Position numbers and translations under genes: made by a program. From the NCBI RefSeq assembly GCF_012271765.1, contig NZ_VRKO01000010.1:566884-630883 (forward strand): a stretch of 64,000 nt of DNA, in the 5' to 3' direction. The stretch comes from Erwinia rhapontici (GTDB lineage: Bacteria > Pseudomonadota > Gammaproteobacteria > Enterobacterales > Enterobacteriaceae). The notes beneath the pieces are model-generated. The model ran no database searches. It saw only the letters and a list, made by a program, of their open reading frames with translations, and was not told the origin of the DNA. This document shows positions 1 through 64,000 of this stretch, piece after piece (position 1 is the first letter of the stretch; each line of letters starts with the position of its first letter).

Positions 1-946
1 TGGCGATCCCCAGGTGGACGAAGAGCAGGCGTATCAGCATATTCGCCAGCAGGTGCCGGACCATGATGTGCTGCTGGCGGGATTCCCTTGTCAGCCTTTC
101 TCACTGGCGGGCGTGTCGAAGAAAAATGCCCTGGGCCGTAAACATGGTTTTGAAGATGAAGCGCAGGGGACGCTGTTCTTTGATGTGGCACGCATTATTA
201 CGGCCAAAAAACCGGCGATCTTTGTCCTCGAAAACGTCAAAAACCTGAAAAGCCACGATAAGGGTAATACTTTCCGCATTATTATGTCGACGCTAGATGA
301 GCTGGGCTATGACGTGGCGGATGCGGCGGTCACCGGTTCGCCGGACCCGAAAATTATCGACGGCAAGCATTTCCTGCCGCAGCACCGTGAACGCATTGTG
401 CTGGTAGGGTTCCGTCGCGATCTGGCGCTGCCCGCTTTCAGCCTGAGCGCGTTATCTGCGCTCTACCCGCCGCAGCGCACGCCACTCAAGGCCTTACTCG
501 ACCCGGTCGTTGATGCGAAATATATTTTGACGCCAACGCTATGGAAGTATCTCTACCTCTATGCGAAGAAGCACCAGGCACGCGGTAACGGCTTTGGCTA
601 CGGGCTGGTTGATCCGGCGCTTGAGCAGGGAGTGGTTCGGACGTTGTCGGCGCGTTATTACAAAGATGGCTCGGAGATTCTGATCGATCGCGGCTGGGAC
701 AAAGCGCTGGGTGAGGAAGACTTCGATAACGCGGACAATCAGCAGAACCGACCGCGTCGTCTGACACCGCGCGAGTGCGCCCGACTGATGGGCTTTGAAC
801 AGCCCGGCCAGGAGGCGTTCCATATTCCGGTATCGGATACCCAGGCCTATCGCCAGTTTGGTAACTCGGTGGTGGTGCCTGCCTTCGCGGCGGTTGCCAA
901 ACTCCTGCGCCCCTGGATCCTACAGGCGGTACAACAGCGCCAGTGA
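1..946 (+). CDS. dcm: DNA (cytosine-5)-methyltransferase Dcm, 5' end outside window
   Basis: C-terminal part of a C5-cytosine methyltransferase that methylates the inner C of CCWGG. The frame is open to the left edge, so about one third of the usual ~470 residues is missing and the true start lies outside. Visible family motifs are the catalytic GFPCQPFS loop (motif IV, Cys nucleophile), [10 protein letters not shown] (motif VI), [12 protein letters not shown] (motif VIII) and, near the end, the RECARLMGF and [11 protein letters not shown] motifs (IX and X). The next gene on the same strand is vsr, the repair partner of Dcm, which supports the specific assignment over another C5 methylase. 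The reading frame is intact to its TGA stop. Confidence 0.95.
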
Positions 947-1018
947 AATGTGGCCCGGTGCCATCACGGCAGGGCCGCTTTTAGCTACACTTAAGGTCTT
1001 CGTTAAAGGAATATCAAG

Positions 1019-1489
1019 ATGGCCGACGTTCACTCTTCCGACGTGCGCAGTAAGAATATGCGCGCTATTCGTACCCGCGATACGGCAATCGAAAAGCGGC
1101 TGGCAGAACTGCTGGTTGAACTGGGCCTGAGTTATCGGGTGCAGGATAAATCGTTGCCCGGTCGTCCCGACTTTGTTCTGGCAGACTATCAGGCCATTAT
1201 CTTTGTTCACGGCTGTTTCTGGCATCGTCATCACTGTCATCTGTTCAAGATGCCGGCAACACGCACGGCGTTCTGGCAGGGCAAAATAGACAGTAATGTG
1301 GCGCGTGATAAACGTTATGTCGAGGAGCTGACGGCCAGCGGCTGGCGCGTGTTGCTGGTGTGGGAATGTGCGCTACGCGGGAAAACGCGACTGGAGGAAG
1401 AGGCATTGCGCACGCGGCTGGAGGAGTGGATTTGCGCCGCGGAAAACAACGGCGAGATCGATGAACAAGGGATTCGCGTACTACCGTAA
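1019..1489 (+). CDS. vsr: Very short patch repair endonuclease Vsr
   Basis: 156 residues, the normal length of Vsr. The enzyme nicks 5' of the T in T:G mismatches that arise when Dcm-methylated cytosine deaminates. Recognisable are the N-terminal RSKNMRAIRTRDT segment, the catalytic core GRPDFVLADYQAIIFVHGC with the metal-binding Asp, and the FWHRHHCH zinc/active-site stretch. The start has a good RBS (AAGGA about 8 nt upstream). In E. coli vsr overlaps the end of dcm; here a 72-bp gap separates them, so this copy has its own translation start rather than a coupled one. It is very probably co-transcribed with dcm. Confidence 0.95.
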   Translation: MADVHSSDVRSKNMRAIRTRDTAIEKRLAELLVELGLSYRVQDKSLPGRPDFVLADYQAIIFVHGCFWHRHHCHLFKMPATRTAFWQGKIDSNVARDKRYVEELTASGWRVLLVWECALRGKTRLEEEALRTRLEEWICAAENNGEIDEQGIRVLP

Positions 1490-1680
1490 ACCCTCTGTCA
1501 GCGACGCTGGCCAGGTCAACGTCAAGGGCGTTTCGCTTTCCCGCTGCGCGTGCCGAGGCCCGCAGGGATGCGTCTTTTGCCGCTCCGGCGTGCTCAAACT
1601 GGCCCCGGACCTGACGCCAGACGGGAAGCCATTCATTTTTGTGGGTATACCTTAGAGGTCATGCTGCACACGCTGAGGAT

Positions 1681-2601
1681 TTAATCAGTCGGCGAGCAGG
1701 GTTTCACCACCGGTTTTGCCGGGAAGAGGTATTTACCCAGCGTGACCAGCACCACCGCCAGCACAATAATGCCCAGCGCCAGCCATTCACGTCCTGACAG
1801 GCTTTCACCGGCAAAAGCGATGCCCAGCAGCACGGCAACCACCGGATTGACATAGGCGTAGCTGGTGGCGATAGCGGGTGTGACGTTGCGGATCAGGAAC
1901 ATATAGGCATTGATGGCAATCACCGAACCAAACAGGCTGAGATAACCCAGCGAGAAGAAGCCCGCCAGTGAGGGTTTCTGAACCAGATGTTCACCCGTCA
2001 ACTGGCTGGCGGTCAGCAACACCACCCCGGCGGCCAGCATCTCGACAGCTCCGGCCATCATGCCGTGCGGTAGCGCAATACGTGACCCCCATACCGAGCC
2101 AAAGGCCCAGGTCAGCGATCCGCCCAAAATCATCAGGGCACCCCACGGATTCCCTGCCAGATGGCCGCCGCTGTTAAGTAAAATAATCCCCACCAGGCCG
2201 ACGCCAATGCCCAGCCACTCAATCCAGCGCGTGGTAATGCCGAACATACGGCTGAAATACATGGCAAACAGGGGAACGGTCGCCACCATCACGGCAGCCA
2301 GCCCGGAAGGCACATGCTGATGTTCTGCAACGGTGACTGCACCATTACCCATTGCCAGCAGCAGGACACCGATGATCGCCGCGTTACCGGCTTCACGCCA
2401 GGAAGGCAATTTTTCCCCTCGCATCAGGAGGAATGCCAGCAGCACCACGCCCGCGAGTAAGAAGCGCAACCCGGCCAGCATCATCGGCGGCCAGCTTTCC
2501 ACACCAATACGGATCACCAGGTAGGTGGAACCCCAGATAAAGTAGAGAGAAAAGAGCGCGGCCAGCAGGGGCAGCAGGGCGGGGGCACGGCGTAACGTCA
2601 T
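1681..2601 (-). CDS. yedA: EamA/DMT-family transporter YedA
   Basis: 306 residues, ten predicted hydrophobic helices arranged as two EamA repeats. The first begins at FSLYFIWGSTYLVIRIGVE (residues ~16-34) and the second at WGALMILGGSLTWAFGSVWG (~153-172). Length, repeat pattern and position beside dcm-vsr and yedI match YedA of E. coli, an inner-membrane drug/metabolite transporter whose natural substrate is not established. The gene faces the dcm-vsr pair and is convergent with it. The 190 bp between vsr and yedA hold no convincing gene. Confidence 0.9.
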   Translation of the reverse strand: MTLRRAPALLPLLAALFSLYFIWGSTYLVIRIGVESWPPMMLAGLRFLLAGVVLLAFLLMRGEKLPSWREAGNAAIIGVLLLAMGNGAVTVAEHQHVPSGLAAVMVATVPLFAMYFSRMFGITTRWIEWLGIGVGLVGIILLNSGGHLAGNPWGALMILGGSLTWAFGSVWGSRIALPHGMMAGAVEMLAAGVVLLTASQLTGEHLVQKPSLAGFFSLGYLSLFGSVIAINAYMFLIRNVTPAIATSYAYVNPVVAVLLGIAFAGESLSGREWLALGIIVLAVVLVTLGKYLFPAKPVVKPCSPTD

Positions 2602-2767
2602 GTCAGAGACTCTTCCTAAAGTTATATCAGGTTGTGAAAATGTTATAAGGACCCGATTCTGCCACTAATTATCCCCGGCGGGCGTTATTTTTTTACAAAA
2701 TTTGCACTCCATGCCCATAATTGCTTAGATCTGTTCCCTCTTTAATACAGCCAGCCAGGGGTGAGCC

Positions 2768-3043
2768 ATGGCCAGTGTCAAACTGACGGTAAGACGTCTG
2801 TATAAACTCAGCGGCGAGCGCATGGTCAATACTCAGGCGACGGCGCGTATTTTCGTGGGCGATCGCCTGATTGCCACGGAAGAGATCAGCGGGATGACCG
2901 AAAGCCCGGTGAGTAAGTATCTGCACCATGCGGAAACGCAGGGGCAGCCAGTGCGCGTTGAGTGGGACTGTGATGGCATTGCCGATATGGCGGTGACCGA
3001 AATGGAGCTGTGCCCCTGTTGTCAACATGATGGACATGAATAA
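2768..3043 (+). CDS. Small protein with C-terminal Cys-Pro-Cys-Cys, function unknown
   Basis: A 91-residue protein that I do not recognise. It is mostly hydrophilic, has no signal peptide or membrane helix, and ends in [12 protein letters not shown], a cysteine/histidine-rich tail that could bind a metal. A purine-rich stretch (GGGGTGAG) lies just before the ATG. Its stop codon is 11 bp before the TTG start of yedI, so the two are almost certainly translated from one message. The stretch from 2602 to 2767 is the divergent promoter region shared with yedA. The gene is judged real from the RBS, the tight spacing to yedI and typical codon use. Confidence 0.75.
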
Positions 3044-3054
3044 GGAATCTGATT

Positions 3055-3966
3055 TTGGCCGGAAGTAGTTTACTGACCTTACTGGACGATATTGCCACAC
3101 TGCTGGATGACGTCGCCGTGATGGGCAAAGTGGCGGCAAAGAAAACCGCCGGTGTATTGGGCGACGATTTGTCGCTGAATGCGCAGCAGGTCAGCGGGGT
3201 AAAAGCCAACCGTGAACTGCCGGTGGTGTGGAGCGTGGCGAAAGGGTCGTTCCTTAACAAACTGATTCTGGTGCCGCTGGCGCTGCTGATCAGCGCGTTT
3301 GCCCCCTGGGCGATCACCCCGCTGCTGATGGTGGGTGGCGCATACCTGTGCTTTGAGGGCGTGGAGAAAGTACTGCACAGTCTGCATAAAGATAAAAGCC
3401 AGGAAACGCCGCAGGCTCGTGAAGCGCGTTTGCTGAAAGCGGCCGAGCAGAACCCGGCGGAGTTTGAGCAGAAAAAAGTAAAAGGGGCGGTACGCACTGA
3501 CTTTATTCTCTCGGCGGAGATTGTGGCGATTACCCTGGGTATCGTGTCTGAAGCACCGCTGCTGAATCAGGTGATCGTTCTGGCTGGCGTGGCGATTGCG
3601 GTCACCGTTGGTGTGTACGGGATTGTTGCGGGTATCGTGAAGATTGACGATCTCGGCCTGTGGCTGCAGCAGAAATCTTCGGCGGCAGCGAAAGCGGTGG
3701 GCGGCGTGCTGCTGGTGGCCGCACCGTGGCTGATGAAAATCCTGACGGTGGTGGGCACCCTGGCGATGTTCCTGGTCGGCGGTGGGATTATCGTGCACGG
3801 CGTGCCATTACTGCACCATCTTATTGAAGGCGTTAGCGCAGGCCTGCATGGTCTGCTGGCGATGCTGTTGAGCAATGTTGCTAACCTCATCATCGGCTTT
3901 ATTGTGGGGTCGATTGTGCTGTGCGCGGTAAATTTGATTGCCAAAATGCGCCCGTCATCAGTATAA
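3055..3966 (+). CDS. yedI: DUF808 family inner-membrane protein YedI
   Basis: 303 residues of the YedI/DUF808 family. The N-terminus ([20 protein letters not shown]) and the following [20 protein letters not shown] stretch are typical of the family. Hydrophobic segments lie at roughly 75-105, 150-200 and 215-300. Translation starts at a TTG codon (ttg gcc gga agt) preceded by TAAGGA about 9 nt upstream, which overlaps the stop of the preceding small gene; no ATG fits the family start. The biochemical role is unknown. Position near yedA is as in E. coli. Confidence 0.9.
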
Positions 3967-4000
3967 AGACGGGCTGAAATCAGTAAATATCCAGGGGTTA

Positions 4001-4135
4001 ATGATGAACGACGATATGTTTGAATTTGATATTGATGCTCAACTTGAGCAGGCAGAAGCCAATGCCCAGAAGAAAGCAGCCGAAGTACCGGCTGACTTAG
4101 GCGATGAAGCCGACTGCGAAGGCTGCAAAATCTAA
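4001..4135 (+). CDS. Very small acidic protein ending in CEGCKI, function unknown
   Basis: A 44-residue ORF, too short for most gene callers. It starts at ATG 4001 (or at the adjacent ATG 4004, better spaced from the CAGGGG RBS) and begins MMNDDMFEFDIDAQLEQAEA. It is Asp/Glu/Ala-rich and ends in a C-x-x-C pair (DCEGCKI). It follows yedI by 34 bp and is followed directly by a strong hairpin terminator, so it looks like the last gene of the small protein-yedI operon. I cannot name it. The matching C-terminal Cys pairs in this protein and in the one upstream of yedI are noted as a finding. Confidence 0.6.
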   Translation: MMNDDMFEFDIDAQLEQAEANAQKKAAEVPADLGDEADCEGCKI

Positions 4136-4160
4136 TCGCAAAATGCGACGAGTTTCACAT

Positions 4161-4193
4161 AAAAAGCGTGTAGTAAAACTACACGCTTTTTTT
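4161..4193 (+). terminator. Rho-independent terminator of the yedI operon
   Basis: A 14-bp perfect stem (left arm 4161-4174, right arm 4178-4191, core AGCGTGTAGT/ACTACACGCT) with a 3-nt loop and a terminal T run. It sits 25 bp after the small gene ending at 4135. The A-rich left arm means it may also work on the other strand. Confidence 0.85.
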
Positions 4194-4327
4194 ATATTTA
4201 GTGTTTTTAACTGCTTATTTGAATTTAACAAATACTTTACCTGGCGTTAACAGCACGGTTTATATTCAGATGCTATAACTATTTGACGTTTCATAACCAG
4301 TGATAACCAGATAGGGAGGTACTTTGT

Positions 4328-4507
4328 ATGAGCTTTATTGTCAGTGATGAAGTGCAACATAAGGATGGTGGCCCCGCAATGATTGTGACGGGAGTGGCCA
4401 GCGGTATGGTCGAGTGTCGTTGGTACGATGGTTTCAGTGTGAAGCGCGAGGCGTTTCGCGAAGAAGAGCTGTCATCATTATCGTCCGCAGCGCGATTAGC
4501 GGGGTAG
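4328..4507 (+). CDS. yodC: YodC family protein (DUF2158)
   Basis: 59 residues starting MSFIVSDEVQHKDGGPAMIV, with the internal segment SGMVECRWYDGFSVKREAF that is characteristic of YodC (60 residues in E. coli). ATG 4328 has a very good RBS (GGGAGG about 7 nt upstream). The family is small, soluble and of unknown function, with a beta-barrel-like DUF2158 fold. In E. coli yodC also lies near the flagellar and yed genes, so the context agrees. It is a single-gene unit: a terminator lies upstream and convergent genes follow. Confidence 0.9.
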   Translation: MSFIVSDEVQHKDGGPAMIVTGVASGMVECRWYDGFSVKREAFREEELSSLSSAARLAG

Positions 4508-4599
4508 TTCCACTGTTTTATGTGACGGGGTGGGCCGATAAAGAGGTTTGCCCTGTGCCCATGGACCGATCATTTTTCCCGATCGGCCCGTGAATACGA

Positions 4600-4923
4600 T
4601 TACAACTCGTTTTTAATACAAAACTCTTCCCAGCTCATCCCCAGCGCTTCGGCATGGGTGTGCAGATACGCTTCAATCGCATTCACCATCACCGCTTTAT
4701 CCGGCTCAGCCAGTTGAATGGCAAACAGCATGCCGTCCAGTTTCTTTTCACGTACATACGCGGCATAGGCGCGATCTTTCTGCATGGATTGCAGCTGCTC
4801 CACCGTCATTCCGAGCGTGGCGGCCTGGTCTGCCGTCAGATTTTCAATACCGGCTTTCAGCGTCGGGTGGGCCTCAAGAAACAGATCTTTGGCGATGGCG
4901 TAATATTCTTCAACGGTTTTCAT
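4600..4923 (-). CDS. DUF6388 family protein
   Basis: 107 residues beginning MKTVEEYYAIAKDLFLEAHP and ending SWEEFCIKNEL; mostly helical, soluble, with no signal sequence. I place it in the DUF6388 family from the YY-x-F-x-AHP N-terminal pattern and the SWEEF C-terminus; its role is unknown. The frame is open further upstream (to 5019), but the family start is the ATG at 4923 and the upstream codons look like untranslated DNA. An alternative ATG is at 4944. No strong RBS is visible for either. The gene lies 100 bp downstream of the sugar-binding protein gene on the same strand. Confidence 0.7.
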   Translation of the reverse strand: MKTVEEYYAIAKDLFLEAHPTLKAGIENLTADQAATLGMTVEQLQSMQKDRAYAAYVREKKLDGMLFAIQLAEPDKAVMVNAIEAYLHTHAEALGMSWEEFCIKNEL

Positions 4924-5023
4924 AACGATAATGCCCGGATTCATGCAGGAAAATTGACTGGCGCTAGTGTACACGGCTGGATTGGTCGGGGAAAGCCGGG
5001 CAGCAGCGCTGCCCGCCACCCGT

Positions 5024-6325
5024 TTATGGATGGGTCTTTGTGTAAATCTCGGTCACGACCTGCTGGTTTCGCGTCAGGGTTTCGTCCAGCGTCAGTTTGC
5101 CCTGTAACAGCGCGGCGATATTCTCACCCACGGCATTGCCCATCTGGTCGAAGCCGGGAATGCTGACGTACTGCACGCCCTGATACGGCACCGGGCCGAG
5201 GGTCGGCTGTTCCACCGTGGCGCTTTCCATGGCGGCCTGTACCCGTTTTGCATAGGGTGCCAGGCGCTGATAGCTCGCCTGCTGGTAGGTTGAGTAGCGG
5301 CTGCCTGGCGGCACGGCCCCCCAGCCGACCGTTTGCGCCACCTGCTGAATGTAGGCGGGTGAGGTTGCCCAACTGATAAATTCCTGTGCGGCCGCTTTGT
5401 TCGCCGCACTGGTGGGGACGGCCAGTGCCCAGGACCACAGCCAGTTCGAGCCATTGCGCGTCAGTTCACCGGGGGCCGGGGCAAAATCAATTTTGTCGGC
5501 CACACGGGAGATCTGCGGGTTAATCAGCAGACCGGCAGCCACGGTGCTGTCGACCCACATAGCGCACTTGCCTTCGGCAAACAGCTTAAGGATTTGACCA
5601 AAACTGTTCTCAGCGCTGTCCGGCGGGCCGTAGTCGTGCACCATCTGCACATAGTCGCTGAGCACTTCCCGCCACTCCGGGCTGTCCAGCGTGGGTTTCC
5701 AGTCGAGATCGAACCACTGTGCACCGTAGCCGTTGGCCATGGTGGTGACAAACGCCACGTTATCCCCCCAGCCCGGACGGCCGCGCAGGCACAGGCCATA
5801 AACGCCGTTCGCTTTGTCCGTCAGCTTCGCCGCCAGGCGTTTAATATCACTCCAGTTGACCTCTTCAGGCATCGTCAGACCACGGGCAGCAAACAGATCT
5901 TTACGGTAATAGGTCATGCTGCTTTCGCCGTAAAACGGCAGGGCAAAGAGTTTATCCTGCCAGGAGAGGGCTTTACGCACGGGCTTCAGCAGGTCATCCA
6001 CCTGATAATCAGCGGGCAGGGCATCCAGCGGGGTTAACCAGCCGCGCTTGCCCCACAGCGGTGCTTCATAGGTGCCGACGGTAATCACATCAAAAGTCGG
6101 CTGGCCGCTGTTCATCGCCGCCAGCACCTGTTTACGCAGTTCTGCATCATCCATCACCTGCCAGCGCAGGTGAATGCCAGGGTGCGCCTGCTCAAAGGTG
6201 CCGGAAAGCTGCTGCATAATGGTCATGTCACCGTTGGCGATGGTGGCAATGGTCAGAGTGGTGTCAGCCCGGGCAGCGCCCGCAGCCAGCATCAGCAGCA
6301 GGGCGGCGGTCAGTTTGCTACGCAT
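5024..6325 (-). CDS. Periplasmic sugar-type solute-binding protein (orphan)
   Basis: 433 residues. A classic Sec signal peptide (MRSKLTAALLLMLAAGAARA, cleavage before DT) is followed by a family-1 extracellular solute-binding domain: GTFEQAHPGIHLRWQVMDDA, FDVITVGTYEAPLWGKRGWL, LFALPFYGESSMTYYRKDLF. These match the sorbitol/mannitol/oligosaccharide-binding group. The ATG at 6325 has an AGGAG RBS 6 nt upstream; the longer open frame to 6412 lacks a signal peptide. It starts 13 bp after the stop of the chemoreceptor gene, so the two are surely co-transcribed. No ABC permease or ATPase gene is near. I infer that it presents a ligand to the receptor, or uses a transporter encoded elsewhere. Confidence 0.88.
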   Translation of the reverse strand: MRSKLTAALLLMLAAGAARADTTLTIATIANGDMTIMQQLSGTFEQAHPGIHLRWQVMDDAELRKQVLAAMNSGQPTFDVITVGTYEAPLWGKRGWLTPLDALPADYQVDDLLKPVRKALSWQDKLFALPFYGESSMTYYRKDLFAARGLTMPEEVNWSDIKRLAAKLTDKANGVYGLCLRGRPGWGDNVAFVTTMANGYGAQWFDLDWKPTLDSPEWREVLSDYVQMVHDYGPPDSAENSFGQILKLFAEGKCAMWVDSTVAAGLLINPQISRVADKIDFAPAPGELTRNGSNWLWSWALAVPTSAANKAAAQEFISWATSPAYIQQVAQTVGWGAVPPGSRYSTYQQASYQRLAPYAKRVQAAMESATVEQPTLGPVPYQGVQYVSIPGFDQMGNAVGENIAALLQGKLTLDETLTRNQQVVTEIYTKTHP

Positions 6326-6338
6326 AGTCGCTCCTGAT

Positions 6339-7904
6339 TTACAGCGAAGGGGAACGGGGGCGGTCACCGCGAAAACGGAAGAAGGCCATTTTTTCAACCA
6401 GCAACCCGGCATGCTGATTCACCGTCTGGCTGGCGCTACTCGCCTGCTGGACCAGTGCGGCATTTTGTTGGGTGGCGCTGTCCATCTGGATCACCGCCAG
6501 GTTGACCTGCTCAATGCCGCTGGATTGCTGACGGCTGGCCACGGCGATTTCACCGACGATAGCCACCACTCGCGCCACGCCACCGTTGATCTCCTGCAGC
6601 ATCTCGCCAGAGCGCATCACCAGCGAGCTGCCGGTATCGACTTTACTGACGCTGGCCTGGATCAGGGTTTTAATCTGCTGGGCTGCCTGCGCCGAACGCT
6701 GGGCCAGCTGACGAACTTCTGACGCCACCACCGCAAAGCCACGGCCCATTTCGCCCGCACGCGCGGCTTCCACTGCCGCATTCAGGGCCAGCAGGTTGGT
6801 CTGGAAAGCAATCTCATCGATCACCCGGTTAATATCGCCAATCTGCTTGCTGGAACTTTCGATTTCCCGCATCGCACCGACGGCATCCTCCAGTACCTTG
6901 CTGCCGCGCAGCGCCTGTTCACGCACCGTCATCGCCAGTTCGTTCGCCTGTGCGGCGTTATCCGCGTTGTGTTTTACGGTGGCGGTCATCTGTTCCATGC
7001 TGGCGGCCGTTTGCTCCAGCGAGCTGGCCTGGGCATGGGTGCGACCGGAGAGATCCTGATTGCCTTCTGCCATCTGGTGGGCGGCATCATTCAATGCCAC
7101 GGCGCTGTCGCCCACTTCACGCACGATGCCGGAGAGGCGATGGTCCATACTGGCCAGCGCACGCATCAGTTCGCCCAGTTCATCAGGGGCGAAACGTTCG
7201 ATATGGTGATCGAGCTTGCCGTTGGCGATCGCTTCAGCCAGCCGACGGGCTTTACCCACCGAATGGCTGATGGAGCGCACCAGCATTATCCCCGCCACCA
7301 GTGCCAGCAGCAGGCCAACCGTCAGAATGCCGATCAGGCTGTTACGTGCCAGCTGGTAAGATTGCGCACTCTGCTGGTAGTTACGTTCTGCATGTTCGCG
7401 CATCAGGCGATCAAGCTGGTCAATGCCCTGTTGCAGTGCGAGGCTGCCGGTGCGCAGGCGGGTTTCGATGATCACCAACGCCGCAGAAGGATTGCCGGTT
7501 TTCAGCAGCGCACCCGCGTCTTTCAACGCTTGCTGCCACTGAGTGAGGTCTGTGACAAATTGTTTACTGAGGTTTTCGGTTCCGGGGATCTGTGCCAGGC
7601 TCTGGTACTGTCCGCGAACCTGTTCAATCTGGCTGGCATACTGTTGGATAATGGCAAGACGTTTATCCACTTCTCCGGCGTCGGTCCAGTAACGCAGTGC
7701 TTCAAACAGCGTGGCGGATTGCAGCTGGGCCAGGCGATAAAGGCGGGAAGAACTTTGTAACGGGAGCAATTCGGTTTGGTAGGTGGCGGCGGCGCGCTGG
7801 TCAGCAGCACGAAGCCCGATAATTCCCCATACTGCGGCGATAATCAGCAGTATGCACAGCAGGCCCACGATCCCGATTAAGCGGGCGCGAATGGTTAATC
7901 GCAT
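6339..7904 (-). CDS. Methyl-accepting chemotaxis protein
   Basis: 521 residues. TM1 at ~10-30, a periplasmic helical sensor domain (~31-187, four-helix-bundle length as in Tar/Tsr), TM2 at ~188-210, HAMP (~211-263), and a cytoplasmic signalling hairpin whose tip contains [20 protein letters not shown] and [20 protein letters not shown]. There is no C-terminal NWETF pentapeptide (it ends RPRSPSL), so CheR/CheB would have to work through other receptors. A sigma-28-like promoter lies upstream (7987-8014). The next gene, 13 bp on, is a periplasmic binding protein. Ligand unknown; sensing through the binding protein is an inference. Confidence 0.93.
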
Positions 7905-7986
7905 AGCAGTTGTTTCCCCTGAATTGACAATTCAATAGTCCGGGAGGGTGGTTGTTCTCTGTGCGGCGGGTTCCCTCATTAAACTG

Positions 7987-8014
7987 CTATCGGCAGCACA
8001 TAAGGCAAACTTTA
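7987..8014 (-). promoter_or_regulatory. Sigma-28 (FliA)-type promoter for the chemoreceptor gene
   Basis: On the minus strand TAAAGTTT (8014-8007), 12 nt, then GCCGATAG (7994-7987). The consensus is TAAAGTTT-N11-GCCGATAA: the -35 is perfect, the -10 has one mismatch and the spacer is one base longer than usual. It lies ~85 bp before the start codon at 7904. Confidence 0.65.
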
Positions 8015-8158
8015 ACGATTTGCTTAATTATGCTGCAAAGCAAGTATCAGAAAAGACATGAAAAATCAGAAAGCACAGCGGCAGGGCGCGCCGGGCTTGC
8101 GGCAGGGCAGGGAAAAATTATAACGTATCGCCTAATTGAGAAAATCAGGATGAGAAAA

Positions 8159-8644
8159 ATGAAAAAGTGGATTGTTGCCGCCGCAGCAGTGGTGACCTTA
8201 AGTGGTTGTGCGCAGTTAACCGATTACGCCAGTGCGGTGAAAACGCCGCCACCGGCCGCGCTGGTTGGCAACTGGCAAACCTTCGGCCCGCAGAAAGGCC
8301 TGGTGAGCAAGGAGGCCAAAGCCAGCCTGATGATTACCGCCGAGGGCGATACGCTGGACTGCCGCCAGTGGCAGCGCGTGATTGCCAAGCCGGGTAAAGT
8401 CACGCATTTTGACGGCGAGTGGGTGAATGTAAACAACGAGGTGCGCGTGATGCCGCTGGATCTGGAAGGCACCGAGCTGCACTACGATAAACTGACGCTG
8501 CAGAAAGTGTCGCAACCCACCGTGGAGTGCCAGAAGGCGCTGGCCGATCAGGCGAAACCCCAGGAAACGAAGGGTGAACAGCCTGCCAGCGCCGCCACAG
8601 AGCAGCCCAAAAAACACAATAAGATGATCTACACCGAGAAGTAA
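8159..8644 (+). CDS. yedD: Lipoprotein YedD
   Basis: 161 residues. MKKWIVAAAAVVTLSGC is a lipoprotein signal peptide with lipobox LSGC (Cys17). The body carries the YedD signature segments VKTPPPAALVGNWQTFGPQK and EGDTLDCRQWQRVIAKPGK, the latter almost identical to E. coli YedD. ATG 8159 is chosen because AGGA lies 8 nt upstream and the signal peptide then begins at residue 1; the open frame extends back to 7952 without a sensible start. The C-terminus has a Glu/Gln/Lys-rich tail longer than in E. coli (137 aa). Role unknown, probably outer-membrane. It is convergent with amyA, as in E. coli. Confidence 0.88.
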   Translation: MKKWIVAAAAVVTLSGCAQLTDYASAVKTPPPAALVGNWQTFGPQKGLVSKEAKASLMITAEGDTLDCRQWQRVIAKPGKVTHFDGEWVNVNNEVRVMPLDLEGTELHYDKLTLQKVSQPTVECQKALADQAKPQETKGEQPASAATEQPKKHNKMIYTEK

Positions 8645-8679
8645 TCAGGTTGTCGTGGCCATCGTGGCCACGATCCTCC

Positions 8680-10158
8680 TTAGTTCAGCACCCAGACGCT
8701 GACGCTGCCCGCCGGACAACGAAACACCGCGTTGCCCTGTTCGTCGCTCCCGACCTCTTCACTGATGTGCCCCAGCAGATCGTGCCAGCGCTTCCCGGCG
8801 TAGTTCTCCCCTAAATCCAGCGTTTTCTCACCGGCTTCACCGTTTGACATGATCACCACGCAGCCTGGCATCTCTTCCGTCCCACTGCGTGCAAAGGCAA
8901 TGCAGTTAGGGTGATCAAACCACTCACGTTGTTCTCCGTGGGCGTACTGCTGGCGGGCACGTACCAGGGTTTCCAGCTCGGCGATGACCGGGATCTCAAT
9001 GTCATACTGTTCGCCGTCACCGCCTTCATCTTGATAGCGCGCGCCGAACAGGTCCGGGTAGAACAGCACCGGCACGCCGTTTTCACGCAGCAGGATCAGC
9101 GCGTAGGCCAGCGGTTTGAACCAGGGTTCCACCGGGGCTTCCAGCGCTTGTAGCGGCTGTGTGTCATGGTTAGCCACAAGGGTGACTGCATGCCAGGGAT
9201 CGGCAGCCACCAGAGTACCGGTGAAGATCTGGCTGAGGTCGTACCCCGCACCCTGTTTGGACGCATTGTGGAAGTTCATTTGCAGCGGGGCGTCAAACAG
9301 CAGGCTTTTGCCATCGACCTGGTGGATGTACTGTTGCAGCTTATCCACTTCGTGCGACCAGTATTCCGCCACAATAAACAGGGGTTCGGGTGCCACTTCC
9401 TGTACGTGTTCAATCCACTCTTTATAGAACCAGGCGGGAATATGCTTCACCGCATCCAGACGAAAACCGCGGCAATGCACTTCATCCATGACCCAGCGCG
9501 CCCAGTATTTCAGCTCTTCGGTCACCGCGTGGTTACGGAAATCGATATTGGCACCCATCAGATAGTCAAAATTGCCCAGCTCGTCATCCACCTGGTCGTT
9601 CCAGCCCTCCCCGGTGTAGTCGTTAACGATTTTGAATACGCCGTTTTCATCGGGATTTTCGATATGGTCGACGCCGCTGAAGCATTTGTAGTCCCAGACG
9701 AACTGCGAGTACTGCCCGGCACGCACCGGGAAGGTAAAGCGCGTCCAGGCTTCTGCGGTGAGCACTTCCGGGTCGATCTCATCGCGGTTGTCCGGATTAA
9801 CGCGGTTGACCTGCACCTGTTCTTTTTCGTCGGCGCCCATTTTATGGTTGAGCACCACGTCGAGGATTACCCCCACGCCGTGCGATTTTAACGCTTCAAC
9901 GGCGGCCAGCAGCTGCTCTTTGTCACCGTATTTAGTGGCACGCGAGCCTTTCTGGTCAAATTCACCGAGGTCAAACAGATCGTAGCTGTCGTAGCCAACC
10001 GAATAGCCGCCGGATTCCCCTTTATAAACCGGGGGCAGCCAGACGTCAGTGATGCCCGTTTCAGCCAGCCACTGCGCACGTTCTGCCGCTTCCGGCCAGA
10101 GTTTGCCGCCTGTGGGGTAATACCAGTGAAAAAACTGCAACAGTGTGGGATTGCGCAT
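8680..10158 (-). CDS. amyA: Cytoplasmic alpha-amylase
   Basis: 492 residues (E. coli AmyA 495), GH13 family, no signal peptide, hence intracellular hydrolysis of alpha-1,4-glucans and maltodextrins. The conserved regions are visible: DVVLNHK (region I), GFRLDAVKH with the nucleophile Asp (II), FIVAEYW with the acid/base Glu (III) and VANHDTQP (IV). The start [15 protein letters not shown] matches the family N-terminus. The gene lies between yedD and fliT on the minus strand as in E. coli. A hairpin at 10222-10256 separates it from the fliDST message. Confidence 0.96.
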
Positions 10159-10221
10159 GTAGTGGGTCCATTTTCGCCAGACGGGAAAATGAAGTATGAG
10201 CGAGGCGGGGAGAAAAAGTGC

Positions 10222-10256
10222 GGGCCAGAAGGGAATTATTTATTCCACTCTGGCCC
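10222..10256 (-). terminator. Probable terminator of fliD-fliS-fliT
   Basis: Inverted repeat GGGCCAGA (10222-10229) / TCTGGCCC (10249-10256) with an inner GGAAT/ATTCC pairing. Reading the minus strand, a short T run (CTTTTT) follows a few bases later. It lies 44 bp after the fliT stop and before amyA. Confidence 0.6.
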
Positions 10257-10299
10257 ACAGAAGGTGCTGAGTAAAAGCATAAAAATTTAAAGGTCTGGT

Positions 10300-10665
10300 T
10301 TATCCATTGGCTCCAGTGGGAAACAACACCACACCGGACATTTTCGTGTAGGCATTATTGACCGATTTCTGACGCCCGGCCTGCTGTATCAGACCGGAGA
10401 TCTCATCCTGACGGTTCTTCAACAGGACTTTAAGTTCCGATTCATTATCGAGGATATGACGCAGTACCGGACGCAGCTGTTCCTGGGTATGGCTTGGAAC
10501 CGGCTCGTTCTGGGTTGCTTTCGCCAGTTTTTCCACGGCGCTAAGATAGTTAACTTCCATATCAATCAGTGCATCCCACTGTCCTTCGCCAGCCAGACGC
10601 AGCATAGACTGACTGTGAGTCAAAATTTCCTGATAAATCGCGAGCAGATGTGGGGCAATGTTCAT
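10300..10665 (-). CDS. fliT: Flagellar chaperone FliT
   Basis: 121 residues. FliT is the cytoplasmic export chaperone of the filament cap FliD and also an inhibitor of FlhDC. The N-terminus MNIAPHLLAIYQEILTHSQS, the ML-RLAGEGQWDALIDME helix and the conserved EQLRPVLRHILDNESELKVL segment match the family at the normal length. It begins 12 bp after fliS ends and is the last gene of the fliDST operon. Confidence 0.94.
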   Translation of the reverse strand: MNIAPHLLAIYQEILTHSQSMLRLAGEGQWDALIDMEVNYLSAVEKLAKATQNEPVPSHTQEQLRPVLRHILDNESELKVLLKNRQDEISGLIQQAGRQKSVNNAYTKMSGVVLFPTGANG

Positions 10666-10677
10666 GTCTACAGAGTC

Positions 10678-11076
10678 CTAAACCAGAGCGGTTGTGCCTG
10701 AAACCTCTTTCCAGGCGTCGGCGATATTGCGCAGTAACTTCTCAACTTCTTCGATGCCGTCGGCATCGTTATCGATATTGGCGCGCAACAGACGGTGCAC
10801 CATATAACGATACAGAGACGCCAGATTGCGGGTTAAATCATCTTCACTGGTCTCTTCCAGTCCGAGTTTTAGACCATTATCAATAATGTTAATGGCTTTG
10901 GAGAGCGATTCACCTTTTTTGACGATATTGCCCTCCAGCAAAAAGAGGCGTGCGCGGACGAGGGAGCTGATCGCCCCATCGAACAGCAGCGTGATCAGCT
11001 GGTCATTGCTGGCACTCATCACTGCGCTTTCCACGCCGACTTTTGCATAGGCTTGGGTACCGTTTGCGCTATACAT
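10678..11076 (-). CDS. fliS: Flagellin export chaperone FliS
   Basis: 132 residues; a four-helix chaperone that binds the C-terminal helices of flagellin and prevents early polymerisation. MYSANGTQAYAKVGVESAVM and LITLLFDGAISSLVRARLFL are family hallmarks, as is NIADAWKE near the end. The open frame reaches 11142, but ATG 11076 (GGAGCC upstream) is the family start and leaves a 16-bp gap after fliD. Co-transcribed with fliD and fliT. Confidence 0.95.
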   Translation of the reverse strand: MYSANGTQAYAKVGVESAVMSASNDQLITLLFDGAISSLVRARLFLLEGNIVKKGESLSKAINIIDNGLKLGLEETSEDDLTRNLASLYRYMVHRLLRANIDNDADGIEEVEKLLRNIADAWKEVSGTTALV

Positions 11077-11092
11077 TATGGCTCCTGACTCA

Positions 11093-12499
11093 TTAAGAAT
11101 TGGTGGATTTGGTCGTTTCGAACTGCGCAGTGAGGTAGTCACTGGTGCTGTTCAGTTTGCTGACCATTAAGTCCAGCGCAGTGAACTGCGTTTTTAAGCG
11201 CGCAATGGTGTCGTTAACCCGCGTGTTAGCTGCATTGTATTGCTGGGTCAGACTATTCAGCGTTTTACTGACGCCATCTTTTGCTGACTGAATGATCCCT
11301 TTACTGGAGAGCCAGCCGCTCATGTTGGTCGCCATCCTGGTCGCAATACCAGTGGTTTTTCCATCGCCAATGATCATCGCTTTAATACCGGCTGGATCTT
11401 TCGCCAGCGCCGCATCGAGCTTGGTTTTATCGGTTTCCAGTTGCCCGGTGGTCGGGTCAGTGGTGATGCCAATCTGTGACAGCGTTTTAAAGGTTGAGGT
11501 GCTGGCGGTATTGGTCAACAGCGATTTCATCTGCTGCTGAATGGTACGTAGCGCACTGTCACCGACCAGTGCACCGTTGCTGGTGTCCTGGGTATCAGCG
11601 TTGGTTTCCACTGCGGTGTACTTGGTCAGGCTGCTGAAGGCATCCTGCAGGGTATTGTAGGCGGTCACCCAGTCAGTCAGAACGGTTGAGGCATTGCTGG
11701 TATCTTTAGTGATGGTCAGCGTCTGCTCGCCGGTGGTCACATCATTCAGATTCAGCGTAATGCCTTCCAGCGCATCGCTGATGGTGTTGCTGCTGTTAAC
11801 AATCTTCACATTGTTAACCGTCAACTCGGCATTTTGTGCGGTCACGCTTTGTACGACGTTGCTGGCCCCGGCGCCGCCATAGTTCAGCAGGTCTTTCATA
11901 ACGTTATCGCCATCGACGCTCAGCGTCACGGCATTATCTGAACCGGTTTTATCGGCGGTCAATGACAGGCGGTAGCTGCCATCACCGGTTTTAATCACGC
12001 TGGCAGTCACACCAGCATTGGCTTTATTGATCGCATCGCGTACGCCGGTCAGTGAGGAGTCCGCTGCTGAAATTTTCACTTCAATCGGCTTACTGCCATC
12101 GGCAGCGGCCTGAATGGTCAGCGTGCTATCGGTGGTGGCCAGTGCCGTGGTGTTGCTGGTCTGAGTTGCCGTGGTCAGTGTCTGCGCTTTGGCCAGCGCG
12201 GTGACGCTGATGCTGTATTTACCGGCGACCGCGCCTGTAGTTCCGGTGGCACTGAAGGCGGTTGACGAACTGACGGTCTTAAAGGCGCTGAACAGGTCGG
12301 CATTGTTCAGTTTGGTGTTGGCGGTCTGAAAGGTCTCTATCGCACTGCTCATGGTACTGTAGGCACTGAGCTTGGCAGAATACGCACTTTGCTGTTTGGT
12401 GATAGGCGCTAATGCCGCCTTCTCAGCTGTCTGCATGCTGTCAAGGATGTCAGCTAACTGAAGGCCGGAGCCGATACCTAAAGTAGAGATACTAGCCAT
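11093..12499 (-). CDS. fliD: Flagellar filament capping protein FliD
   Basis: 468 residues (E. coli 468). FliD forms the cap at the filament tip and guides flagellin folding. The N-terminal domain (MASISTLGIGSGLQLADILD), the Thr/Ala/Ser-rich middle D2-D3 region and the C-terminal coiled helix (FTALDLMVSKLNSTSDYLTA) are typical. The ATG at 12499 has AAGGAAA upstream. A sigma-28 promoter lies ~45 bp upstream. First gene of fliD-fliS-fliT, divergent from fliC. Confidence 0.96.
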   Translation of the reverse strand: MASISTLGIGSGLQLADILDSMQTAEKAALAPITKQQSAYSAKLSAYSTMSSAIETFQTANTKLNNADLFSAFKTVSSSTAFSATGTTGAVAGKYSISVTALAKAQTLTTATQTSNTTALATTDSTLTIQAAADGSKPIEVKISAADSSLTGVRDAINKANAGVTASVIKTGDGSYRLSLTADKTGSDNAVTLSVDGDNVMKDLLNYGGAGASNVVQSVTAQNAELTVNNVKIVNSSNTISDALEGITLNLNDVTTGEQTLTITKDTSNASTVLTDWVTAYNTLQDAFSSLTKYTAVETNADTQDTSNGALVGDSALRTIQQQMKSLLTNTASTSTFKTLSQIGITTDPTTGQLETDKTKLDAALAKDPAGIKAMIIGDGKTTGIATRMATNMSGWLSSKGIIQSAKDGVSKTLNSLTQQYNAANTRVNDTIARLKTQFTALDLMVSKLNSTSDYLTAQFETTKSTNS

Positions 12500-12542
12500 G
12501 ATGTTTCCTTTATTTAATCAGGACGGAGTATGAATACCGAAG

Positions 12543-12569
12543 TTATCGGCGACTGATGCATAAAGTTTA
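12543..12569 (-). promoter_or_regulatory. Sigma-28 promoter for fliDST
   Basis: On the minus strand TAAACTTT (12569-12562), 11 nt, GCCGATAA (12550-12543). The -10 is perfect, the -35 has one mismatch to TAAAGTTT, and the spacing is exact. It lies 44 bp before the fliD start codon. Confidence 0.9.
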
Positions 12570-12674
12570 CGATTATTTGCGCAACGGCAATAAAACGAAT
12601 AACGGTAATAAAGAGGGGTATTTCGGCCAGTAAGTGAAAACGAAAAAAAAATCGGGGGGAGGGTAAAAAAATTC

Positions 12675-12701
12675 TAAAGGTTATTGGGGGACAGACGATA
12701 A
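12675..12701 (+). promoter_or_regulatory. Sigma-28 promoter for fliC
   Basis: TAAAGGTT (12675-12682), 11 nt, GACGATAA (12694-12701): one mismatch in each hexamer-like block of the FliA consensus, with correct spacing, ~78 bp before the fliC ATG. It is preceded by A-rich and G-rich homopolymer runs (about 12640-12670). Confidence 0.85.
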
Positions 12702-12779
12702 CAACTTTGACGGCGATGAAGCCGGGGGGCAAACAAGCCCAACCACTTAACCCGAAATGATTTAACAGGAAACTTTATC

Positions 12780-14453
12780 ATGGCACAAGTAATCAATACC
12801 AACAGCCTCTCGCTGATCACCCAGAACAACATCAACAAGAACCAGTCTGCTCTGTCTACTTCTATGGAGCGCCTGTCTTCCGGTCTGCGTATCAACAGCG
12901 CGAAAGATGACGCTGCTGGCCAGGCAATTGCTAACCGCTTCACCTCTAACATCAAGGGCCTGACTCAGGCTGCTCGTAACGCCAACGACGGTATCTCTGT
13001 TGCACAGACGACTGAAGGCGCACTGTCAGAAATCAACAACAACTTACAGCGCGTTCGTGAACTGAGTGTTCAGGCAACTACTGGCACCAACTCAAGCTCT
13101 GACCTTGATTCAATCCAGGACGAAATCAAATCACGTCTGGACGAAATTGACCGCGTATCCGGTCAGACTCAGTTCAACGGCGTGAACGTGCTGGCAAAAG
13201 ACGGCACCATGAAAATCCAGGTTGGCGCGAACGATGGCCAGACTATCTCCATCGACCTGAAAAAAATCGACTCTTCTACTCTGGGTCTGAACGGCTTCAA
13301 CGTTAACGGCACCGGCACTATCACTAACAAAGCCGCGACCGTAAGCGACCTGACTGCAGCTGGCGCAACCGGTACTGGTCCTTACACTGTTGCTACTGCC
13401 TTCGACAAGCTGACTGCTGATAAAGCGTTCGCTAAACTTCAGACTGGCGACACTGTCACTCTGACCACTGATGCTGAAGTTTACACTTACGACGCTACCG
13501 CGAAAAACTTTACTACCACTAAAACCGTTGCTACCGGTACTGATACTTCTGACCTCGGTGCGACTCTGAAAGCCGCTGCTGGCCAGACTAAAGCCGGTAC
13601 TTACACTTCTTCAACCGGTAAAGTTGACTTCAACACCGATGCTTCAGGCAACATCACCATCGGCGGCGCAGCAGCCTTCATCACTGCTGATGGCGCTCTG
13701 TCCACCAACAACGTGGCTGGCTCAACAGCCGCTACTATGGAAGACTTGTTCGGTGCGGCTGATGCTACCGCCGGTAGTGCTGCATCTACCATCTCCTTCG
13801 ACAGCAAAACTTACCAGTTCGCGGGTTCTGGCGGTGGTGTGACTTACAAAGACACCGTTTCTTCTGACGCGCTGCTGGCAACTGTTAAAGCTAACGCTAC
13901 TGCTGACGATGTTAGCATCAAATTCAACCAGGACGGTCTGACTGCAACTGCTACCCTGACTTCTGGTGTGTCTGCTCTGACCTACACAGACAGCGATGGT
14001 GCGCTGACCACTTCTACTGGTTACAGCACTACTTATGCTGTTGATAAAGATAACGGTCAAGTGACTGTTACTGGTGGTACTGGTACTGATAAATATGCTC
14101 CAAACGTAGGTGCACAGGCGTTCGTTAGCGCTACAGGCAAACTGACCACCGACACCACCAGCGTAGGTACTGCGACTAAAGATCCACTGGCAGCACTGGA
14201 TGCAGCAATCGCGTCAATCGATAAATTCCGTTCAAGCCTGGGTGCTATCCAGAACCGTCTGGGTTCTGCGGTAACTAACCTGAACAACACCACCACCAAC
14301 CTGTCTTCAGCACAGTCCCGTATCCAGGATGCTGACTACGCGGTTGAAGTGTCTAACCTGTCTAAAGCTCAGATCGTTCAGCAGGCAGGTAACTCAGTGT
14401 TGGCTAAAGCTAACCAGGTTCCACAGCAGGTTCTGTCTCTGCTGCAGGGCTAA
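12780..14453 (+). CDS. fliC: Flagellin FliC
   Basis: 557 residues; subunit of the flagellar filament. The conserved D0/D1 N-terminus (MAQVINTNSLSLITQNNINK, SSGLRINSAKDDAAGQAIAN, the TLR5/assembly region ELSVQATTGTNSSSDLDSIQ) and C-terminus (SAQSRIQDADYAVEVSNLSK, ending QQVLSLLQG) are intact. The central ~190-450 region is Thr/Ala/Gly-rich and represents the variable, surface-exposed D2/D3 domains. Strong codon bias (highly expressed). The sigma-28 promoter upstream and the hairpin terminator directly downstream make it a single-gene transcript. Confidence 0.97.
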   Translation: MAQVINTNSLSLITQNNINKNQSALSTSMERLSSGLRINSAKDDAAGQAIANRFTSNIKGLTQAARNANDGISVAQTTEGALSEINNNLQRVRELSVQATTGTNSSSDLDSIQDEIKSRLDEIDRVSGQTQFNGVNVLAKDGTMKIQVGANDGQTISIDLKKIDSSTLGLNGFNVNGTGTITNKAATVSDLTAAGATGTGPYTVATAFDKLTADKAFAKLQTGDTVTLTTDAEVYTYDATAKNFTTTKTVATGTDTSDLGATLKAAAGQTKAGTYTSSTGKVDFNTDASGNITIGGAAAFITADGALSTNNVAGSTAATMEDLFGAADATAGSAASTISFDSKTYQFAGSGGGVTYKDTVSSDALLATVKANATADDVSIKFNQDGLTATATLTSGVSALTYTDSDGALTTSTGYSTTYAVDKDNGQVTVTGGTGTDKYAPNVGAQAFVSATGKLTTDTTSVGTATKDPLAALDAAIASIDKFRSSLGAIQNRLGSAVTNLNNTTTNLSSAQSRIQDADYAVEVSNLSKAQIVQQAGNSVLAKANQVPQQVLSLLQG

Positions 14454-14483
14454 TCGGCGACTTAACGCCACGTTGAACCCTTT

Positions 14484-14511
14484 AAAACCCCGCTTTTGCG
14501 GGGTTTTTTTT
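14484..14511 (+). terminator. fliC terminator
   Basis: AAAACCCCGC / GCGGGGTTTT stem with a TTTT loop followed by a T run, 30 bp after the fliC stop. Confidence 0.92.
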
Positions 14512-14525
14512 CTCTGGAGTGTGCT

Positions 14526-15494
14526 ATGCGCTTCAATTATGACTTGTTACCTGGGGAACTGCTGCCGTTTGAGGAGATAAACGACCGCTACAGCAGAAAG
14601 TACCCCGACGATAAATCGTTGACGACCAGAGGGTTGCTGAGCCCGTCAACCTCCAGCAAAAACTGGACTATTCGCGCCATCTTTGCCAGCAAAGACAGCC
14701 ATATTCCGCTGGAAGATCTGCTGTTTATTACCAACGATAACGAACGTAAAAACTACCTGCAGCGCTTCGAGCATTATTTGCAGCGCCAGGAGAGTTTTCT
14801 CTATTTCCGTCGCCCGCTGGAACCCACACCGTGGAATACCTGGAAGGTGATGGGGGAGAGCAAAGTGCTGGCGATGCTGGATCCGGCATCGATCATGGCG
14901 CAAAGCCTGTTACAGCAGCGGGGTTACACCCTGACGCTGTTACGCAGCGATGAAGATGACGAATACTGGCAGCTGTATGACCGCCAGTCGCAGCCATGCT
15001 TTGAGTATTCGCGTCAGCTGCAGTTTATCGTGGTGCTGACCTCACCGCTGTTGCCGCCGCCAGCCGGTGTCATCCAGGGTACGCAGGTCGGGCGACGCGT
15101 GAAAGCCCGGCTGTGGCATCGGGCCAGCCATCATGAGTTCAGCCATGCGGTACGCGAGCGCTATGGTGCCTGTGTCATCACCGGTACGCTGCTTACCGAC
15201 GAACATGCCTGGCCGTGGGTGGAGGCCTGCCACATCGATATACGTGAGAACGAACAGGGCTTCCTGCTGGATAACAGCGCAGATAACGGCCTGTTCCTGC
15301 GAAGCGATCTGCAACGTCTGTTTACCAGCCGCAGAATGACTATCGACCCGTTAAACGGCACGGTGCATTTTCGCCGCACGTTACAGGAAGATCAGACCCT
15401 GTTGCCGTTTTATCAGGAGCTGGAAGGGAAGGTCTGTGCGCTGTGGCAGCAGGTGCCGGAGAACACGCGGCAGCGTTTGCTGCGCAAAGTTTGA
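14526..15494 (+). CDS. HNH endonuclease-domain protein with uncharacterised N-terminus
   Basis: 322 residues. The C-terminal third is an HNH_2-type nuclease domain: ACVITGTLLTDEHAWPWVEA continuing into CHIDI, then NSADNGLFLRSDLQRLFTSR and the strand MTIDPLNG. The order is Cys-x3-G, E-A-C-H-I, N-G-L-x-L and D-L-x-x-L-F. The first ~200 residues (MRFNYDLLPGELLPFEEIND onwards) match nothing I recognise and may be a DNA- or ligand-recognition module. ATG 14526 has GGAG 7 nt upstream; the longer frame from 14496 overlaps the fliC terminator. It sits alone between fliC and fliA, where many enterobacteria have no gene or flagellin-modifying genes. Possible roles (defence, mobile endonuclease) are speculation. 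Confidence 0.8.
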   Translation: MRFNYDLLPGELLPFEEINDRYSRKYPDDKSLTTRGLLSPSTSSKNWTIRAIFASKDSHIPLEDLLFITNDNERKNYLQRFEHYLQRQESFLYFRRPLEPTPWNTWKVMGESKVLAMLDPASIMAQSLLQQRGYTLTLLRSDEDDEYWQLYDRQSQPCFEYSRQLQFIVVLTSPLLPPPAGVIQGTQVGRRVKARLWHRASHHEFSHAVRERYGACVITGTLLTDEHAWPWVEACHIDIRENEQGFLLDNSADNGLFLRSDLQRLFTSRRMTIDPLNGTVHFRRTLQEDQTLLPFYQELEGKVCALWQQVPENTRQRLLRKV

Positions 15495-15609
15495 CCTGTT
15501 CTATGCTGAGGGATCCCCGCGTCGAAAAATCGCGTCGCCGGGATCGTTCAGGTCCACAAAAATGAAATAACCCGCCTTTTTAACCGCTATTCCCCCAATC
15601 AATCTGCCC

Positions 15610-15636
15610 TACAGAAACAGATAATCGTGCCGATAA
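15610..15636 (+). promoter_or_regulatory. Sigma-28 promoter for fliA-fliZ
   Basis: A perfect FliA -10 (GCCGATAA, 15629-15636) with the weak -35 TACAGAAA (15610-15617) at 11-nt spacing, 25 bp before the fliA start. This would provide the expected FliA autoregulation; an FlhDC-dependent promoter may also exist but was not identified. Confidence 0.7.
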
Positions 15637-15661
15637 CTTAATTACAGCAGGGTAGGTCAGA

Positions 15662-16384
15662 GTGAACGATCTATATACCGCCGATGGCGTGATGGACAAA
15701 CATTCTCTGTGGCAGCGATACATACCGCTGGTTCGCCATGAAGCGTTGCGCTTGCAGGTACGTCTGCCCGCCAGCGTTGAACTGGATGACCTGTTACAAG
15801 CGGGAGGCATCGGGCTACTGAATGCCGTAGAGCGTTACGACGCGCTACAAGGCACTGCGTTCACGACATACGCCGTACAGCGTATCCGTGGGGCGATGCT
15901 CGATGAACTTCGCAGCCGCGACTGGGCACCACGCAGCGTGCGCCGCAATGCGCGCGAAGTAGCGGGGGCCATGCATCAGGTGGAGCAGGCGTTGGGGCGC
16001 TCAGCCACCGAGCAGGAAGTGGCTTCGCAGTTGGATGTCTCGCTGGAGGAGTACCGGCAGATCCTGCTGGATACCAATAATAGCCAGTTGTTCTCCTACG
16101 ATGAGTATCGTGAAGAGCACGGTGACAGCGCAGAGCTGGTGACGGACGGCCATGAAGAAGCCAATCCGCTGCACCAGTTAATGGAAGGCAGTCTGCGCGA
16201 GCGTGTCATTGAAGCAATTGAGGCTTTGCCCGATCGCGAAAAAATGGTGCTGACATTGTATTACCAGGAAGAGCTGAATTTGAAAGAGATTGGCGCAGTG
16301 CTTGAGGTGGGCGAGTCCCGTGTCAGCCAACTGCACAGTCAGGCGATAAAACGCCTGCGCGCCCGGTTAACGGGGGCGCGCTGA
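15662..16384 (+). CDS. fliA: RNA polymerase sigma-28 factor FliA
   Basis: 240 residues (E. coli 239); sigma factor for late flagellar and chemotaxis genes. Region 2 (LDDLLQAGGIGLLNAVERYD, TYAVQRIRGAMLDELRSRDW), region 3 (RNAREVAGAMHQVEQALGRS) and region 4 with its helix-turn-helix (LNLKEIGAVLEVGESRVSQL) are complete. It starts at GTG 15662 as in E. coli (VNDLYTADGVMDKHSLWQRY), with AGGTCAG just upstream. Together with the four sigma-28-like promoters in this window it forms a self-contained late flagellar regulatory unit. Confidence 0.97.
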   Translation: MNDLYTADGVMDKHSLWQRYIPLVRHEALRLQVRLPASVELDDLLQAGGIGLLNAVERYDALQGTAFTTYAVQRIRGAMLDELRSRDWAPRSVRRNAREVAGAMHQVEQALGRSATEQEVASQLDVSLEEYRQILLDTNNSQLFSYDEYREEHGDSAELVTDGHEEANPLHQLMEGSLRERVIEAIEALPDREKMVLTLYYQEELNLKEIGAVLEVGESRVSQLHSQAIKRLRARLTGAR

Positions 16385-16427
16385 CGAAGTCAGTTTTGCA
16401 CTCTCAACACCAACCGGGGAATCTCGA

Positions 16428-16931
16428 ATGGGATCCAAAACTAAAATGAGGCCGTTGAGCCGTTATTTGAAAGACTACAAACACAGCCAGAGCAACTGCT
16501 CACATTGCGGAAAAGTATTAGACCGCATGGCACTGGTTTTTCGTGGTCAGATCATTAACAAAGAGGCCATCGCCCGGATGGATCAGCTGATCGACGATCA
16601 GGTCTGGTTAAAATTACAGAATGAGCTTACGGCGTTGTGCCGTTTTTGTAGCGACATTTATTGCAACACACATCCGACTTACTTTGACATCATGGCGTTC
16701 AAACAGTACCTGTTCGAGCAGACTGAAATGAGCCACAGTACCATTCGCGAATATGTTGTTCGCCTGCGTCGTCTTGACGATATGCTCTCAGCACGAGGCT
16801 TCCCGGCAGAGCGCCTGAGTGGCCCAAGCTGGCATGAATGCCTCGAAAATGATTTACCGGATGCGGGAAATAACAATTACCGCATTGCGTTGCGTAAGTA
16901 TGATCAGTTCCTCGGCTGGCAACGTAATTAA
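16428..16931 (+). CDS. fliZ: Flagella regulatory protein FliZ
   Basis: 167 residues, slightly shorter than the 183 of E. coli because the C-terminal tail is missing. Conserved segments are RPLSRYLKDYKHSQ, ALCRFCSDIYCNTH with its Cys pairs, FKQYLFEQTEMS-STIREYVV and NNYRIALRKY. FliZ is a phage-integrase-fold DNA-binding protein that represses sigma-S promoters and adjusts flagellar expression. It lies 43 bp after fliA and is co-transcribed with it. An internal Met7 could be the start; ATG 16428 has GGGGA upstream. Confidence 0.94.
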   Translation: MGSKTKMRPLSRYLKDYKHSQSNCSHCGKVLDRMALVFRGQIINKEAIARMDQLIDDQVWLKLQNELTALCRFCSDIYCNTHPTYFDIMAFKQYLFEQTEMSHSTIREYVVRLRRLDDMLSARGFPAERLSGPSWHECLENDLPDAGNNNYRIALRKYDQFLGWQRN

Positions 16932-16945
16932 TGGCACCGATGATA

Positions 16946-16971
16946 AGAAGATGACCATCAGGTCATCTTCT
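16946..16971. other. Perfect 11-bp hairpin between fliZ and dcyD
   Basis: AGAAGATGACC (16946-16956), loop ATCA, GGTCATCTTCT (16961-16971). No T run follows on either strand, so it is more likely an mRNA-stabilising or attenuating hairpin than a complete terminator. Confidence 0.6.
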
Positions 16972-17015
16972 GCAACACTGTAAGGATAACCTGAACGCCT
17001 GCTATGGAGGCCGCG

Positions 17016-17996
17016 TTGTCCTTACACAATATTGCTAATTTTCCCCGTCTTGAACTGCTGGGTTCGCCCACGCCTTTAGAGCATCTTCCCCGTCTGTCTG
17101 ATTATCTCGGCCGCGATATTTTTATCAAACGTGACGATGTCACGCCGGTGGCCCTGGGGGGTAACAAACTCAGAAAGCTGGAGTTTCTCGCCGCTGATGC
17201 GCTGCGTGCCGGGGCTGACGTTCTGCTGACAGCGGGGGCGATTCAGTCCAATCATGTACGCCAGACGGCGGCGGTCGCCGCGAAGCTGGGCCTGAAGTGT
17301 GTGGCACTGCTGGAAAATCCAATTGGCACCACCGCTGAAAACTACCTGAGCAACGGTAACCGCCTGCTGCTGGAGCTGATGAGCACCGAGATTGTGATGG
17401 TCGATGCGCTGCACGCCCCGGATGCACAGCTTGAAGAGCAGGCCACGCTGCTGGAGGCGCAGGGTTTTCGCCCTTATATCGTCCCGGTGGGCGGCTCCAA
17501 TGCGCTGGGTGCGCTGGGCTACGTTGACTGCGCGCAGGAAATTGCCCACCAGAGTGAAGGCGTGGTCGACTTTGCTGCGGTGGTGGTGGCTTCGGGCAGT
17601 GCGGGTACACATGCCGGGCTGGCAGTGGGCCTGGAACATCTGCTGCCGGAGACGGAGCTGGTGGGGGTCACCGTTTCACGTAAGGTGGCCGATCAATTAC
17701 CCAAGGTCGAGAAAATCCGTCAGGAACTGGCCCGGTCGCTGGAGATGGTGAGTACAGCCCCCATCACGTTATGGGATGACTACTTTGCTCCGCGCTACGG
17801 CGAGCCGAATGAAGAGGGCATGGAAGCGGTTAAACTGCTGGCACGACTGGAAGGGATCTTCCTCGATCCGGTGTATACCGGCAAGGCGATGGCGGGCCTG
17901 ATCGACGGGATTACCCGGCAGCGTTTTCGTCGTGAAGGGCCGATTGTGTTTATTCACACCGGGGGTTCACCCGCGCTGTTTGCCTATCACCCCTAA
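17016..17996 (+). CDS. dcyD: D-cysteine desulfhydrase
   Basis: 326 residues; PLP-dependent fold-type II enzyme that converts D-cysteine to pyruvate, sulfide and ammonia. The PLP-lysine region [20 protein letters not shown], the [20 protein letters not shown] segment and [20 protein letters not shown] are near-identical to E. coli DcyD. I place the start at TTG 17016 ([13 protein letters not shown]), which gives the family N-terminus and a GGAGG RBS 5 nt upstream. That RBS overlaps an in-frame ATG at 17004 that has no RBS of its own. In E. coli the cystine transporter genes follow; here they are absent and acyltransferase genes follow. Confidence 0.94.
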
Positions 17997-18182
17997 ACTT
18001 TAATAAGGTTATTCTTAAAGTAAAATGTTACCTGCCTGAAATCAGAGCATATTGCGGATGAGGGCAGGAAAAACATTAAGGATTTGAAAGCATTCGGAAC
18101 GCTTTCAGACGATCCTCATAGTGATCCGTAGAGTATCAAGGGATACTTTCGGGATATTATGATGAGATTGGGTTTTATTATT

Positions 18183-19277
18183 ATGTCTGTCGCTGGCAAG
18201 CAAGAAGTCCTGTGGATTAATACCCTCAAGGGCGGGTGCATATTACTGGTGGTCCTGCATCACACCATTATTACCACCTTCATTCCCTCTTTGCAGTATC
18301 TCACGGCCGGAATGATACCGGCTGACATATGGGTTGTGTTTAATAAATACCTCTCGCCGCTGCGTATGCCTGCCTTCTTTTTCGTCTCAGGTCTGCTGGC
18401 AGCCAGTGCCATCAGTAAAAAGAGCTGGAGCGAGGTATTTACTAAGAAATTCACCAATATTCTCTACCTCTATATTCTCTGGGGGGTGATTCAGTGGGCA
18501 AGTATCTACAATATTTCCGCCAATTTGATTGGGCAGAAACTCTCCACCGCCGTCAATGCCGCTTATGCCAGTTCGCCGCTGGAGTTCGTTAAGCTGCTGA
18601 CGCTGTCGATGACCAGCCTGTGGTATTTGTATGCGCTGGCGGGCTATTTTATCGCGGCGAAACTGTTCCATCGTCAAAAAGTTGCGCTGCTGGTGGGCGC
18701 GGTGCTGCTGAACTATGCCACGCAGTTTCATCTGGTGCCTGGCTGGGGCCCGAATGGCGTGGTGCAGAACTTTGTCTACTTTGTCCTGGGGGCCTTCTTC
18801 AGCCACACGCTGGTGGAGATCAGCCAGCTGTCGCGCCGTCATCTGGCTCTGTTAGGGGCGATGGTGCTGGTTGGGGTAGCGCATCATGCTGCCGGGATGA
18901 TGAAAAACCCGTTCTACTGCATCGTCGCGATTGTCGCGGGTATTGTGCTGTGCCGGGCGCTGAATAACCGCTTCAATATGGGATGGCTGAACTGGATTGG
19001 CCGCAACACGCTGCAAATCTACGTGCTGCACCGTATCTTTATCGAACTGCTGGGCCTGACCATGCTGACGCTGGCGGTGAAATACAGCCTGTTCGACAAT
19101 CAGGGATTCTCGCTGGCCTGGGCACTGCTGCTGCCGATTTTCGCGGTAACCATCACCACCTGTATTTCACTGGTGGCCTGGAACCTGCTGAATCGCGGGC
19201 CGGGCAAAGCACTCTTTATGTACCCAAGGCTGCTGCGTAAACCGCGCCCTGTGGAGAAAGTCGCTAACAACGGCTGA
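18183..19277 (+). CDS. Membrane acyltransferase-3 family protein (YcfT-like), copy 1
   Basis: 364 residues, ~10 hydrophobic helices. The N-terminal WINTLKGGCILLVVLHHTII contains the acyltransferase-3 active-site His (V-x-x-H-H). SPLRMPAFFFVSGLLAASAI and the C-terminal NWIGRNTLQIYVLHRIFIEL are hallmarks of family pfam01757. It most resembles YcfT of E. coli; such proteins transfer acyl groups to cell-envelope glycans, but this substrate is unknown. The start is uncertain: ATG 18183 aligns with the second copy, ATG 18159 is 24 bp upstream, and no clear RBS exists. It is a tandem paralogue of the next gene. Confidence 0.82.
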   Translation: MSVAGKQEVLWINTLKGGCILLVVLHHTIITTFIPSLQYLTAGMIPADIWVVFNKYLSPLRMPAFFFVSGLLAASAISKKSWSEVFTKKFTNILYLYILWGVIQWASIYNISANLIGQKLSTAVNAAYASSPLEFVKLLTLSMTSLWYLYALAGYFIAAKLFHRQKVALLVGAVLLNYATQFHLVPGWGPNGVVQNFVYFVLGAFFSHTLVEISQLSRRHLALLGAMVLVGVAHHAAGMMKNPFYCIVAIVAGIVLCRALNNRFNMGWLNWIGRNTLQIYVLHRIFIELLGLTMLTLAVKYSLFDNQGFSLAWALLLPIFAVTITTCISLVAWNLLNRGPGKALFMYPRLLRKPRPVEKVANNG

Positions 19278-19445
19278 GTTTTCAAATCTGGCCGATAATA
19301 ATATCGGCCATTTTTTATACCCGCCATGCAGATAAGTATGACGGGTATATTTTTATCAATACCAATAAAAAATATAAAAACGACCGTGACGGAGGATGCT
19401 TTTCCCTTTTTATCAACATCAGATGCTCACAGCAGGAGTATTGTC

Positions 19446-20519
19446 ATGAATATGACGACCAAAAAAGATATCGCCTGGGTTAATACCCTGAAAGGCGGCT
19501 GTATTTTACTTGTAGTGCTTTATCACGTTGTACTTCCCGGTTATGCCGATATTGCCCCTTTACTGACCGCCGGGCAGTTACCGGCCAAACTCTGGCTGGC
19601 GTTTAATAACCAGCTTTCCCCGTTACGTATGCCCGCGTTTTTCTTTGTTTCTGGCCTGCTGGCGGCCAATGCCATTCTGAATCGTCCGTGGAAACAGGTA
19701 TTCACCAGCCGCGTAACCAACCTGTTTTACCTCTATTTTCTCTGGGGATTGATTCAGTGGCTGATGATTAATGGCGTATCGGTCGGCATGATGGGCGAGC
19801 ATCTCTCTGGCAATATCAATGCCGCCTGGGCCGATTCGCCGTGGCAGTTTCTCAAGCTGATGCTGCTGGCGATGAGCTCCTCCTGGTATCTTTACGCCCT
19901 GGCGCTGTTCTTCCTGTTTGCGAAACTGTTTCGCCAGCATAAGCCGCTGATCCTGCTGCTGGCGGCAGGACTCAACTATGCGGCGGTCACCGGCATCATC
20001 CCCGGCTGGGGGCCGGAAAGCCTGTCGCAATACTTTGTCTTCTTCCTGTTTGGTGCATTTTACAGCGAGGTCCTGATCCGCTGGAGCGAATGGCGACGGG
20101 ATAACCTGCTGCCCTGGGCACTGCTGCTGGTACTGACAACCGCGCACAGCCTGCTGGGCCTGGAACAAAGCCTGTTCCTGTGCGTGCTGGCGATCCTCGG
20201 CTGCATTGCACTCTGCCGCACCCTGAACCGGATATTTTCCATGCGCTGGCTCAACTGGGTGGGGAAGAACACCTTGCAGATCTACGTGCTGCACCGCATC
20301 TTTATTGAGTTTTTTGGTCTGTCAGCGATCCTGTATGCCGTGGGTCATCAACTGTTTGCCAGTCGGGCATTTTCGCTGCTGTGGGCCGTGGGTTTCCCGC
20401 CGCTGATGGTGTTGCTGTGCGTAGGGTGTTCGGTCGGCGTGTGGACGCTGTTGAATCGCGGCTGGGGCCAGTCGCTGTTTATCTACCCGAAGCTACTGCG
20501 GATGAAATTTGAGAGTTAA
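19446..20519 (+). CDS. Membrane acyltransferase-3 family protein (YcfT-like), copy 2
   Basis: 357 residues, the same architecture as the preceding gene: WVNTLKGGCILLVVLYHVVL, SPLRMPAFFFVSGLLAANAI, WGLIQW, SSWYLYALALFF and NWVGKNTLQIYVLHRIFIEF line up motif for motif. ATG 19446 is chosen because AGGAG lies 8 nt upstream; the open frame extends to 19326 without a credible start. The ~165 bp between the copies contain a short hairpin (GGCCGATAATAATATCGGCC near 19287-19306), so each gene may have its own promoter. The two have diverged enough to suggest an old duplication. Confidence 0.84.
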   Translation: MNMTTKKDIAWVNTLKGGCILLVVLYHVVLPGYADIAPLLTAGQLPAKLWLAFNNQLSPLRMPAFFFVSGLLAANAILNRPWKQVFTSRVTNLFYLYFLWGLIQWLMINGVSVGMMGEHLSGNINAAWADSPWQFLKLMLLAMSSSWYLYALALFFLFAKLFRQHKPLILLLAAGLNYAAVTGIIPGWGPESLSQYFVFFLFGAFYSEVLIRWSEWRRDNLLPWALLLVLTTAHSLLGLEQSLFLCVLAILGCIALCRTLNRIFSMRWLNWVGKNTLQIYVLHRIFIEFFGLSAILYAVGHQLFASRAFSLLWAVGFPPLMVLLCVGCSVGVWTLLNRGWGQSLFIYPKLLRMKFES

Positions 20520-20661
20520 GAGAGAAGGGCGGACCGAAACAGAAGGTCCGCCCCTACATGTAGGGGGCGACCATTTTTTCCGGTCGCCCCGTGTTGATGG
20601 TTTGCACATGTCGGGACGGAAAAACTTTTTCTCCGGTCGCCCCGTGTCATGAGATGACGTG
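20520..20661. repeat. Palindromic GGTCGCCCC-type intergenic repeats
   Basis: The spacer between the convergent acyltransferase gene and putA is filled with inverted-repeat units: GGCGGACC...GGTCCGCCCCTACATGTAGGGGG, then GGTCGCCCCGTGT twice (about 20582 and 20636). The GTAGGGG/CCCCTAC cores resemble the repeats near 32.4, 36.8 and 39.9 kb. No gene is seen. Confidence 0.6.
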
Positions 20662-23600
20662 TTAACCGATGGTCATCAGACTGGCATTCCCTCCTGCCGC
20701 TGCGGTATTCACACTCAACGAACGTTCCAGCAGTAGCCGCTCCAGCAGCAGATTGGTTTCGCCACGGGCAAAGCCCTGTACGGAAATAATCGCGCCGTCG
20801 CGTGCCGCCACTGCCTGGCACAGATCACGTAACTGGTCGGCATCGCCGTGGTAAATCACCGCGTCAATGGTTTTGCTCTCCAGTGGCTGCGCCGCAAAAT
20901 CAATGCGCTGCTGTACCGCTGGCGGCAACTGTTGCCACAGGCTGCGATGAAGCTCGTCTTCCGCCCACAGCGCGCGGCTGCCCACGGCCGTGACGGCTGC
21001 CAGCTGCACCAGCGCATCCTGCTCGTTATCGGCCAGACACAGCACCTGCTCACGCGGCAGCAGAGTAAAGGTATTGCGTTCACCCGTTGGCCCAGGCAGC
21101 AGGCGGATGGTGCCGCCCTGGCCCAGCTCGGCAAAACGGGCACAGCAGGTTGCCAGATCGGTACGGTCGACGGCCCATTCACTCAACGCCTGATGCGCGG
21201 CCTGCAGTGCAGGGCGCAGTGCGGCATCAACAGGGCGCTCTTTGTCCTGGCGATGGAGAGTGATGCACAGCGCGTTATCCGGGCGTGACGACAGCAGACG
21301 ATAAAGGTAAAGCGGGCCACCGGCTTTCGGCCCGGTGCCGGACAGACCTTCGCCGCCAAACGGTTGTACACCCACCACGGCACCGACCATATTACGGTTA
21401 ACGTAGAGGTTACCGACGTGCGCCTTCTGTACCACCTGATGGATCGTCTCATCGATGCGCGTGTGCACGCCCAGCGTCAGTCCGTAGCCAGAGGCATTAA
21501 TCTGCTCAATCACCTGCGGCAGGGTATTGCGTGCATAGCGCACCACATGCAGTACCGGCCCGAAGATCTCTTTTGTCAAATCCTCTACCTTGTGCAGCTC
21601 AATCAGCGTGGGCATCACAAAGGTGCCGGTTTGCCATTCGCGGCGCCCTGGTGCCTGCGGTTGCGCTGCCTGGAACACGGTAAAGCCTTTGCTGCGCATC
21701 GCCTCAATATGTTGCTCAATGCCTGCTTTGGCTTCGGCATCAATCACCGGACCAATGTCGGTGGAGAAGCGCTCCGGGTTGCCCATACGGCATTCGGCCA
21801 TTGCGCCACGCAGCATGGTTAACGTGTGTTCTGCCACGTCGTCCTGCACGCACAGCAGGCGCAGGGCGGAGCAACGTTGTCCTGCGCTGTCAAAAGCAGA
21901 GGCAACGATATCGGTCACCACCTGTTCGGTCAGGGCCGAGGAGTCGACGATCATCGCATTCATCCCACCGGTTTCCGCCACCAGCGGCGTCGGGCGGCCC
22001 TGCTGATCCAGACGTCCGGCCAGATTACGCTGTAGCAGAGTGGCAACGGCGGTCGAGCCGGTAAACATCACGCCGCGTACACGGTCGTCCTGCACCAGCT
22101 GCGCCCCCACGGTTTCACCGCTGCCGGGCAGCAGTTGTAATGCACCCGGTGGTACGCCAGCTTCATGCAGAATGGCAACGGCCTGAGCTGCAATCAGAGG
22201 CGTCTGCTCTGCCGGTTTGGCCAGCACGCTGTTACCGGCGGCCAGTGCGGCGGCAATCTGGCCGCTGAAGATCGCCAGCGGGAAGTTCCACGGGCTGATG
22301 CAGACCACCGGGCCAAGCGGGCGGTGGGTTTCATTATCGAAATCGTCGCGCACCTGACCCGCGTAATAGTGCAGGAAGTCCACGGCTTCACGGACTTCGG
22401 CAATGGCATTATTGAAGGTTTTACCCGCTTCACGCACCAGAATGCCGATCAGGCGCTGCATCTGGCCCTCCATCATGACGGCGGCGCGCTCCAGAATGGC
22501 GGCACGCTCCTGCGGCGGGGTGGCGAACCAGATTGGCCCAACGCGGGTGGCGGCATCCAGTGCAGCGGAAACGTCTTCCGGGCTTGCGCTACGGACATAG
22601 CCCACCACATCCCGCGGTTCTGCCGGGTTGATCACCGGAATACTGTCGCCAGCGGCCAGCGGGCCATCAATCAGCGGTTGCACCTGCCAGGTCTGGCTGG
22701 CGCTGTTCAGCAGTGCGCTCGACAGTGACGCCAGACGATGTTCGTTGGCGAGGTCCAGCCCGGATGAGTTTTGACGGTGTTCGCCATACAGCTCGCGCGG
22801 TAACGGGATTTTCGGGTGGGGCAGACCGACCGCACCTTCGCTACGTGCCAGAGCTTCCACGGCAGACACCGGGTCGGCCACCAGTTCGTCCAGCGGCAGG
22901 GTGGCATCGGCAATGCGGTTAACGAAGGAGGTATTCGCGCCGTTTTCCAGCAGGCGGCGCACCAGGTAGGCCAGCAGTGTTTCGTGTGTCCCGACCGGGG
23001 CATAAATGCGGCAAGGGCGGTTGAGTTTGCCATCGGCGACTTTCCCTACCACCTGCTCGTACAGTGGTTCTCCCATGCCATGCAGACACTGGAACTCATA
23101 CTGGCCAGGATAGTAGTTGTTGCCTGCCAGCTGATAGATTGCCGCCAGAGTATGGGCGTTATGGGTGGCGAACTGCGGGTAAATCAGGTTCGGCACCGCC
23201 AGCAGTTTGCGGGCACAGGCAAGGTAGGAGATATCGGTATACACCTTGCGCGTGTAGACCGGGTAGCCTTCCAGTCCGTCCGTCTGGGCGCGTTTGATTT
23301 CGCTGTCCCAGTAGGCCCCTTTTACCAGACGGATCATCAGACGGCGACGGCTGCGTTGTGCCAGGTCGGTCAGATAGTCGATCACCATCGGGCAGCGTTT
23401 CATATAGGCCTGGATCACAAAACCAATGCCGTTCCAGCCTTCCAGCTCCGGTTCAAAGCAGAGTTTTTCCAACAGGTCGAGCGACAGCTCAAGGCGGTCG
23501 GCTTCTTCAGCATCGATATTGATACCGATATCGTAGCTGCGTGCCAGCAGCGTCAGTGATTTCAGGATCGGGTACAGCTCTTCCATCACGCGTTCATATT

Positions 23601-24609
23601 GCGCACGGCTGTAACGTGGGTGCAGCGCAGAAAGCTTGATGGAGATCCCCGGGCCTTCATAAATGCCACGACCGTTAGACGCTTTGCCGATGGCATGGAT
23701 CGCCTGCTGATAGGAGAGCAGATAAGCTTTGGCGTCCTGCGCCGTCAGCGCTGCTTCACCCAGCATATCGTAGGAGTAGCGGAAACCGGTCTCTTCCAGC
23801 TTGCGGGCATTGGCCAGCGCTTCGGCGATGGTTTCCCCGGTGACGAACTGCTCGCCCATCAGGCGCATCGCCATATCAACCCCTTTACGGATCAAGGGCT
23901 CACCGCTTTTGCCGATAATCCGGTTGAGCGAGCGTGACAGATTGGCTTCGTTATGGGTCGACACCAGGCGGCCCGTAAACAACAGCCCCCAGGTGGCGGC
24001 ATTGACGAACATCGACGGGCTGCGCCCAAGGTGAGAATGCCAGTTACCGTTGCTGATTTTATCGCGGATGAGGGCATCACGGGTCGGCTTGTCAGGAATA
24101 CGCAGTAAGGCTTCGGCCAGGCACATCAACGCCACGCCTTCCTGGGAGGAAAGTGAGAACTCCTGGAGCAGACTTTGCACCATTCCGGCGCGCCCGCCCG
24201 CCCCTTTTTGGTGCCGGAGCTTGTCCGCCAGCTGATAAGCCAGGCGATGGGTGGACTCTGCCAGAGGCTGCGGTAAACGCGCTTGTTCCAGCAGCATGGG
24301 CACTGCTTCGGTTTCCGGGCGGCGCCAGGCGGATGTGATGGCGGCACGGGCGACCGACTGCGGCAGGATCTGCTCGGCAAAATCCAGGAAGGGCTGGTGC
24401 GTTTCTTCCGACGGGCGTACATCACTCTCTACAGCGAGGGTGCTGGTGGGGAGCTCGGCCAGCGTGGTGCCTTGTTCGATCTGTTGCAGATAGTTGAAAA
24501 TGGCCTGCTTGATCAGCCAGTGCGGCGTACGGTCAATCTGCAGCGCGGCCTGTTTAATCCGGTCGCGTGTTGCATCGTCCAGTTTCACACCCATGGTAGT
24601 TGTGCCCAT
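20662..24609 (-). CDS. putA: Trifunctional proline utilisation protein PutA
   Basis: 1315 residues (E. coli 1320). It carries an N-terminal ribbon-helix-helix repressor ([20 protein letters not shown], ~1-47), FAD proline dehydrogenase (~230-570, including [47 protein letters not shown]), and P5C dehydrogenase (~640-1120, [14 protein letters not shown], catalytic Cys in [10 protein letters not shown]). A C-terminal domain ends [15 protein letters not shown]. It oxidises proline to glutamate at the membrane when reduced and represses the put genes when proline is absent. It is divergent from putP; the GTTGCA motifs in the spacer are its expected operators. Confidence 0.98.
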
Positions 24610-24664
24610 GCCTTACAGCTCCTGAATCAGTAGATAACAAATGATAGGGTGCAATATCACTGAT

Positions 24665-24855
24665 GTTGCAACTTTGTGCAACCTCGTTAAATGTGACCCT
24701 CTCCTCAAACTTAAAAATGGGCTTTTTGTTAACGTACAAAAAGCGGCATGGATATTGCTGCAAGAAACTCGCCAGGTTCGTGAAAGCGCCGTTAAACCTG
24801 GTTTTTATGGGGTTGCTATTCGGGTGCAACCCGGTGAAGTGTGATGGAGTGCAAC
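24665..24855. promoter_or_regulatory. put control region with GTTGCA operator motifs
   Basis: GTTGCA is the known PutA ribbon-helix-helix target. The putA-putP spacer (24610-25051) contains one at 24665-24670 (+) and its complement at 24677-24682, 24825-24830 and 24850-24855. The first two form an inverted pair 56-73 bp upstream of putA. The spacing suggests several PutA dimers that repress both promoters. The rest of the spacer has no gene. Confidence 0.75.
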
Positions 24856-25051
24856 CTGCTGGCATTTAATAGTAACAACCTGGTGAAATGGATGTGCGAG
24901 CTGTGTTAAATCGTTTGTGCCACACAGCCGTTTACGGCAGGATACCGCCCCCCGGCTGGATGCCCCCCCCGTGCGCCGGTCTGCTTCGTTCCGGCAGATG
25001 ACGCATATGCAGCCTCCCGCTGTGGAAACGAATAATAAGTGGAGAACTTAA

Positions 25052-26536
25052 ATGACTGTAAGTACACCCATGATGGTGACATTTTGTGTTTATATTCTTG
25101 GCATGGTGCTGATTGGTTTCATCGCATACCGTTCAACGAAAAACTTTGATGACTATATTCTCGGTGGTCGTAGTTTAGGTGCTGTTGTGACGGCACTCTC
25201 TGCCGGTGCGTCCGATATGAGCGGCTGGCTGCTGATGGGCCTGCCGGGCGCTATCTTCCTTGCCGGGATTTCAAAAAGCTGGATCGCCATTGGCCTGACC
25301 CTGGGGGCGTATCTGAACTGGAAAATTGTCGCGGGCCGTTTGCGCGTGCAGACTGAGCATCACGGCAATGCCCTGACGCTGCCGGACTACTTCTCCAGCC
25401 GTTTTGAAGACACCAGCAAGCTATTGCGCGTGATCTCCGCCGTGGTCATCCTGATCTTCTTCACCATCTACTGCGCTTCTGGCGTGGTGGCGGGTGCGCG
25501 ACTGTTCGAAAGCACTTTCGGTATGAGTTACCAGACAGCCCTGTGGGCCGGTGCCGCTGCCACTATCGTTTATACGTTCGTTGGCGGTTTCCTCGCAGTC
25601 AGCTGGACCGACACGGTGCAGGCCAGCCTGATGATTTTTGCCCTGATCCTGACGCCGGTGATGGTCATTCTTGCGGTCGGTGGTCTGGACGATGCGATGG
25701 TCGTGATCAAAGCCAAGAGCCTTGCCAATGTTGATATGCTGAAAAATCTCAACTTTGTGGCGATTATCTCCCTGCTGGGCTGGGGGCTGGGCTACTTCGG
25801 CCAGCCGCATATTCTGGCGCGTTTTATGGCGGCGGATTCTCACCGTTCTATTCGTACCGCGCGTCGTATCGGGATGATCTGGATGATTCTGTGCCTGGCG
25901 GGTGCTGTCGCCGTGGGCTTCTTTGGTATCGCCTACTTCCAGAACAACCCTGCACTGGCGGGCGAGGTTTCGCAGAATAGTGAGCGTATCTTTATTGAAC
26001 TGGCGCGCATTTTGTTTAACCCATGGATTGCCGGGATCCTGCTGTCCGCAATTCTGGCGGCGGTGATGTCAACGCTCAGTTGCCAGCTGCTGGTGTGCTC
26101 CAGCGCACTGACGGAAGATCTGTATAAGAACTTCCTGCGTAAAGGGGCCAGCCAGCGTGAGCTGGTGTGGGTGGGGCGCTTGATGGTGCTGCTGGTGGCG
26201 GCAATTGCTATTGCGCTGGCCGCGAATCCGGACAACCGTGTACTGGGTCTGGTGAGCTATGCCTGGGCTGGCTTCGGTGCGGCATTTGGTCCGGTGGTTC
26301 TGCTCTCTCTTGTCTGGAGACGTATGACGCGTAACGGTGCACTGGCCGGGATGATCGTCGGTGCGGCGACCGTGCTGGTATGGAAACAATACGAATGGTT
26401 TGACCTCTACGAGATTATTCCAGGCTTCCTGTTCGGCAGTATCGCCATTGTGGTCTTCAGCCTGCTGGGCAAAGGGCCATCTGCCGCTGCTGAGCAGCGT
26501 TTTGATGCCGCTGAAGCCGAATATCAGGCCGACTAA
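25052..26536 (+). CDS. putP: Sodium/proline symporter PutP
   Basis: 494 residues, SSS family, 13 hydrophobic segments. Typical PutP segments are STKNFDDYILGGRSLGAVVT, LSAGASDMSGWLLMGLPGAI (the Na+-site residues around the Ala-Ser-Asp-Met-Ser-Gly-Trp stretch) and STLSCQLLVCSSALTEDLYK. It starts at ATG 25052, where GTGGAG lies ~10 nt upstream. It imports proline for PutA and is divergently transcribed from it. The 283-bp spacer to efeU holds only the Fur-box region. Confidence 0.97.
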   Translation: MTVSTPMMVTFCVYILGMVLIGFIAYRSTKNFDDYILGGRSLGAVVTALSAGASDMSGWLLMGLPGAIFLAGISKSWIAIGLTLGAYLNWKIVAGRLRVQTEHHGNALTLPDYFSSRFEDTSKLLRVISAVVILIFFTIYCASGVVAGARLFESTFGMSYQTALWAGAAATIVYTFVGGFLAVSWTDTVQASLMIFALILTPVMVILAVGGLDDAMVVIKAKSLANVDMLKNLNFVAIISLLGWGLGYFGQPHILARFMAADSHRSIRTARRIGMIWMILCLAGAVAVGFFGIAYFQNNPALAGEVSQNSERIFIELARILFNPWIAGILLSAILAAVMSTLSCQLLVCSSALTEDLYKNFLRKGASQRELVWVGRLMVLLVAAIAIALAANPDNRVLGLVSYAWAGFGAAFGPVVLLSLVWRRMTRNGALAGMIVGAATVLVWKQYEWFDLYEIIPGFLFGSIAIVVFSLLGKGPSAAAEQRFDAAEAEYQAD

Positions 26537-26740
26537 GCTCTCCTCTTCGCTGGTGCCGCCCGGTACCAGCGAATCTTCCCCCTCTGCAATTCAGCCCGCT
26601 TTCCCGTTTTATGCCCTCGCTCCTGTCTGTCCGTCGGGAACGAGCGGGAGAAAGCCCTGTCGTCATCGTTACATTTGCTTAATTTTTCCCATCTCGCAAA
26701 ACACGAAAATATCGTTCCGCCATCTTGTAATTAGTCGCCC

Positions 26741-26759
26741 GATAATGATAATCAATATC
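26741..26759 (+). promoter_or_regulatory. Fur box upstream of efeUOB
   Basis: GATAATGATAATCAATATC matches the 19-bp Fur consensus GATAATGATAATCATTATC at 18 of 19 positions and lies 60 bp before efeU. It predicts iron-dependent repression of the operon. Confidence 0.9.
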
Positions 26760-26819
26760 GTTTTTATTTTACTTATCTTTACTGGTTTTGACCTAATTTC
26801 ACGCTTTGAGGTGTATGGC

Positions 26820-27653
26820 ATGTTTGTCCCGTTTCTTATTATGTTACGCGAAGGATTGGAAGCGGCGCTGATTGTCAGCCTGATCGCCAGTTACCTGAAA
26901 CGCACCCAGCGCAGTCAGTGGTTTGGTGCCATGTGGATTGGGGTGTTTGTTGCTGCCGCGCTGTGCCTTGCACTCGGCTGGTTTATCAATGAAACCACGG
27001 GCGAGTTCCCGCAGAAAGAGCAGGAGCTGTTTGAAGGCCTGGTTGCCGCCGTTGCCGTGGTGATCCTCACCTGGATGGTGTTCTGGATGCGTAAAGTCTC
27101 ACGTAACGTAAAGGCACAGCTGGAAGAGGCTGTTGATAGCGCGTTACAGAAGGGCAACAGCAGCGGCTGGGCGCTGATCATGATGGTGTTCCTTGCCGTG
27201 GCGCGTGAAGGGCTGGAATCCGTCTTTTTCCTGCTGGCCGCGTTCCAGCAGGATGTGGGTTATGCGCCACCGTTGGGTGCGATGCTCGGCCTTGGCACTG
27301 CGGTGGTGCTGGGTATGCTGATTTACTGGGGTGGGGTGCGCCTTAACCTGGCCAGCTTCTTTAAATGGACCAGCCTGTTCATTATTTTCGTCGCTGCCGG
27401 ACTGGCCGCAGGGGCGATCCGCGCCTTTCATGAAGCCGGGTTATGGAATCACTTCCAGGACGTGGCGTTTGATTTGAGTAACACCCTGACCACCCACAGC
27501 GTTGTTGGCACCTTACTGGAGGGCCTGCTGGGCTATCAGGAAGCGCCAAGCGTCAGTGAAGTCGCGGTGTGGTTTATCTATCTGATTCCTGCGTTGCTGC
27601 TGTTTGCACTGCCTGCGCGCTCTGTATCGACCTCTGCGCGTACCACGCGCTGA
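26820..27653 (+). CDS. efeU: Ferrous iron permease EfeU
   Basis: 277 residues, Ftr1-like inner-membrane iron permease with seven hydrophobic segments. The two iron-binding REGLE motifs are present (MLREGLEAAL at ~8-17, VAREGLESVFF mid-protein). The frame is open to 26361, but ATG 26820 gives the family start MFVPFLIMLREGLEAALIVS and lies just after the Fur box. Unlike E. coli K-12, whose efeU is frameshifted, the gene is intact here. First gene of efeUOB; works with EfeO and EfeB. Confidence 0.96.
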   Translation: MFVPFLIMLREGLEAALIVSLIASYLKRTQRSQWFGAMWIGVFVAAALCLALGWFINETTGEFPQKEQELFEGLVAAVAVVILTWMVFWMRKVSRNVKAQLEEAVDSALQKGNSSGWALIMMVFLAVAREGLESVFFLLAAFQQDVGYAPPLGAMLGLGTAVVLGMLIYWGGVRLNLASFFKWTSLFIIFVAAGLAAGAIRAFHEAGLWNHFQDVAFDLSNTLTTHSVVGTLLEGLLGYQEAPSVSEVAVWFIYLIPALLLFALPARSVSTSARTTR

Positions 27654-27709
27654 ATCTGTCTGGCAGGCTGATGGTCTGCCGTTAACAACACTTTGACTGG
27701 GATGACTCA

Positions 27710-28837
27710 ATGACCACACACTTTCGCCGCCACGCACTGAATGCTGCCCTGCTGGCCGCCCTGACTTCATCCGGCGCAGCGCTGGCTGCCGATATCCCAC
27801 AGGTTAACGTCAGCGTGACCGATAAACAGTGTGAACCGATGACACTGACCGTGGATGCAGGCAAAACGCAGTTCATCATTAAGAACAACAGCCAGAAAGC
27901 GCTGGAGTGGGAGATTCTGAAAGGCGTAATGGTGGTGGAAGAGCGTGAAAATATCGCGCCATCCTTCACCCAGAAGCTGACCGCGAATCTGGAAGCGGGT
28001 GAGTACGATATTACCTGCGGCCTGCTGAGCAACCCGAAAGGCAAGCTGATCGTGAAAGCGAACGGCAGTAAAGTGAACGACGGCAAGCCGGATGTACTGC
28101 AACTGGTTGGGCCGATTGCTGATTATAAGCTGTATGTCACTCAGGAAGTGGCCCAGCTGGTCACCGGCACCAAAGCTTTCACTGATGCCGTGAAAGCGGG
28201 CGATCTGGCGAAAGCGAAAGCCCTGTTTGCGCCAACCCGTCAGCACTACGAGCGTATTGAGCCGATTGCTGAGCTGTTCTCCGATCTTGATGGCCGGATT
28301 GATGCCCGCGAAGATGATTTCGAGAAGAAAGCAGAGGACCCTAATTTCACCGGCTTCCACCGTCTGGAAAAAGTGTTATTTGCCGATAACACCACCAAAG
28401 GTATGGATAAATTCGCCGACCAGCTGTACAAAGATGTGCTGGATCTGCAGACCCGTATCAGTGAACTGGCTTTCCCTCCGGGCAAAGTGGTTGGCGGTGC
28501 TGCGGGTCTGATTGAGGAAGTCGCTTCCAGCAAAATTTCGGGTGAAGAAGACCGCTACAGCCGTACTGACCTGTGGGATTTCCAGGCCAACGTTGATGGC
28601 GCGCAGAAGATCGTCAACCTGCTGCGTCCGCTGGTGCAGAAATCTGACCCTGAACTGCTGGCGAAAGTGGACGGTAACTTCAAAAAAGTCGATACCATTC
28701 TGGCGAAGTACCGTACCAAAGACGGCTATGAATCTTACGAGAAATTGACTGATGCCGATCGCACGGCACTGAAAGGTCCTATTACGGCGCTGGCCGAAGA
28801 CCTTTCCCTGCTGCGTGGTACGCTCGGTCTGGATTAA
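27710..28837 (+). CDS. efeO: Iron uptake system periplasmic protein EfeO
   Basis: 375 residues (E. coli 375). Signal peptide ending ...SSGAALAAD, then a cupredoxin-like domain (~27-130) and a C-terminal M75 peptidase-like domain with the conserved H-x-x-E motif in [10 protein letters not shown]. It is thought to bind Fe2+ or help its oxidation and delivery to EfeU. It starts 56 bp after efeU and ends 6 bp before efeB. Confidence 0.96.
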
Positions 28838-28843
28838 TCAGAA

Positions 28844-30127
28844 ATGGCAAAACCTGTTGACGGTGTGGCGTTAGCGTCACGTCGTCGTTTACTGAAAGGA
28901 ATGGGCATCCTCAGTGGTGCCCTGGTAGTGGCGGGCGGTTGTCCGGTTCATGCGGCCAGTGACGAGAAAACCTCATCACCCGGAACGCTGTCACCTGGCG
29001 CCCGCCAGGAACGTCAGCCGTTCTATGGTGCGCATCAGGCGGGGATCACCACGCCGCAGCAGGCGGCGATGATGCTGGTGGCGTTTGATGTACTGGCCAC
29101 GGACAAAGCCGATCTGGTGCGTCTGTTCAGGCTGTTAACCGACCGTATTGCGTTTCTGACCACCGGCGGTAAAGCCCCGCTGGTGACCAACCCGCAGCTG
29201 CCACCGATGGACTCCGGCATTCTGGGGGAGGATATCTACCCGGATAACCTCACCATTACCGTTTCTGTTGGTACCTCTTTGTTCGACGAGCGTTTTGGCC
29301 TGCAAGCGTTAAAACCGCTGAAATTACAGCGGATGACGCGCTTCCCTAACGATTCGCTTGATGCCAGCCTGTGCCACGGCGATGTGCTGCTGCAGATTTG
29401 TGCCAATACCAATGATACGGTCATCCACGCGCTGCGCGATATTATCAAGCATTCGCCGGATCTGCTGAGCGTACGCTGGCGGCGTGAAGGGTTTATCTCC
29501 GACCACGCAGCGCGCAGCAAAGGCAAAGAGACGCCGATTAATCTGCTGGGCTTCAAAGACGGTACGGCGAATCCGGACAGCACCGATAACAGTCTGATGG
29601 ATAATATTCTGTGGGTCAGCAAAGCGCAGGGCGAACCGGCGTGGACGCTGGGCGGCAGCTATCAGGCGGCACGTATTATTCAGTTCCATGTGGAGTTCTG
29701 GGACCGTACGCCGTTACGTGAACAGCAAACCATCTTTGGTCGCGAGAAGCACAGCGGTGCGCCACTGGGGATGCACAAAGAGCACGATGTGCCGGACTAC
29801 GTCAGCGATCCTAACGGAGATGTTATCCCAATGGATGCCCATATCCGTCTGGCGAACCCGCGTACGCCGGAAACGCAAAGCAGCCTGATGCTGCGCCGTG
29901 GTTACAGCTATTCTCTGGGTGTCTCTAACGCCGGACAGTTGGAAATGGGGCTGTTATTTGTTTGTTATCAGCACGATTTAGAAAAAGGTTTTCTGGCCGT
30001 GCAAAAACGACTTAATGGCGAAGCGCTGGAAGAATATATAAAACCGATCGGCGGGGGGTATTTCTTCGTTCTTCCCGGCGTTGCCGATGCCCAGCACTAT
30101 CTGGCACAGGGATTGCTGGAGGCTTAA
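28844..30127 (+). CDS. efeB: DyP-type haem peroxidase EfeB
   Basis: 427 residues. Twin-arginine signal peptide ([20 protein letters not shown]) for folded export to the periplasm. The dye-decolourising peroxidase G-x-x-D-G motif is in [15 protein letters not shown]; the C-terminal half contains the haem-ligand region around [14 protein letters not shown] and [10 protein letters not shown]. EfeB is reported to oxidise Fe2+ and to take part in haem iron release. Last gene of efeUOB; a 14-bp hairpin follows the stop. Confidence 0.96.
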
Positions 30128-30131
30128 TCTT

Positions 30132-30161
30132 AATTAGCGGATTAATCTTAATCCGCTAATT
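30132..30161. terminator. Hairpin downstream of efeB
   Basis: A perfect 14-bp inverted repeat, AATTAGCGGATTAA / TTAATCCGCTAATT, with a 2-nt loop. No strong T run follows, so termination may be partial. Confidence 0.55.
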
Positions 30162-30403
30162 CTAAGCTCGTTATGCTGGGATGATTCTTAGCATCAATAA
30201 AATCAAACTGATTAAAAATCACACAACCCATCTTCGCCACCTCGCCATTGTTAATAAACATATAATTATAACTTCATGATTTTAAATGCATTCATCTGAA
30301 TGTCATAATAACGTTAAAAAAAGTGTTGCATTTCTTCGCTAATATGAAGAATATGAAATTGCTGTTGATTTTCGCATATAGTTTTCCACTCTGGAGATAG
30401 CGA

Positions 30404-30592
30404 ATGCAGAAGTCCTTTACCGGGCCAGTCGTCAAAAAGTCTCATATCGCGAATATTTGCGAGGAAAACATTTCCTCTTCAGCTTTCTCTTCTTTCACAA
30501 CTCAACGGCTACTCAATTCCTTTAACCCTTACCGGTGCATGGCGGGCATGATTTCTGCTGTGCATTTGTTTCAACGGCCAGACAAGGCTTAA
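30404..30592 (+). CDS. Possible small ORF in the phoH leader
   Basis: A 62-codon ORF (MQKSFTGPVVKKSHIANICE...) with a well-placed GGAG 7 nt before its ATG, in the otherwise empty 550-bp spacer between efeB and phoH. It is in a different frame from phoH and ends 83 bp before it. I recognise no family, and amino-acid composition does not argue strongly for a real protein; it could be a leader peptide or chance. A TGTCATAATAA stretch at 30300-30310 resembles half of a Pho box. Confidence 0.25.
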   Translation: MQKSFTGPVVKKSHIANICEENISSSAFSSFTTQRLLNSFNPYRCMAGMISAVHLFQRPDKA

Positions 30593-30675
30593 AAGGAAGC
30601 CACGACCTCTAAAGCGTTCACGTAATCGCATCGATATACCGATGCGGGAAATGAAACCAACTGTAAGGTGCCACT

Positions 30676-31464
30676 ATGGGAAGACAGAAAGCAGTGATCA
30701 AAGCGCGTCGTGAAGCAAAACGTGTGCTTCGTAGCGATTCACGCAGTCATCGTCAGCGTGAAGAAGAATCGGTCACCTCGCTGGTGCAGATGGGTGGGCT
30801 GGATTCCATTGGTATGGCTCGCGATACCCGCGACCATTCACCGATTGAAGCCAGAAATGAAGCTCAGGCGCACTATCTCCACGCCATAGAAAACAAAAAG
30901 CTGATCTTTGCCACCGGTGAAGCCGGATGCGGTAAAACCTGGATCAGCGCTGCGAAAGCAGCCGAGGCCCTGATACATAAGGATGTCGACAGGATCATAG
31001 TGACTCGTCCGGTCCTTCAGGCAGATGAGGATTTGGGATTCCTGCCCGGAGATATCTCCGAGAAATTTGCCCCGTACTTCCGGCCAGTATATGACGTTCT
31101 GGTTAAACGTCTGGGATCGTCCTTTATGCAGTACTGCCTGCGCCCCGAAATAGGCAAAGTGGAAATTGCGCCTTTTGCCTATATGCGCGGTCGTACCTTC
31201 GAGAACGCGGTGGTTATTTTGGATGAGGCGCAGAATGTCACCGCAGCCCAAATGAAAATGTTCTTAACTCGCCTTGGAGAAAACGTCACGGTCATCGTTA
31301 ACGGTGATATCACCCAGTGTGACTTGCCGGCTCATGTGAAGTCTGGCCTCAGCGACGCGATGGCGCGCTTCGAGGAAGACGAGATGATTGGTGTGGTGCG
31401 TTTTGATAAAGAGGACTGTGTGCGTTCAGAGCTTTGCCAACGAGCACTGCTTGCTTACAGTTAA
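30676..31464 (+). CDS. phoH: PhoH family ATPase
   Basis: 262 residues; corresponds to the core of E. coli PhoH, starting MGRQKAVIKARREAKRVLRS. Walker A is FATGEAGCGKTWISAAKAAE, Walker B VVILDEAQNVTAAQMKMFLT, with the conserved VTRPVLQADEDLGFLPGDI between. A phosphate-starvation-inducible cytoplasmic ATP-binding protein of uncertain function, probably acting on RNA. The start has AAGGTG about 9 nt upstream. A terminator follows at 31509. Confidence 0.95.
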   Translation: MGRQKAVIKARREAKRVLRSDSRSHRQREEESVTSLVQMGGLDSIGMARDTRDHSPIEARNEAQAHYLHAIENKKLIFATGEAGCGKTWISAAKAAEALIHKDVDRIIVTRPVLQADEDLGFLPGDISEKFAPYFRPVYDVLVKRLGSSFMQYCLRPEIGKVEIAPFAYMRGRTFENAVVILDEAQNVTAAQMKMFLTRLGENVTVIVNGDITQCDLPAHVKSGLSDAMARFEEDEMIGVVRFDKEDCVRSELCQRALLAYS

Positions 31465-31508
31465 TCAGAGATGAAAGCGGGGCGGTCTGCGATCGCCCCG
31501 TACGAATC

Positions 31509-31535
31509 AAAGCCCGGCAGTGCCGGGCTTTTTTT
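31509..31535 (+). terminator. phoH terminator
   Basis: AAAGCCCGGCA / TGCCGGGCTTT stem, one-base loop, T run. It sits between convergent phoH and the nitroreductase gene. Confidence 0.9.
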
Positions 31536-31537
31536 GT

Positions 31538-32278
31538 TTATTTATCGATGCCGAAACCCTGTTTCAGGATAGCCGGCTGAACGTTCGGGAAATAGATATT
31601 CTGATAATAGCTGGCGGTGTTGTTGCCCCAGTTATCACCATCGGTACGCCCGGTACTGTTCCAGTGTGCCACCAGAACTTCGTTGTAAGCTTTAATCACG
31701 TCTGGCAATGAGGTGCTGTCATAACGTTCTTCGTGACGGAAGCCTGCCAGCGACATGCGGGGCTTCTGCACGGCGGGTTCATCGACATAGCCCAGTACCA
31801 CGCCCGCCACCGGGAAGGTCAGTTCAGGCAGATTCAGCAGCTCAATCATGGCTTCGGGTTCACGGCGGATCCCGCCAATCGGCACTACGCCCAGCCCGTG
31901 TGAACGGGCCGCCGTCATCACCGCACCCAGCGCGATACCAATATCAGTCGATCCAGAGATCAGGCTTTCCAGGCTTTCATGCGCAATCTGCGTTTTACCT
32001 TCTGCGGCAATACCCTGCTGGCTTTTGTACATATCCAGCACGAAGGTGATAAATACCGGTGCTTTTGCGATCCACGGTTGGCCACCGGCGATTTCGGCAA
32101 TGCGGGCGCGGGTAGCGGCATCGCGTACAACAACCAGTGATACCTGCTGCGAGTTGACGGAGGTCGGTGCAAGCCACGCTGCTTCAACAATGTCATCAAT
32201 AATGCTGTCGGCGACAGGTTTATCAAGGTAGCTACGATCGCTGCGATGGCTTTTCAGCAGTTGGGTAATATCATTCAT
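31538..32278 (-). CDS. NfsA/NfrA-type NADPH-dependent flavin oxidoreductase (nitroreductase family)
   Basis: 246 residues, nitroreductase family. The N-terminal KSHRSDRSYLDKPV (phosphate-binding HR-S-R-x-F/Y pattern), WLAPTSVNSQQVSLVVVRDA, and the FMN-contacting GLGVVPIGGIRREPEAMIEL stretch resemble the NfsA/NfrA group. No signal peptide. It probably reduces quinones or nitro compounds with NADPH; the physiological substrate is not evident. Followed by the phoH terminator on its 3' side. Upstream lies the first tRNA-Ser repeat block. Confidence 0.85.
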   Translation of the reverse strand: MNDITQLLKSHRSDRSYLDKPVADSIIDDIVEAAWLAPTSVNSQQVSLVVVRDAATRARIAEIAGGQPWIAKAPVFITFVLDMYKSQQGIAAEGKTQIAHESLESLISGSTDIGIALGAVMTAARSHGLGVVPIGGIRREPEAMIELLNLPELTFPVAGVVLGYVDEPAVQKPRMSLAGFRHEERYDSTSLPDVIKAYNEVLVAHWNSTGRTDGDNWGNNTASYYQNIYFPNVQPAILKQGFGIDK

Positions 32279-32394
32279 GGGATACCTGGCTGTTATAAGA
32301 GGTGAGAATAAAGGGGGTCAAGATAATAAATGTGGAGGATATTCGAGTAGTCCGTTTGTGCGGCAGATCACATTTATTGTTTTGACGGGGTCAT

Positions 32395-32538
32395 CCCTGA
32401 TACCTCGTCCCGGGTCGGGCATGCCCGACCCCTACGTACAGGCATTATTCTTGAATAGGGCGAGACTCGTACCTTCCCTGATGTAGGGGCGAGGCATGCC
32501 TCGTCCAGGTCGGGCATGCCCGACCCCTACGTACAGGC
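32395..32538. repeat. Palindromic repeat cluster beside tRNA-Ser copy 1
   Basis: About one and a half units of a ~95-bp repeat. The core elements are GTAGGGGCGAGGCATGCCTCG and CGGGTCGGGCATGCCCGACC followed by CCTACGTACAGGC, then a linker reading TATTCTTGAATAGGGCGAGA. Each core is a near-perfect palindrome around GCATGC. The same units appear at 36703-36923, downstream of the second tRNA copy. No coding potential. Confidence 0.75.
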
Positions 32539-32570
32539 AAAAAAAATGCCTGAACTTTCGTTCAGGCATT
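32539..32570 (-). terminator. tRNA-Ser copy 1 terminator
   Basis: On the minus strand AATGCCTGAA, loop CGAAAG, TTCAGGCATT, then an unbroken T run, starting 12 bp past the tRNA 3' end. Confidence 0.9.
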
Positions 32571-32581
32571 CTCTTAGAATA

Positions 32582-32669
32582 TGGTGGTGAGAGAGGGGTT
32601 CGAACCCTCGATACGTTGCCGTATACACACTTTCCAGGCGTGCTCCTTCAGCCACTCGGACACCTCACC
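32582..32669 (-). tRNA. tRNA-Ser(GGA), copy 1
   Basis: 88 nt including an encoded CCA (32584-32582). Acceptor GGTGAGG pairs with CTCTCACC, with an A discriminator before CCA. The anticodon loop CTGGAAA places anticodon GGA at 32635-32633. The long variable arm (ATACGGCAACGTAT) and GGTTCGAACC T-arm are typical of serine tRNA. Identical to the copy at 37151-37238 over its whole length as far as I can read. Confidence 0.96.
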
Positions 32670-32824
32670 ATATTTTACTGCCGTCACCCACAGGGGGTAA
32701 CGGGGCGGTACTATAGGCAGTCGCCGTTAATGGGTCAAGTAGTATTTTTCCCTATGGTTCTATTCGCTTAACTCATGAGCAGTCGCAAAATTCCATCATC
32801 AGCATACCCGGCGATGAAATCTCC

Positions 32825-32842
32825 CTGTCACGTGGCTGACAC
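32825..32842 (+). promoter_or_regulatory. Pho box upstream of phoA
   Basis: CTGTCACGTGGCTGACAC: two CTGTCA-like 7-mers (CTGTCAC and CTGACAC) separated by 4 nt, as in the PhoB-binding consensus. It lies 75 bp before the phoA start. Confidence 0.8.
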
Positions 32843-32916
32843 GAAAATGAAATAGTTGTATCGCAGACTGTGGCGCAGAAACATTAAGTTAAATTTATTC
32901 ATGGAGATCGCCAACA

Positions 32917-34320
32917 ATGAAACACAAAGCCTTTGCCCTTTCCCTGCTGACCTCGCTGATTTGCTCCTCTGCCGTGGCGGATATTGCCACCTGGAATCGT
33001 GCCGCACAGGGGGATATCACCCAGCCCGGTGGTGCACGCCGCCTGACCGGTGATCAGACCGAGGCAATTAAAGCCTCGTTAAACAATACCACGGCGAAAA
33101 ATGTCATTTTGCTGATCGGCGATGGCATGGGTGACTCTGAAATCACGGCAGCGCGTAACTATGCAGAAGGCGCGGGCGGTTTCTTTAAAGGTATTGATGC
33201 GCTGCCGCTGACCGGGCAGTACACCCATTACTCGCTGGATAAAAAAAGCCATAAACCCGACTACGTCACCGATTCTGCGGCTTCTGCCACCGCCTGGGCC
33301 ACCGGGGTAAAATCCTATAATGGCGCCATCGGCGTGGATGTGAACGGTAAAGATTATCCTTCACTGCTGGAACTGGCTAAAGCCGCCGGTAAAGCCACGG
33401 GTAACGTATCTACCGCCGAACTGGAAGATGCCACCCCGGCCGCGCAGATTGCCCATGTTACCTCACGTAAATGCTATGGCCCGGTGAAAACCAGCGAACT
33501 CTGTGCCACCAACGCGCTGGAAAAGGGCGGTAAAGGTTCCATCGCTGAGCAATTGCTGAATGCCCGCGCGGACGTCACTTTCGGCGGCGGTGGGAAAACC
33601 TTCAGTGAGACGGCGAAAGCGGGCGAATGGCAGGGCAAAACTCTGCAAGAGCAGGCGAAGCTGCGCGGCTATCAGCTGGTGAGCGATCTCGCGGGGATGA
33701 ACGGCCTGAGCGAAGCGGGCGACGATAAGCCGGTACTGGGGCTGTTTGCTGACGGCAATATGCCGGTGCGCTGGAAAGGGCCGAAAGCCACTTATCACGG
33801 TAACCTGGACGGGAAACCGATCACCTGTGAAGTGAATGCGGAACGTCCGGCATCAACGCCAACCCTGGCCCAGATGACCGATAAAGCCATCTCACTGCTA
33901 AGCAGCAAGCCGCAGGGCTTCTTCCTTCAGGTGGAAGGGGCATCTATTGATAAGCAGGATCATGCGGCTAATCCGTGCGGCCAGATTGGTGAAACGGTCG
34001 ATCTGGATGAAGCGGTACAAAAGGCGCTGGAATTTGCGCGTAAGGACGGCAACACACTGGTGATTGTCACCGCTGACCATGCGCACTCCAGCCAGATCAT
34101 TGCCAATGACAGCAAGGCACCGGGCCTGACGCAGACGCTGATCACTAAAGATGGCAGCCCGATGACCATCAGCTACGGCAATTCGGAAGAAGATTCTCAG
34201 GGCCACACCGGCACGCAACTGCGCATTGCGGCATATGGTCCTCATGCGGCGAATGTGGTCGGTCTGACCGATCAAACCGATCTGTTCTATACCATCAAGG
34301 CTGCTCTGGCGATCAAGTAA
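32917..34320 (+). CDS. phoA: Alkaline phosphatase
   Basis: 467 residues. Signal peptide [21 protein letters not shown] for periplasmic export. The first metal ligand is in [20 protein letters not shown], the nucleophile Ser in [16 protein letters not shown], a further metal site in [20 protein letters not shown] and [10 protein letters not shown], and the final His in [13 protein letters not shown]. It releases phosphate from monoesters in the periplasm; the upstream Pho box predicts PhoB control. In E. coli phoA is elsewhere on the chromosome; here it lies between two tRNA-Ser repeat blocks. Confidence 0.96.
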
Positions 34321-34367
34321 CGATAAGGTGGGCGACGAACGGTGCGTCGTCGCCATCCTGATGCTGG

Positions 34368-35360
34368 TTAACGTGACTGCTGGCAGATGTGGAGTACCTC
34401 TGAAAAAGGGATGCACACAGAGCGACTCTTCTCTGAACCTGTGGCGTGTTGCAGGATTTTCTTTATAAAAGGCCGGATTTGCTTCACGAACAATCTGGCC
34501 TCTTTATCATCAAACAGATAACCCATGACCTTGTCTTCCTGAACGCACAACGCCAGATGGCCCGCACTGCCATCGGAATAGGTGAAATTGATATCCTGCA
34601 GGGTACGCGTAAAAATGCCCGCGCACTCCATCTTCCTCCCTTCCTCGTAATACAGGTCTATCAGCAAGGCATTCGTTGGCAAATCTGGCCAGCCTTCATA
34701 CAGGGGCGGTAACACAGTGATATCCGTTTGTGGCTGACAGGTCCGTTTTTTCTGCTCTTCCTGGAAGGCCTTTTCACCGTCCTGCGACATCGCCTCATTA
34801 TAAATCACCAGGTAGATTTCCCTGTCTTCAGCATCGGTGGGGCGCAGGCGTTCAAATGCGTGAATCGGTGCCGATGCGGTTCGGCTGGCTCGCCGCTGTG
34901 ACCATCGCAGCTGGGCCAGTTGCAGGTCTTTATCGCTAATGTCGCGTGATGCTTCCCACTGCGCGGCAAACCATTGATGGATAGCTGCGATCTGCCCGGG
35001 GTCCTCGGTTAACAGTCCGGCTTCATCCCACCAGGACTGCTCGCTGCCTTCAAGATTTAATCCGTTAGCGGAAAAATTGGCCGAACCGACCAGCGCCTGT
35101 TTCGCCCCGGCGATGACTTTGGCATGCAGTTTGTCCGACTGGCGTATTGTCACGCCCGGCTTATCACGCAGCGCTTTGATCACCTGGGGATTGGTGGCGC
35201 CGCTGTCTACATTACAAATCAGCCTGGCGCGCTGACCGACGCGTGGGCAGATCATCGTGTCTGCCCCTTTTCCCCAAAATGCCACTGCCGCAAGCAGTTC
35301 TTCTTCGTCTGCTGCCAGCGATGTAACCGCCTGTTGATAATCTGAAGATGTTAAAAACAT
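34368..35360 (-). CDS. Phospholipase D-like domain protein
   Basis: 330 residues, no signal peptide or membrane helix. The N-terminal third has one PLD-type motif, KLHAKVIAGAKQALVGSANFS: His-x-Lys and the downstream GSANFS are present, but the Asp of a classic HKD is not at its usual place. No second HKD is visible, so it would act as a dimer like Nuc/BfiI-type nucleases, or be non-catalytic. The C-terminal half (after ~150; contains WPDLPTNALLIDLYYEEGRK) is unfamiliar. ATG 35360 has AGAGGGAA upstream. It is convergent with phoA and divergent from the LtrA gene; a role in nucleic-acid cleavage is a guess. Confidence 0.75.
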   Translation of the reverse strand: MFLTSSDYQQAVTSLAADEEELLAAVAFWGKGADTMICPRVGQRARLICNVDSGATNPQVIKALRDKPGVTIRQSDKLHAKVIAGAKQALVGSANFSANGLNLEGSEQSWWDEAGLLTEDPGQIAAIHQWFAAQWEASRDISDKDLQLAQLRWSQRRASRTASAPIHAFERLRPTDAEDREIYLVIYNEAMSQDGEKAFQEEQKKRTCQPQTDITVLPPLYEGWPDLPTNALLIDLYYEEGRKMECAGIFTRTLQDINFTYSDGSAGHLALCVQEDKVMGYLFDDKEARLFVKQIRPFIKKILQHATGSEKSRSVCIPFSEVLHICQQSR

Positions 35361-35473
35361 CGTATTCCCTCTTTATCATGCCAATAAGGCGCTGCCCGAC
35401 ATCAATAAAACATGTTCCTGTTTCGGGCGTCTCGCTATTATCAATGTAATGCCCCCTTTTCAGGAACATTTCC

Positions 35474-36628
35474 ATGGCGCTAACTCTGCTTCGCGTACGT
35501 GATGGCCACGGCGCAACGGTGTCATTTTCTGAACTTCTTTTCGACCTGATTTACGTTTTCGCGGTCACTCAACTTTCCCATTATCTTCTGCATCATTTGA
35601 CGCTCACTGGCGCACTGGAAACCCTGCTGCTGTGGTTTGCCGTCTGGCTCGCCTGGCAGTATACCGCGTGGGTCACCAACTGGTTCGATCCTGAAACCCG
35701 ACAAATTCGCCTGCTGCTGTTTGGTGTGATGCTGTTGGGCCTGTTTGCCTCTTCAGCACTGCCGCAGGCATTCGGTGAACGCGGCTGGATATTTGCACTG
35801 TTTTACGTTGCGATGCAGGTTGGGCGCAGCGCTGTCACATTATGGTTACTGCCCGCGGGGCATTTGCTGCGGCGTAATTTCCAGCGCATCCTCGGCTGGA
35901 TGTGTATTTCTGGGGTGTTCTGGCTGTGGGGTGGCATTGCAGAAGGGCCGGAACGCCTGATCCTGTGGGGGATAGCGGTGGCCTGCACCTACTTCTCACC
36001 GATGTTCGGTTTCCCGCTGCCGGGCCTGGGCCGTTCAGACAGCAGCAGTGAATGGACCATAGAAGGGCACCATCTGGCGGAGCGTTGCCAGCTGTTTGTT
36101 ATTGTCGCACTGGGTGAAACCATTCTGATTACCGGTGCAACGCTGAGTGAAACCGACGTGTGGGATGCGCCGATTATTATTGCCTCGCTGGTGGCTTTTA
36201 TCGGCAGCCTGGCAATGTGGTGGGTCTATTTCGATACCAGCAGCAAGGCAGGCAGTCATGCTATACAACATGCGGATAATCCGGGACAGATGGGTGCCTG
36301 CTTCCATTATGTTCATGTGGTGCTGGTCGGCGCGATTATTGTCTGCGCCGTAGCCAATGAGCTGGTGATCGCCCATCCTGATGGACATATCGACATGGCC
36401 GCCGCCGCCGTTTTGCTGCTCGGCCCGGCGGTCTATCTGCTGGCCAATGCGATTTATAAACTGATGGTCTACGGCCGGTTTCCGCTGTCGCATATTGTCG
36501 GGCTGGTGGCGCTGGCCGGATTAATTCCTGTGGTGTTTATCACCGACAGGTTGATGGTGAATGGTCTCACCACGGTGATTATGATCGTGGTCGCCGGATG
36601 GGAGAGCGTTTCACGGCGGTCGGGTTAG
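35474..36628 (+). CDS. Low temperature requirement protein A (LtrA) family membrane protein
   Basis: 384 residues, about ten hydrophobic helices. The N-terminal ATVSFSELLFDLIYVFAVTQ with LSHYLLHHLT, and HHLAERCQLFVIVALGETIL, are the characteristic LtrA family (pfam06772) segments. The family is named from a Listeria mutant unable to grow in the cold; its molecular function is unknown. AGGA lies ~9 nt before ATG 35474. Divergent from the PLD-like gene with a 113-bp spacer. It lies inside the block bounded by the tRNA-Ser repeats. Confidence 0.88.
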   Translation: MALTLLRVRDGHGATVSFSELLFDLIYVFAVTQLSHYLLHHLTLTGALETLLLWFAVWLAWQYTAWVTNWFDPETRQIRLLLFGVMLLGLFASSALPQAFGERGWIFALFYVAMQVGRSAVTLWLLPAGHLLRRNFQRILGWMCISGVFWLWGGIAEGPERLILWGIAVACTYFSPMFGFPLPGLGRSDSSSEWTIEGHHLAERCQLFVIVALGETILITGATLSETDVWDAPIIIASLVAFIGSLAMWWVYFDTSSKAGSHAIQHADNPGQMGACFHYVHVVLVGAIIVCAVANELVIAHPDGHIDMAAAAVLLLGPAVYLLANAIYKLMVYGRFPLSHIVGLVALAGLIPVVFITDRLMVNGLTTVIMIVVAGWESVSRRSG

Positions 36629-36702
36629 TGGCATGGGCGTGGTCTGCAAATCATGTCGCTCGTTTGCATGGAAGAGCACATTTATTGTTTTGACGGGATC
36701 AT

Positions 36703-36923
36703 TCCTGATGCCTTGTTGCGGGTCTGGCATGCCCGACCCCTACGTACAGGCATTATTCTTGATTAGGGTGAGACTCGTACCCTCTCTGATGTAGGGGCGA
36801 GGCATGCTTCGTCCCGGGTCGGGCATGCCCGACCCCTACGTACAGGCATTATTCTTGAATAGGGCGAGACTCGTACCCTCCCTGATGTAGGGGCGAGGCA
36901 TGCCTCGCCCGGGTCGGACAGGC
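36703..36923. repeat. Palindromic repeat cluster beside tRNA-Ser copy 2
   Basis: Nearly three units of the ~95-bp repeat also seen at 32395-32538: GCATGCC-centred palindromes with CCCTACGTACAGGC and the ATTCTTGAATAGGGCGAGAC linker. The first unit is more degenerate. The stretch before it (36660-36702) is similar to 32352-32394, so the similarity extends beyond the palindromes. No gene. Confidence 0.75.
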
Positions 36924-36954
36924 AAAAAAATGCCTGAACTTTCGTTCAGGCATT
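36924..36954 (-). terminator. Extra tRNA-type terminator
   Basis: The same AATGCCTGAA/TTCAGGCATT hairpin with a T run on the minus strand as behind both tRNA genes. Here it follows only a 17-nt tRNA 3' fragment. Confidence 0.8.
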
Positions 36955-36965
36955 CTCTTAGAATA

Positions 36966-36982
36966 TGGTGGTGAGAGAGGGG
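36966..36982 (-). pseudogene. 17-nt remnant of the tRNA-Ser 3' end
   Basis: The plus-strand sequence TGGTGGTGAGAGAGGGG is identical to the last 17 nt (including CCA) of the tRNA-Ser genes and keeps the same distance to its own terminator. The rest of the tRNA is replaced by unrelated DNA. Confidence 0.8.
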
Positions 36983-37107
36983 GATCACTCGCGCCATCCC
37001 TGGCGCTCGCCCTGCGGGCAGCCTGCGGCTGTGCAAAACGGCTATCCTGCCGTTTTGTCGAACCCTGGCGAGGGTTCTTCACTCCCTCTCTCCACGGAAT
37101 GACAGGC
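36983..37107 (-). other. Hairpin-rich spacer in the tRNA-Ser tail repeat
   Basis: 125 bp between the tRNA fragment and the terminator of tRNA copy 2. It contains at least three perfect inverted repeats: GCGCCA/TGGCGC (36991-37006), CAAAACGG/CCGTTTTG (37034-37057) and GAACCCT/AGGGTTC (37060-37077). No ORF of interest. It would be transcribed only if RNA polymerase reads through the terminator at 37108. Confidence 0.5.
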
Positions 37108-37139
37108 AAAAAAAATGCCTGAACTTTCGCTCAGGCATT
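37108..37139 (-). terminator. tRNA-Ser copy 2 terminator
   Basis: Minus-strand hairpin AATGCCTGA / TCAGGCATT followed by a T run. It has one base change in the stem relative to copy 1. Confidence 0.88.
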
Positions 37140-37150
37140 CTCTTAGAATA

Positions 37151-37238
37151 TGGTGGTGAGAGAGGGGTTCGAACCCTCGATACGTTGCCGTATACACACT
37201 TTCCAGGCGTGCTCCTTCAGCCACTCGGACACCTCACC
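37151..37238 (-). tRNA. tRNA-Ser(GGA), copy 2
   Basis: 88 nt, identical in sequence to copy 1 (exact offset 4569 bp), anticodon GGA at 37204-37202, encoded CCA. It lies next to ghrA, the position of serX in E. coli, so this is probably the ancestral site. The 280 bp to ghrA carry no gene. Confidence 0.96.
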
Positions 37239-37520
37239 ATATTGTTGTCACAACCGGGTTGCTGACGGGCGCTAATGTAGGGAAAACTGCGGTTGCGGTC
37301 AACACTGATTCCCGAAATATGCGTGCGTTTAGTCAGTTTTAAATCACTTTGCTGCTTAAAACGGCAGTGGGAAGACTTCATCCGCTGTTAAGCGGGTTAC
37401 GCGCGGATCATGGCCTGATAATTTCACACTGTGCAGGCCACCGGACGGACGCCCGGCTAAAGTTTCACTTGCCAGCCGTCGCATTTTCCACGAGCTTAAG
37501 CAAAAAACAGGAGAAAAAAC

Positions 37521-38459
37521 GTGGATATCATTTTTTATCACCCCTTTTTCAAGGCAGAGACCTGGATCAACGGTTTGCAGCAACGTCTGCCTCATGCCCG
37601 CATTCGTCAATGGCAGGTGGGAGACAACGGCCCGGCCGACTATGCGCTGGTGCGCCAGCCACCCGTTGAAATGCTTCAGGGGCGCGAGCTGAAGGGGGCG
37701 TTTGCGCTGGGCGCGGGCGTTGACGATATCCTGGGGCAGCTGCGTGAGCACCCTGAGATGCTGGCCCCGGGCGTGCCGCTGTTCCGCCTGGAAGATACCG
37801 GAATGGGGCGTCAGATGCAGGAGTACGCGGTGTATCACGTGCTCGGCTGGTTCCGCCGCTTTCCTGAATATCAGAAACAGAAAACCGAAACGCTCTGGCA
37901 TCACCTGCGTAACCGTAAGCGCGATGAGTTCTCTGTCGGCATCCTCGGTGCTGGCGTATTGGGCCGCAGCGTCGCGCAAAGCCTGCTGGCATGGGATTTT
38001 CCGGTCAGTTGCTGGAGCCGCTCACCGAAACAGATCGACGGGGTTAGCAGTTTCCATGGCGAGCAGCAGTTAGGCGACTTCCTCTCTTCTACGCAGGTAC
38101 TGATCAATCTGCTGCCTAATACGCCACAGACCGAAGGGATCCTCAATCGCCAGTTGCTCAGCCAGCTCAAACCCGGCGCGTTTTTGCTGAACCTTGCACG
38201 CGGTGCGCATCTGGTGGAAGCCGATCTGCTCGCCGCAATGGAAGCGGGCGAGGTGAGCGCTGCCGCACTGGACGTGTTTAATCACGAACCGCTGCCGGCC
38301 GAACATGCTTTCTGGTCGCATCCTGATATTGCGATTACGCCCCATAATGCGGCTGTAACCTTACCAGACGAAGCTATGGACTACATTGCACAGGCTATAC
38401 TGCGACGTGAGAATGGCGAGATGCCAGAAGGGCGCGTTGATATCAGCCGCGGCTATTAA
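37521..38459 (+). CDS. ghrA: Glyoxylate/hydroxypyruvate reductase A
   Basis: 312 residues (E. coli 312), D-2-hydroxyacid dehydrogenase family. NAD(P)-binding [20 protein letters not shown], the CWSRSPKQ segment, and catalytic Arg/Glu/His regions ([28 protein letters not shown]). Reduces glyoxylate to glycolate and hydroxypyruvate to glycerate, NADPH preferred. It starts at GTG 37521 ([20 protein letters not shown]) with CAGGAG upstream. First of ghrA-ycdX-ycdY. Confidence 0.95.
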
Positions 38460-38476
38460 TATAAAGGAGAAAACCG

Positions 38477-39214
38477 ATGTATCCAGTTGACCTGCATATG
38501 CACACTGTGGCCAGCACTCATGCCTACAGTACGCTGCGTGACTACGTGTTACAGGCACAAACCTGTGGCGTCAAACTGCTGGCGATCACCGACCACGGCC
38601 CGGATATGGCCGATGCGCCGCACTACTGGCACTTCGTAAATATGAAGGTCTGGCCACGGGTGATTGATGGCGTGGGCATACTGCGCGGGATAGAAGCGAA
38701 CATCAAAAATAATCAGGGTGAGATTGATTGCAGCGGGCCGATGCTCGACTCGATTGATATTATCGTAGCCGGTTTTCACGAACCGGTGCTGGCCCCGCAG
38801 GATAAAGCGAGCAATACCGAAGCGATGATCGCCACGATGGCGAACGGACTGGTGCATATCATCAGTCATCCGGGCAACCCGAAATATCCCATCGATATTC
38901 GGGCCGTTGCCGAAGCGGCAGCGAAGTATGATGTTGCACTGGAGCTGAATAACTCCTCGTTTACCACCTCCCGCGTGGGCAGTGAACCTAACTGTCGTGC
39001 CGTAGCCGCCGCTGTGCGTGATGCCGGTGGCCGTCTGGCGCTGGGGTCGGATTCGCATACCGCGTTTACCCTTGGTCACTTCGACCACTGCCTGCGCATT
39101 ATGCGCGAGGTGGATTTTCCAGAGGATCGCGTGTTAAATGTCACGCCACGCCGCCTGCTGGACTTTTTACAACAGCGCACCGGCAGGGAAATTGCTGAAT
39201 TCGCTGATTTGTGA
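38477..39214 (+). CDS. ycdX: PHP-domain zinc phosphatase YcdX
   Basis: 245 residues (E. coli 245). The PHP metal-binding motifs are visible: [27 protein letters not shown], the GIEANI Glu, [15 protein letters not shown], and the closing [10 protein letters not shown] trinuclear-zinc phosphatase; the physiological substrate is not settled. AAAGGAG upstream; 17 bp after ghrA. Matured by the chaperone YcdY encoded next. Confidence 0.95.
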
Positions 39215-39250
39215 CGGTGTCACATATTACCTTTAACGGAACTGAAACAC

Positions 39251-39802
39251 ATGAATGAGTTTTCCATCATCTGCCGCATCCTGGGCTCGCTGTATAATCG
39301 TCAGCCTCAGGACCCGCTGCTGGTCCCTCTGTTTACCCTGCTGCGCGAAGGCAAACTGCAGCAGCACTGGCCGCTGGAGCAGGACGAACTGTTAACCCGC
39401 TTACAGCAGAACTGCGATCCCGCGCTGCTGGCGTCTGACTATAATGCGCTGTTTGTAGGCCCGGAATGCAAGGTGTCACCGTACGGTTCTCAGTGGGAAA
39501 ATGGCCCGCAGGAAGCCGAAGTGCGGGCGTTTCTCAGCCAGCGTGGGATGCCGCTAACTGATGCGCCTGCCGATCATATTGGTGCCTTGCTGCTGGCATC
39601 GTCCTGGCTGGAAGATCAGTCTGAGGTCGATGAGTACCAGGCGCAGATCCAGCTGTTTGATGAGTTCCTGATGCCGTGGGTCGGTGCTTTCCTCGGAAAA
39701 GTGGAGGCACATGCGGGCAGCGCATTTTACCGCACGCTGGCGGCCATCAGCCGCGAAGCGTTGCAGGCGATGCGTGATGAACTGGAAGACGAGCAGGCGT
39801 AA
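39251..39802 (+). CDS. ycdY: TorD/DmsD-family chaperone YcdY
   Basis: 183 residues, all-helical TorD family. MNEFSIICRILGSLYNRQPQ, the YNALFVGPECKVSPYGSQWE core and the Trp/Leu-rich EFLMPWVGAFLGKVEAHAGS helix match YcdY, which helps insert zinc into YcdX. It follows ycdX by 36 bp in the same operon. Repeat DNA begins shortly after its stop. Confidence 0.94.
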   Translation: MNEFSIICRILGSLYNRQPQDPLLVPLFTLLREGKLQQHWPLEQDELLTRLQQNCDPALLASDYNALFVGPECKVSPYGSQWENGPQEAEVRAFLSQRGMPLTDAPADHIGALLLASSWLEDQSEVDEYQAQIQLFDEFLMPWVGAFLGKVEAHAGSAFYRTLAAISREALQAMRDELEDEQA

Positions 39803-39850
39803 GCGTCGGGCATCGTGATCCCGGTCGAGGCGTGCCTCGACCCTACGGAG

Positions 39851-40029
39851 AGGGTAATAACCATGCAGGGGTCAGGCATTCATGCCCCGACCCTACGGCG
39901 AGGGTAATAACCATGCAGGGGTCAGGCATTCATGCCCCGACCCTACGGCGAGGGTAATAACCATGCAGGGGTCAGGCATTCATGCCCCGACCCTACGGCG
40001 AGGGTAATAACCATGCAGGGGTCAGGCAT
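39851..40029. repeat. 50-bp direct tandem repeat, 3.6 copies
   Basis: The unit begins AGGGTAATAACCATGCAGGG and ends CCCCGACCCTACGGCG. Copies run 39851-39900, 39901-39950, 39951-40000 and, partial, 40001-40029. The three full copies are identical. The flanks (GGTCGAGGCGTGCCTCGACC at 39822-39841; GTCAGGCATGCCTGAC at 40021-40036) are palindromes of the same GCATGCC type as elsewhere in the window. The repeat overlaps the 3' end of the CoA-transferase gene. Confidence 0.93.
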
Positions 40030-41411
40030 GCCTGACCCGTGCGGGTCCACTCCGCCGCTGCCGAACCGAACGGTGAAGGGGTTTTTGACCAGTTCAGCGG
40101 CATCCCCGGCAGCCAGAAGGGTGAACGCAGACGGTAAGCTACCCCCCATTGAGAAATAACGGCTTCGGCATCGTCGTCCTGAACCTGTCGCGGTCCAAGC
40201 CCTGCGGGCTGCGCATCCTGTGGATAGGGCGCATCCGTCAGCAGGCAGGCGGTGCGCGCCAGTGACAGACGGGCAGTAAACCCGGTGTTATGCAGCAGGC
40301 GCTGGCGTAATCCTTCCAGTACAGCGGCTGCCATTATATAGCCGGTGGCGTGGTCCAGTGCCTGCACGGGTAACGGCACCGGCGCATCGCTGCCCTGCCA
40401 CAGGCGGCCGCGCTCGGCGATGCCGCAGGCCATCTGTACCAGACTGTCAAATCCACGGCGATTGCGCCACGGCCCGGTCCAGCCCCAGGCATTCAGGCTG
40501 ACATCGACCAGCCCCGGCCTGATACGTTGCAGCGTTTCCGTGTCATAGCCCAGATTGCTGAGCGCATCGGCGCGGTAACCGTGCACCAGTACATCGCTCT
40601 GGCTGAGCAATTTTTCAAACTGCTGTCGCTCTTCGCTGGATTTCAGGTCAAGCCGTGCGCAGCGTTTTCCCAGGCTGATCTCTTCTTCCAGCGACGGCTC
40701 CTGCCAGCCGGGTGGGTCAATGCGCAGGACCTCTGCGCCCAGCCCGGCGAGAAAGCGAGTGGCCACCGGCCCGGCAATGATGCGCGTCAGGTCGAGTACG
40801 CGTACGCCGAGCAGCGGACGGGCGGGAAGCAGACGCCAGGTTGGTGCCGGGCCACAGGCCTGAAGGGTTTGTTCGATAAGCGCTTCCCGGCTGACGCTCT
40901 GGCCCTGAGCATGCTGCTGCCATTCGCTGAAACTGCGCAGGGCAGCGGCGCAGCCTCCGGCATCCACCACGGCCTGCTCAAGATCGCTGCCTGTCCATTG
41001 CGCGACGGCTGCCGCCAGCGTCTGACGGTCGGCGTGTTTCCCCAGCACCTTTTCCATCGCGGCCCGGTGATGCGGGGCGTTGGTGTGCAGGCGGATCCAG
41101 CCGTTCTCTGTGGCGTAATCCCCGGCGAAGGGATCCCACAGTGGCGGCATCTGACGATTGACCGGGCGAAGGGCATGCTGGAACCAGCGTGAAGCCAGCA
41201 TCCCGTCCACCTCCAGCGAAGACGGGTTTCCCGTCAGGCTGGCTGCGGCCTGAGCGGCCAGCCCGATACTGGTGGCGGCGAGCTCACTGACCGGATAAGC
41301 CGATACCAGCGCCCGATCGCCGCGGATCGTGAGTGAGGGCAGAGGTGAACTGTTGTTACGCAGTCCGTGCCACAGCTGTTGCCATAGCGCATCGCTCAGG
41401 CGGTTATCCAT
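39993..41411 (-). CDS. CaiB/BaiF-type (class III) CoA-transferase, C-terminus altered by repeat
   Basis: 472 residues. The C-terminal half has the class III CoA-transferase core RVLDLTRIIAGPVATRFLAG followed by LGAEVLRIDPP, then ISLGKRCARLDLKSSEERQQ, VLVHGYRADALSNLGYD and the Gly-rich GFDSLVQMACGIAE. The N-terminal half is a second, diverged domain (PLWDPFAGDYATENGWIRLH). It transfers CoA between carboxylic acids; the substrate is unknown. The final ~15 residues (RTGQACLTPAWLLPSP) are encoded by the 50-bp tandem repeat, so the native stop has been lost. The preceding segment still looks normal, and the enzyme may tolerate the added tail. Confidence 0.85.
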   Translation of the reverse strand: MDNRLSDALWQQLWHGLRNNSSPLPSLTIRGDRALVSAYPVSELAATSIGLAAQAAASLTGNPSSLEVDGMLASRWFQHALRPVNRQMPPLWDPFAGDYATENGWIRLHTNAPHHRAAMEKVLGKHADRQTLAAAVAQWTGSDLEQAVVDAGGCAAALRSFSEWQQHAQGQSVSREALIEQTLQACGPAPTWRLLPARPLLGVRVLDLTRIIAGPVATRFLAGLGAEVLRIDPPGWQEPSLEEEISLGKRCARLDLKSSEERQQFEKLLSQSDVLVHGYRADALSNLGYDTETLQRIRPGLVDVSLNAWGWTGPWRNRRGFDSLVQMACGIAERGRLWQGSDAPVPLPVQALDHATGYIMAAAVLEGLRQRLLHNTGFTARLSLARTACLLTDAPYPQDAQPAGLGPRQVQDDDAEAVISQWGVAYRLRSPFWLPGMPLNWSKTPSPFGSAAAEWTRTGQACLTPAWLLPSP

Positions 41412-41431
41412 CTGACTCTCCTTACAGGGTT

Positions 41432-42343
41432 TCAGGGCCGGGTACGGTTTTTCCTGTGGCGGTCATAACGAAAGCGCGGCAAGCGTGCATGCATTTTCAG
41501 GTTACGCAGGTTAATCACCGCAATCGCCGTGCCGACAATCACCAGCACGCCACCCATCGCCTTAAAACTGTTCATGCTGTCGCCCAGTACCACCACGCCC
41601 ATAATCACCGCCAGCACCGGCGTCAGCAGTGAGTACGGCATAATCAGGTTGACGTTGTAATGCTTCAGCAGGCTGTACCACAGCGAGTAGGCCACAATGG
41701 AGGAGCCAATCGCACTGAAAAGAATGCCAAACCAACCCCGCCATGAAGAGTGTAGCAGCAGATTGAGTTGGTCAGATTCGACCACCCAGGAGGCACATCC
41801 CACCAGCGGGATGGCAAAAAAGGAGAGCCAGCCGGTCAGCGTCAGCGGGCTGATGGCCGGGGATTTTTTCACGATCATATTGCTGATGGCCCAGCCGAAG
41901 GCGCTAAGTAACAGCAGCAGCAGCACCCACCCGTTGGGGATGGTCGGGCTGCCGGCCAGCACCACAACGCCGCTGAGTGACAGAGCAATGCCCAGCAGCT
42001 GCACCAGCCGCAGTTTTTCTTTCAGCAGCACCATCGCCAGCAACATGGCGATCGGCGTACCCAACTGCACGATCACCGCCGCCGTTCCGGCATCGGTATA
42101 GCTGAGGCTGACAAACAGCAGGGCGAAATGCATAAAGCCGAACGTAAAGCCGAGCGGCACAAGATAGAGGAGCTGCTGGCGGGTCACGCGGGTAAAAGGC
42201 ACCAGGATTAATGCCACCACCACAAAGCGCATGGTAATCATCAACAGAGGCGGCAGGTCGAGCAGCCCCCATTTAATGGCGATGTTATTAAATGCCCAAA
42301 TGGACACCACCAGCAAAATCAGCAAAAAATGACGCAGAGCCAC
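41432..42343 (-). CDS. EamA/DMT-family transporter
   Basis: 303 residues with ten hydrophobic helices in two EamA repeats (first starts LLILLVVSIWAFNNIAIKWG; second around LLLLLLSAFGWAISNMIVKK). Likely an inner-membrane exporter of amino acids or metabolites; the substrate cannot be read. I prefer the GTG start at 42343, which has AAGGA ~7 nt upstream and gives a normal short N-terminus. ATG 42382 would add 13 residues. It follows the CoA-transferase start in reverse order: this gene is upstream of it on the minus strand, 20 bp apart, so they may form an operon. Confidence 0.85.
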   Translation of the reverse strand: MALRHFLLILLVVSIWAFNNIAIKWGLLDLPPLLMITMRFVVVALILVPFTRVTRQQLLYLVPLGFTFGFMHFALLFVSLSYTDAGTAAVIVQLGTPIAMLLAMVLLKEKLRLVQLLGIALSLSGVVVLAGSPTIPNGWVLLLLLLSAFGWAISNMIVKKSPAISPLTLTGWLSFFAIPLVGCASWVVESDQLNLLLHSSWRGWFGILFSAIGSSIVAYSLWYSLLKHYNVNLIMPYSLLTPVLAVIMGVVVLGDSMNSFKAMGGVLVIVGTAIAVINLRNLKMHARLPRFRYDRHRKNRTRP

Positions 42344-42581
42344 TGCACAGTCCTTAGCAAACGAAGTAGTCACGATAATCATGGCATGAAATGCACCAAA
42401 TGAGGCGCTGAACTCCGTAGTTTTTTTAGCAGCCTCTGGCGCAAACCAGGCGAAAATCGAAGGGCTTAACCCGATGCTTTGTTTAAAGAATGCCAGAAAA
42501 TGTTATGAGACAGGTTCGTGACAAGCTGCCATGATAATCACCGGGGTGAGCGACTCCGCCGAGATTCGAGGATTGAGCAAG

Positions 42582-43304
42582 ATGACCGTGAGACTTCCGT
42601 TAGCCATTATCCAGCTTGAAACACCGCCGCAGGCGGTCAGCACCCTTGTCGGGGAGCAGAAGCAATGGTTCGTTGATGCGCTGAATCTGTCCGTGGAGGA
42701 CTATATTGTGGTGCGCCCGGACCTGGGCGAACCTTTACCGGCGCTGGAGACGATTTCTGCGGCCATTCTCAGTGGCTCCTGGGCGATGGTCACCGATCAT
42801 GCTGAATGGAGTGAGCGTACCGCCGCCTGGGTACGCCATGCGGTGGCAGAACAGTTACCGCTGCTGGGTGTCTGTTACGGACATCAGCTGATGTCTTATG
42901 CGCTGGGCGGTGAAGTCGGCGATAACCCTAATGGTTGGGAACGCGGCCTGACGGCACTGGAAGCGCGCGCCGAGAGCCATCACGATCCGCTTCTGGCATC
43001 GTTGCCAACGCAGTTCTCGGCCTGGCTGTCGCACCGTCAGTCGGTGCTCACGCCGCCGCCGGGTGCCCAGGTGCTCGCGGCTTCTGCACAGGACGGTTGC
43101 CAGATTATTCGCTACTCGGCGCAGGCATTATCGGTGCAGTTTCACCCGGAATTCACCGCCGAGATCATGACGGCCTGCCTGAAAAACAGCCTGAAAGATG
43201 CCGAGATCGACCACCTGGTGCCTGCGCGAGCGGAGCCGGAGTGGCCGCGTCAGTTACTGCGCGATTTTTGGCAGCAGGGTCTGCCGGTGGCAAAACGCGC
43301 CTGA
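42582..43304 (+). CDS. Class I glutamine amidotransferase-like protein
   Basis: 240 residues. A single GATase1 domain with the nucleophile Cys in LLGVCYGHQLMSYALGGEVG and the His-Glu pair in SVQFHPEFTAEI, so the triad is complete. It resembles stand-alone GMP-synthase-like amidotransferases; the acceptor substrate is unknown. ATG 42582 follows a GAGG; the open frame begins at 42531 but lacks an RBS. Divergent from the EamA gene. Confidence 0.85.
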   Translation: MTVRLPLAIIQLETPPQAVSTLVGEQKQWFVDALNLSVEDYIVVRPDLGEPLPALETISAAILSGSWAMVTDHAEWSERTAAWVRHAVAEQLPLLGVCYGHQLMSYALGGEVGDNPNGWERGLTALEARAESHHDPLLASLPTQFSAWLSHRQSVLTPPPGAQVLAASAQDGCQIIRYSAQALSVQFHPEFTAEIMTACLKNSLKDAEIDHLVPARAEPEWPRQLLRDFWQQGLPVAKRA

Positions 43305-43543
43305 CCCGCTAAAGCCGCCGGGATAGCCTCTACCCGGCGGAAGTTCGTGCGCTTTCAGTCATCATGAACACCCTGTGCGCTACCTCACACCGCCTTGCTA
43401 AAATCCTGATTTCCTTTCGATGCCGTCACAGTTTATTGCCGGGCAATCTGACAAGCTCACTTTTGTCGATAATGTTAATAATGAGTTATTTTATTGTTAA
43501 CGGCGAAGTCGCTACGGCGATATCTTTCTACAGGAGAGCGATG

Positions 43544-45064
43544 ATGCGCTATGCATATCCGGGCAGTAAAGAGTCACTGATTACCCTGAAGCCGCAGTAT
43601 GGCAATTACATCAACGGGGAATTCTCCGCGCCCGTGAACGGTGCTTACTTCACGAATACCTCCCCGGTCAATGGATCGGTGATTGGCGAATTTCCCCGGT
43701 CTGACAAAGACGACGTTGAAAAAGCTCTGGATGCGGCGCACGCCGCTGCCGATGCCTGGGGAAAAACATCGGTGCAGTCGCGCTCTCTGACGTTGTTGAA
43801 AATTGCCGATCGTCTGGAACAGCATCTGGAAACCCTGGCCGTGAATGAAACCTGGGATAACGGCAAACCAGTCCGTGAGACGCTGGCCGCTGACCTGCCG
43901 CTGGCGGTGGATCATTTCCGCTATTTCGCCGGATGCCTGCGCGCTCAGGAGGGCACAGCGGCAGAGATTGATGAATTTACTGCGGCCTACCATTTCCATG
44001 AACCGCTGGGCGTGGTGGCGCAAATCATCCCGTGGAATTTCCCCTTGCTGATGGCGGCGTGGAAACTGGCACCCGCGCTGGCGGCGGGCAACTGCGTGGT
44101 GCTGAAACCGGCTGAGCAGACGCCATTGTCGATCACCTTGTTTGTTGAACTGATAGGCGACCTGCTGCCCAAAGGCGTGCTGAATGTGATCCACGGATTT
44201 GGCCGCGAAGCGGGTGAAGCGCTGGCGTCCAACCCGCGTATCGCCAAAGTCGCTTTTACCGGCTCAACCGCCACAGGCGGACATATTCTTGAACTGGCGG
44301 CGAAAAACCTGATCCCGTCCACCGTGGAGTTGGGCGGTAAATCGCCGAACATCTTCTTTGAAGACATTATGCAGGCCGAACCGTCCTTTATTGAGAAAGC
44401 CGCCGAAGGGGTGGTGCTGGGCTTCCTCAACCAGGGCGAGGTCTGTACCTGTCCGTCACGTGCTCTGGTACAGGAGTCGATTTACGAACCCTTTATGGCC
44501 GCGGTGATGAAACGGGTGAAAACCATCAAACGCGGTGACCCGATGGATACCGATACCATGGTTGGTGCGCAGGCTTCACAGCAGCAGTTCGATAAAATCC
44601 TCTCTTACCTGGAGATTGCTCAGAAAGAGGGCGCTGAAATTTTGGCGGGCGGCGGGGTGGAAAAACTGGAGGGCGATCTTGCCACCGGTTACTACATTCA
44701 GCCAACCTTACTCAAGGGGGACAACAGCATGCGTGTCTTCCAGGAGGAGATCTTCGGACCGGTGGTCGGGATTACCACCTTTAAAGATGAGGCTGAGGCG
44801 ATTGCGATTGCCAATGATTCTATTTACGGCCTTGGCGCGGGGGTCTGGACGCGTGATATCAACCGTGCTTACCGCGTAGGGCGGGCGATTAAGGCCGGGC
44901 GCGTGTGGACCAACTGTTACCACCTCTATCCGGCACATGCTGCGTTTGGTGGGTATAAGAAATCGGGTATTGGCCGCGAGACGCATAAAATGATGCTCGA
45001 TCACTACCAGCAGACCAAAAACCTGCTGATCAGTTACAGCATTCAACCGCTGGGTTTCTTCTGA
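43544..45064 (+). CDS. NAD(P)-dependent aldehyde dehydrogenase (AldB/ExaC/AcoD group)
   Basis: 506 residues. [45 protein letters not shown] (catalytic Glu), and the nucleophile Cys in [20 protein letters not shown] are present. The C-terminus ...[20 protein letters not shown] is typical of acetaldehyde/chloroacetaldehyde-type enzymes. AGGAG sits 7 nt before ATG 43544 (ATG 43541 is the alternative); the frame upstream to 43364 looks non-coding. It oxidises aliphatic aldehydes to acids. A GC-rich hairpin lies downstream. Confidence 0.92.
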
Positions 45065-45070
45065 GTGTCT

Positions 45071-45121
45071 TGGCCGGGGCCCCCCCGGCCATCTCCGTTT
45101 GCTTCCTTCCTTCCTTCCTTC
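45071..45121. terminator. Hairpin between convergent genes plus (CTTC)5 microsatellite
   Basis: TGGCCGGGG/CCCCGGCCA (45071-45091), a 9-bp GC stem serving the aldehyde dehydrogenase and the convergent GGDEF-EAL gene. Five tandem CTTC copies follow at 45102-45121; they are outside any coding frame. Confidence 0.65.
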
Positions 45122-45129
45122 ATCAACCA

Positions 45130-47310
45130 CTAGCTGGCGTGACGCTGATTAATTAACTGTGGGATCTGCTCTTTAGGCACTGCTTCAGAGAACAGAAAAC
45201 CCTGCAGCTGGTTACAGCCCGCGCGGGCCAGCGCATTCATCTGCCCGGATGTTTCCACGCCTTCAGCGGTTACGATCAATCCCATTGCATGGCCCAACTT
45301 CACCACGGATTCGATGATGGCGCTGGAATTACTGGTCACGCCGAGCGACTGGGTGAACGAGCGGTCAATTTTGATTTTGTCCACGGCAAAATGACTGAGG
45401 TAGTTGAGGCTGGAATAACCCGTGCCGAAGTCATCAAGGGCAATGCGGAACCCGGCTTCGCGCAGCTCATCGATAATCGCCTTCGCCATTTTTTCATCGT
45501 CAATCAGCACGCCTTCGGTGATCTCCAGCTCGATGTTTGACGGGGAAATCTGCTCTTTCCTGACGATAGCCTTGATGCGGTCGACAAAGCCCAGCGATCG
45601 AAACTGCAACGGGGACACATTGACAGCAAGGGTTAAATCCGGCCACAGGCGGGCAACGCGGCAGGCTTCACGCAGCACCCACTCTCCGAGCTGGGTGATC
45701 AGCCCAATATCTTCCGCTATCGGGATAAACTCCGTCGGCGAGATCATACCGTGAACCGGATGTTGCCAGCGCATCAGTGCCTCCAGCCCCACGACTTTTT
45801 CCCCACTGATATCCATCAGAGGCTGGTAATAGACGTTCAGACCGTCTTTGGTCTTCAACGCATGCCGCAGGTCAGCGCCGATCTGTTGGCGAGTTTTGAG
45901 GGACTCATCCATCGACCTTTCAAACAGGCGGTACTGTCCGCGTCCCTGATTTTTCGCTTCATACAGCGCGATATCCGCTTTGCGCATTATCTCCATCCGT
46001 TCCGTAGCATCGTCAGGCGCCAGTACCACGCCAATGCTGATACCCACCCAGGTTTCATTTCCCAGTAGAGTAAAGGGATGTCTCATCACGTCGAGAATTC
46101 GCTGGCATAGCGCAGTGGCCTCCTGCGTTGAGGTGATGTCTTTTTGAATAATGACAAATTCATCACCCCCCAGGCGACCCACGGTGTCGATATGACGCAC
46201 CAGTCCGTTCAGACGATGGGCGACCTCAATAATCAGTTCATCACCGGCCTGATGCCCATAGGTGTCATTGATGATTTTAAAACGATCGAGATCGAGCAGC
46301 AGCACCGCCACCTTATCCTTCTGCCGGGAGACGCGCACCAGAGCCTGGGTCATGCGTTCTTCCACCAGTGCCCGATTAGGCAGACCGGTCAGCACATCAT
46401 GAAATGCCAGATGCTGTGCCTGCGCTTCGCTGGCACCCAGCTGGAGGAGGGAGTCTGAGAGGCGCATCGATGACACCCACAGCCGACGTATCATCAGAAT
46501 ACAAATCAGGGTGATCACCAGCGACACCAGCAGCACCAGCGGTGTAATCACCTTCAGCATACGTGATCCGGGGCGGTCAGCCTGCCATTGCAGGTTGCCA
46601 ATCGGGACCCCGTCGAGAGAGGTCAGCGCATAATGGCCGCTCTCGGTGACGGGCGTAAGACCGTCGGTAAAATGCAGGCCGTGCAACAGGCTCCGCTGGG
46701 CCAGTGTCTCCAGCCAGGCGCTGTCGAGACGGCGAATACTCAGCATGGAATATTGACCGCTGTCGGCGGCATCTCCGCTGATCTGCCCGATAGCGACAAT
46801 CGCCGGGGCATTATCGATCAGCGCGAAGCCCACCCGATCACGGCGTCCGCTGTTTGGGCTGTTCGCATGCAGCAGACTTTGCTGAAACGGACGCACGGGC
46901 CAGGCAATATGGCCGAACTGCTCCACCGGCGCATTACGTCCATTCTCCCACAGATAAACCGGATTGCCCGAAGCATCCAGCAGGGAGATGACTTGATGAT
47001 CAAACATGGTGGAGAGCCAGGCACCGACATTCTCATTGAGCCATTGCAGGTTGTGCGTACCCTGCGCCAGGCGATCGGCCAACGGCTGCCACTGCGTCAG
47101 ACTGCGTTGTTGTTTGAGCATATCGCTCAGGCTTTGCGACATCGTGGTCTGAATAATTTGCTGCTGCTGAATGGCTGCGTCGTTATTGGTGCGTGTGCTC
47201 GCCCAGTTCAAGGTAAAAATGCCAGCACTAAAGGTGATAAGTAAAACGACAATCAAAGGGATCAGCACATCTTTAATGAAATGCTGACGAAAATTGTCAG
47301 AGATCTTCAT
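45130..47310 (-). CDS. Membrane-bound GGDEF-EAL cyclic-di-GMP protein
   Basis: 726 residues. TM1 (~15-37), a periplasmic CHASE4-like sensor region (~38-270), TM2 (~275-297), a GGDEF domain (~310-475) with intact GGDEF in GRLGGDEFVII, and an EAL domain (~490-745) with GLEALMRWQHP. The EAL catalytic residues are intact too: VNVSPLQ, ELEITEG, DDFGTGYSSL, KIDRSF and AEGVET. Both synthesis and hydrolysis of c-di-GMP are therefore possible. The start could also be ATG 47322 or 47379; none has a strong RBS. The protein likely couples a periplasmic signal to motility/biofilm decisions; ligand unknown. Confidence 0.92.
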   Translation of the reverse strand: MKISDNFRQHFIKDVLIPLIVVLLITFSAGIFTLNWASTRTNNDAAIQQQQIIQTTMSQSLSDMLKQQRSLTQWQPLADRLAQGTHNLQWLNENVGAWLSTMFDHQVISLLDASGNPVYLWENGRNAPVEQFGHIAWPVRPFQQSLLHANSPNSGRRDRVGFALIDNAPAIVAIGQISGDAADSGQYSMLSIRRLDSAWLETLAQRSLLHGLHFTDGLTPVTESGHYALTSLDGVPIGNLQWQADRPGSRMLKVITPLVLLVSLVITLICILMIRRLWVSSMRLSDSLLQLGASEAQAQHLAFHDVLTGLPNRALVEERMTQALVRVSRQKDKVAVLLLDLDRFKIINDTYGHQAGDELIIEVAHRLNGLVRHIDTVGRLGGDEFVIIQKDITSTQEATALCQRILDVMRHPFTLLGNETWVGISIGVVLAPDDATERMEIMRKADIALYEAKNQGRGQYRLFERSMDESLKTRQQIGADLRHALKTKDGLNVYYQPLMDISGEKVVGLEALMRWQHPVHGMISPTEFIPIAEDIGLITQLGEWVLREACRVARLWPDLTLAVNVSPLQFRSLGFVDRIKAIVRKEQISPSNIELEITEGVLIDDEKMAKAIIDELREAGFRIALDDFGTGYSSLNYLSHFAVDKIKIDRSFTQSLGVTSNSSAIIESVVKLGHAMGLIVTAEGVETSGQMNALARAGCNQLQGFLFSEAVPKEQIPQLINQRHAS

Positions 47311-47322
47311 GATTTTAACCAT

Positions 47323-48250
47323 CCAGGTTGCTCTTGGGTGTGGCCGAAAGCGCTTAATTGAGGCTAGCATAAATGACAACGTGCGCGGCTTCAGTGCCTC
47401 GGGGATTTGACGCGAGATTGATTTTTCAAACGATTATTTGTTCAGTTTGTGTTAAGTAATAAAACAAATTTATCAGTTTTGCGTTAATGCGGGCGTTGGC
47501 GCGAGGCTGATGCCTCACTGACAGGGCATTTGAAGGATGAGAGGTGTGGCGAAAAGCTTATCCGGAAGCGTCTCTTTACCGATAATAATGTCAGTATGAG
47601 CCTTAACACAAATTCGCCTCCTCGCTATGGAGGGTTTAGTTAATGGGGTTTAAGGGTGTTTCAATCAGATTTGTCTGCTTTGCGTAGTGTTGCGATCGGT
47701 TTTGTTATCTTTCTGCCTGAGCGTTTTTGACGTCCCCTGACGGTAGAAAGTGTAAACAACCCTTTCATCAGTTTGGTCTGGTGCCCGACGACGTCATGGC
47801 CTTTATAGGGCTAACATGACGATTTTAATAGGAAACAGGGTAAGAAAAACACGGTGTATTGATTCGTTGCTAAGATAATCCTCATTTCAGCGTTACTCCA
47901 TGAAACAGTGAGTGCCTGAGATTTATCCTGAAGAGCATCAAGGTTTACAGGAGGTTGATACTGTTGCAATGGCATTTTTTTACGGAATGGACCCATGAGT
48001 AATTCATTAATTATGTATTAATGAATATTTTAATATGTGACTTAATTGATTAGCTGTTTATGAATCGTTTATAAATAGATTAATTAATGATTCCCCGTAT
48101 CTTGTTTACGTTTTGTTTGGGTTTTTCTTATGTGATTCTAATAATGTTCCAGGTATTTTCCTAAACCCTTGTCCCGCCCTGAAGGTGCGTTGATCTTTAT
48201 CGTTTTCTGGTGTTAATTAAACAGGTTCCCAAAACGGTGAGACAAATGTG
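47323..48250. other. AT-rich spacer without a supported gene
   Basis: About 930 bp between the GGDEF-EAL gene and the glycosyltransferase. It is clearly richer in A/T than its surroundings, with TTAATTAATGA-like stretches around 48000-48110. A 61-codon minus ORF (47811-47996) has no family resemblance. No JUMPstart/ops element was found. It probably holds the promoter of the glycosyltransferase-flippase pair. Confidence 0.6.
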
Positions 48251-49222
48251 ATGACACAAAAAAATCTGTCGGTGATTATCCCTGCGTATAACGTGGCGAA
48301 TTATATTGTCGAGTGCATTGATTCTTTACTGGCGCAAATCCCTGCGCCGAATGAATTAATTATCATTAATGACGGTTCGACGGATGACACCCTGGAACGA
48401 ATAGAACAACACTATGCCCGCGAAGAGCAGGTCCGTATCTTCACCATCCCTAATGGCGGATTGGGTCAGGCGCGCGACTACGGCATTGCGCTGGCACAGG
48501 GTAAATACATCTTCTGCTGTGATCCTGATGATGTCGTTTGTGAGGGGTTTTATGAGGAATTAAGCCAGATTACTACGCTTTATCCAGAGCTGGAACTCTT
48601 CTGTTTTAATTCACTCATGTTTGAAGACAATGATCCGGAACGTATCTACCCCAAAGTACAGCACCACCAATTTGGCTTGTTGCGTGCGCAGGATATTTTC
48701 CAGGGTCTGCTTAATAGTGGCGCGTATACATCGGCTACCTGGAATTACGTTCTTAAAAAAGAGATCATAGACCGGTTTCATTTGAAATACATTACCCGGC
48801 TGCATGAAGATCATAGTTTTACCGTAGAGGCATTTATGCGCTGTCGTATTGCCTGGGTGAGTCGGCACCTTTACTATCGGCAACGTATTCGCAGTGGCTC
48901 ACTGACCAACAGTCATAAAAGTGACAGTTTTTTTCGCCAACGTTATGACGCCTTTCTCGGCTCGTATGAAAAATTAGTTAAACTGACCGATGGTGTGAGT
49001 GAAAAGGCCGAGCTTCGTCGTCTTTATCTTATTCACTCCTTCAGATTAATGATCCATCTCTCCCTGGCCAGTGGACAGCGGGTGCCCGATTATGTCATGA
49101 ATGCGATTTATTATTTCGGGAAAACACTAAAGCCGGAAGGTGCGGTCAACTGGCTGCTGTTAAGACAACCCGAATTATATTCTCATCTGATCAGGATAAA
49201 GCGGAGTCTGCGTAAAGCATGA
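48251..49222 (+). CDS. Family 2 glycosyltransferase
   Basis: 323 residues, GT-A fold. NLSVIIPAYNVANYIVECID at the N-terminus, IIINDGSTDDT, GLGQARDYGIALAQGKYIFC and the DxD-type CDPDD metal site are all present, and LHEDHSF is the probable acceptor-site motif. Inverting transfer of a sugar from a nucleotide donor is expected. It starts at ATG 48251 (GTG 48248 is immediately upstream); the RBS is weak. It is followed 28 bp later by a polysaccharide flippase. The pair suggests one added sugar on a lipid-linked glycan. Confidence 0.87.
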   Translation: MTQKNLSVIIPAYNVANYIVECIDSLLAQIPAPNELIIINDGSTDDTLERIEQHYAREEQVRIFTIPNGGLGQARDYGIALAQGKYIFCCDPDDVVCEGFYEELSQITTLYPELELFCFNSLMFEDNDPERIYPKVQHHQFGLLRAQDIFQGLLNSGAYTSATWNYVLKKEIIDRFHLKYITRLHEDHSFTVEAFMRCRIAWVSRHLYYRQRIRSGSLTNSHKSDSFFRQRYDAFLGSYEKLVKLTDGVSEKAELRRLYLIHSFRLMIHLSLASGQRVPDYVMNAIYYFGKTLKPEGAVNWLLLRQPELYSHLIRIKRSLRKA

Positions 49223-49250
49223 ATGGAATCTCACATAAGGTCAGAGACTG

Positions 49251-50549
49251 ATGGCTAAAGTAATCGATAAAAGTCTGTTAATTAACGTGCTGTCATTGCT
49301 GGCCTATCGCGGGACGTCCTTTATCTTCCCGCTGGTTACCCTGCCGTATCTGGCGCGCATTCTTGGCGTTGAGCATATGGGGCTGCTGGCGCTGGGTCTG
49401 GCGTGCGTGATGTACTGCAGCACGATTTCCGACTGGGGGTTCAATGTCTACACCACCAAGGACATTGCTCAACATCGCGACGATAAGCAGCGCGTGACGC
49501 AGCTATTCTGGTCGACGTTTAATGCTAAGTTGATCCTGGGCTGCTCAACGCTGGCGATCCTGCTGCTGCTGACCTGGTTTAACCCGGCGTGGCACGCGCT
49601 GTTCTATATCGTGCTGGCGAACTCTACGGTGTTGTTTGGCCAGTTGCTCTCTTTTGGCTGGCTGATGCAGGGGTTTGAAAAACTGGGTAAAACCTCGATT
49701 ATTTCCACCGTCGGGCAGTTCTGTTCCATCCCCCTGACGTTTCTGCTGGTGAAGACGCCAGAAGACACCTGGCTGGCGGCGTTGATCCCGGGTGTAGTGG
49801 CCTTTATTACTGCCATCATCACCCTGAGTCTGGTAGTGCAGATGCGGGTTATTGGTTTCTACCGCTTTGAACCACGCGAAATAATGCAACGCATCAAAGA
49901 CAGCCTGCATGTGTTTTTGGCGATCTTTGGTGCCAATTTATTCAATAACATTAACGTGCTGATCCTCGCCAGTATGACCAGCACCTATATGGTGGGGCTG
50001 TATAACGGTGCCGACCGCCTGAAGAAAGCCGCTAACTCAGTGCCGGAACAGATAGGCAATGCGTTTTTTCCGCGCGTCAGTCATCTGTTTCATAAAGATC
50101 GTGCTGCCGCGATTGCCGCAACGCGGAAAAGCATCACTCTGTCGTTTCTGATCAGTCTGTTTATCGTGGTGTTCACCTTCTTTTTTGCGGATTATGTGGT
50201 GCGGATCCTGTTGGGGGCGGCGTTTCATGACTCAGCCAATGTGCTGCGCGTGGTGGTGTGCGGCTTTATTTTTGGCAATATCAGTTACCCGGCCGGACTG
50301 CAAATCCTTATCCCGTTCGGCCTGGCGAAACAGCGTATGCATGTGATGTTTATTGTCGGGCTGATTAACATCCCGATCTGCTGCCTGCTGGCATGGCAAT
50401 ATGGTGCCATCGGCGCGGCCAGTTCACTGGTGCTCTCAGAGTTCCTGGTGTTTGTTGGTATCCTGCGCATTATGGTCAAGCACGATATTCTGAAGGTCTA
50501 TCTTGCCCGGCCAGCGGCATTTAAGCAGCCAGGCAATGAACAGGCCTGA
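49251..50549 (+). CDS. Oligosaccharide flippase (Wzx/RfbX family)
   Basis: 432 residues, ~12 hydrophobic helices. The N-terminal SLLAYRGTSFIFPLVTLPYL followed by ARILG (the family has L-P-Y-L-x-R-x-L-G), then DWGFNVYTTKDIAQHRDDKQ and NNINVLILASMTSTYMVGLY, is typical of MOP-superfamily Wzx/RfbX flippases. It moves undecaprenol-linked glycans across the inner membrane. RBS AAGGTCAGAG before ATG 49251. Co-transcribed with the glycosyltransferase; no polymerase gene (Wzy) or further transferases are near. Confidence 0.9.
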   Translation: MAKVIDKSLLINVLSLLAYRGTSFIFPLVTLPYLARILGVEHMGLLALGLACVMYCSTISDWGFNVYTTKDIAQHRDDKQRVTQLFWSTFNAKLILGCSTLAILLLLTWFNPAWHALFYIVLANSTVLFGQLLSFGWLMQGFEKLGKTSIISTVGQFCSIPLTFLLVKTPEDTWLAALIPGVVAFITAIITLSLVVQMRVIGFYRFEPREIMQRIKDSLHVFLAIFGANLFNNINVLILASMTSTYMVGLYNGADRLKKAANSVPEQIGNAFFPRVSHLFHKDRAAAIAATRKSITLSFLISLFIVVFTFFFADYVVRILLGAAFHDSANVLRVVVCGFIFGNISYPAGLQILIPFGLAKQRMHVMFIVGLINIPICCLLAWQYGAIGAASSLVLSEFLVFVGILRIMVKHDILKVYLARPAAFKQPGNEQA

Positions 50550-50557
50550 ATCAGGCG

Positions 50558-51892
50558 TTAGTCGCGGCGAAGGCGTGACTGACGCCAGTTCAGTAACGGT
50601 GTGACGGAAATGCCATGCACCACCACGCTGGCAACGATAAGCGTGAATGCCATATCCGCCATGCGTGCGGCCTCCGGGCCATCAAGCCCATGCGTATAGG
50701 CCCAGGCAATATAGTTGATGCTGCCAATGCCGCGTATGCCCAGCCAGCCGATGGTGGCGCGTTGTAGCGGCGGAGTATCAACACCCAGCGTGGCAATCCA
50801 GACCGAGAGCGGGCGGATGGCGAAAAACAGCAGGGCGGCCAGCAGGATGCCGGTGACGTTCCAGTGCTGCGCCAGTGTGACACCCAGAACAATAATAATG
50901 GCCGCGGCAAACAGGCGTTCAATCGTATCGCCAAACGACAGCGCATCGCTGACCACCAGTCCGGCTGAACCGACCGGGTTGGTCTGTTCCCCCTGGTGGC
51001 GTGCATTAGGATTGACCAGCTCCTCCGCAGGCGGATGGTAATCACTCTCCTGAAACGCTTCCGTTGGAAAGTGCCGCACCACGCGCATCTCGGCGCGGCG
51101 TAAACCGACCCCGGCAGCAAAGGCTGACAGAAAGCCGGAGGCATCCAGCGACTGTGCAATCGCATAGCTGAGCGCAATCAGCGCCAGCGCGAGAAAATCA
51201 TTGGGGGCGACATCCTGATGGGTATGGCGCAGGTGCGAGGCATACTGCCCAATCAGCCGACCGAGCACAAAGCCGATCAGGCTTCCCCCCACCACCGCCC
51301 AGAGAACATCCACCAGCGCCCAGTGGCTGAATAACGTCCAGGATAGCTCGCCGCTGCCGGTGAGCAGCAATACTGCCAGCATCAGCAATGGCAGGGCTGT
51401 GCCATCATTCAGCCCGGCTTCACTGGAGAGCGAGACGCGCAGATTATCGTCATCGCGCGCATCATTCACGGAGATCAGGCTGGCGAGCACCGGATCGGTG
51501 GGGGCCACGATAGCACCAAACGCCAGCGCCAGCGGCCATGAGAATCCGGCCAGCCAGTGTGCTGCCAGCGTGACGCCTGCCACCGTGAGTAACATCCCGG
51601 GGAAAGCCAGTCGTAGCCCCATCCGCCATCCGGGACTGTTCAGCGGCAGACGCAGTTTCAGTCCGGTGATAAACAGTGAGGCGGCCATCGCGATTTCAGT
51701 CAGATTTTTTGCGAGGTGGGCGTGGGCAGCAATATCAATCTGTAGCAGATTCAGTACCCAGGGGCCACACAGGACCCCGGCGATTAAATAGAGAGCAAAA
51801 GCCGTCACCGGGCCCCGGCTTATCCAGCCAGAGGCGAGCGACATCAATAATAACAACCCGCCTGTGGCCGCGGTCCATCCAATAAATCCCAT
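50558..51892 (-). CDS. CPA1-family cation:proton antiporter
   Basis: 444 residues, ~12 helices. The ion-binding GAIVAPTDPVLASLISVNDA (conserved T-D-P) and SSEAGLNDGTALPLLMLAVL (E-x-G-x-N-D) motifs identify the NhaP-like CPA1 group. An acidic cytoplasmic loop (~290-320) separates the two halves, and there is no RCK/TrkA domain. It probably exchanges Na+ or K+ for H+. Convergent with the flippase gene, 9 bp apart. Confidence 0.9.
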   Translation of the reverse strand: MGFIGWTAATGGLLLLMSLASGWISRGPVTAFALYLIAGVLCGPWVLNLLQIDIAAHAHLAKNLTEIAMAASLFITGLKLRLPLNSPGWRMGLRLAFPGMLLTVAGVTLAAHWLAGFSWPLALAFGAIVAPTDPVLASLISVNDARDDDNLRVSLSSEAGLNDGTALPLLMLAVLLLTGSGELSWTLFSHWALVDVLWAVVGGSLIGFVLGRLIGQYASHLRHTHQDVAPNDFLALALIALSYAIAQSLDASGFLSAFAAGVGLRRAEMRVVRHFPTEAFQESDYHPPAEELVNPNARHQGEQTNPVGSAGLVVSDALSFGDTIERLFAAAIIIVLGVTLAQHWNVTGILLAALLFFAIRPLSVWIATLGVDTPPLQRATIGWLGIRGIGSINYIAWAYTHGLDGPEAARMADMAFTLIVASVVVHGISVTPLLNWRQSRLRRD

Positions 51893-52001
51893 CTTTTCTC
51901 CGCTTGCGATACTTCATTGTGCCAATGTGCTCTATACAGGATAGAGCTTTTCCTGGTTTTGCCAGGAAAAGCGTGTGCGTAACGGAAAGAGGGGACAGCG
52001 A

Positions 52002-52565
52002 TTAGCGACGTGCTGCCTGCGCCAGCGCTGCCAGCTGTGCGGTCAGATGCTGGCGGGTGCTTTCATCGGTGATGGTATCGCTCGCGGCATCAATACGGCT
52101 GGTGGCCTGGCCGATCATAATTTCCGGTTTATTCAGCACCTGGGCGTTAAGAAAGACCATGCTCTGACGCAGATGATACTGCGCACGTGCGCCGCCAATC
52201 ATCCCCGGCGAGGCACTCTGGATCGCCACCGGTTTGTTGGCAAACGGATTCTCCGGAAGGCGGGACAGCCAGTCGATGGCGTTTTTTAGCGCGCCCGGCA
52301 CCGAATAGTTATATTCCGGCGTCACGATCACCACGCCATCGGCGGCGGCAATCGCTTTACCCATTTCCAGTACTGCTGCCGGGATGCCTTCATCCTGAAT
52401 ATCGGCGTCATAGTGCGGTAAGTCGGCAATCGAACCGAGTGCGTGAATCTCAACCCCAACCGGAGCCAGCGCAGGCAGGTTGCGTGCCACAACGGCATTC
52501 AGTGAGGCTTTACGCAGGCTGCCCAGCAGGGTGACAAACGTCAGTTTGGCGTCTTCAGACATCAT
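52002..52565 (-). CDS. ChrR/YieF-like NAD(P)H-dependent FMN reductase
   Basis: 187 residues, flavodoxin-like NADPH-dependent FMN reductase. LTFVTLLGSLRKASLNAVVA forms the FMN phosphate loop; DGVVIVTPEYNYSVPGALKN and AIDWLSRLP are signatures of E. coli YieF (ChrR), a quinone and chromate reductase. AAGGAAA precedes ATG 52565, with a second ATG one codon later that fits slightly better. Single gene, followed by the antiporter on the same strand (109 bp). Confidence 0.9.
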   Translation of the reverse strand: MMSEDAKLTFVTLLGSLRKASLNAVVARNLPALAPVGVEIHALGSIADLPHYDADIQDEGIPAAVLEMGKAIAAADGVVIVTPEYNYSVPGALKNAIDWLSRLPENPFANKPVAIQSASPGMIGGARAQYHLRQSMVFLNAQVLNKPEIMIGQATSRIDAASDTITDESTRQHLTAQLAALAQAARR

Positions 52566-52787
52566 ATTTTCCTTTAGTCAGTGTAAGAACCGTGAATCAC
52601 ACAGCGCCATCGTGCCCGATCTTTTCGGGTTTACGGCGATGCGGGGTCAATAAAATGAATCATTCTGTGCCGGGTAACGGCGCAAGGATTGTCATCACGC
52701 GCCCGGAGGTATAGTGTTAGCACACTATTCATGTTTATCACCATCGGTGAATATTACCGTTGCGTGACCCGCTAAACCGAGGTTGTT

Positions 52788-53768
52788 TTGTCCAGCTATT
52801 CTCCAGTCCAGCGCCCAAGACGCTTGCGTCAGTCTGCTTCTCTTCGCACTTTGTTCCAGGAAAATACCCTCAGTCTGAATGATCTGGCTCTGCCGATCTT
52901 CGTTGAGGAAGGTCTTGATGACTACAAACCCATTGCCGCCATGCCAGGCGTGATGCGTATTCCTGAAAAACGTCTGGCGTATGAAATTGAACGTATTGCG
53001 AAAGCGGGAGTGCGGTCGATCATGACCTTTGGGATTTCGCATCATACGGATGCGGACGGCAGTGATACCTGGAATGAGAACGGACTGGTGGCGCGTATGT
53101 CACGTATCTGCAAGCAGACCGTGCCGGAAATGATCGTGATGTCCGATACCTGCTTCTGTGAATATACCAGCCACGGCCACTGCGGCGTGCTGCACGACCA
53201 CGGCGTGGATAATGATGCCACGCTGATTAACCTCGGCAAGCAGGCCGTGGTTGCCGCGGCGGCGGGTGCGGATTTTATCGCGCCTTCGGCGGCAATGGAC
53301 GGGCAGGTGGCAGCGATTCGCCACGCGCTGGATGCTGCAGGCTTTACTGACACTGCCATCATGTCTTACTCCACCAAGTTTGCTTCTTCTTTCTACGGCC
53401 CGTTCCGTGAAGCGGCAGGTACATCGCTGAAAGGCGATCGTAAAACCTACCAGATGAACCCGATGAATCGCCGTGAAGCGATTCGTGAGTCACTGCTTGA
53501 CGAAAGTGAAGGTGCTGATGCGCTGATGGTGAAACCGGCAGGCGCCTATCTGGATATCCTGCGCGACGTGCGTGAGCGTACGCAATTGCCGCTGGCGGCT
53601 TATCAGGTCAGCGGTGAGTACGCGATGATTAAATTTGGTGCGCAGGCGGGGGCGATCAATGAGCTTGACGTGACGCTCGAAAGCCTGGGTGCCATCAAAC
53701 GCGCCGGTGCCGATATTATCTTCAGCTACTTCGCGCTGGATCTGGCCGAGAAGAAAATCCTTTCCTGA
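52788..53768 (+). CDS. hemB: Porphobilinogen synthase (delta-aminolevulinate dehydratase)
   Basis: 326 residues (E. coli 324). It condenses two 5-aminolevulinate molecules to porphobilinogen in haem synthesis. The zinc cysteines are in [14 protein letters not shown], the Schiff-base lysines in [16 protein letters not shown] and [13 protein letters not shown]. Translation starts at TTG 52788 ([20 protein letters not shown]), which matches the family N-terminus, with CGAGG upstream. Followed by a clear terminator. Confidence 0.97.
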
Positions 53769-53774
53769 TTTAAC

Positions 53775-53803
53775 GGGGCCAGCGATCTGCTGGCCCCCTT
53801 TTT
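53775..53803 (+). terminator. hemB terminator
   Basis: GGGGCCAGC / GCTGGCCCC stem, 5-nt loop, then TTTTT; between convergent hemB and the EthD-family gene. Confidence 0.92.
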
Positions 53804-53808
53804 ATCGC

Positions 53809-54111
53809 TTATTCGACGCGCAAAACGTCGGAAACCAGCTTCACTGACTCAATGTTAGAAAAATTCGCCACATCAGCGACAAACTCCTCGCCATGTTCAG
53901 CAATCACCTGTTCAAACGTCTCGATATCCGCACAGTAAATATGGCAGGCCGCAATAAACGGCGCGTTGTTATCCAGCGGCGTATCAATTTCATAGCTCAG
54001 ACAACGTTCACCCATCCGTGATTTGATCAGCGGCAGGTGCACATCGCGGTAATAATCATGGTCGAAATGGGCATCGGCCTGACGTGGATAAAGTACGCTG
54101 AATTTGATCAC
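53809..54111 (-). CDS. EthD domain-containing small protein
   Basis: 100 residues with the dimeric alpha-beta barrel pattern of EthD-type proteins: IKFSVLYPRQADAHFDHDYY followed by RDVHLPLI. The conserved H-x-x-L-I after the Y-Y/R-D pair is visible. No signal peptide. It is usually associated with oxidative or degradative pathways, but the function here is unknown. Next to the AraC regulator on the same strand (73-bp gap). Confidence 0.85.
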   Translation of the reverse strand: MIKFSVLYPRQADAHFDHDYYRDVHLPLIKSRMGERCLSYEIDTPLDNNAPFIAACHIYCADIETFEQVIAEHGEEFVADVANFSNIESVKLVSDVLRVE

Positions 54112-54184
54112 AGGTTTCTCCTCTGGTTAAGCAGCCACATAGGATGCTAAGAAAAAGATTATAACCAGTGATGGGCGAAGCGGG

Positions 54185-55009
54185 TTAGCGCATTGAGCGC
54201 TGCTGGCTGGGTGTTTGCCCAAACACCTGCTTATAGCAGGTGGAGAAGTGATTGCTGTTGGCAAAGCCACACAGATAGGCAATATAGGTAATGCTCTCCT
54301 CCGTATTGATGATCTTTTCCCGCGCCGAAACCAGCCGCAAACGTTTAATGTAATTGTCAGGCGTGAGCCCGGTGGTCTCTTTAATCTGGCGTTGCAGTGT
54401 GCGCTTACTCAGATAGAACCGATCGCTTAATGCCTCCCAGTCAATCTCTTCAAAACAGTGTTGTTGCAGGAAACCCAGCAGTTTGTGCAACTTGTATTTG
54501 GTCTGGCTTTTGGTGTGTTCATCCTGCTGGCAGGCCATATTCATCAGCAACTGAAAGAAGCAGGCTTCCCGCCAGCCGCTGTTCGTCTCCTCGTGGCGGG
54601 TTTGTTGACCGCTAAAAAGCTGTCCGATCATCTGTTTACACTGCGCTTTGGTTTGCGGCAGCAGCCAGTGATAACTGCCCGGCTGGGTTGCATCAAAACG
54701 CGCCAGTAACGCCCCGACATTGTTCAGCCACTGAAACGGCTGCTGGCGGTTGATCAGCACATTGATCAGGCGCAGTGTGCCCAGCTCATCATAGAAATGG
54801 CAGTCACCATCCTTAACAAAGAAAACGTCACCCTCCTGGATAAAATGAGGTTTGCCGTTAATCACATGCAGACCATGCCCGCTCTCAACGATCACCAGCT
54901 CATTAAATTCATGGCGGTGCTCACAATTGTTATCTTCCGGGTCACTGGTATAGAGGGAAAACTGGTCACGCGCCGAGCTGAAATACTGGTCAAGCCGCAG
55001 GTTATTCAT
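54185..55009 (-). CDS. AraC-family transcriptional regulator (RhaS/RhaR-like)
   Basis: 274 residues. An N-terminal cupin sugar-sensing domain (HRHEFNELVIVESGHGLHVI, FIQEGDVFFVKDGDCHFYDE) is followed by two C-terminal HTH motifs (LSKRTLQRQIKETTGLTPDN, ITYIAYLCGFANSNHFSTCY). The overall pattern resembles the rhamnose regulators RhaS/RhaR. It is divergent from the GH78 gene with a ~205-bp spacer that holds one TGTGA half-site (55087-55091) as a possible CRP contact. It probably activates the downstream rhamnoside operon in response to rhamnose or a rhamnoside; this is an inference from context. Confidence 0.9.
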   Translation of the reverse strand: MNNLRLDQYFSSARDQFSLYTSDPEDNNCEHRHEFNELVIVESGHGLHVINGKPHFIQEGDVFFVKDGDCHFYDELGTLRLINVLINRQQPFQWLNNVGALLARFDATQPGSYHWLLPQTKAQCKQMIGQLFSGQQTRHEETNSGWREACFFQLLMNMACQQDEHTKSQTKYKLHKLLGFLQQHCFEEIDWEALSDRFYLSKRTLQRQIKETTGLTPDNYIKRLRLVSAREKIINTEESITYIAYLCGFANSNHFSTCYKQVFGQTPSQQRSMR

Positions 55010-55215
55010 CTTTCACACATCTCACTCACTGATATCCGTTCAACTTAAGGGATTTCTCAACGGTGGGCGAGTCGGGTTTATCATTTTGTGATCGCTATCG
55101 GGGACACCTTTCCCGCAGCGCCAGTCCCGCGTTTTACCTGGCGGTTTCAGAATAGATCGCCCGCCAACCGTGGCTCTACACTCGCTGACTCTTGAACCGG
55201 TTAAAGGAGTCTTTT

Positions 55216-56790
55216 GTGGTCGCTGCCATGCAAAAACATAGCGAATTACGCACCCGCACTCATGCGGCGTTTCTTACCCAGGCCGATGCCATGCGGCCGG
55301 CGCTTTATCGTCAGCGGGTCATGCCGATTTCTGTCGTCACCATGATACCCGATGCGCTGACTATTCACGGCTGGCGCAGTGAAGCGCGCTTTACACCAGA
55401 GCAACTGAGCCAACAAACGTTTGCCAGCGGTGATGAATTTATTGTGGATTTTGGTCAGCATTGCGTGGGGTATCTCTCGCTGCGCTGTGAGTCGGCAGGC
55501 AGTCCGCCGGATGCCCCCGCGCACCTGCAATTTATCTTCGGCGAAATCAGTGCGGAGGTCGCAGAGCCGTTCTCCCAATACGATGGCTGGCTCAGTCGCA
55601 GCTGGCTGCAACAGGAGGACAGTTATCTGGATGTTCTGCCCGTGGAGATGACCCTGCCGCGCCGCTACTGCTGTCGCTATGTCAAAGTGCGGGTGGTTTC
55701 GACGTCACCGAAATACGGTCTGCGTTTCCCCACTTTCCATCTCGACACCGTCAGCTCCGCCAGTGACAGTACCCTGCAACAGGTACAGATTGCCGATCCC
55801 TTATTGCGGGAGATCGATGAGATCAGCGTGCGTACGCTCAAAAACTGTATGCAGGATGTCTTCGAAGATGGCCCGAAGCGCGATCGACGGCTGTGGCTGG
55901 GCGACCTGCGCTTACAGGCGCTGGTCAACTATCCCACCTATGCGCACAACGACCTGGTTAAACGCTGCCTCTACCTGTTCGCCGGGGTAACGCGCGAAGA
56001 CGGTATGGTCTCCTCCAATCTGTTTATGCAGCCGCAGGTGATCGCCGACGATACTTTCCTGTTCGATTATGCGCTGCTGTTTGTCGCCACGCTGGAAGAC
56101 TACGTGGCTGCAACGGGTGACCGGGCAACGCTGGACGATCTGTGGCCGACGGCGCGGCGCCAGATTGAGCTGTCGCTGCAACGTCTGGACGATCGCCATA
56201 TTCTGCGTGATAGCGAAGACTGGTGGGCGTTTATCGACTGGCATGAACAGCTCAACAAACAGGCTGCCGCACAGGGCGTGCTGATCTATGCCCTGCGTAA
56301 AGGGATACAGCTGGCCCGGCGCTGTGATAACGCCAACATCGCCTGGCTGGAAACCACGCTTGAACGCGTCAGCCAGGCGGCACTGACCCATCTGTGGGAT
56401 GACGAGCAGGGCTTTTTTGTCAGCGGGGAAGCGCGGCAGGTTTCCTGGGCTGCGCAAGTCTGGTTGATCCTCGGCGAAGTGGGTGACGTGGCATTTCGTC
56501 GCCAGCTGTTAGCCCGCTTACAGCGTCATCCCCCGGTGATAAAAATGCACACGCCTTATATGATGCACCACTTTATTGAAGCGCTGCTCACTCACGGTGA
56601 ACGTGAGCAGGCTGTTGCTGAAATTAAACGCTATTGGGGCGGCATGGTGCAGGCCGGGGCGGAGACCTTCTGGGAGTTATATGACCCGGATAATCCCGAC
56701 TATTCACCCTACGGCAGCAAATTAATTAACAGCTACTGCCATGCCTGGAGTTGTACCCCGGCATGGCTGATTCGTCACTTTGAACTCTGA
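55216..56790 (+). CDS. GH78-type alpha-L-rhamnosidase family protein
   Basis: 524 residues, no signal peptide, hence cytoplasmic. DVFEDGPKRDRRLWLGDLRL carries the GH78 catalytic-loop pattern (D-G-P-x-R-D-R). An (alpha/alpha)6 barrel follows: DWWAFIDWHEQLNKQAAAQG, WAAQVWLILGE, AGAETFWELYDPD, YCHAWSCTPAWLI. The N-terminal beta domain is shorter than in large extracellular GH78 enzymes. I choose GTG 55216 because AAAGGAG lies 6 nt upstream; TTG 55192 and ATG 55228 are alternatives. First gene of an operon with a GPH symporter and a porin. The substrate is probably a rhamnosyl disaccharide or glycoside. Confidence 0.83.
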   Translation: MVAAMQKHSELRTRTHAAFLTQADAMRPALYRQRVMPISVVTMIPDALTIHGWRSEARFTPEQLSQQTFASGDEFIVDFGQHCVGYLSLRCESAGSPPDAPAHLQFIFGEISAEVAEPFSQYDGWLSRSWLQQEDSYLDVLPVEMTLPRRYCCRYVKVRVVSTSPKYGLRFPTFHLDTVSSASDSTLQQVQIADPLLREIDEISVRTLKNCMQDVFEDGPKRDRRLWLGDLRLQALVNYPTYAHNDLVKRCLYLFAGVTREDGMVSSNLFMQPQVIADDTFLFDYALLFVATLEDYVAATGDRATLDDLWPTARRQIELSLQRLDDRHILRDSEDWWAFIDWHEQLNKQAAAQGVLIYALRKGIQLARRCDNANIAWLETTLERVSQAALTHLWDDEQGFFVSGEARQVSWAAQVWLILGEVGDVAFRRQLLARLQRHPPVIKMHTPYMMHHFIEALLTHGEREQAVAEIKRYWGGMVQAGAETFWELYDPDNPDYSPYGSKLINSYCHAWSCTPAWLIRHFEL

Positions 56791-56824
56791 ACAACAAATA
56801 ACCTATAAATTCTGAGAGATGATT

Positions 56825-59829
<3,005 letters not shown>

Positions 59830-59869
59830 GTGAGGCTGGCGGTCCGCAGAATGCGGACCGCCAGGGTAA

Positions 59870-61345
59870 TCAGTGCCCCATCGGGACATTAAACGACTCG
59901 GTGTTTTTATCACCTGCCTTAGTGCCCAGCAGTTCTGATTCATCCACGTTGACATTGAACTGTTTCAGGACCAGACCGTGAATTTTCTCCAGCGACACGC
60001 CAGCCGTCTCTGGCAGATAGCGGAAGGTAAAGAAGTACATACCCAGCGAGAAAATCGCGAACAGCAGCAGCGGGAAGCCACCGTGGAACACGTCCAGCAA
60101 GAAGGCGTTACTGTTTAAAATCGGGAAGGTGGTGCTGATGATAAAGTTAGCCATCGACATCATGCAGATGGAGATACCGACGCACACCGAACGGATTTCC
60201 GTCGGGAAAATCTCACCCAGCACGGTCCAGACGATCTGGCCCCATGAAATACCGAAGAACACCATGTAAGCGAACAGGCCGACCACGGCCAGCAGGCCAG
60301 GCAACTGATAATAGAAGGCGACAAACGAGTAGGTCAGAAACACGCTGGAGGCGATGGCACCCATCAGCAGCAGCTTGCGGCGTCCCACCCGGTCAATCAA
60401 TGACATCCCGATCAACACCCCGACCAGTTGACAAACGGACAGCCAGAAGGTCACCAGCAGCGCACTGTCGGTGCTGGACGAGACGTTTTTCAGCAGGGAC
60501 GGGCCAAAGTACTGGATCACGTTAATACCGCTAATCTGATTACCAATGGCCAGACCGATACCGATCACCAGTAAAGGCACCGTGGTTTTATCAAGACGGA
60601 ATTTGGTTTTATGCTGATTCGCTGCCTGGTGGCTGAAGGAGCGTTTGATCTCACTAAACACGGTTTCAGCATGTTCTTTATTCGAGATTTTAGTCAGTGT
60701 GTCCAGGGCGGCTTTATCGCGTCCTTTCAGCACGTTCCAGCGCGGTGACTCAGGAATAAACAGAATGCAGAACAGGAACAGCGCGCAGGGGATCAGCGCC
60801 GTGGCGAGGATGTAGCGCCAGCCCATATCGATCATCGCTTCCGGCGCCATGGATTTATTAATAAAGAAGTTGGTTAACAGCACGACGGACTGGCCGCCAA
60901 CACAGCAGACAGCGTAGAGCGCTGAGGTGCGTCCGCGAAACTTTGACGGTGACAGCTCGGCCAGATAGATAGGGGAGATCACCGATGCCAGCCCAATCGC
61001 CAGCCCGCCCAGCATGCGCATAATCACGAAGGTAGTGAAGTTGTGCGCCACCACGGTGCCTGCCACCGACACGGTGAAGATAAAGGCGGTGATCGCCAGT
61101 GAGTTTTTGCGGCCCAGCTTATCGCTGAGTTTAGGGGCGATGAAACAACCGATCAGGCTGCCGAGCAGAATGTTTGACACCGCCCAGCCGGTTTCGCTGG
61201 GGGAGAGTTGGAAATAGTCACTCAGTGGTTCGATAGCACCGGAGATCACCGAGGAGTCATACCCCAAAAGCAGCCCACCAAATGCCGCCACCGTGCAACA
61301 GAGCATTACGTACTTCATATTATAACGCGTTTGCCTGGTATCCAT
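59870..61345 (-). CDS. MFS sugar transporter, sugar-porter family
   Basis: 491 residues, 12 helices. Sugar-porter signatures: GGLLLGYDSSVISGAIEPLS, KLSDKLGRKN, PESPRWNVLKGRDKAALDTL, the QISGINVIQYFGPSLLKNVS substrate region, DRVGRRKLLLMG and RYLPETAGVSLEKIH. It belongs with AraE/XylE/GalP and bacterial inositol porters; the substrate cannot be assigned. ATG 61345 precedes MDTRQTRYNMKYVMLCC. Convergent with the porin gene (40 bp). Confidence 0.9.
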   Translation of the reverse strand: MDTRQTRYNMKYVMLCCTVAAFGGLLLGYDSSVISGAIEPLSDYFQLSPSETGWAVSNILLGSLIGCFIAPKLSDKLGRKNSLAITAFIFTVSVAGTVVAHNFTTFVIMRMLGGLAIGLASVISPIYLAELSPSKFRGRTSALYAVCCVGGQSVVLLTNFFINKSMAPEAMIDMGWRYILATALIPCALFLFCILFIPESPRWNVLKGRDKAALDTLTKISNKEHAETVFSEIKRSFSHQAANQHKTKFRLDKTTVPLLVIGIGLAIGNQISGINVIQYFGPSLLKNVSSSTDSALLVTFWLSVCQLVGVLIGMSLIDRVGRRKLLLMGAIASSVFLTYSFVAFYYQLPGLLAVVGLFAYMVFFGISWGQIVWTVLGEIFPTEIRSVCVGISICMMSMANFIISTTFPILNSNAFLLDVFHGGFPLLLFAIFSLGMYFFTFRYLPETAGVSLEKIHGLVLKQFNVNVDESELLGTKAGDKNTESFNVPMGH

Positions 61346-61873
61346 TTTTTAACCCTTTTCAAAGCTGGCCACAGAGCGGCCTGTCACGATGGGACTGCGA
61401 TTCCCATCTCGTTTTATTTGTTAACTCAGTGGAATGTATGTTCTATTCGGTACGTATTGAATTGAATATTTCGAAATCTGTGAGCGGGTTAAAACTATTT
61501 AAGCGATTGTTGCACTGAGCGGTGATTTTGGTGTGAGATAAACAGGTTTCATTACCCCTGGTTATGAAATGGTGGCGGGTGAAAAGTAAAAACTGAATTT
61601 AATCAGTGATATGAAAAATGGCGTTGGATGGGTATTATGACAAAATCGGCGCGTTGGGGAGGGGGTAAACCGTTTTTTTTCAGTGGAAATACGATCAAAA
61701 CGGCCCATTTAACGGATTGAATTTTTCAAATAAGGGTTTTTTTCGTACTGCATGGAATTTACATTCTAATTGTTGATCTAAGCCGGTATGGATCCCGAGG
61801 GCGGTTAGTGTGCTCTCAATGACCATGGAAAAATATCGGCAAGCGGGTGAATACAGGACAGGGGTAGGCGCGA
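61346..61873. other. 528-bp spacer upstream of the sugar transporter
   Basis: AT-rich, with no ORF of interest. It holds the promoter of the MFS gene at its left end. TGTGAGATAAACAGG (about 61532-61546) has one CRP-type half-site. Several imperfect palindromes occur; no operator could be assigned. Confidence 0.5.
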
Positions 61874-62890
61874 TCAGCCGGATTCTCTGAGCACCAGTTC
61901 GCCCGAAACGACAATACGCTGAGGCGGCAGGTCGCTTTGCTGGATTTTACGCAGGATCAGCGCAGCGGCCTGTCGGCCTGTTTCATCACTGGCAGAAGAG
62001 ACGTAAGTAAAGGAGGGGGAGCTGAGGTTAATCTGCAACATATCTTCAAAGCCTAGCAGCGACACCTGCTGAGTCAGAAATACATCTTTCCCGACGGTAC
62101 GACCCACCTGATGGATGCCGTTCAGGCAGCCAATAATGGCATGTGATGAGTGGCACAGCAGGGCGGTGATCTTATTATTGCTTTCCAGCAAGCGCCGGGT
62201 GGCCAGGCGGGCCGCATTCGTCTCTTCCAGGCAGGAAGGCGTCAATTCTTCTTTATAAGGTAAGCCGTAATGCTGCAACGCCATGCGGTAACCGGCCAGA
62301 CGCTGAGCGCGGATCTGACAGCGCTCTTCCCCGCCAATATACGCAATATTACGATGCCCACGCTCAATCAGATAGCGTGTGGCCTGGGCCGCGGCCTGGC
62401 GGTTGTCCCGCATCACCAGATCGTACTGACCTTCGATCATTGCCTGAGAAACGGTGACCAGCGGCAGTGAGCAGTGGCGAATGGGACCCGGTAAGGTGAG
62501 CCGCGTGGCATCATTCGTGAGATAAATAACACCTGCCACCCCCTGGCGGCTGAAGGACAACAGACACTGGACCAGGCGATCTTCATCATCCTGAGGATGA
62601 GCAAGAAACACCATATAACCCTGCTGCTCCAGCGCCTGTACAATGCTGGTGATCACCTTAAGGTTAAAGGTATCACTAAAGTCACGCACGATCAGACCAA
62701 TCAGATTTGAGGTATTAGAGCGCAGGTTAGCGGCGGCAACGTTATGTACGTAGCCCAGTTCAGTGATGGCCTCTTTTACCTTTTCAATGGTTTGCGCTGA
62801 AATCTTCCCTTTTTGACGGAGTACCAGCGACACCGTGGAGACGGAAACTCCCGCCAGTTTTGCCACATCAATGATGCTGACCTTCTTCAT
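61874..62890 (-). CDS. LacI-family transcriptional regulator (MalI-like)
   Basis: 338 residues. N-terminal LacI helix-turn-helix (VSIIDVAKLAGVSVSTVSLV) and hinge (NVAAANLRSNTSNLIGLIVR), then a periplasmic-binding-protein-like sensor domain. The LIGLIVRDFSDTFN start of the sensor domain and overall similarity resemble MalI. It is located 59 bp downstream of the MalX-like PTS gene on the same strand, so it is probably co-transcribed and autoregulated with it. In E. coli malI is divergent from malX. The ligand is unknown. Confidence 0.88.
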   Translation of the reverse strand: MKKVSIIDVAKLAGVSVSTVSLVLRQKGKISAQTIEKVKEAITELGYVHNVAAANLRSNTSNLIGLIVRDFSDTFNLKVITSIVQALEQQGYMVFLAHPQDDEDRLVQCLLSFSRQGVAGVIYLTNDATRLTLPGPIRHCSLPLVTVSQAMIEGQYDLVMRDNRQAAAQATRYLIERGHRNIAYIGGEERCQIRAQRLAGYRMALQHYGLPYKEELTPSCLEETNAARLATRRLLESNNKITALLCHSSHAIIGCLNGIHQVGRTVGKDVFLTQQVSLLGFEDMLQINLSSPSFTYVSSASDETGRQAAALILRKIQQSDLPPQRIVVSGELVLRESG

Positions 62891-62949
62891 TGCAATCCTT
62901 GTAAAAAACGCGTCTCCCGTAGCATACAGGAGACGACGATTTGTGCCAG

Positions 62950-64000
62950 TTACCGCCCGGTCAGCTGCGTCATTTGCTGAGCGATAAACTGCGCCCGGGC
63001 ACCAAAGATAACCTGAATGCCGTTATCCCCGACGAACACCACGCCGCGTGCGCCCAGATGATACAGCCCGTCTTTATCAACCAGTTCGCTGTCTTCAACT
63101 TCCAGTCGCAGTCGTGTGATACAGGCACCCACGCTGCCAATATTTTTGTTGCCTCCCAGCAGACCGACGATCTCTGTCGCCAGCTCGATATCGCTTTTAT
63201 CTCCGGCGTTAGCGGTGATATCGGCGCGGCCCGGTGTTTTAACGTCCAGACGGCGGATAACAAAACGGAACACCACGTAGTAGATCACTGCCATCGGCAC
63301 ACCGACGATCACGGCGCTGAGGAAGTTGGTCTGGAAGCCATTAAAGGAAGGCAGAATACCGAATGAGATATAGTCAATCAGCCCGGCCGAGAACGATTTG
63401 GCGATATGTGCGTGCAGCAGGTACATACACATATAAGAAAGGCCCGCCATAACGGCGTTAAACACATAGAGGATCGGGGCGACGAAGATAAAGGTAAATT
63501 CTACCGGTTCGGTAATGCCGGTCAGGAAGCAGGTCAGGGCGGCAGAGAACAGAATACCGGCGGCAATTTTTTTGTTTTTGGTATTCGCTTCATGGTACAT
63601 CGCCAGACAGGCGGCGGGCAGAGCGAACAGCATCAGCGGGAATTCCCCCTGCATAAACTTACCGGCGTTCTGATAGCTGTCGCTGCTAAAGGACTTGGTG
63701 CCTTCTTCCAGCATCTTGAACCAGATGGTCTGATCGCCGTGGATAAGCTGCCCGGCCTGGGTGGTGTAGTCCCCAAAGGAGTACCAGAAAGACGGATACC
63801 AGATATGGTGCAGTCCCAGTGGGATCAGCGCACGCTCAACCAGACCAAAGATAAAGGTCGACAGCGCCTGATTATCCCCATTGACCACAATCGACAGGGC
63901 ATCAATGCCCGCCTGGATATGTTGCCAGATATACGGCAAGACCAGGCCGAGCAGGAAAGAGAGGAACGCGGTGGCGATAGCGACAAAACGCTTGCCGGAG
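62950..64000 (-). CDS. malX: MalX-like PTS glucose/maltose-type EIICB, 5' end outside window
   Basis: C-terminal ~350 residues of a phosphotransferase EIIC-EIIB fusion; the frame is open to the right edge, so the start is outside. The EIIC part shows GLVERALIPLGLHHIWYPSF, LTGITEPVEFTFIFVAPILY and several membrane helices. The EIIB part ends the protein with the phosphorylated Cys in SVGACITRLRLEVEDSELVD and the LGARGVVFVGDNGIQVIFGA fold element. It would import and phosphorylate a glucose/maltose-type sugar. The malX symbol rests on similarity and the adjacent MalI-like regulator; other glucose-family EIICBs remain possible. Confidence 0.82.
   Translation of the reverse strand, partial: SGKRFVAIATAFLSFLLGLVLPYIWQHIQAGIDALSIVVNGDNQALSTFIFGLVERALIPLGLHHIWYPSFWYSFGDYTTQAGQLIHGDQTIWFKMLEEGTKSFSSDSYQNAGKFMQGEFPLMLFALPAACLAMYHEANTKNKKIAAGILFSAALTCFLTGITEPVEFTFIFVAPILYVFNAVMAGLSYMCMYLLHAHIAKSFSAGLIDYISFGILPSFNGFQTNFLSAVIVGVPMAVIYYVVFRFVIRRLDVKTPGRADITANAGDKSDIELATEIVGLLGGNKNIGSVGACITRLRLEVEDSELVDKDGLYHLGARGVVFVGDNGIQVIFGARAQFIAQQMTQLTGR

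Follow-up and report, generated by a model that had tools for sequence, protein, structure and literature searches.

Organization of the tRNA-Ser locus

The locus raises the question of how two identical tRNA-Ser(GGA) genes came to bracket a phoA gene in Erwinia rhapontici, and whether the tRNA pair is of the same age as the block between them. In the window (the whole 64-kb stretch of DNA analysed), ARAGORN detected two tRNAs, both tRNA-Ser(GGA), located on the minus strand, identical to each other and 4569 bp apart. As described in the initial annotation, phoA, a PLD-like gene and ltrA were found between them. The features of the locus are the following:

32353–32532, no strand assigned: palindromic repeat block downstream of copy A (direct-repeat scan; the palindromes recur genome-wide)
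32533–32581, minus: 3′ flank and hairpin terminator of copy A (within the 142-nt, 99% direct repeat)
32582–32669, minus: tRNA-Ser(GGA) copy A, phoH side, with A-class flank (ARAGORN; Rfam RF00005, 49.8 bits); apparent serW orthologue by 5′ flank
32670–32740, minus: A-class, promoter-like 5′ flank of copy A, TTGACC ... TATAGT ... CGCCCCGTT (sequence reading; the upstream layout of K-12 serW is alike)
32917–34320, plus: phoA, alkaline phosphatase, 467 aa (Pfam PF00245, E 2.8e-123; NCBIfam NF007810 equivalog, 833 bits, cut-off 540)
34368–35360, minus: PLD-like protein, 330 aa (Pfam PLDc_2, 24.8 bits, just under the cut-off of 27)
35474–36628, plus: ltrA, LtrA-family membrane protein, 384 aa (Pfam PF06772, E 2.7e-101)
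36661–36913, no strand assigned: palindromic repeat block downstream of copy C, two units (direct-repeat scan)
36924–37104, minus: RtT-like unit, with partial tRNA 3′ end and terminator (36924–36982) and RtT match (36966–37104; RF00391, 35.1 bits)
37102–37150, minus: 3′ flank and terminator of copy C (within the 142-nt direct repeat)
37151–37238, minus: tRNA-Ser(GGA) copy C, ghrA side, with C-class flank (ARAGORN); apparent serX orthologue by 5′ flank and neighbour
37239–37310, minus: C-class, promoter-like 5′ flank of copy C, TTGACC ... TACATT AGCGCCCGTC (sequence reading)

A direct-repeat scan showed two repeat families: one of 142 nt with 99% identity (32533–32674 and 37102–37243, spacing 4569) that comprised the tRNA and terminator, and one of 157 nt with 89% identity (32353–32509 and 36661–36817) in the downstream palindrome block. 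The two blocks had been described as alike including their flanks; this holds for the two repeats, but the 5′ flanks were unlike and block C contained extra units. By family, the phoA product is an ordinary alkaline phosphatase, and supplying serine tRNA is presumably the role of the two tRNA genes; nothing in the data calls for a function of the bracketing as such.

Two promoter classes, each with a counterpart at E. coli serW or serX

The bodies of copies A and C were 100% alike and the next 45 nt were 93–100% alike, and the 5′ flanks, compared in 15-nt steps over 75 nt, were 40–60% alike except for the last few bases before the gene. The A-class promoter reads TTGACC..CTATAGTA.CGCCCCGT and the C-class promoter TTGAC..TACATTAGCGCCCGT, these classes being defined by hand-made patterns, with several tRNAs outside the strict pattern tagged "?". 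In E. coli K-12, the A form precedes serW, and the promoter of serX is a C form (TAAATTAGCGCCCGT). Copy C has ghrA as neighbour, as serX has in E. coli (ycdU-ghrA in K-12). The A-class gene is found next to phoH here and in other genera, but next to clpA/infA in E. coli and in at least 3 of 30 A-class loci. It had been noted initially that E. coli has one such tRNA next to ghrA and carries phoA elsewhere; serX and a K-12 serW-serX interval free of phoA agree with this, but a second, identical tRNA gene, serW, is present between clpA and infA.

A search for a 17-nt A-class core with at most one mismatch, which also matches some places with a TT ending, was positive in 81 of 149 family genomes (backward control, 1), and 29 of 30 loci fetched by this core were shown to hold an A-class tRNA-Ser(GGA). 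The one-mismatch family count was used since exact patterns, found order-wide in 10 (A) and 5 (C) of 247 genomes, all belonging to the family of the window, were too strict and failed even for the window's own copy A. With a GGA anticodon, a near-identical body and a class-specific 5′ flank as judged by the hand-made patterns, A and C look orthologous to serW and serX of E. coli, respectively, i.e., old paralogues with their own promoter types. Both species have identical bodies within the genome, the same two promoter types, and a ghrA-side gene followed by RtT repeats or an RtT-like unit. However, K-12 serW is located approximately 172 kb from serX, beside infA, and the interval between them lacks phoA and holds pga, dgcT, an IS3 and ycdU.

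Order and age of the tRNA pair

Both classes were found together in 46 loci from 45 genomes (G020 twice), and the order of A and C was reversed in none of them; both tRNAs were always opposite to the direction of ghrA. Where ghrA was in view (44 loci), C was always the copy on its side, and where phoH was in view (34 loci), it was always on the A side. Nine short loci from genomes that were already represented (L172, L174, L176, L179, L182, L190, L192, L193, and L194) were omitted from this count, and L034 (G026), in which both tRNAs are present, falls outside it because its C copy was tagged "?". The separate promoter classes and the unreversed order in 46/46 loci therefore indicate that the tRNA pair is old. 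We infer that its origin predates the split between Erwinia and Escherichia, and the results suggest that serW and serX were formerly located in one shared neighbourhood. In six loci (L202–L207) an A-class tRNA alone adjoined ghrA, and given these the ancestral state in the wider family may be either two copies or one.

The initial annotation had proposed that the phoA block was either gained at the tRNA locus or created by its duplication. A recent duplication, producing A or C in an Erwinia ancestor along with the phoA block, would fit with the identical bodies, the 142 nt that are 99% alike, and the 3′ flank and palindromes common to both copies. The 5′ flanks, however, are unlike each other and resemble those of E. 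coli serW and serX, respectively, and the two-class order occurs without phoA between the tRNAs in 34 of the 46 loci. A recent origin of the pair was rejected as highly improbable, since, barring convergence, the promoter classes contradict it. The serTGA tandem duplication in P. fluorescens SBW25, as reported in PMC7661048, likewise gives identical serine tRNA copies in one genome; those are recent, large laboratory duplications, in contrast to the pair with separate promoter types described here.

Similarity of the copies within genomes

In 43 genomes with both copies, the similarity between A and C within a genome was compared with that to the orthologues of the nearest relative, chosen by GhrA and YcdY (PhoH if neither was available) and with relatives more than 98.5% alike excluded. 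For the 5′ flanks, similarity was 0.662 within the genome versus 0.838 to the relative's orthologues, and was higher within the genome in 0 of 43. For the 3′ flanks it was 0.866 within the genome versus 0.813 (32 higher, 10 lower, 1 tie; sign test, p 0.0009). The tRNA bodies were more alike within the genome in 18 cases, less alike in 7 and tied in 18 (p 0.043). A and C bodies were identical in 35 of 43 genomes, though 12 body sequences exist; in this count a fixed 88-letter cut displaces the columns where the gene is longer, which according to the column counts concerns 3 A and 2 C copies. A shuffle control was significant even at the 5′ flanks (0.662 versus 0.643, p 0.0002) and was not relied on because it does not separate conversion from relatedness.

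These patterns are most simply explained by gene conversion between the direct repeats, which would keep the body and 3′ flank alike within each genome. Selection on the tRNA and terminator, without conversion, could also cause the likeness of the copies.

The 3′ flank signal was not universal, being in the opposite direction in the 10 genomes mentioned, and the signal for the tRNA body was marginal.

Downstream units and the three intervening genes

Block C was shown not to be a plain copy of block A, as it contained a second palindrome unit (36757–36913) and a 59-nt partial tRNA copy (36924–36982; tRNA 3′ end and terminator) 185 bp from the whole copy C; the partial 3′ end proper is 36966–36982. 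The palindromes are recurrent in the genome: a 491-bp block C query gave 80 matches, nearly all of 23–58 bp and at palindromes. After copy C, the RtT model (RF00391) scored 35.1 bits (E 4.1e-4 in a 5.3-kb search), under the gathering score of 45, and RtT was absent at the gathering threshold from the Rfam matches of the window. E. coli serX is followed by two RtT copies (46.3 bits), and in locus L026 the tRNA's own 3′ end is accompanied by three further ones at 183-bp steps. The partial tRNA copy belongs to the RtT-like unit. Like RtT repeats, this unit holds a tRNA 3′ end and an RtT-like core and sits after a tRNA, but it is single and scores below the gathering score.

A partial tRNA 3′ end could also be the attachment remnant of an island that integrated site-specifically into tRNA-Ser and carried phoA, the PLD-like gene and ltrA. 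Consistent with this, serW and serX are known island sites: O157 islands OI-43 and OI-48 at these genes are reported in PMC3064760 to carry P4-type integrases and 14-bp tRNA 3′ repeats, so that the same tRNA genes border variable DNA. Nevertheless, none of the three intervening genes was predicted by Pfam to encode an integrase, in contrast to the islands of that report, and the borders are two whole tRNAs, each with its own promoter type. The partial copy is found within block C, on the C side, and is consistent with an RtT unit, counterparts of which follow E. coli serX. In addition, the G+C content of the interval was similar to that of its flanks, and PhoA divergence follows that of GhrA (see below). 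Site-specific integration was thus rejected as very unlikely. A composite transposon was not supported either: the borders are tRNA blocks and no transposase was found by Pfam among the three genes. A plasmid origin of the whole block was rejected, as a megablast search of 32340–37300 against plasmids gave 49 records with a best cover of 9% of the query.

Variable genes between the tRNAs

Within the genus Erwinia, A, phoA and C were found in this order on one contig in 17 of 37 genomes. A phoA orthologue was absent from 12 of 37, weak PhoA matches in three genomes (G022, G028, and G029; 31–34% identity) not being counted as phoA. The cargo between the tRNAs varied among species, so the interval is variable, as had been supposed. 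In the wider search, phoA and tRNA-Ser(GGA) were in the same stretch in 23 of the 80 named loci listed out of 442. Among the loci listed, phoA was beside or between the tRNAs in Erwinia-, Winslowiella-, Pantoea-, Mixta- and Izhakiella-type loci and three otherwise labelled records, and beside copy A in none of the Escherichia, Klebsiella, Serratia or Dickeya loci. An old fixed order, which would have spoken against a gain at this site, is thus found for the two tRNAs but not for the placement of phoA. From the 80 named loci of 442, we infer that phoA reached the side of copy A in an ancestor of the Erwinia/Pantoea/Mixta/Izhakiella group. The pair was not kept throughout this group, because one near-identical tRNA copy alone was found in 12 of 14 named Pantoea-, Izhakiella-, Mixta- and Erwinia-type genomes.

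PhoA identity was found to track GhrA identity (Spearman 0.88) in 20 of the 28 genomes with a PhoA match, excluding the window's own, the three weak matches, a split gene (G012) and three genomes with no full ghrA (G002, G019, and G031); the pattern is therefore as for vertical descent. ltrA was directly 3′ of phoA in five relatives. The PLD-like gene was present in 1 of 37 genus genomes, the source genome alone, and is likely a recent insertion set between phoA and ltrA. Its product had matches in 12 plasmid records (27–35% identity in the ten listed) and no phage match. Membership of a known defence system is not claimed, the NCBIfam scores being weak (DpdK, 23.9 bits, cut-off 100; DrmC, 19.9 bits, cut-off 133).

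Possible recombination between the repeats

Loss or amplification of the interval by recombination between the direct repeats, as proposed initially, is plausible. A relative with a single tRNA and no phoA was found, as this proposal anticipated: G009 (L019) has a lone C-class tRNA between phoH and ghrA, such as an A × C deletion would leave. G017 contains two tandem A copies, with all three tRNAs at a 564-bp period. The distance between A and C ranged from 172 bp to 8.3 kb across the 46 loci and was approximately 17.7 kb in G018. Together with the 142-nt repeat at 99%, these observations are in line with a stronger proposal, that the interval owes its variability to RecA-dependent exchange between the tRNA repeats, by which it would be routinely swapped, deleted or amplified. 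However, G016 lacks phoA and copy A yet keeps ltrA and is not an A × C product, and 7 of the 12 phoA-less genomes retain both tRNAs, so phoA was lost there by other routes. Routine exchange is considered unlikely as the source of the variability. An extended proposal, in which the serW-serX pair serves as a standing site of exchange where conversion maintains the repeats, RecA drives cargo turnover across the family and phoA dosage is adjusted by reversible tandem duplication, seems quite improbable.

A probably old tRNA pair around variable genes

Very probably, as judged from the comparisons of promoters, order and copies, an old serW/serX-type pair, homogenized by copying within genomes, brackets variable genes, and the version of the Erwinia group includes phoA. 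The chromosomal interval running from phoH through tRNA-Ser(A), the variable genes and tRNA-Ser(C) to ghrA would then be old, with A and C as paralogues that each retained their promoter type and whose bodies and 3′ flanks conversion would keep alike per genome. Genes would have been gained and lost between them over time: the placement of phoA next to copy A would date from the ancestor of the Erwinia/Pantoea/Mixta/Izhakiella group, with ltrA next to phoA in some Erwinia-group genomes and the PLD-like gene between phoA and ltrA in the source genome, and the repeats could in principle recombine so that the interval is deleted or duplicated. We found no description of this tRNA-phoA arrangement among the open-licence titles and abstracts listed on serW/serX, concerted and general evolution of tRNA genes, RtT, and tRNA genes with phoA and phoH or as hotspots in Erwinia.

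The locus is a variable interval between two already known tRNA genes. An identical tRNA pair need not mean a recent duplication, as the promoters here point to an old pair whose bodies are apparently kept alike, which makes the locus a countable example of what is likely concerted evolution among tRNA genes in bacteria. An old pair would also account for the differences between species in the genes located between serW and serX.

Organization of the tRNA-Ser locus

The 5.24 Mb genome is assembled into 19 contigs, and the window lies on contig 6. With gene names assigned through similarity or position in the order, the window was found to contain efeO, efeB, phoH, a nitroreductase gene, tRNA copy A, phoA, a PLD-like gene, ltrA, tRNA copy C, ghrA, ycdX and ycdY. 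The features referred to below are:

31266-31459, antisense, within phoH: Rfam Ysr251 match, also present in E. coli K-12 and in locus L034
32582-32669, minus strand: tRNA-Ser(GGA), copy A, phoH side
34368-35360: PLD-like gene
37151-37238, minus strand: tRNA-Ser(GGA), copy C, ghrA side

The two identical tRNA-Ser(GGA) genes described in the initial annotation were confirmed: 88 of 88 nt are the same, and the terminator and downstream palindromes are common to both. Among the genomes compared, the nearest relative was G020 (GhrA 94%, PhoA 95%).

Two classes of 5′ flank

In the window, copies A and C had unlike 5′ flanks beyond the final few bases (AATAT), and each flank belongs to a recurring type. 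The A-class flank consists of TTGACC, a spacer and CTATAGTA.CGCCCCGT, and the C-class flank of TTGAC, a spacer and TACATTAGCGCCCGTC. In E. coli K-12, the serW flank is of the A form and the serX flank of a C form, the serW and serX bodies being identical; a CRISPR-DR4 repeat match was also seen between clpA and serW in this strain (L170, 2254-2281). The 17-nt A-class core was detected with at most one mismatch in 81 of 149 family genomes (backward control, 1), and 29 of 30 loci fetched for core matches contained an A-class tRNA-Ser(GGA). The A copy adjoins clpA or infA in E. coli and in at least three of these 30 loci.

Both classes were present together in 46 loci from 45 genomes, and the order of A and C was reversed in none. 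Where ghrA was in view (44 loci), copy C was always the one towards it, and where phoH was in view (34 loci), it always lay towards A. Judged from sequence, copies A and C are thus probably two old genes, each with its own promoter type. In six genomes (loci L202-L207) an A-class tRNA alone adjoins ghrA; copy C may have been lost there, or a single copy may be the older condition.

The partial tRNA copy in block C (copy C and its downstream repeats) is the start of an RtT-like unit scoring 35.1 bits, below gathering. Among six sources, gathering-threshold RtT was found only at E. coli serX (two units at 46.3 bits), with none in the window, L016, L026, L034 or L170. The extra repeat is therefore probably, though not certainly, an old companion of the copy C tRNA.

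In the literature, serW and serX are described as island sites with 14-bp tRNA 3′ repeats (PMC3064760), and a serTGA duplication is described in Pseudomonas (PMC7661048). In titles and abstract openings of open-licence papers, no description of a serW/serX-type pair around phoA was found.

Distribution of phoA and content of the interval

Among the 37 genomes of the genus (Erwinia in the broad sense), A-phoA-C was present on a single contig in 17 and spread over contigs in three (G001, G012, G036). G025 showed phoH-A-phoA, C not being found, and a phoA orthologue was absent from 12. In the remaining four (G005, G010, G033, G034), phoA lay with C and ghrA, and phoH with A elsewhere. These Winslowiella-type loci (L156-L159, of G034, G033, G005 and G010 respectively), in which the two parts are about 0.83 Mb apart in G034, look as if the interval had been broken by a rearrangement falling between copy A and phoA.

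In the 80 named PhoA loci listed of 442, tRNA-Ser(GGA) was located on the upstream side of phoA in 21 and on the other side in two; it was not found in 57 within the stretch covered, which was short in some. The positive loci were labelled Erwinia, Winslowiella, Pantoea, Mixta, Izhakiella, one Enterobacteriaceae bacterium and two Enterobacter, the last two possibly misnamed. Whole-genome searches of 14 such genomes revealed one near-identical tRNA copy in 12 and two in 2 (both Mixta); GhrA was present in 12 of the 14, near a tRNA copy in the two Mixta only. Consequently, phoA bracketed by both copies was observed in the window's genus only, and the Pantoea-type genomes searched carry phoA beside copy A alone. 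PhoA identity correlated with GhrA identity (Spearman 0.88, n = 20).

The A-to-C distance ranged from 172 to 8277 bp across the 46 both-class loci and was about 17.7 kb in G018. A Pfam scan (cut-off 1e-5) of 20 proteins picked from A-C intervals and neighbouring stretches gave matches including fimbrial usher, chaperone, adhesin, MFS transporter, pirin, two LysR regulators, isochorismatase, chloride channel, glycosyl hydrolase, molybdopterin oxidoreductase, outer-membrane efflux protein, ShlB-type secretion protein, polysaccharide biosynthesis protein and one integrase-core (rve) protein; five had no match at this cut-off. Many relatives have a further ORF, about 490 aa long, separating copy C from ghrA; it belongs to a cluster of 17 ORFs among 51 loci compared, and the one scanned, from L012, was POT-type. 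Set against L169 and L012, window positions 37239-37520 contain no such gene; the best match to it in the window genome, at another place, was 29% identical. In two Erwinia-group genomes, ghrA was broken or largely lost (L027 of G035, L152 of G002).

In G023, G008, G027, G007 and G036, ltrA follows phoA by about 63-67 bp; in the window the gap is 1.15 kb and is occupied by the PLD-like gene, detected in one of the 37 genomes. G020 lacks it, and ltrA was not found in the G020 interval. Plasmid records with a match to the PLD-like protein numbered 12, six being from Pseudomonas, and the ten listed were 27-35% identical to it; a phage search gave no match. The protein showed weak likeness to the defence proteins DpdK and DrmC, and it has an HxK...GSxN stretch, picked out by eye.

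Loss and amplification

G009 lacked phoA, and its stretch from phoH to ghrA contained a single tRNA-Ser, of class C, as expected of what A × C recombination would leave. G016 kept ltrA and was missing phoA and copy A, and seven phoA-less genomes retained both tRNAs; G016 and these seven show other routes of loss. In G017 (L037), three tRNA copies, two tandem ones of class A and one of class C, repeat with a period of 564 bp. In G001, G013, G021 and G030, contig ends fall within or close to the region, consistent with repeats breaking assemblies. Head-to-tail tRNA pairs with N at the join in L024 of G029 (9599-9771 and 10043-10215) are likely an assembly artefact, because each copy is single in the similar G028 (L040).

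Likeness of the copies within a genome

In 43 genomes with both copies, A-C likeness within the genome was compared with likeness to nearest-relative orthologues. For 5′ flanks it was lower within the genome in all 43; for 3′ flanks it was higher in 32, lower in 10 and tied in 1 (sign p 0.0009), and for tRNA bodies higher in 18, lower in 7 and tied in 18 (p 0.043). A plain shuffle test was significant for 5′ flanks as well and was set aside as evidence. Although 12 body sequences occurred overall, A and C bodies were identical in 35 of the 43 genomes. At the five body positions that vary most, A equalled C in 38 to 41 genomes, compared with 19 to 25 expected from column make-up, relatedness not being removed. 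Gene conversion, inferred rather than observed, is the simplest reading of this likeness of A and C within genomes.
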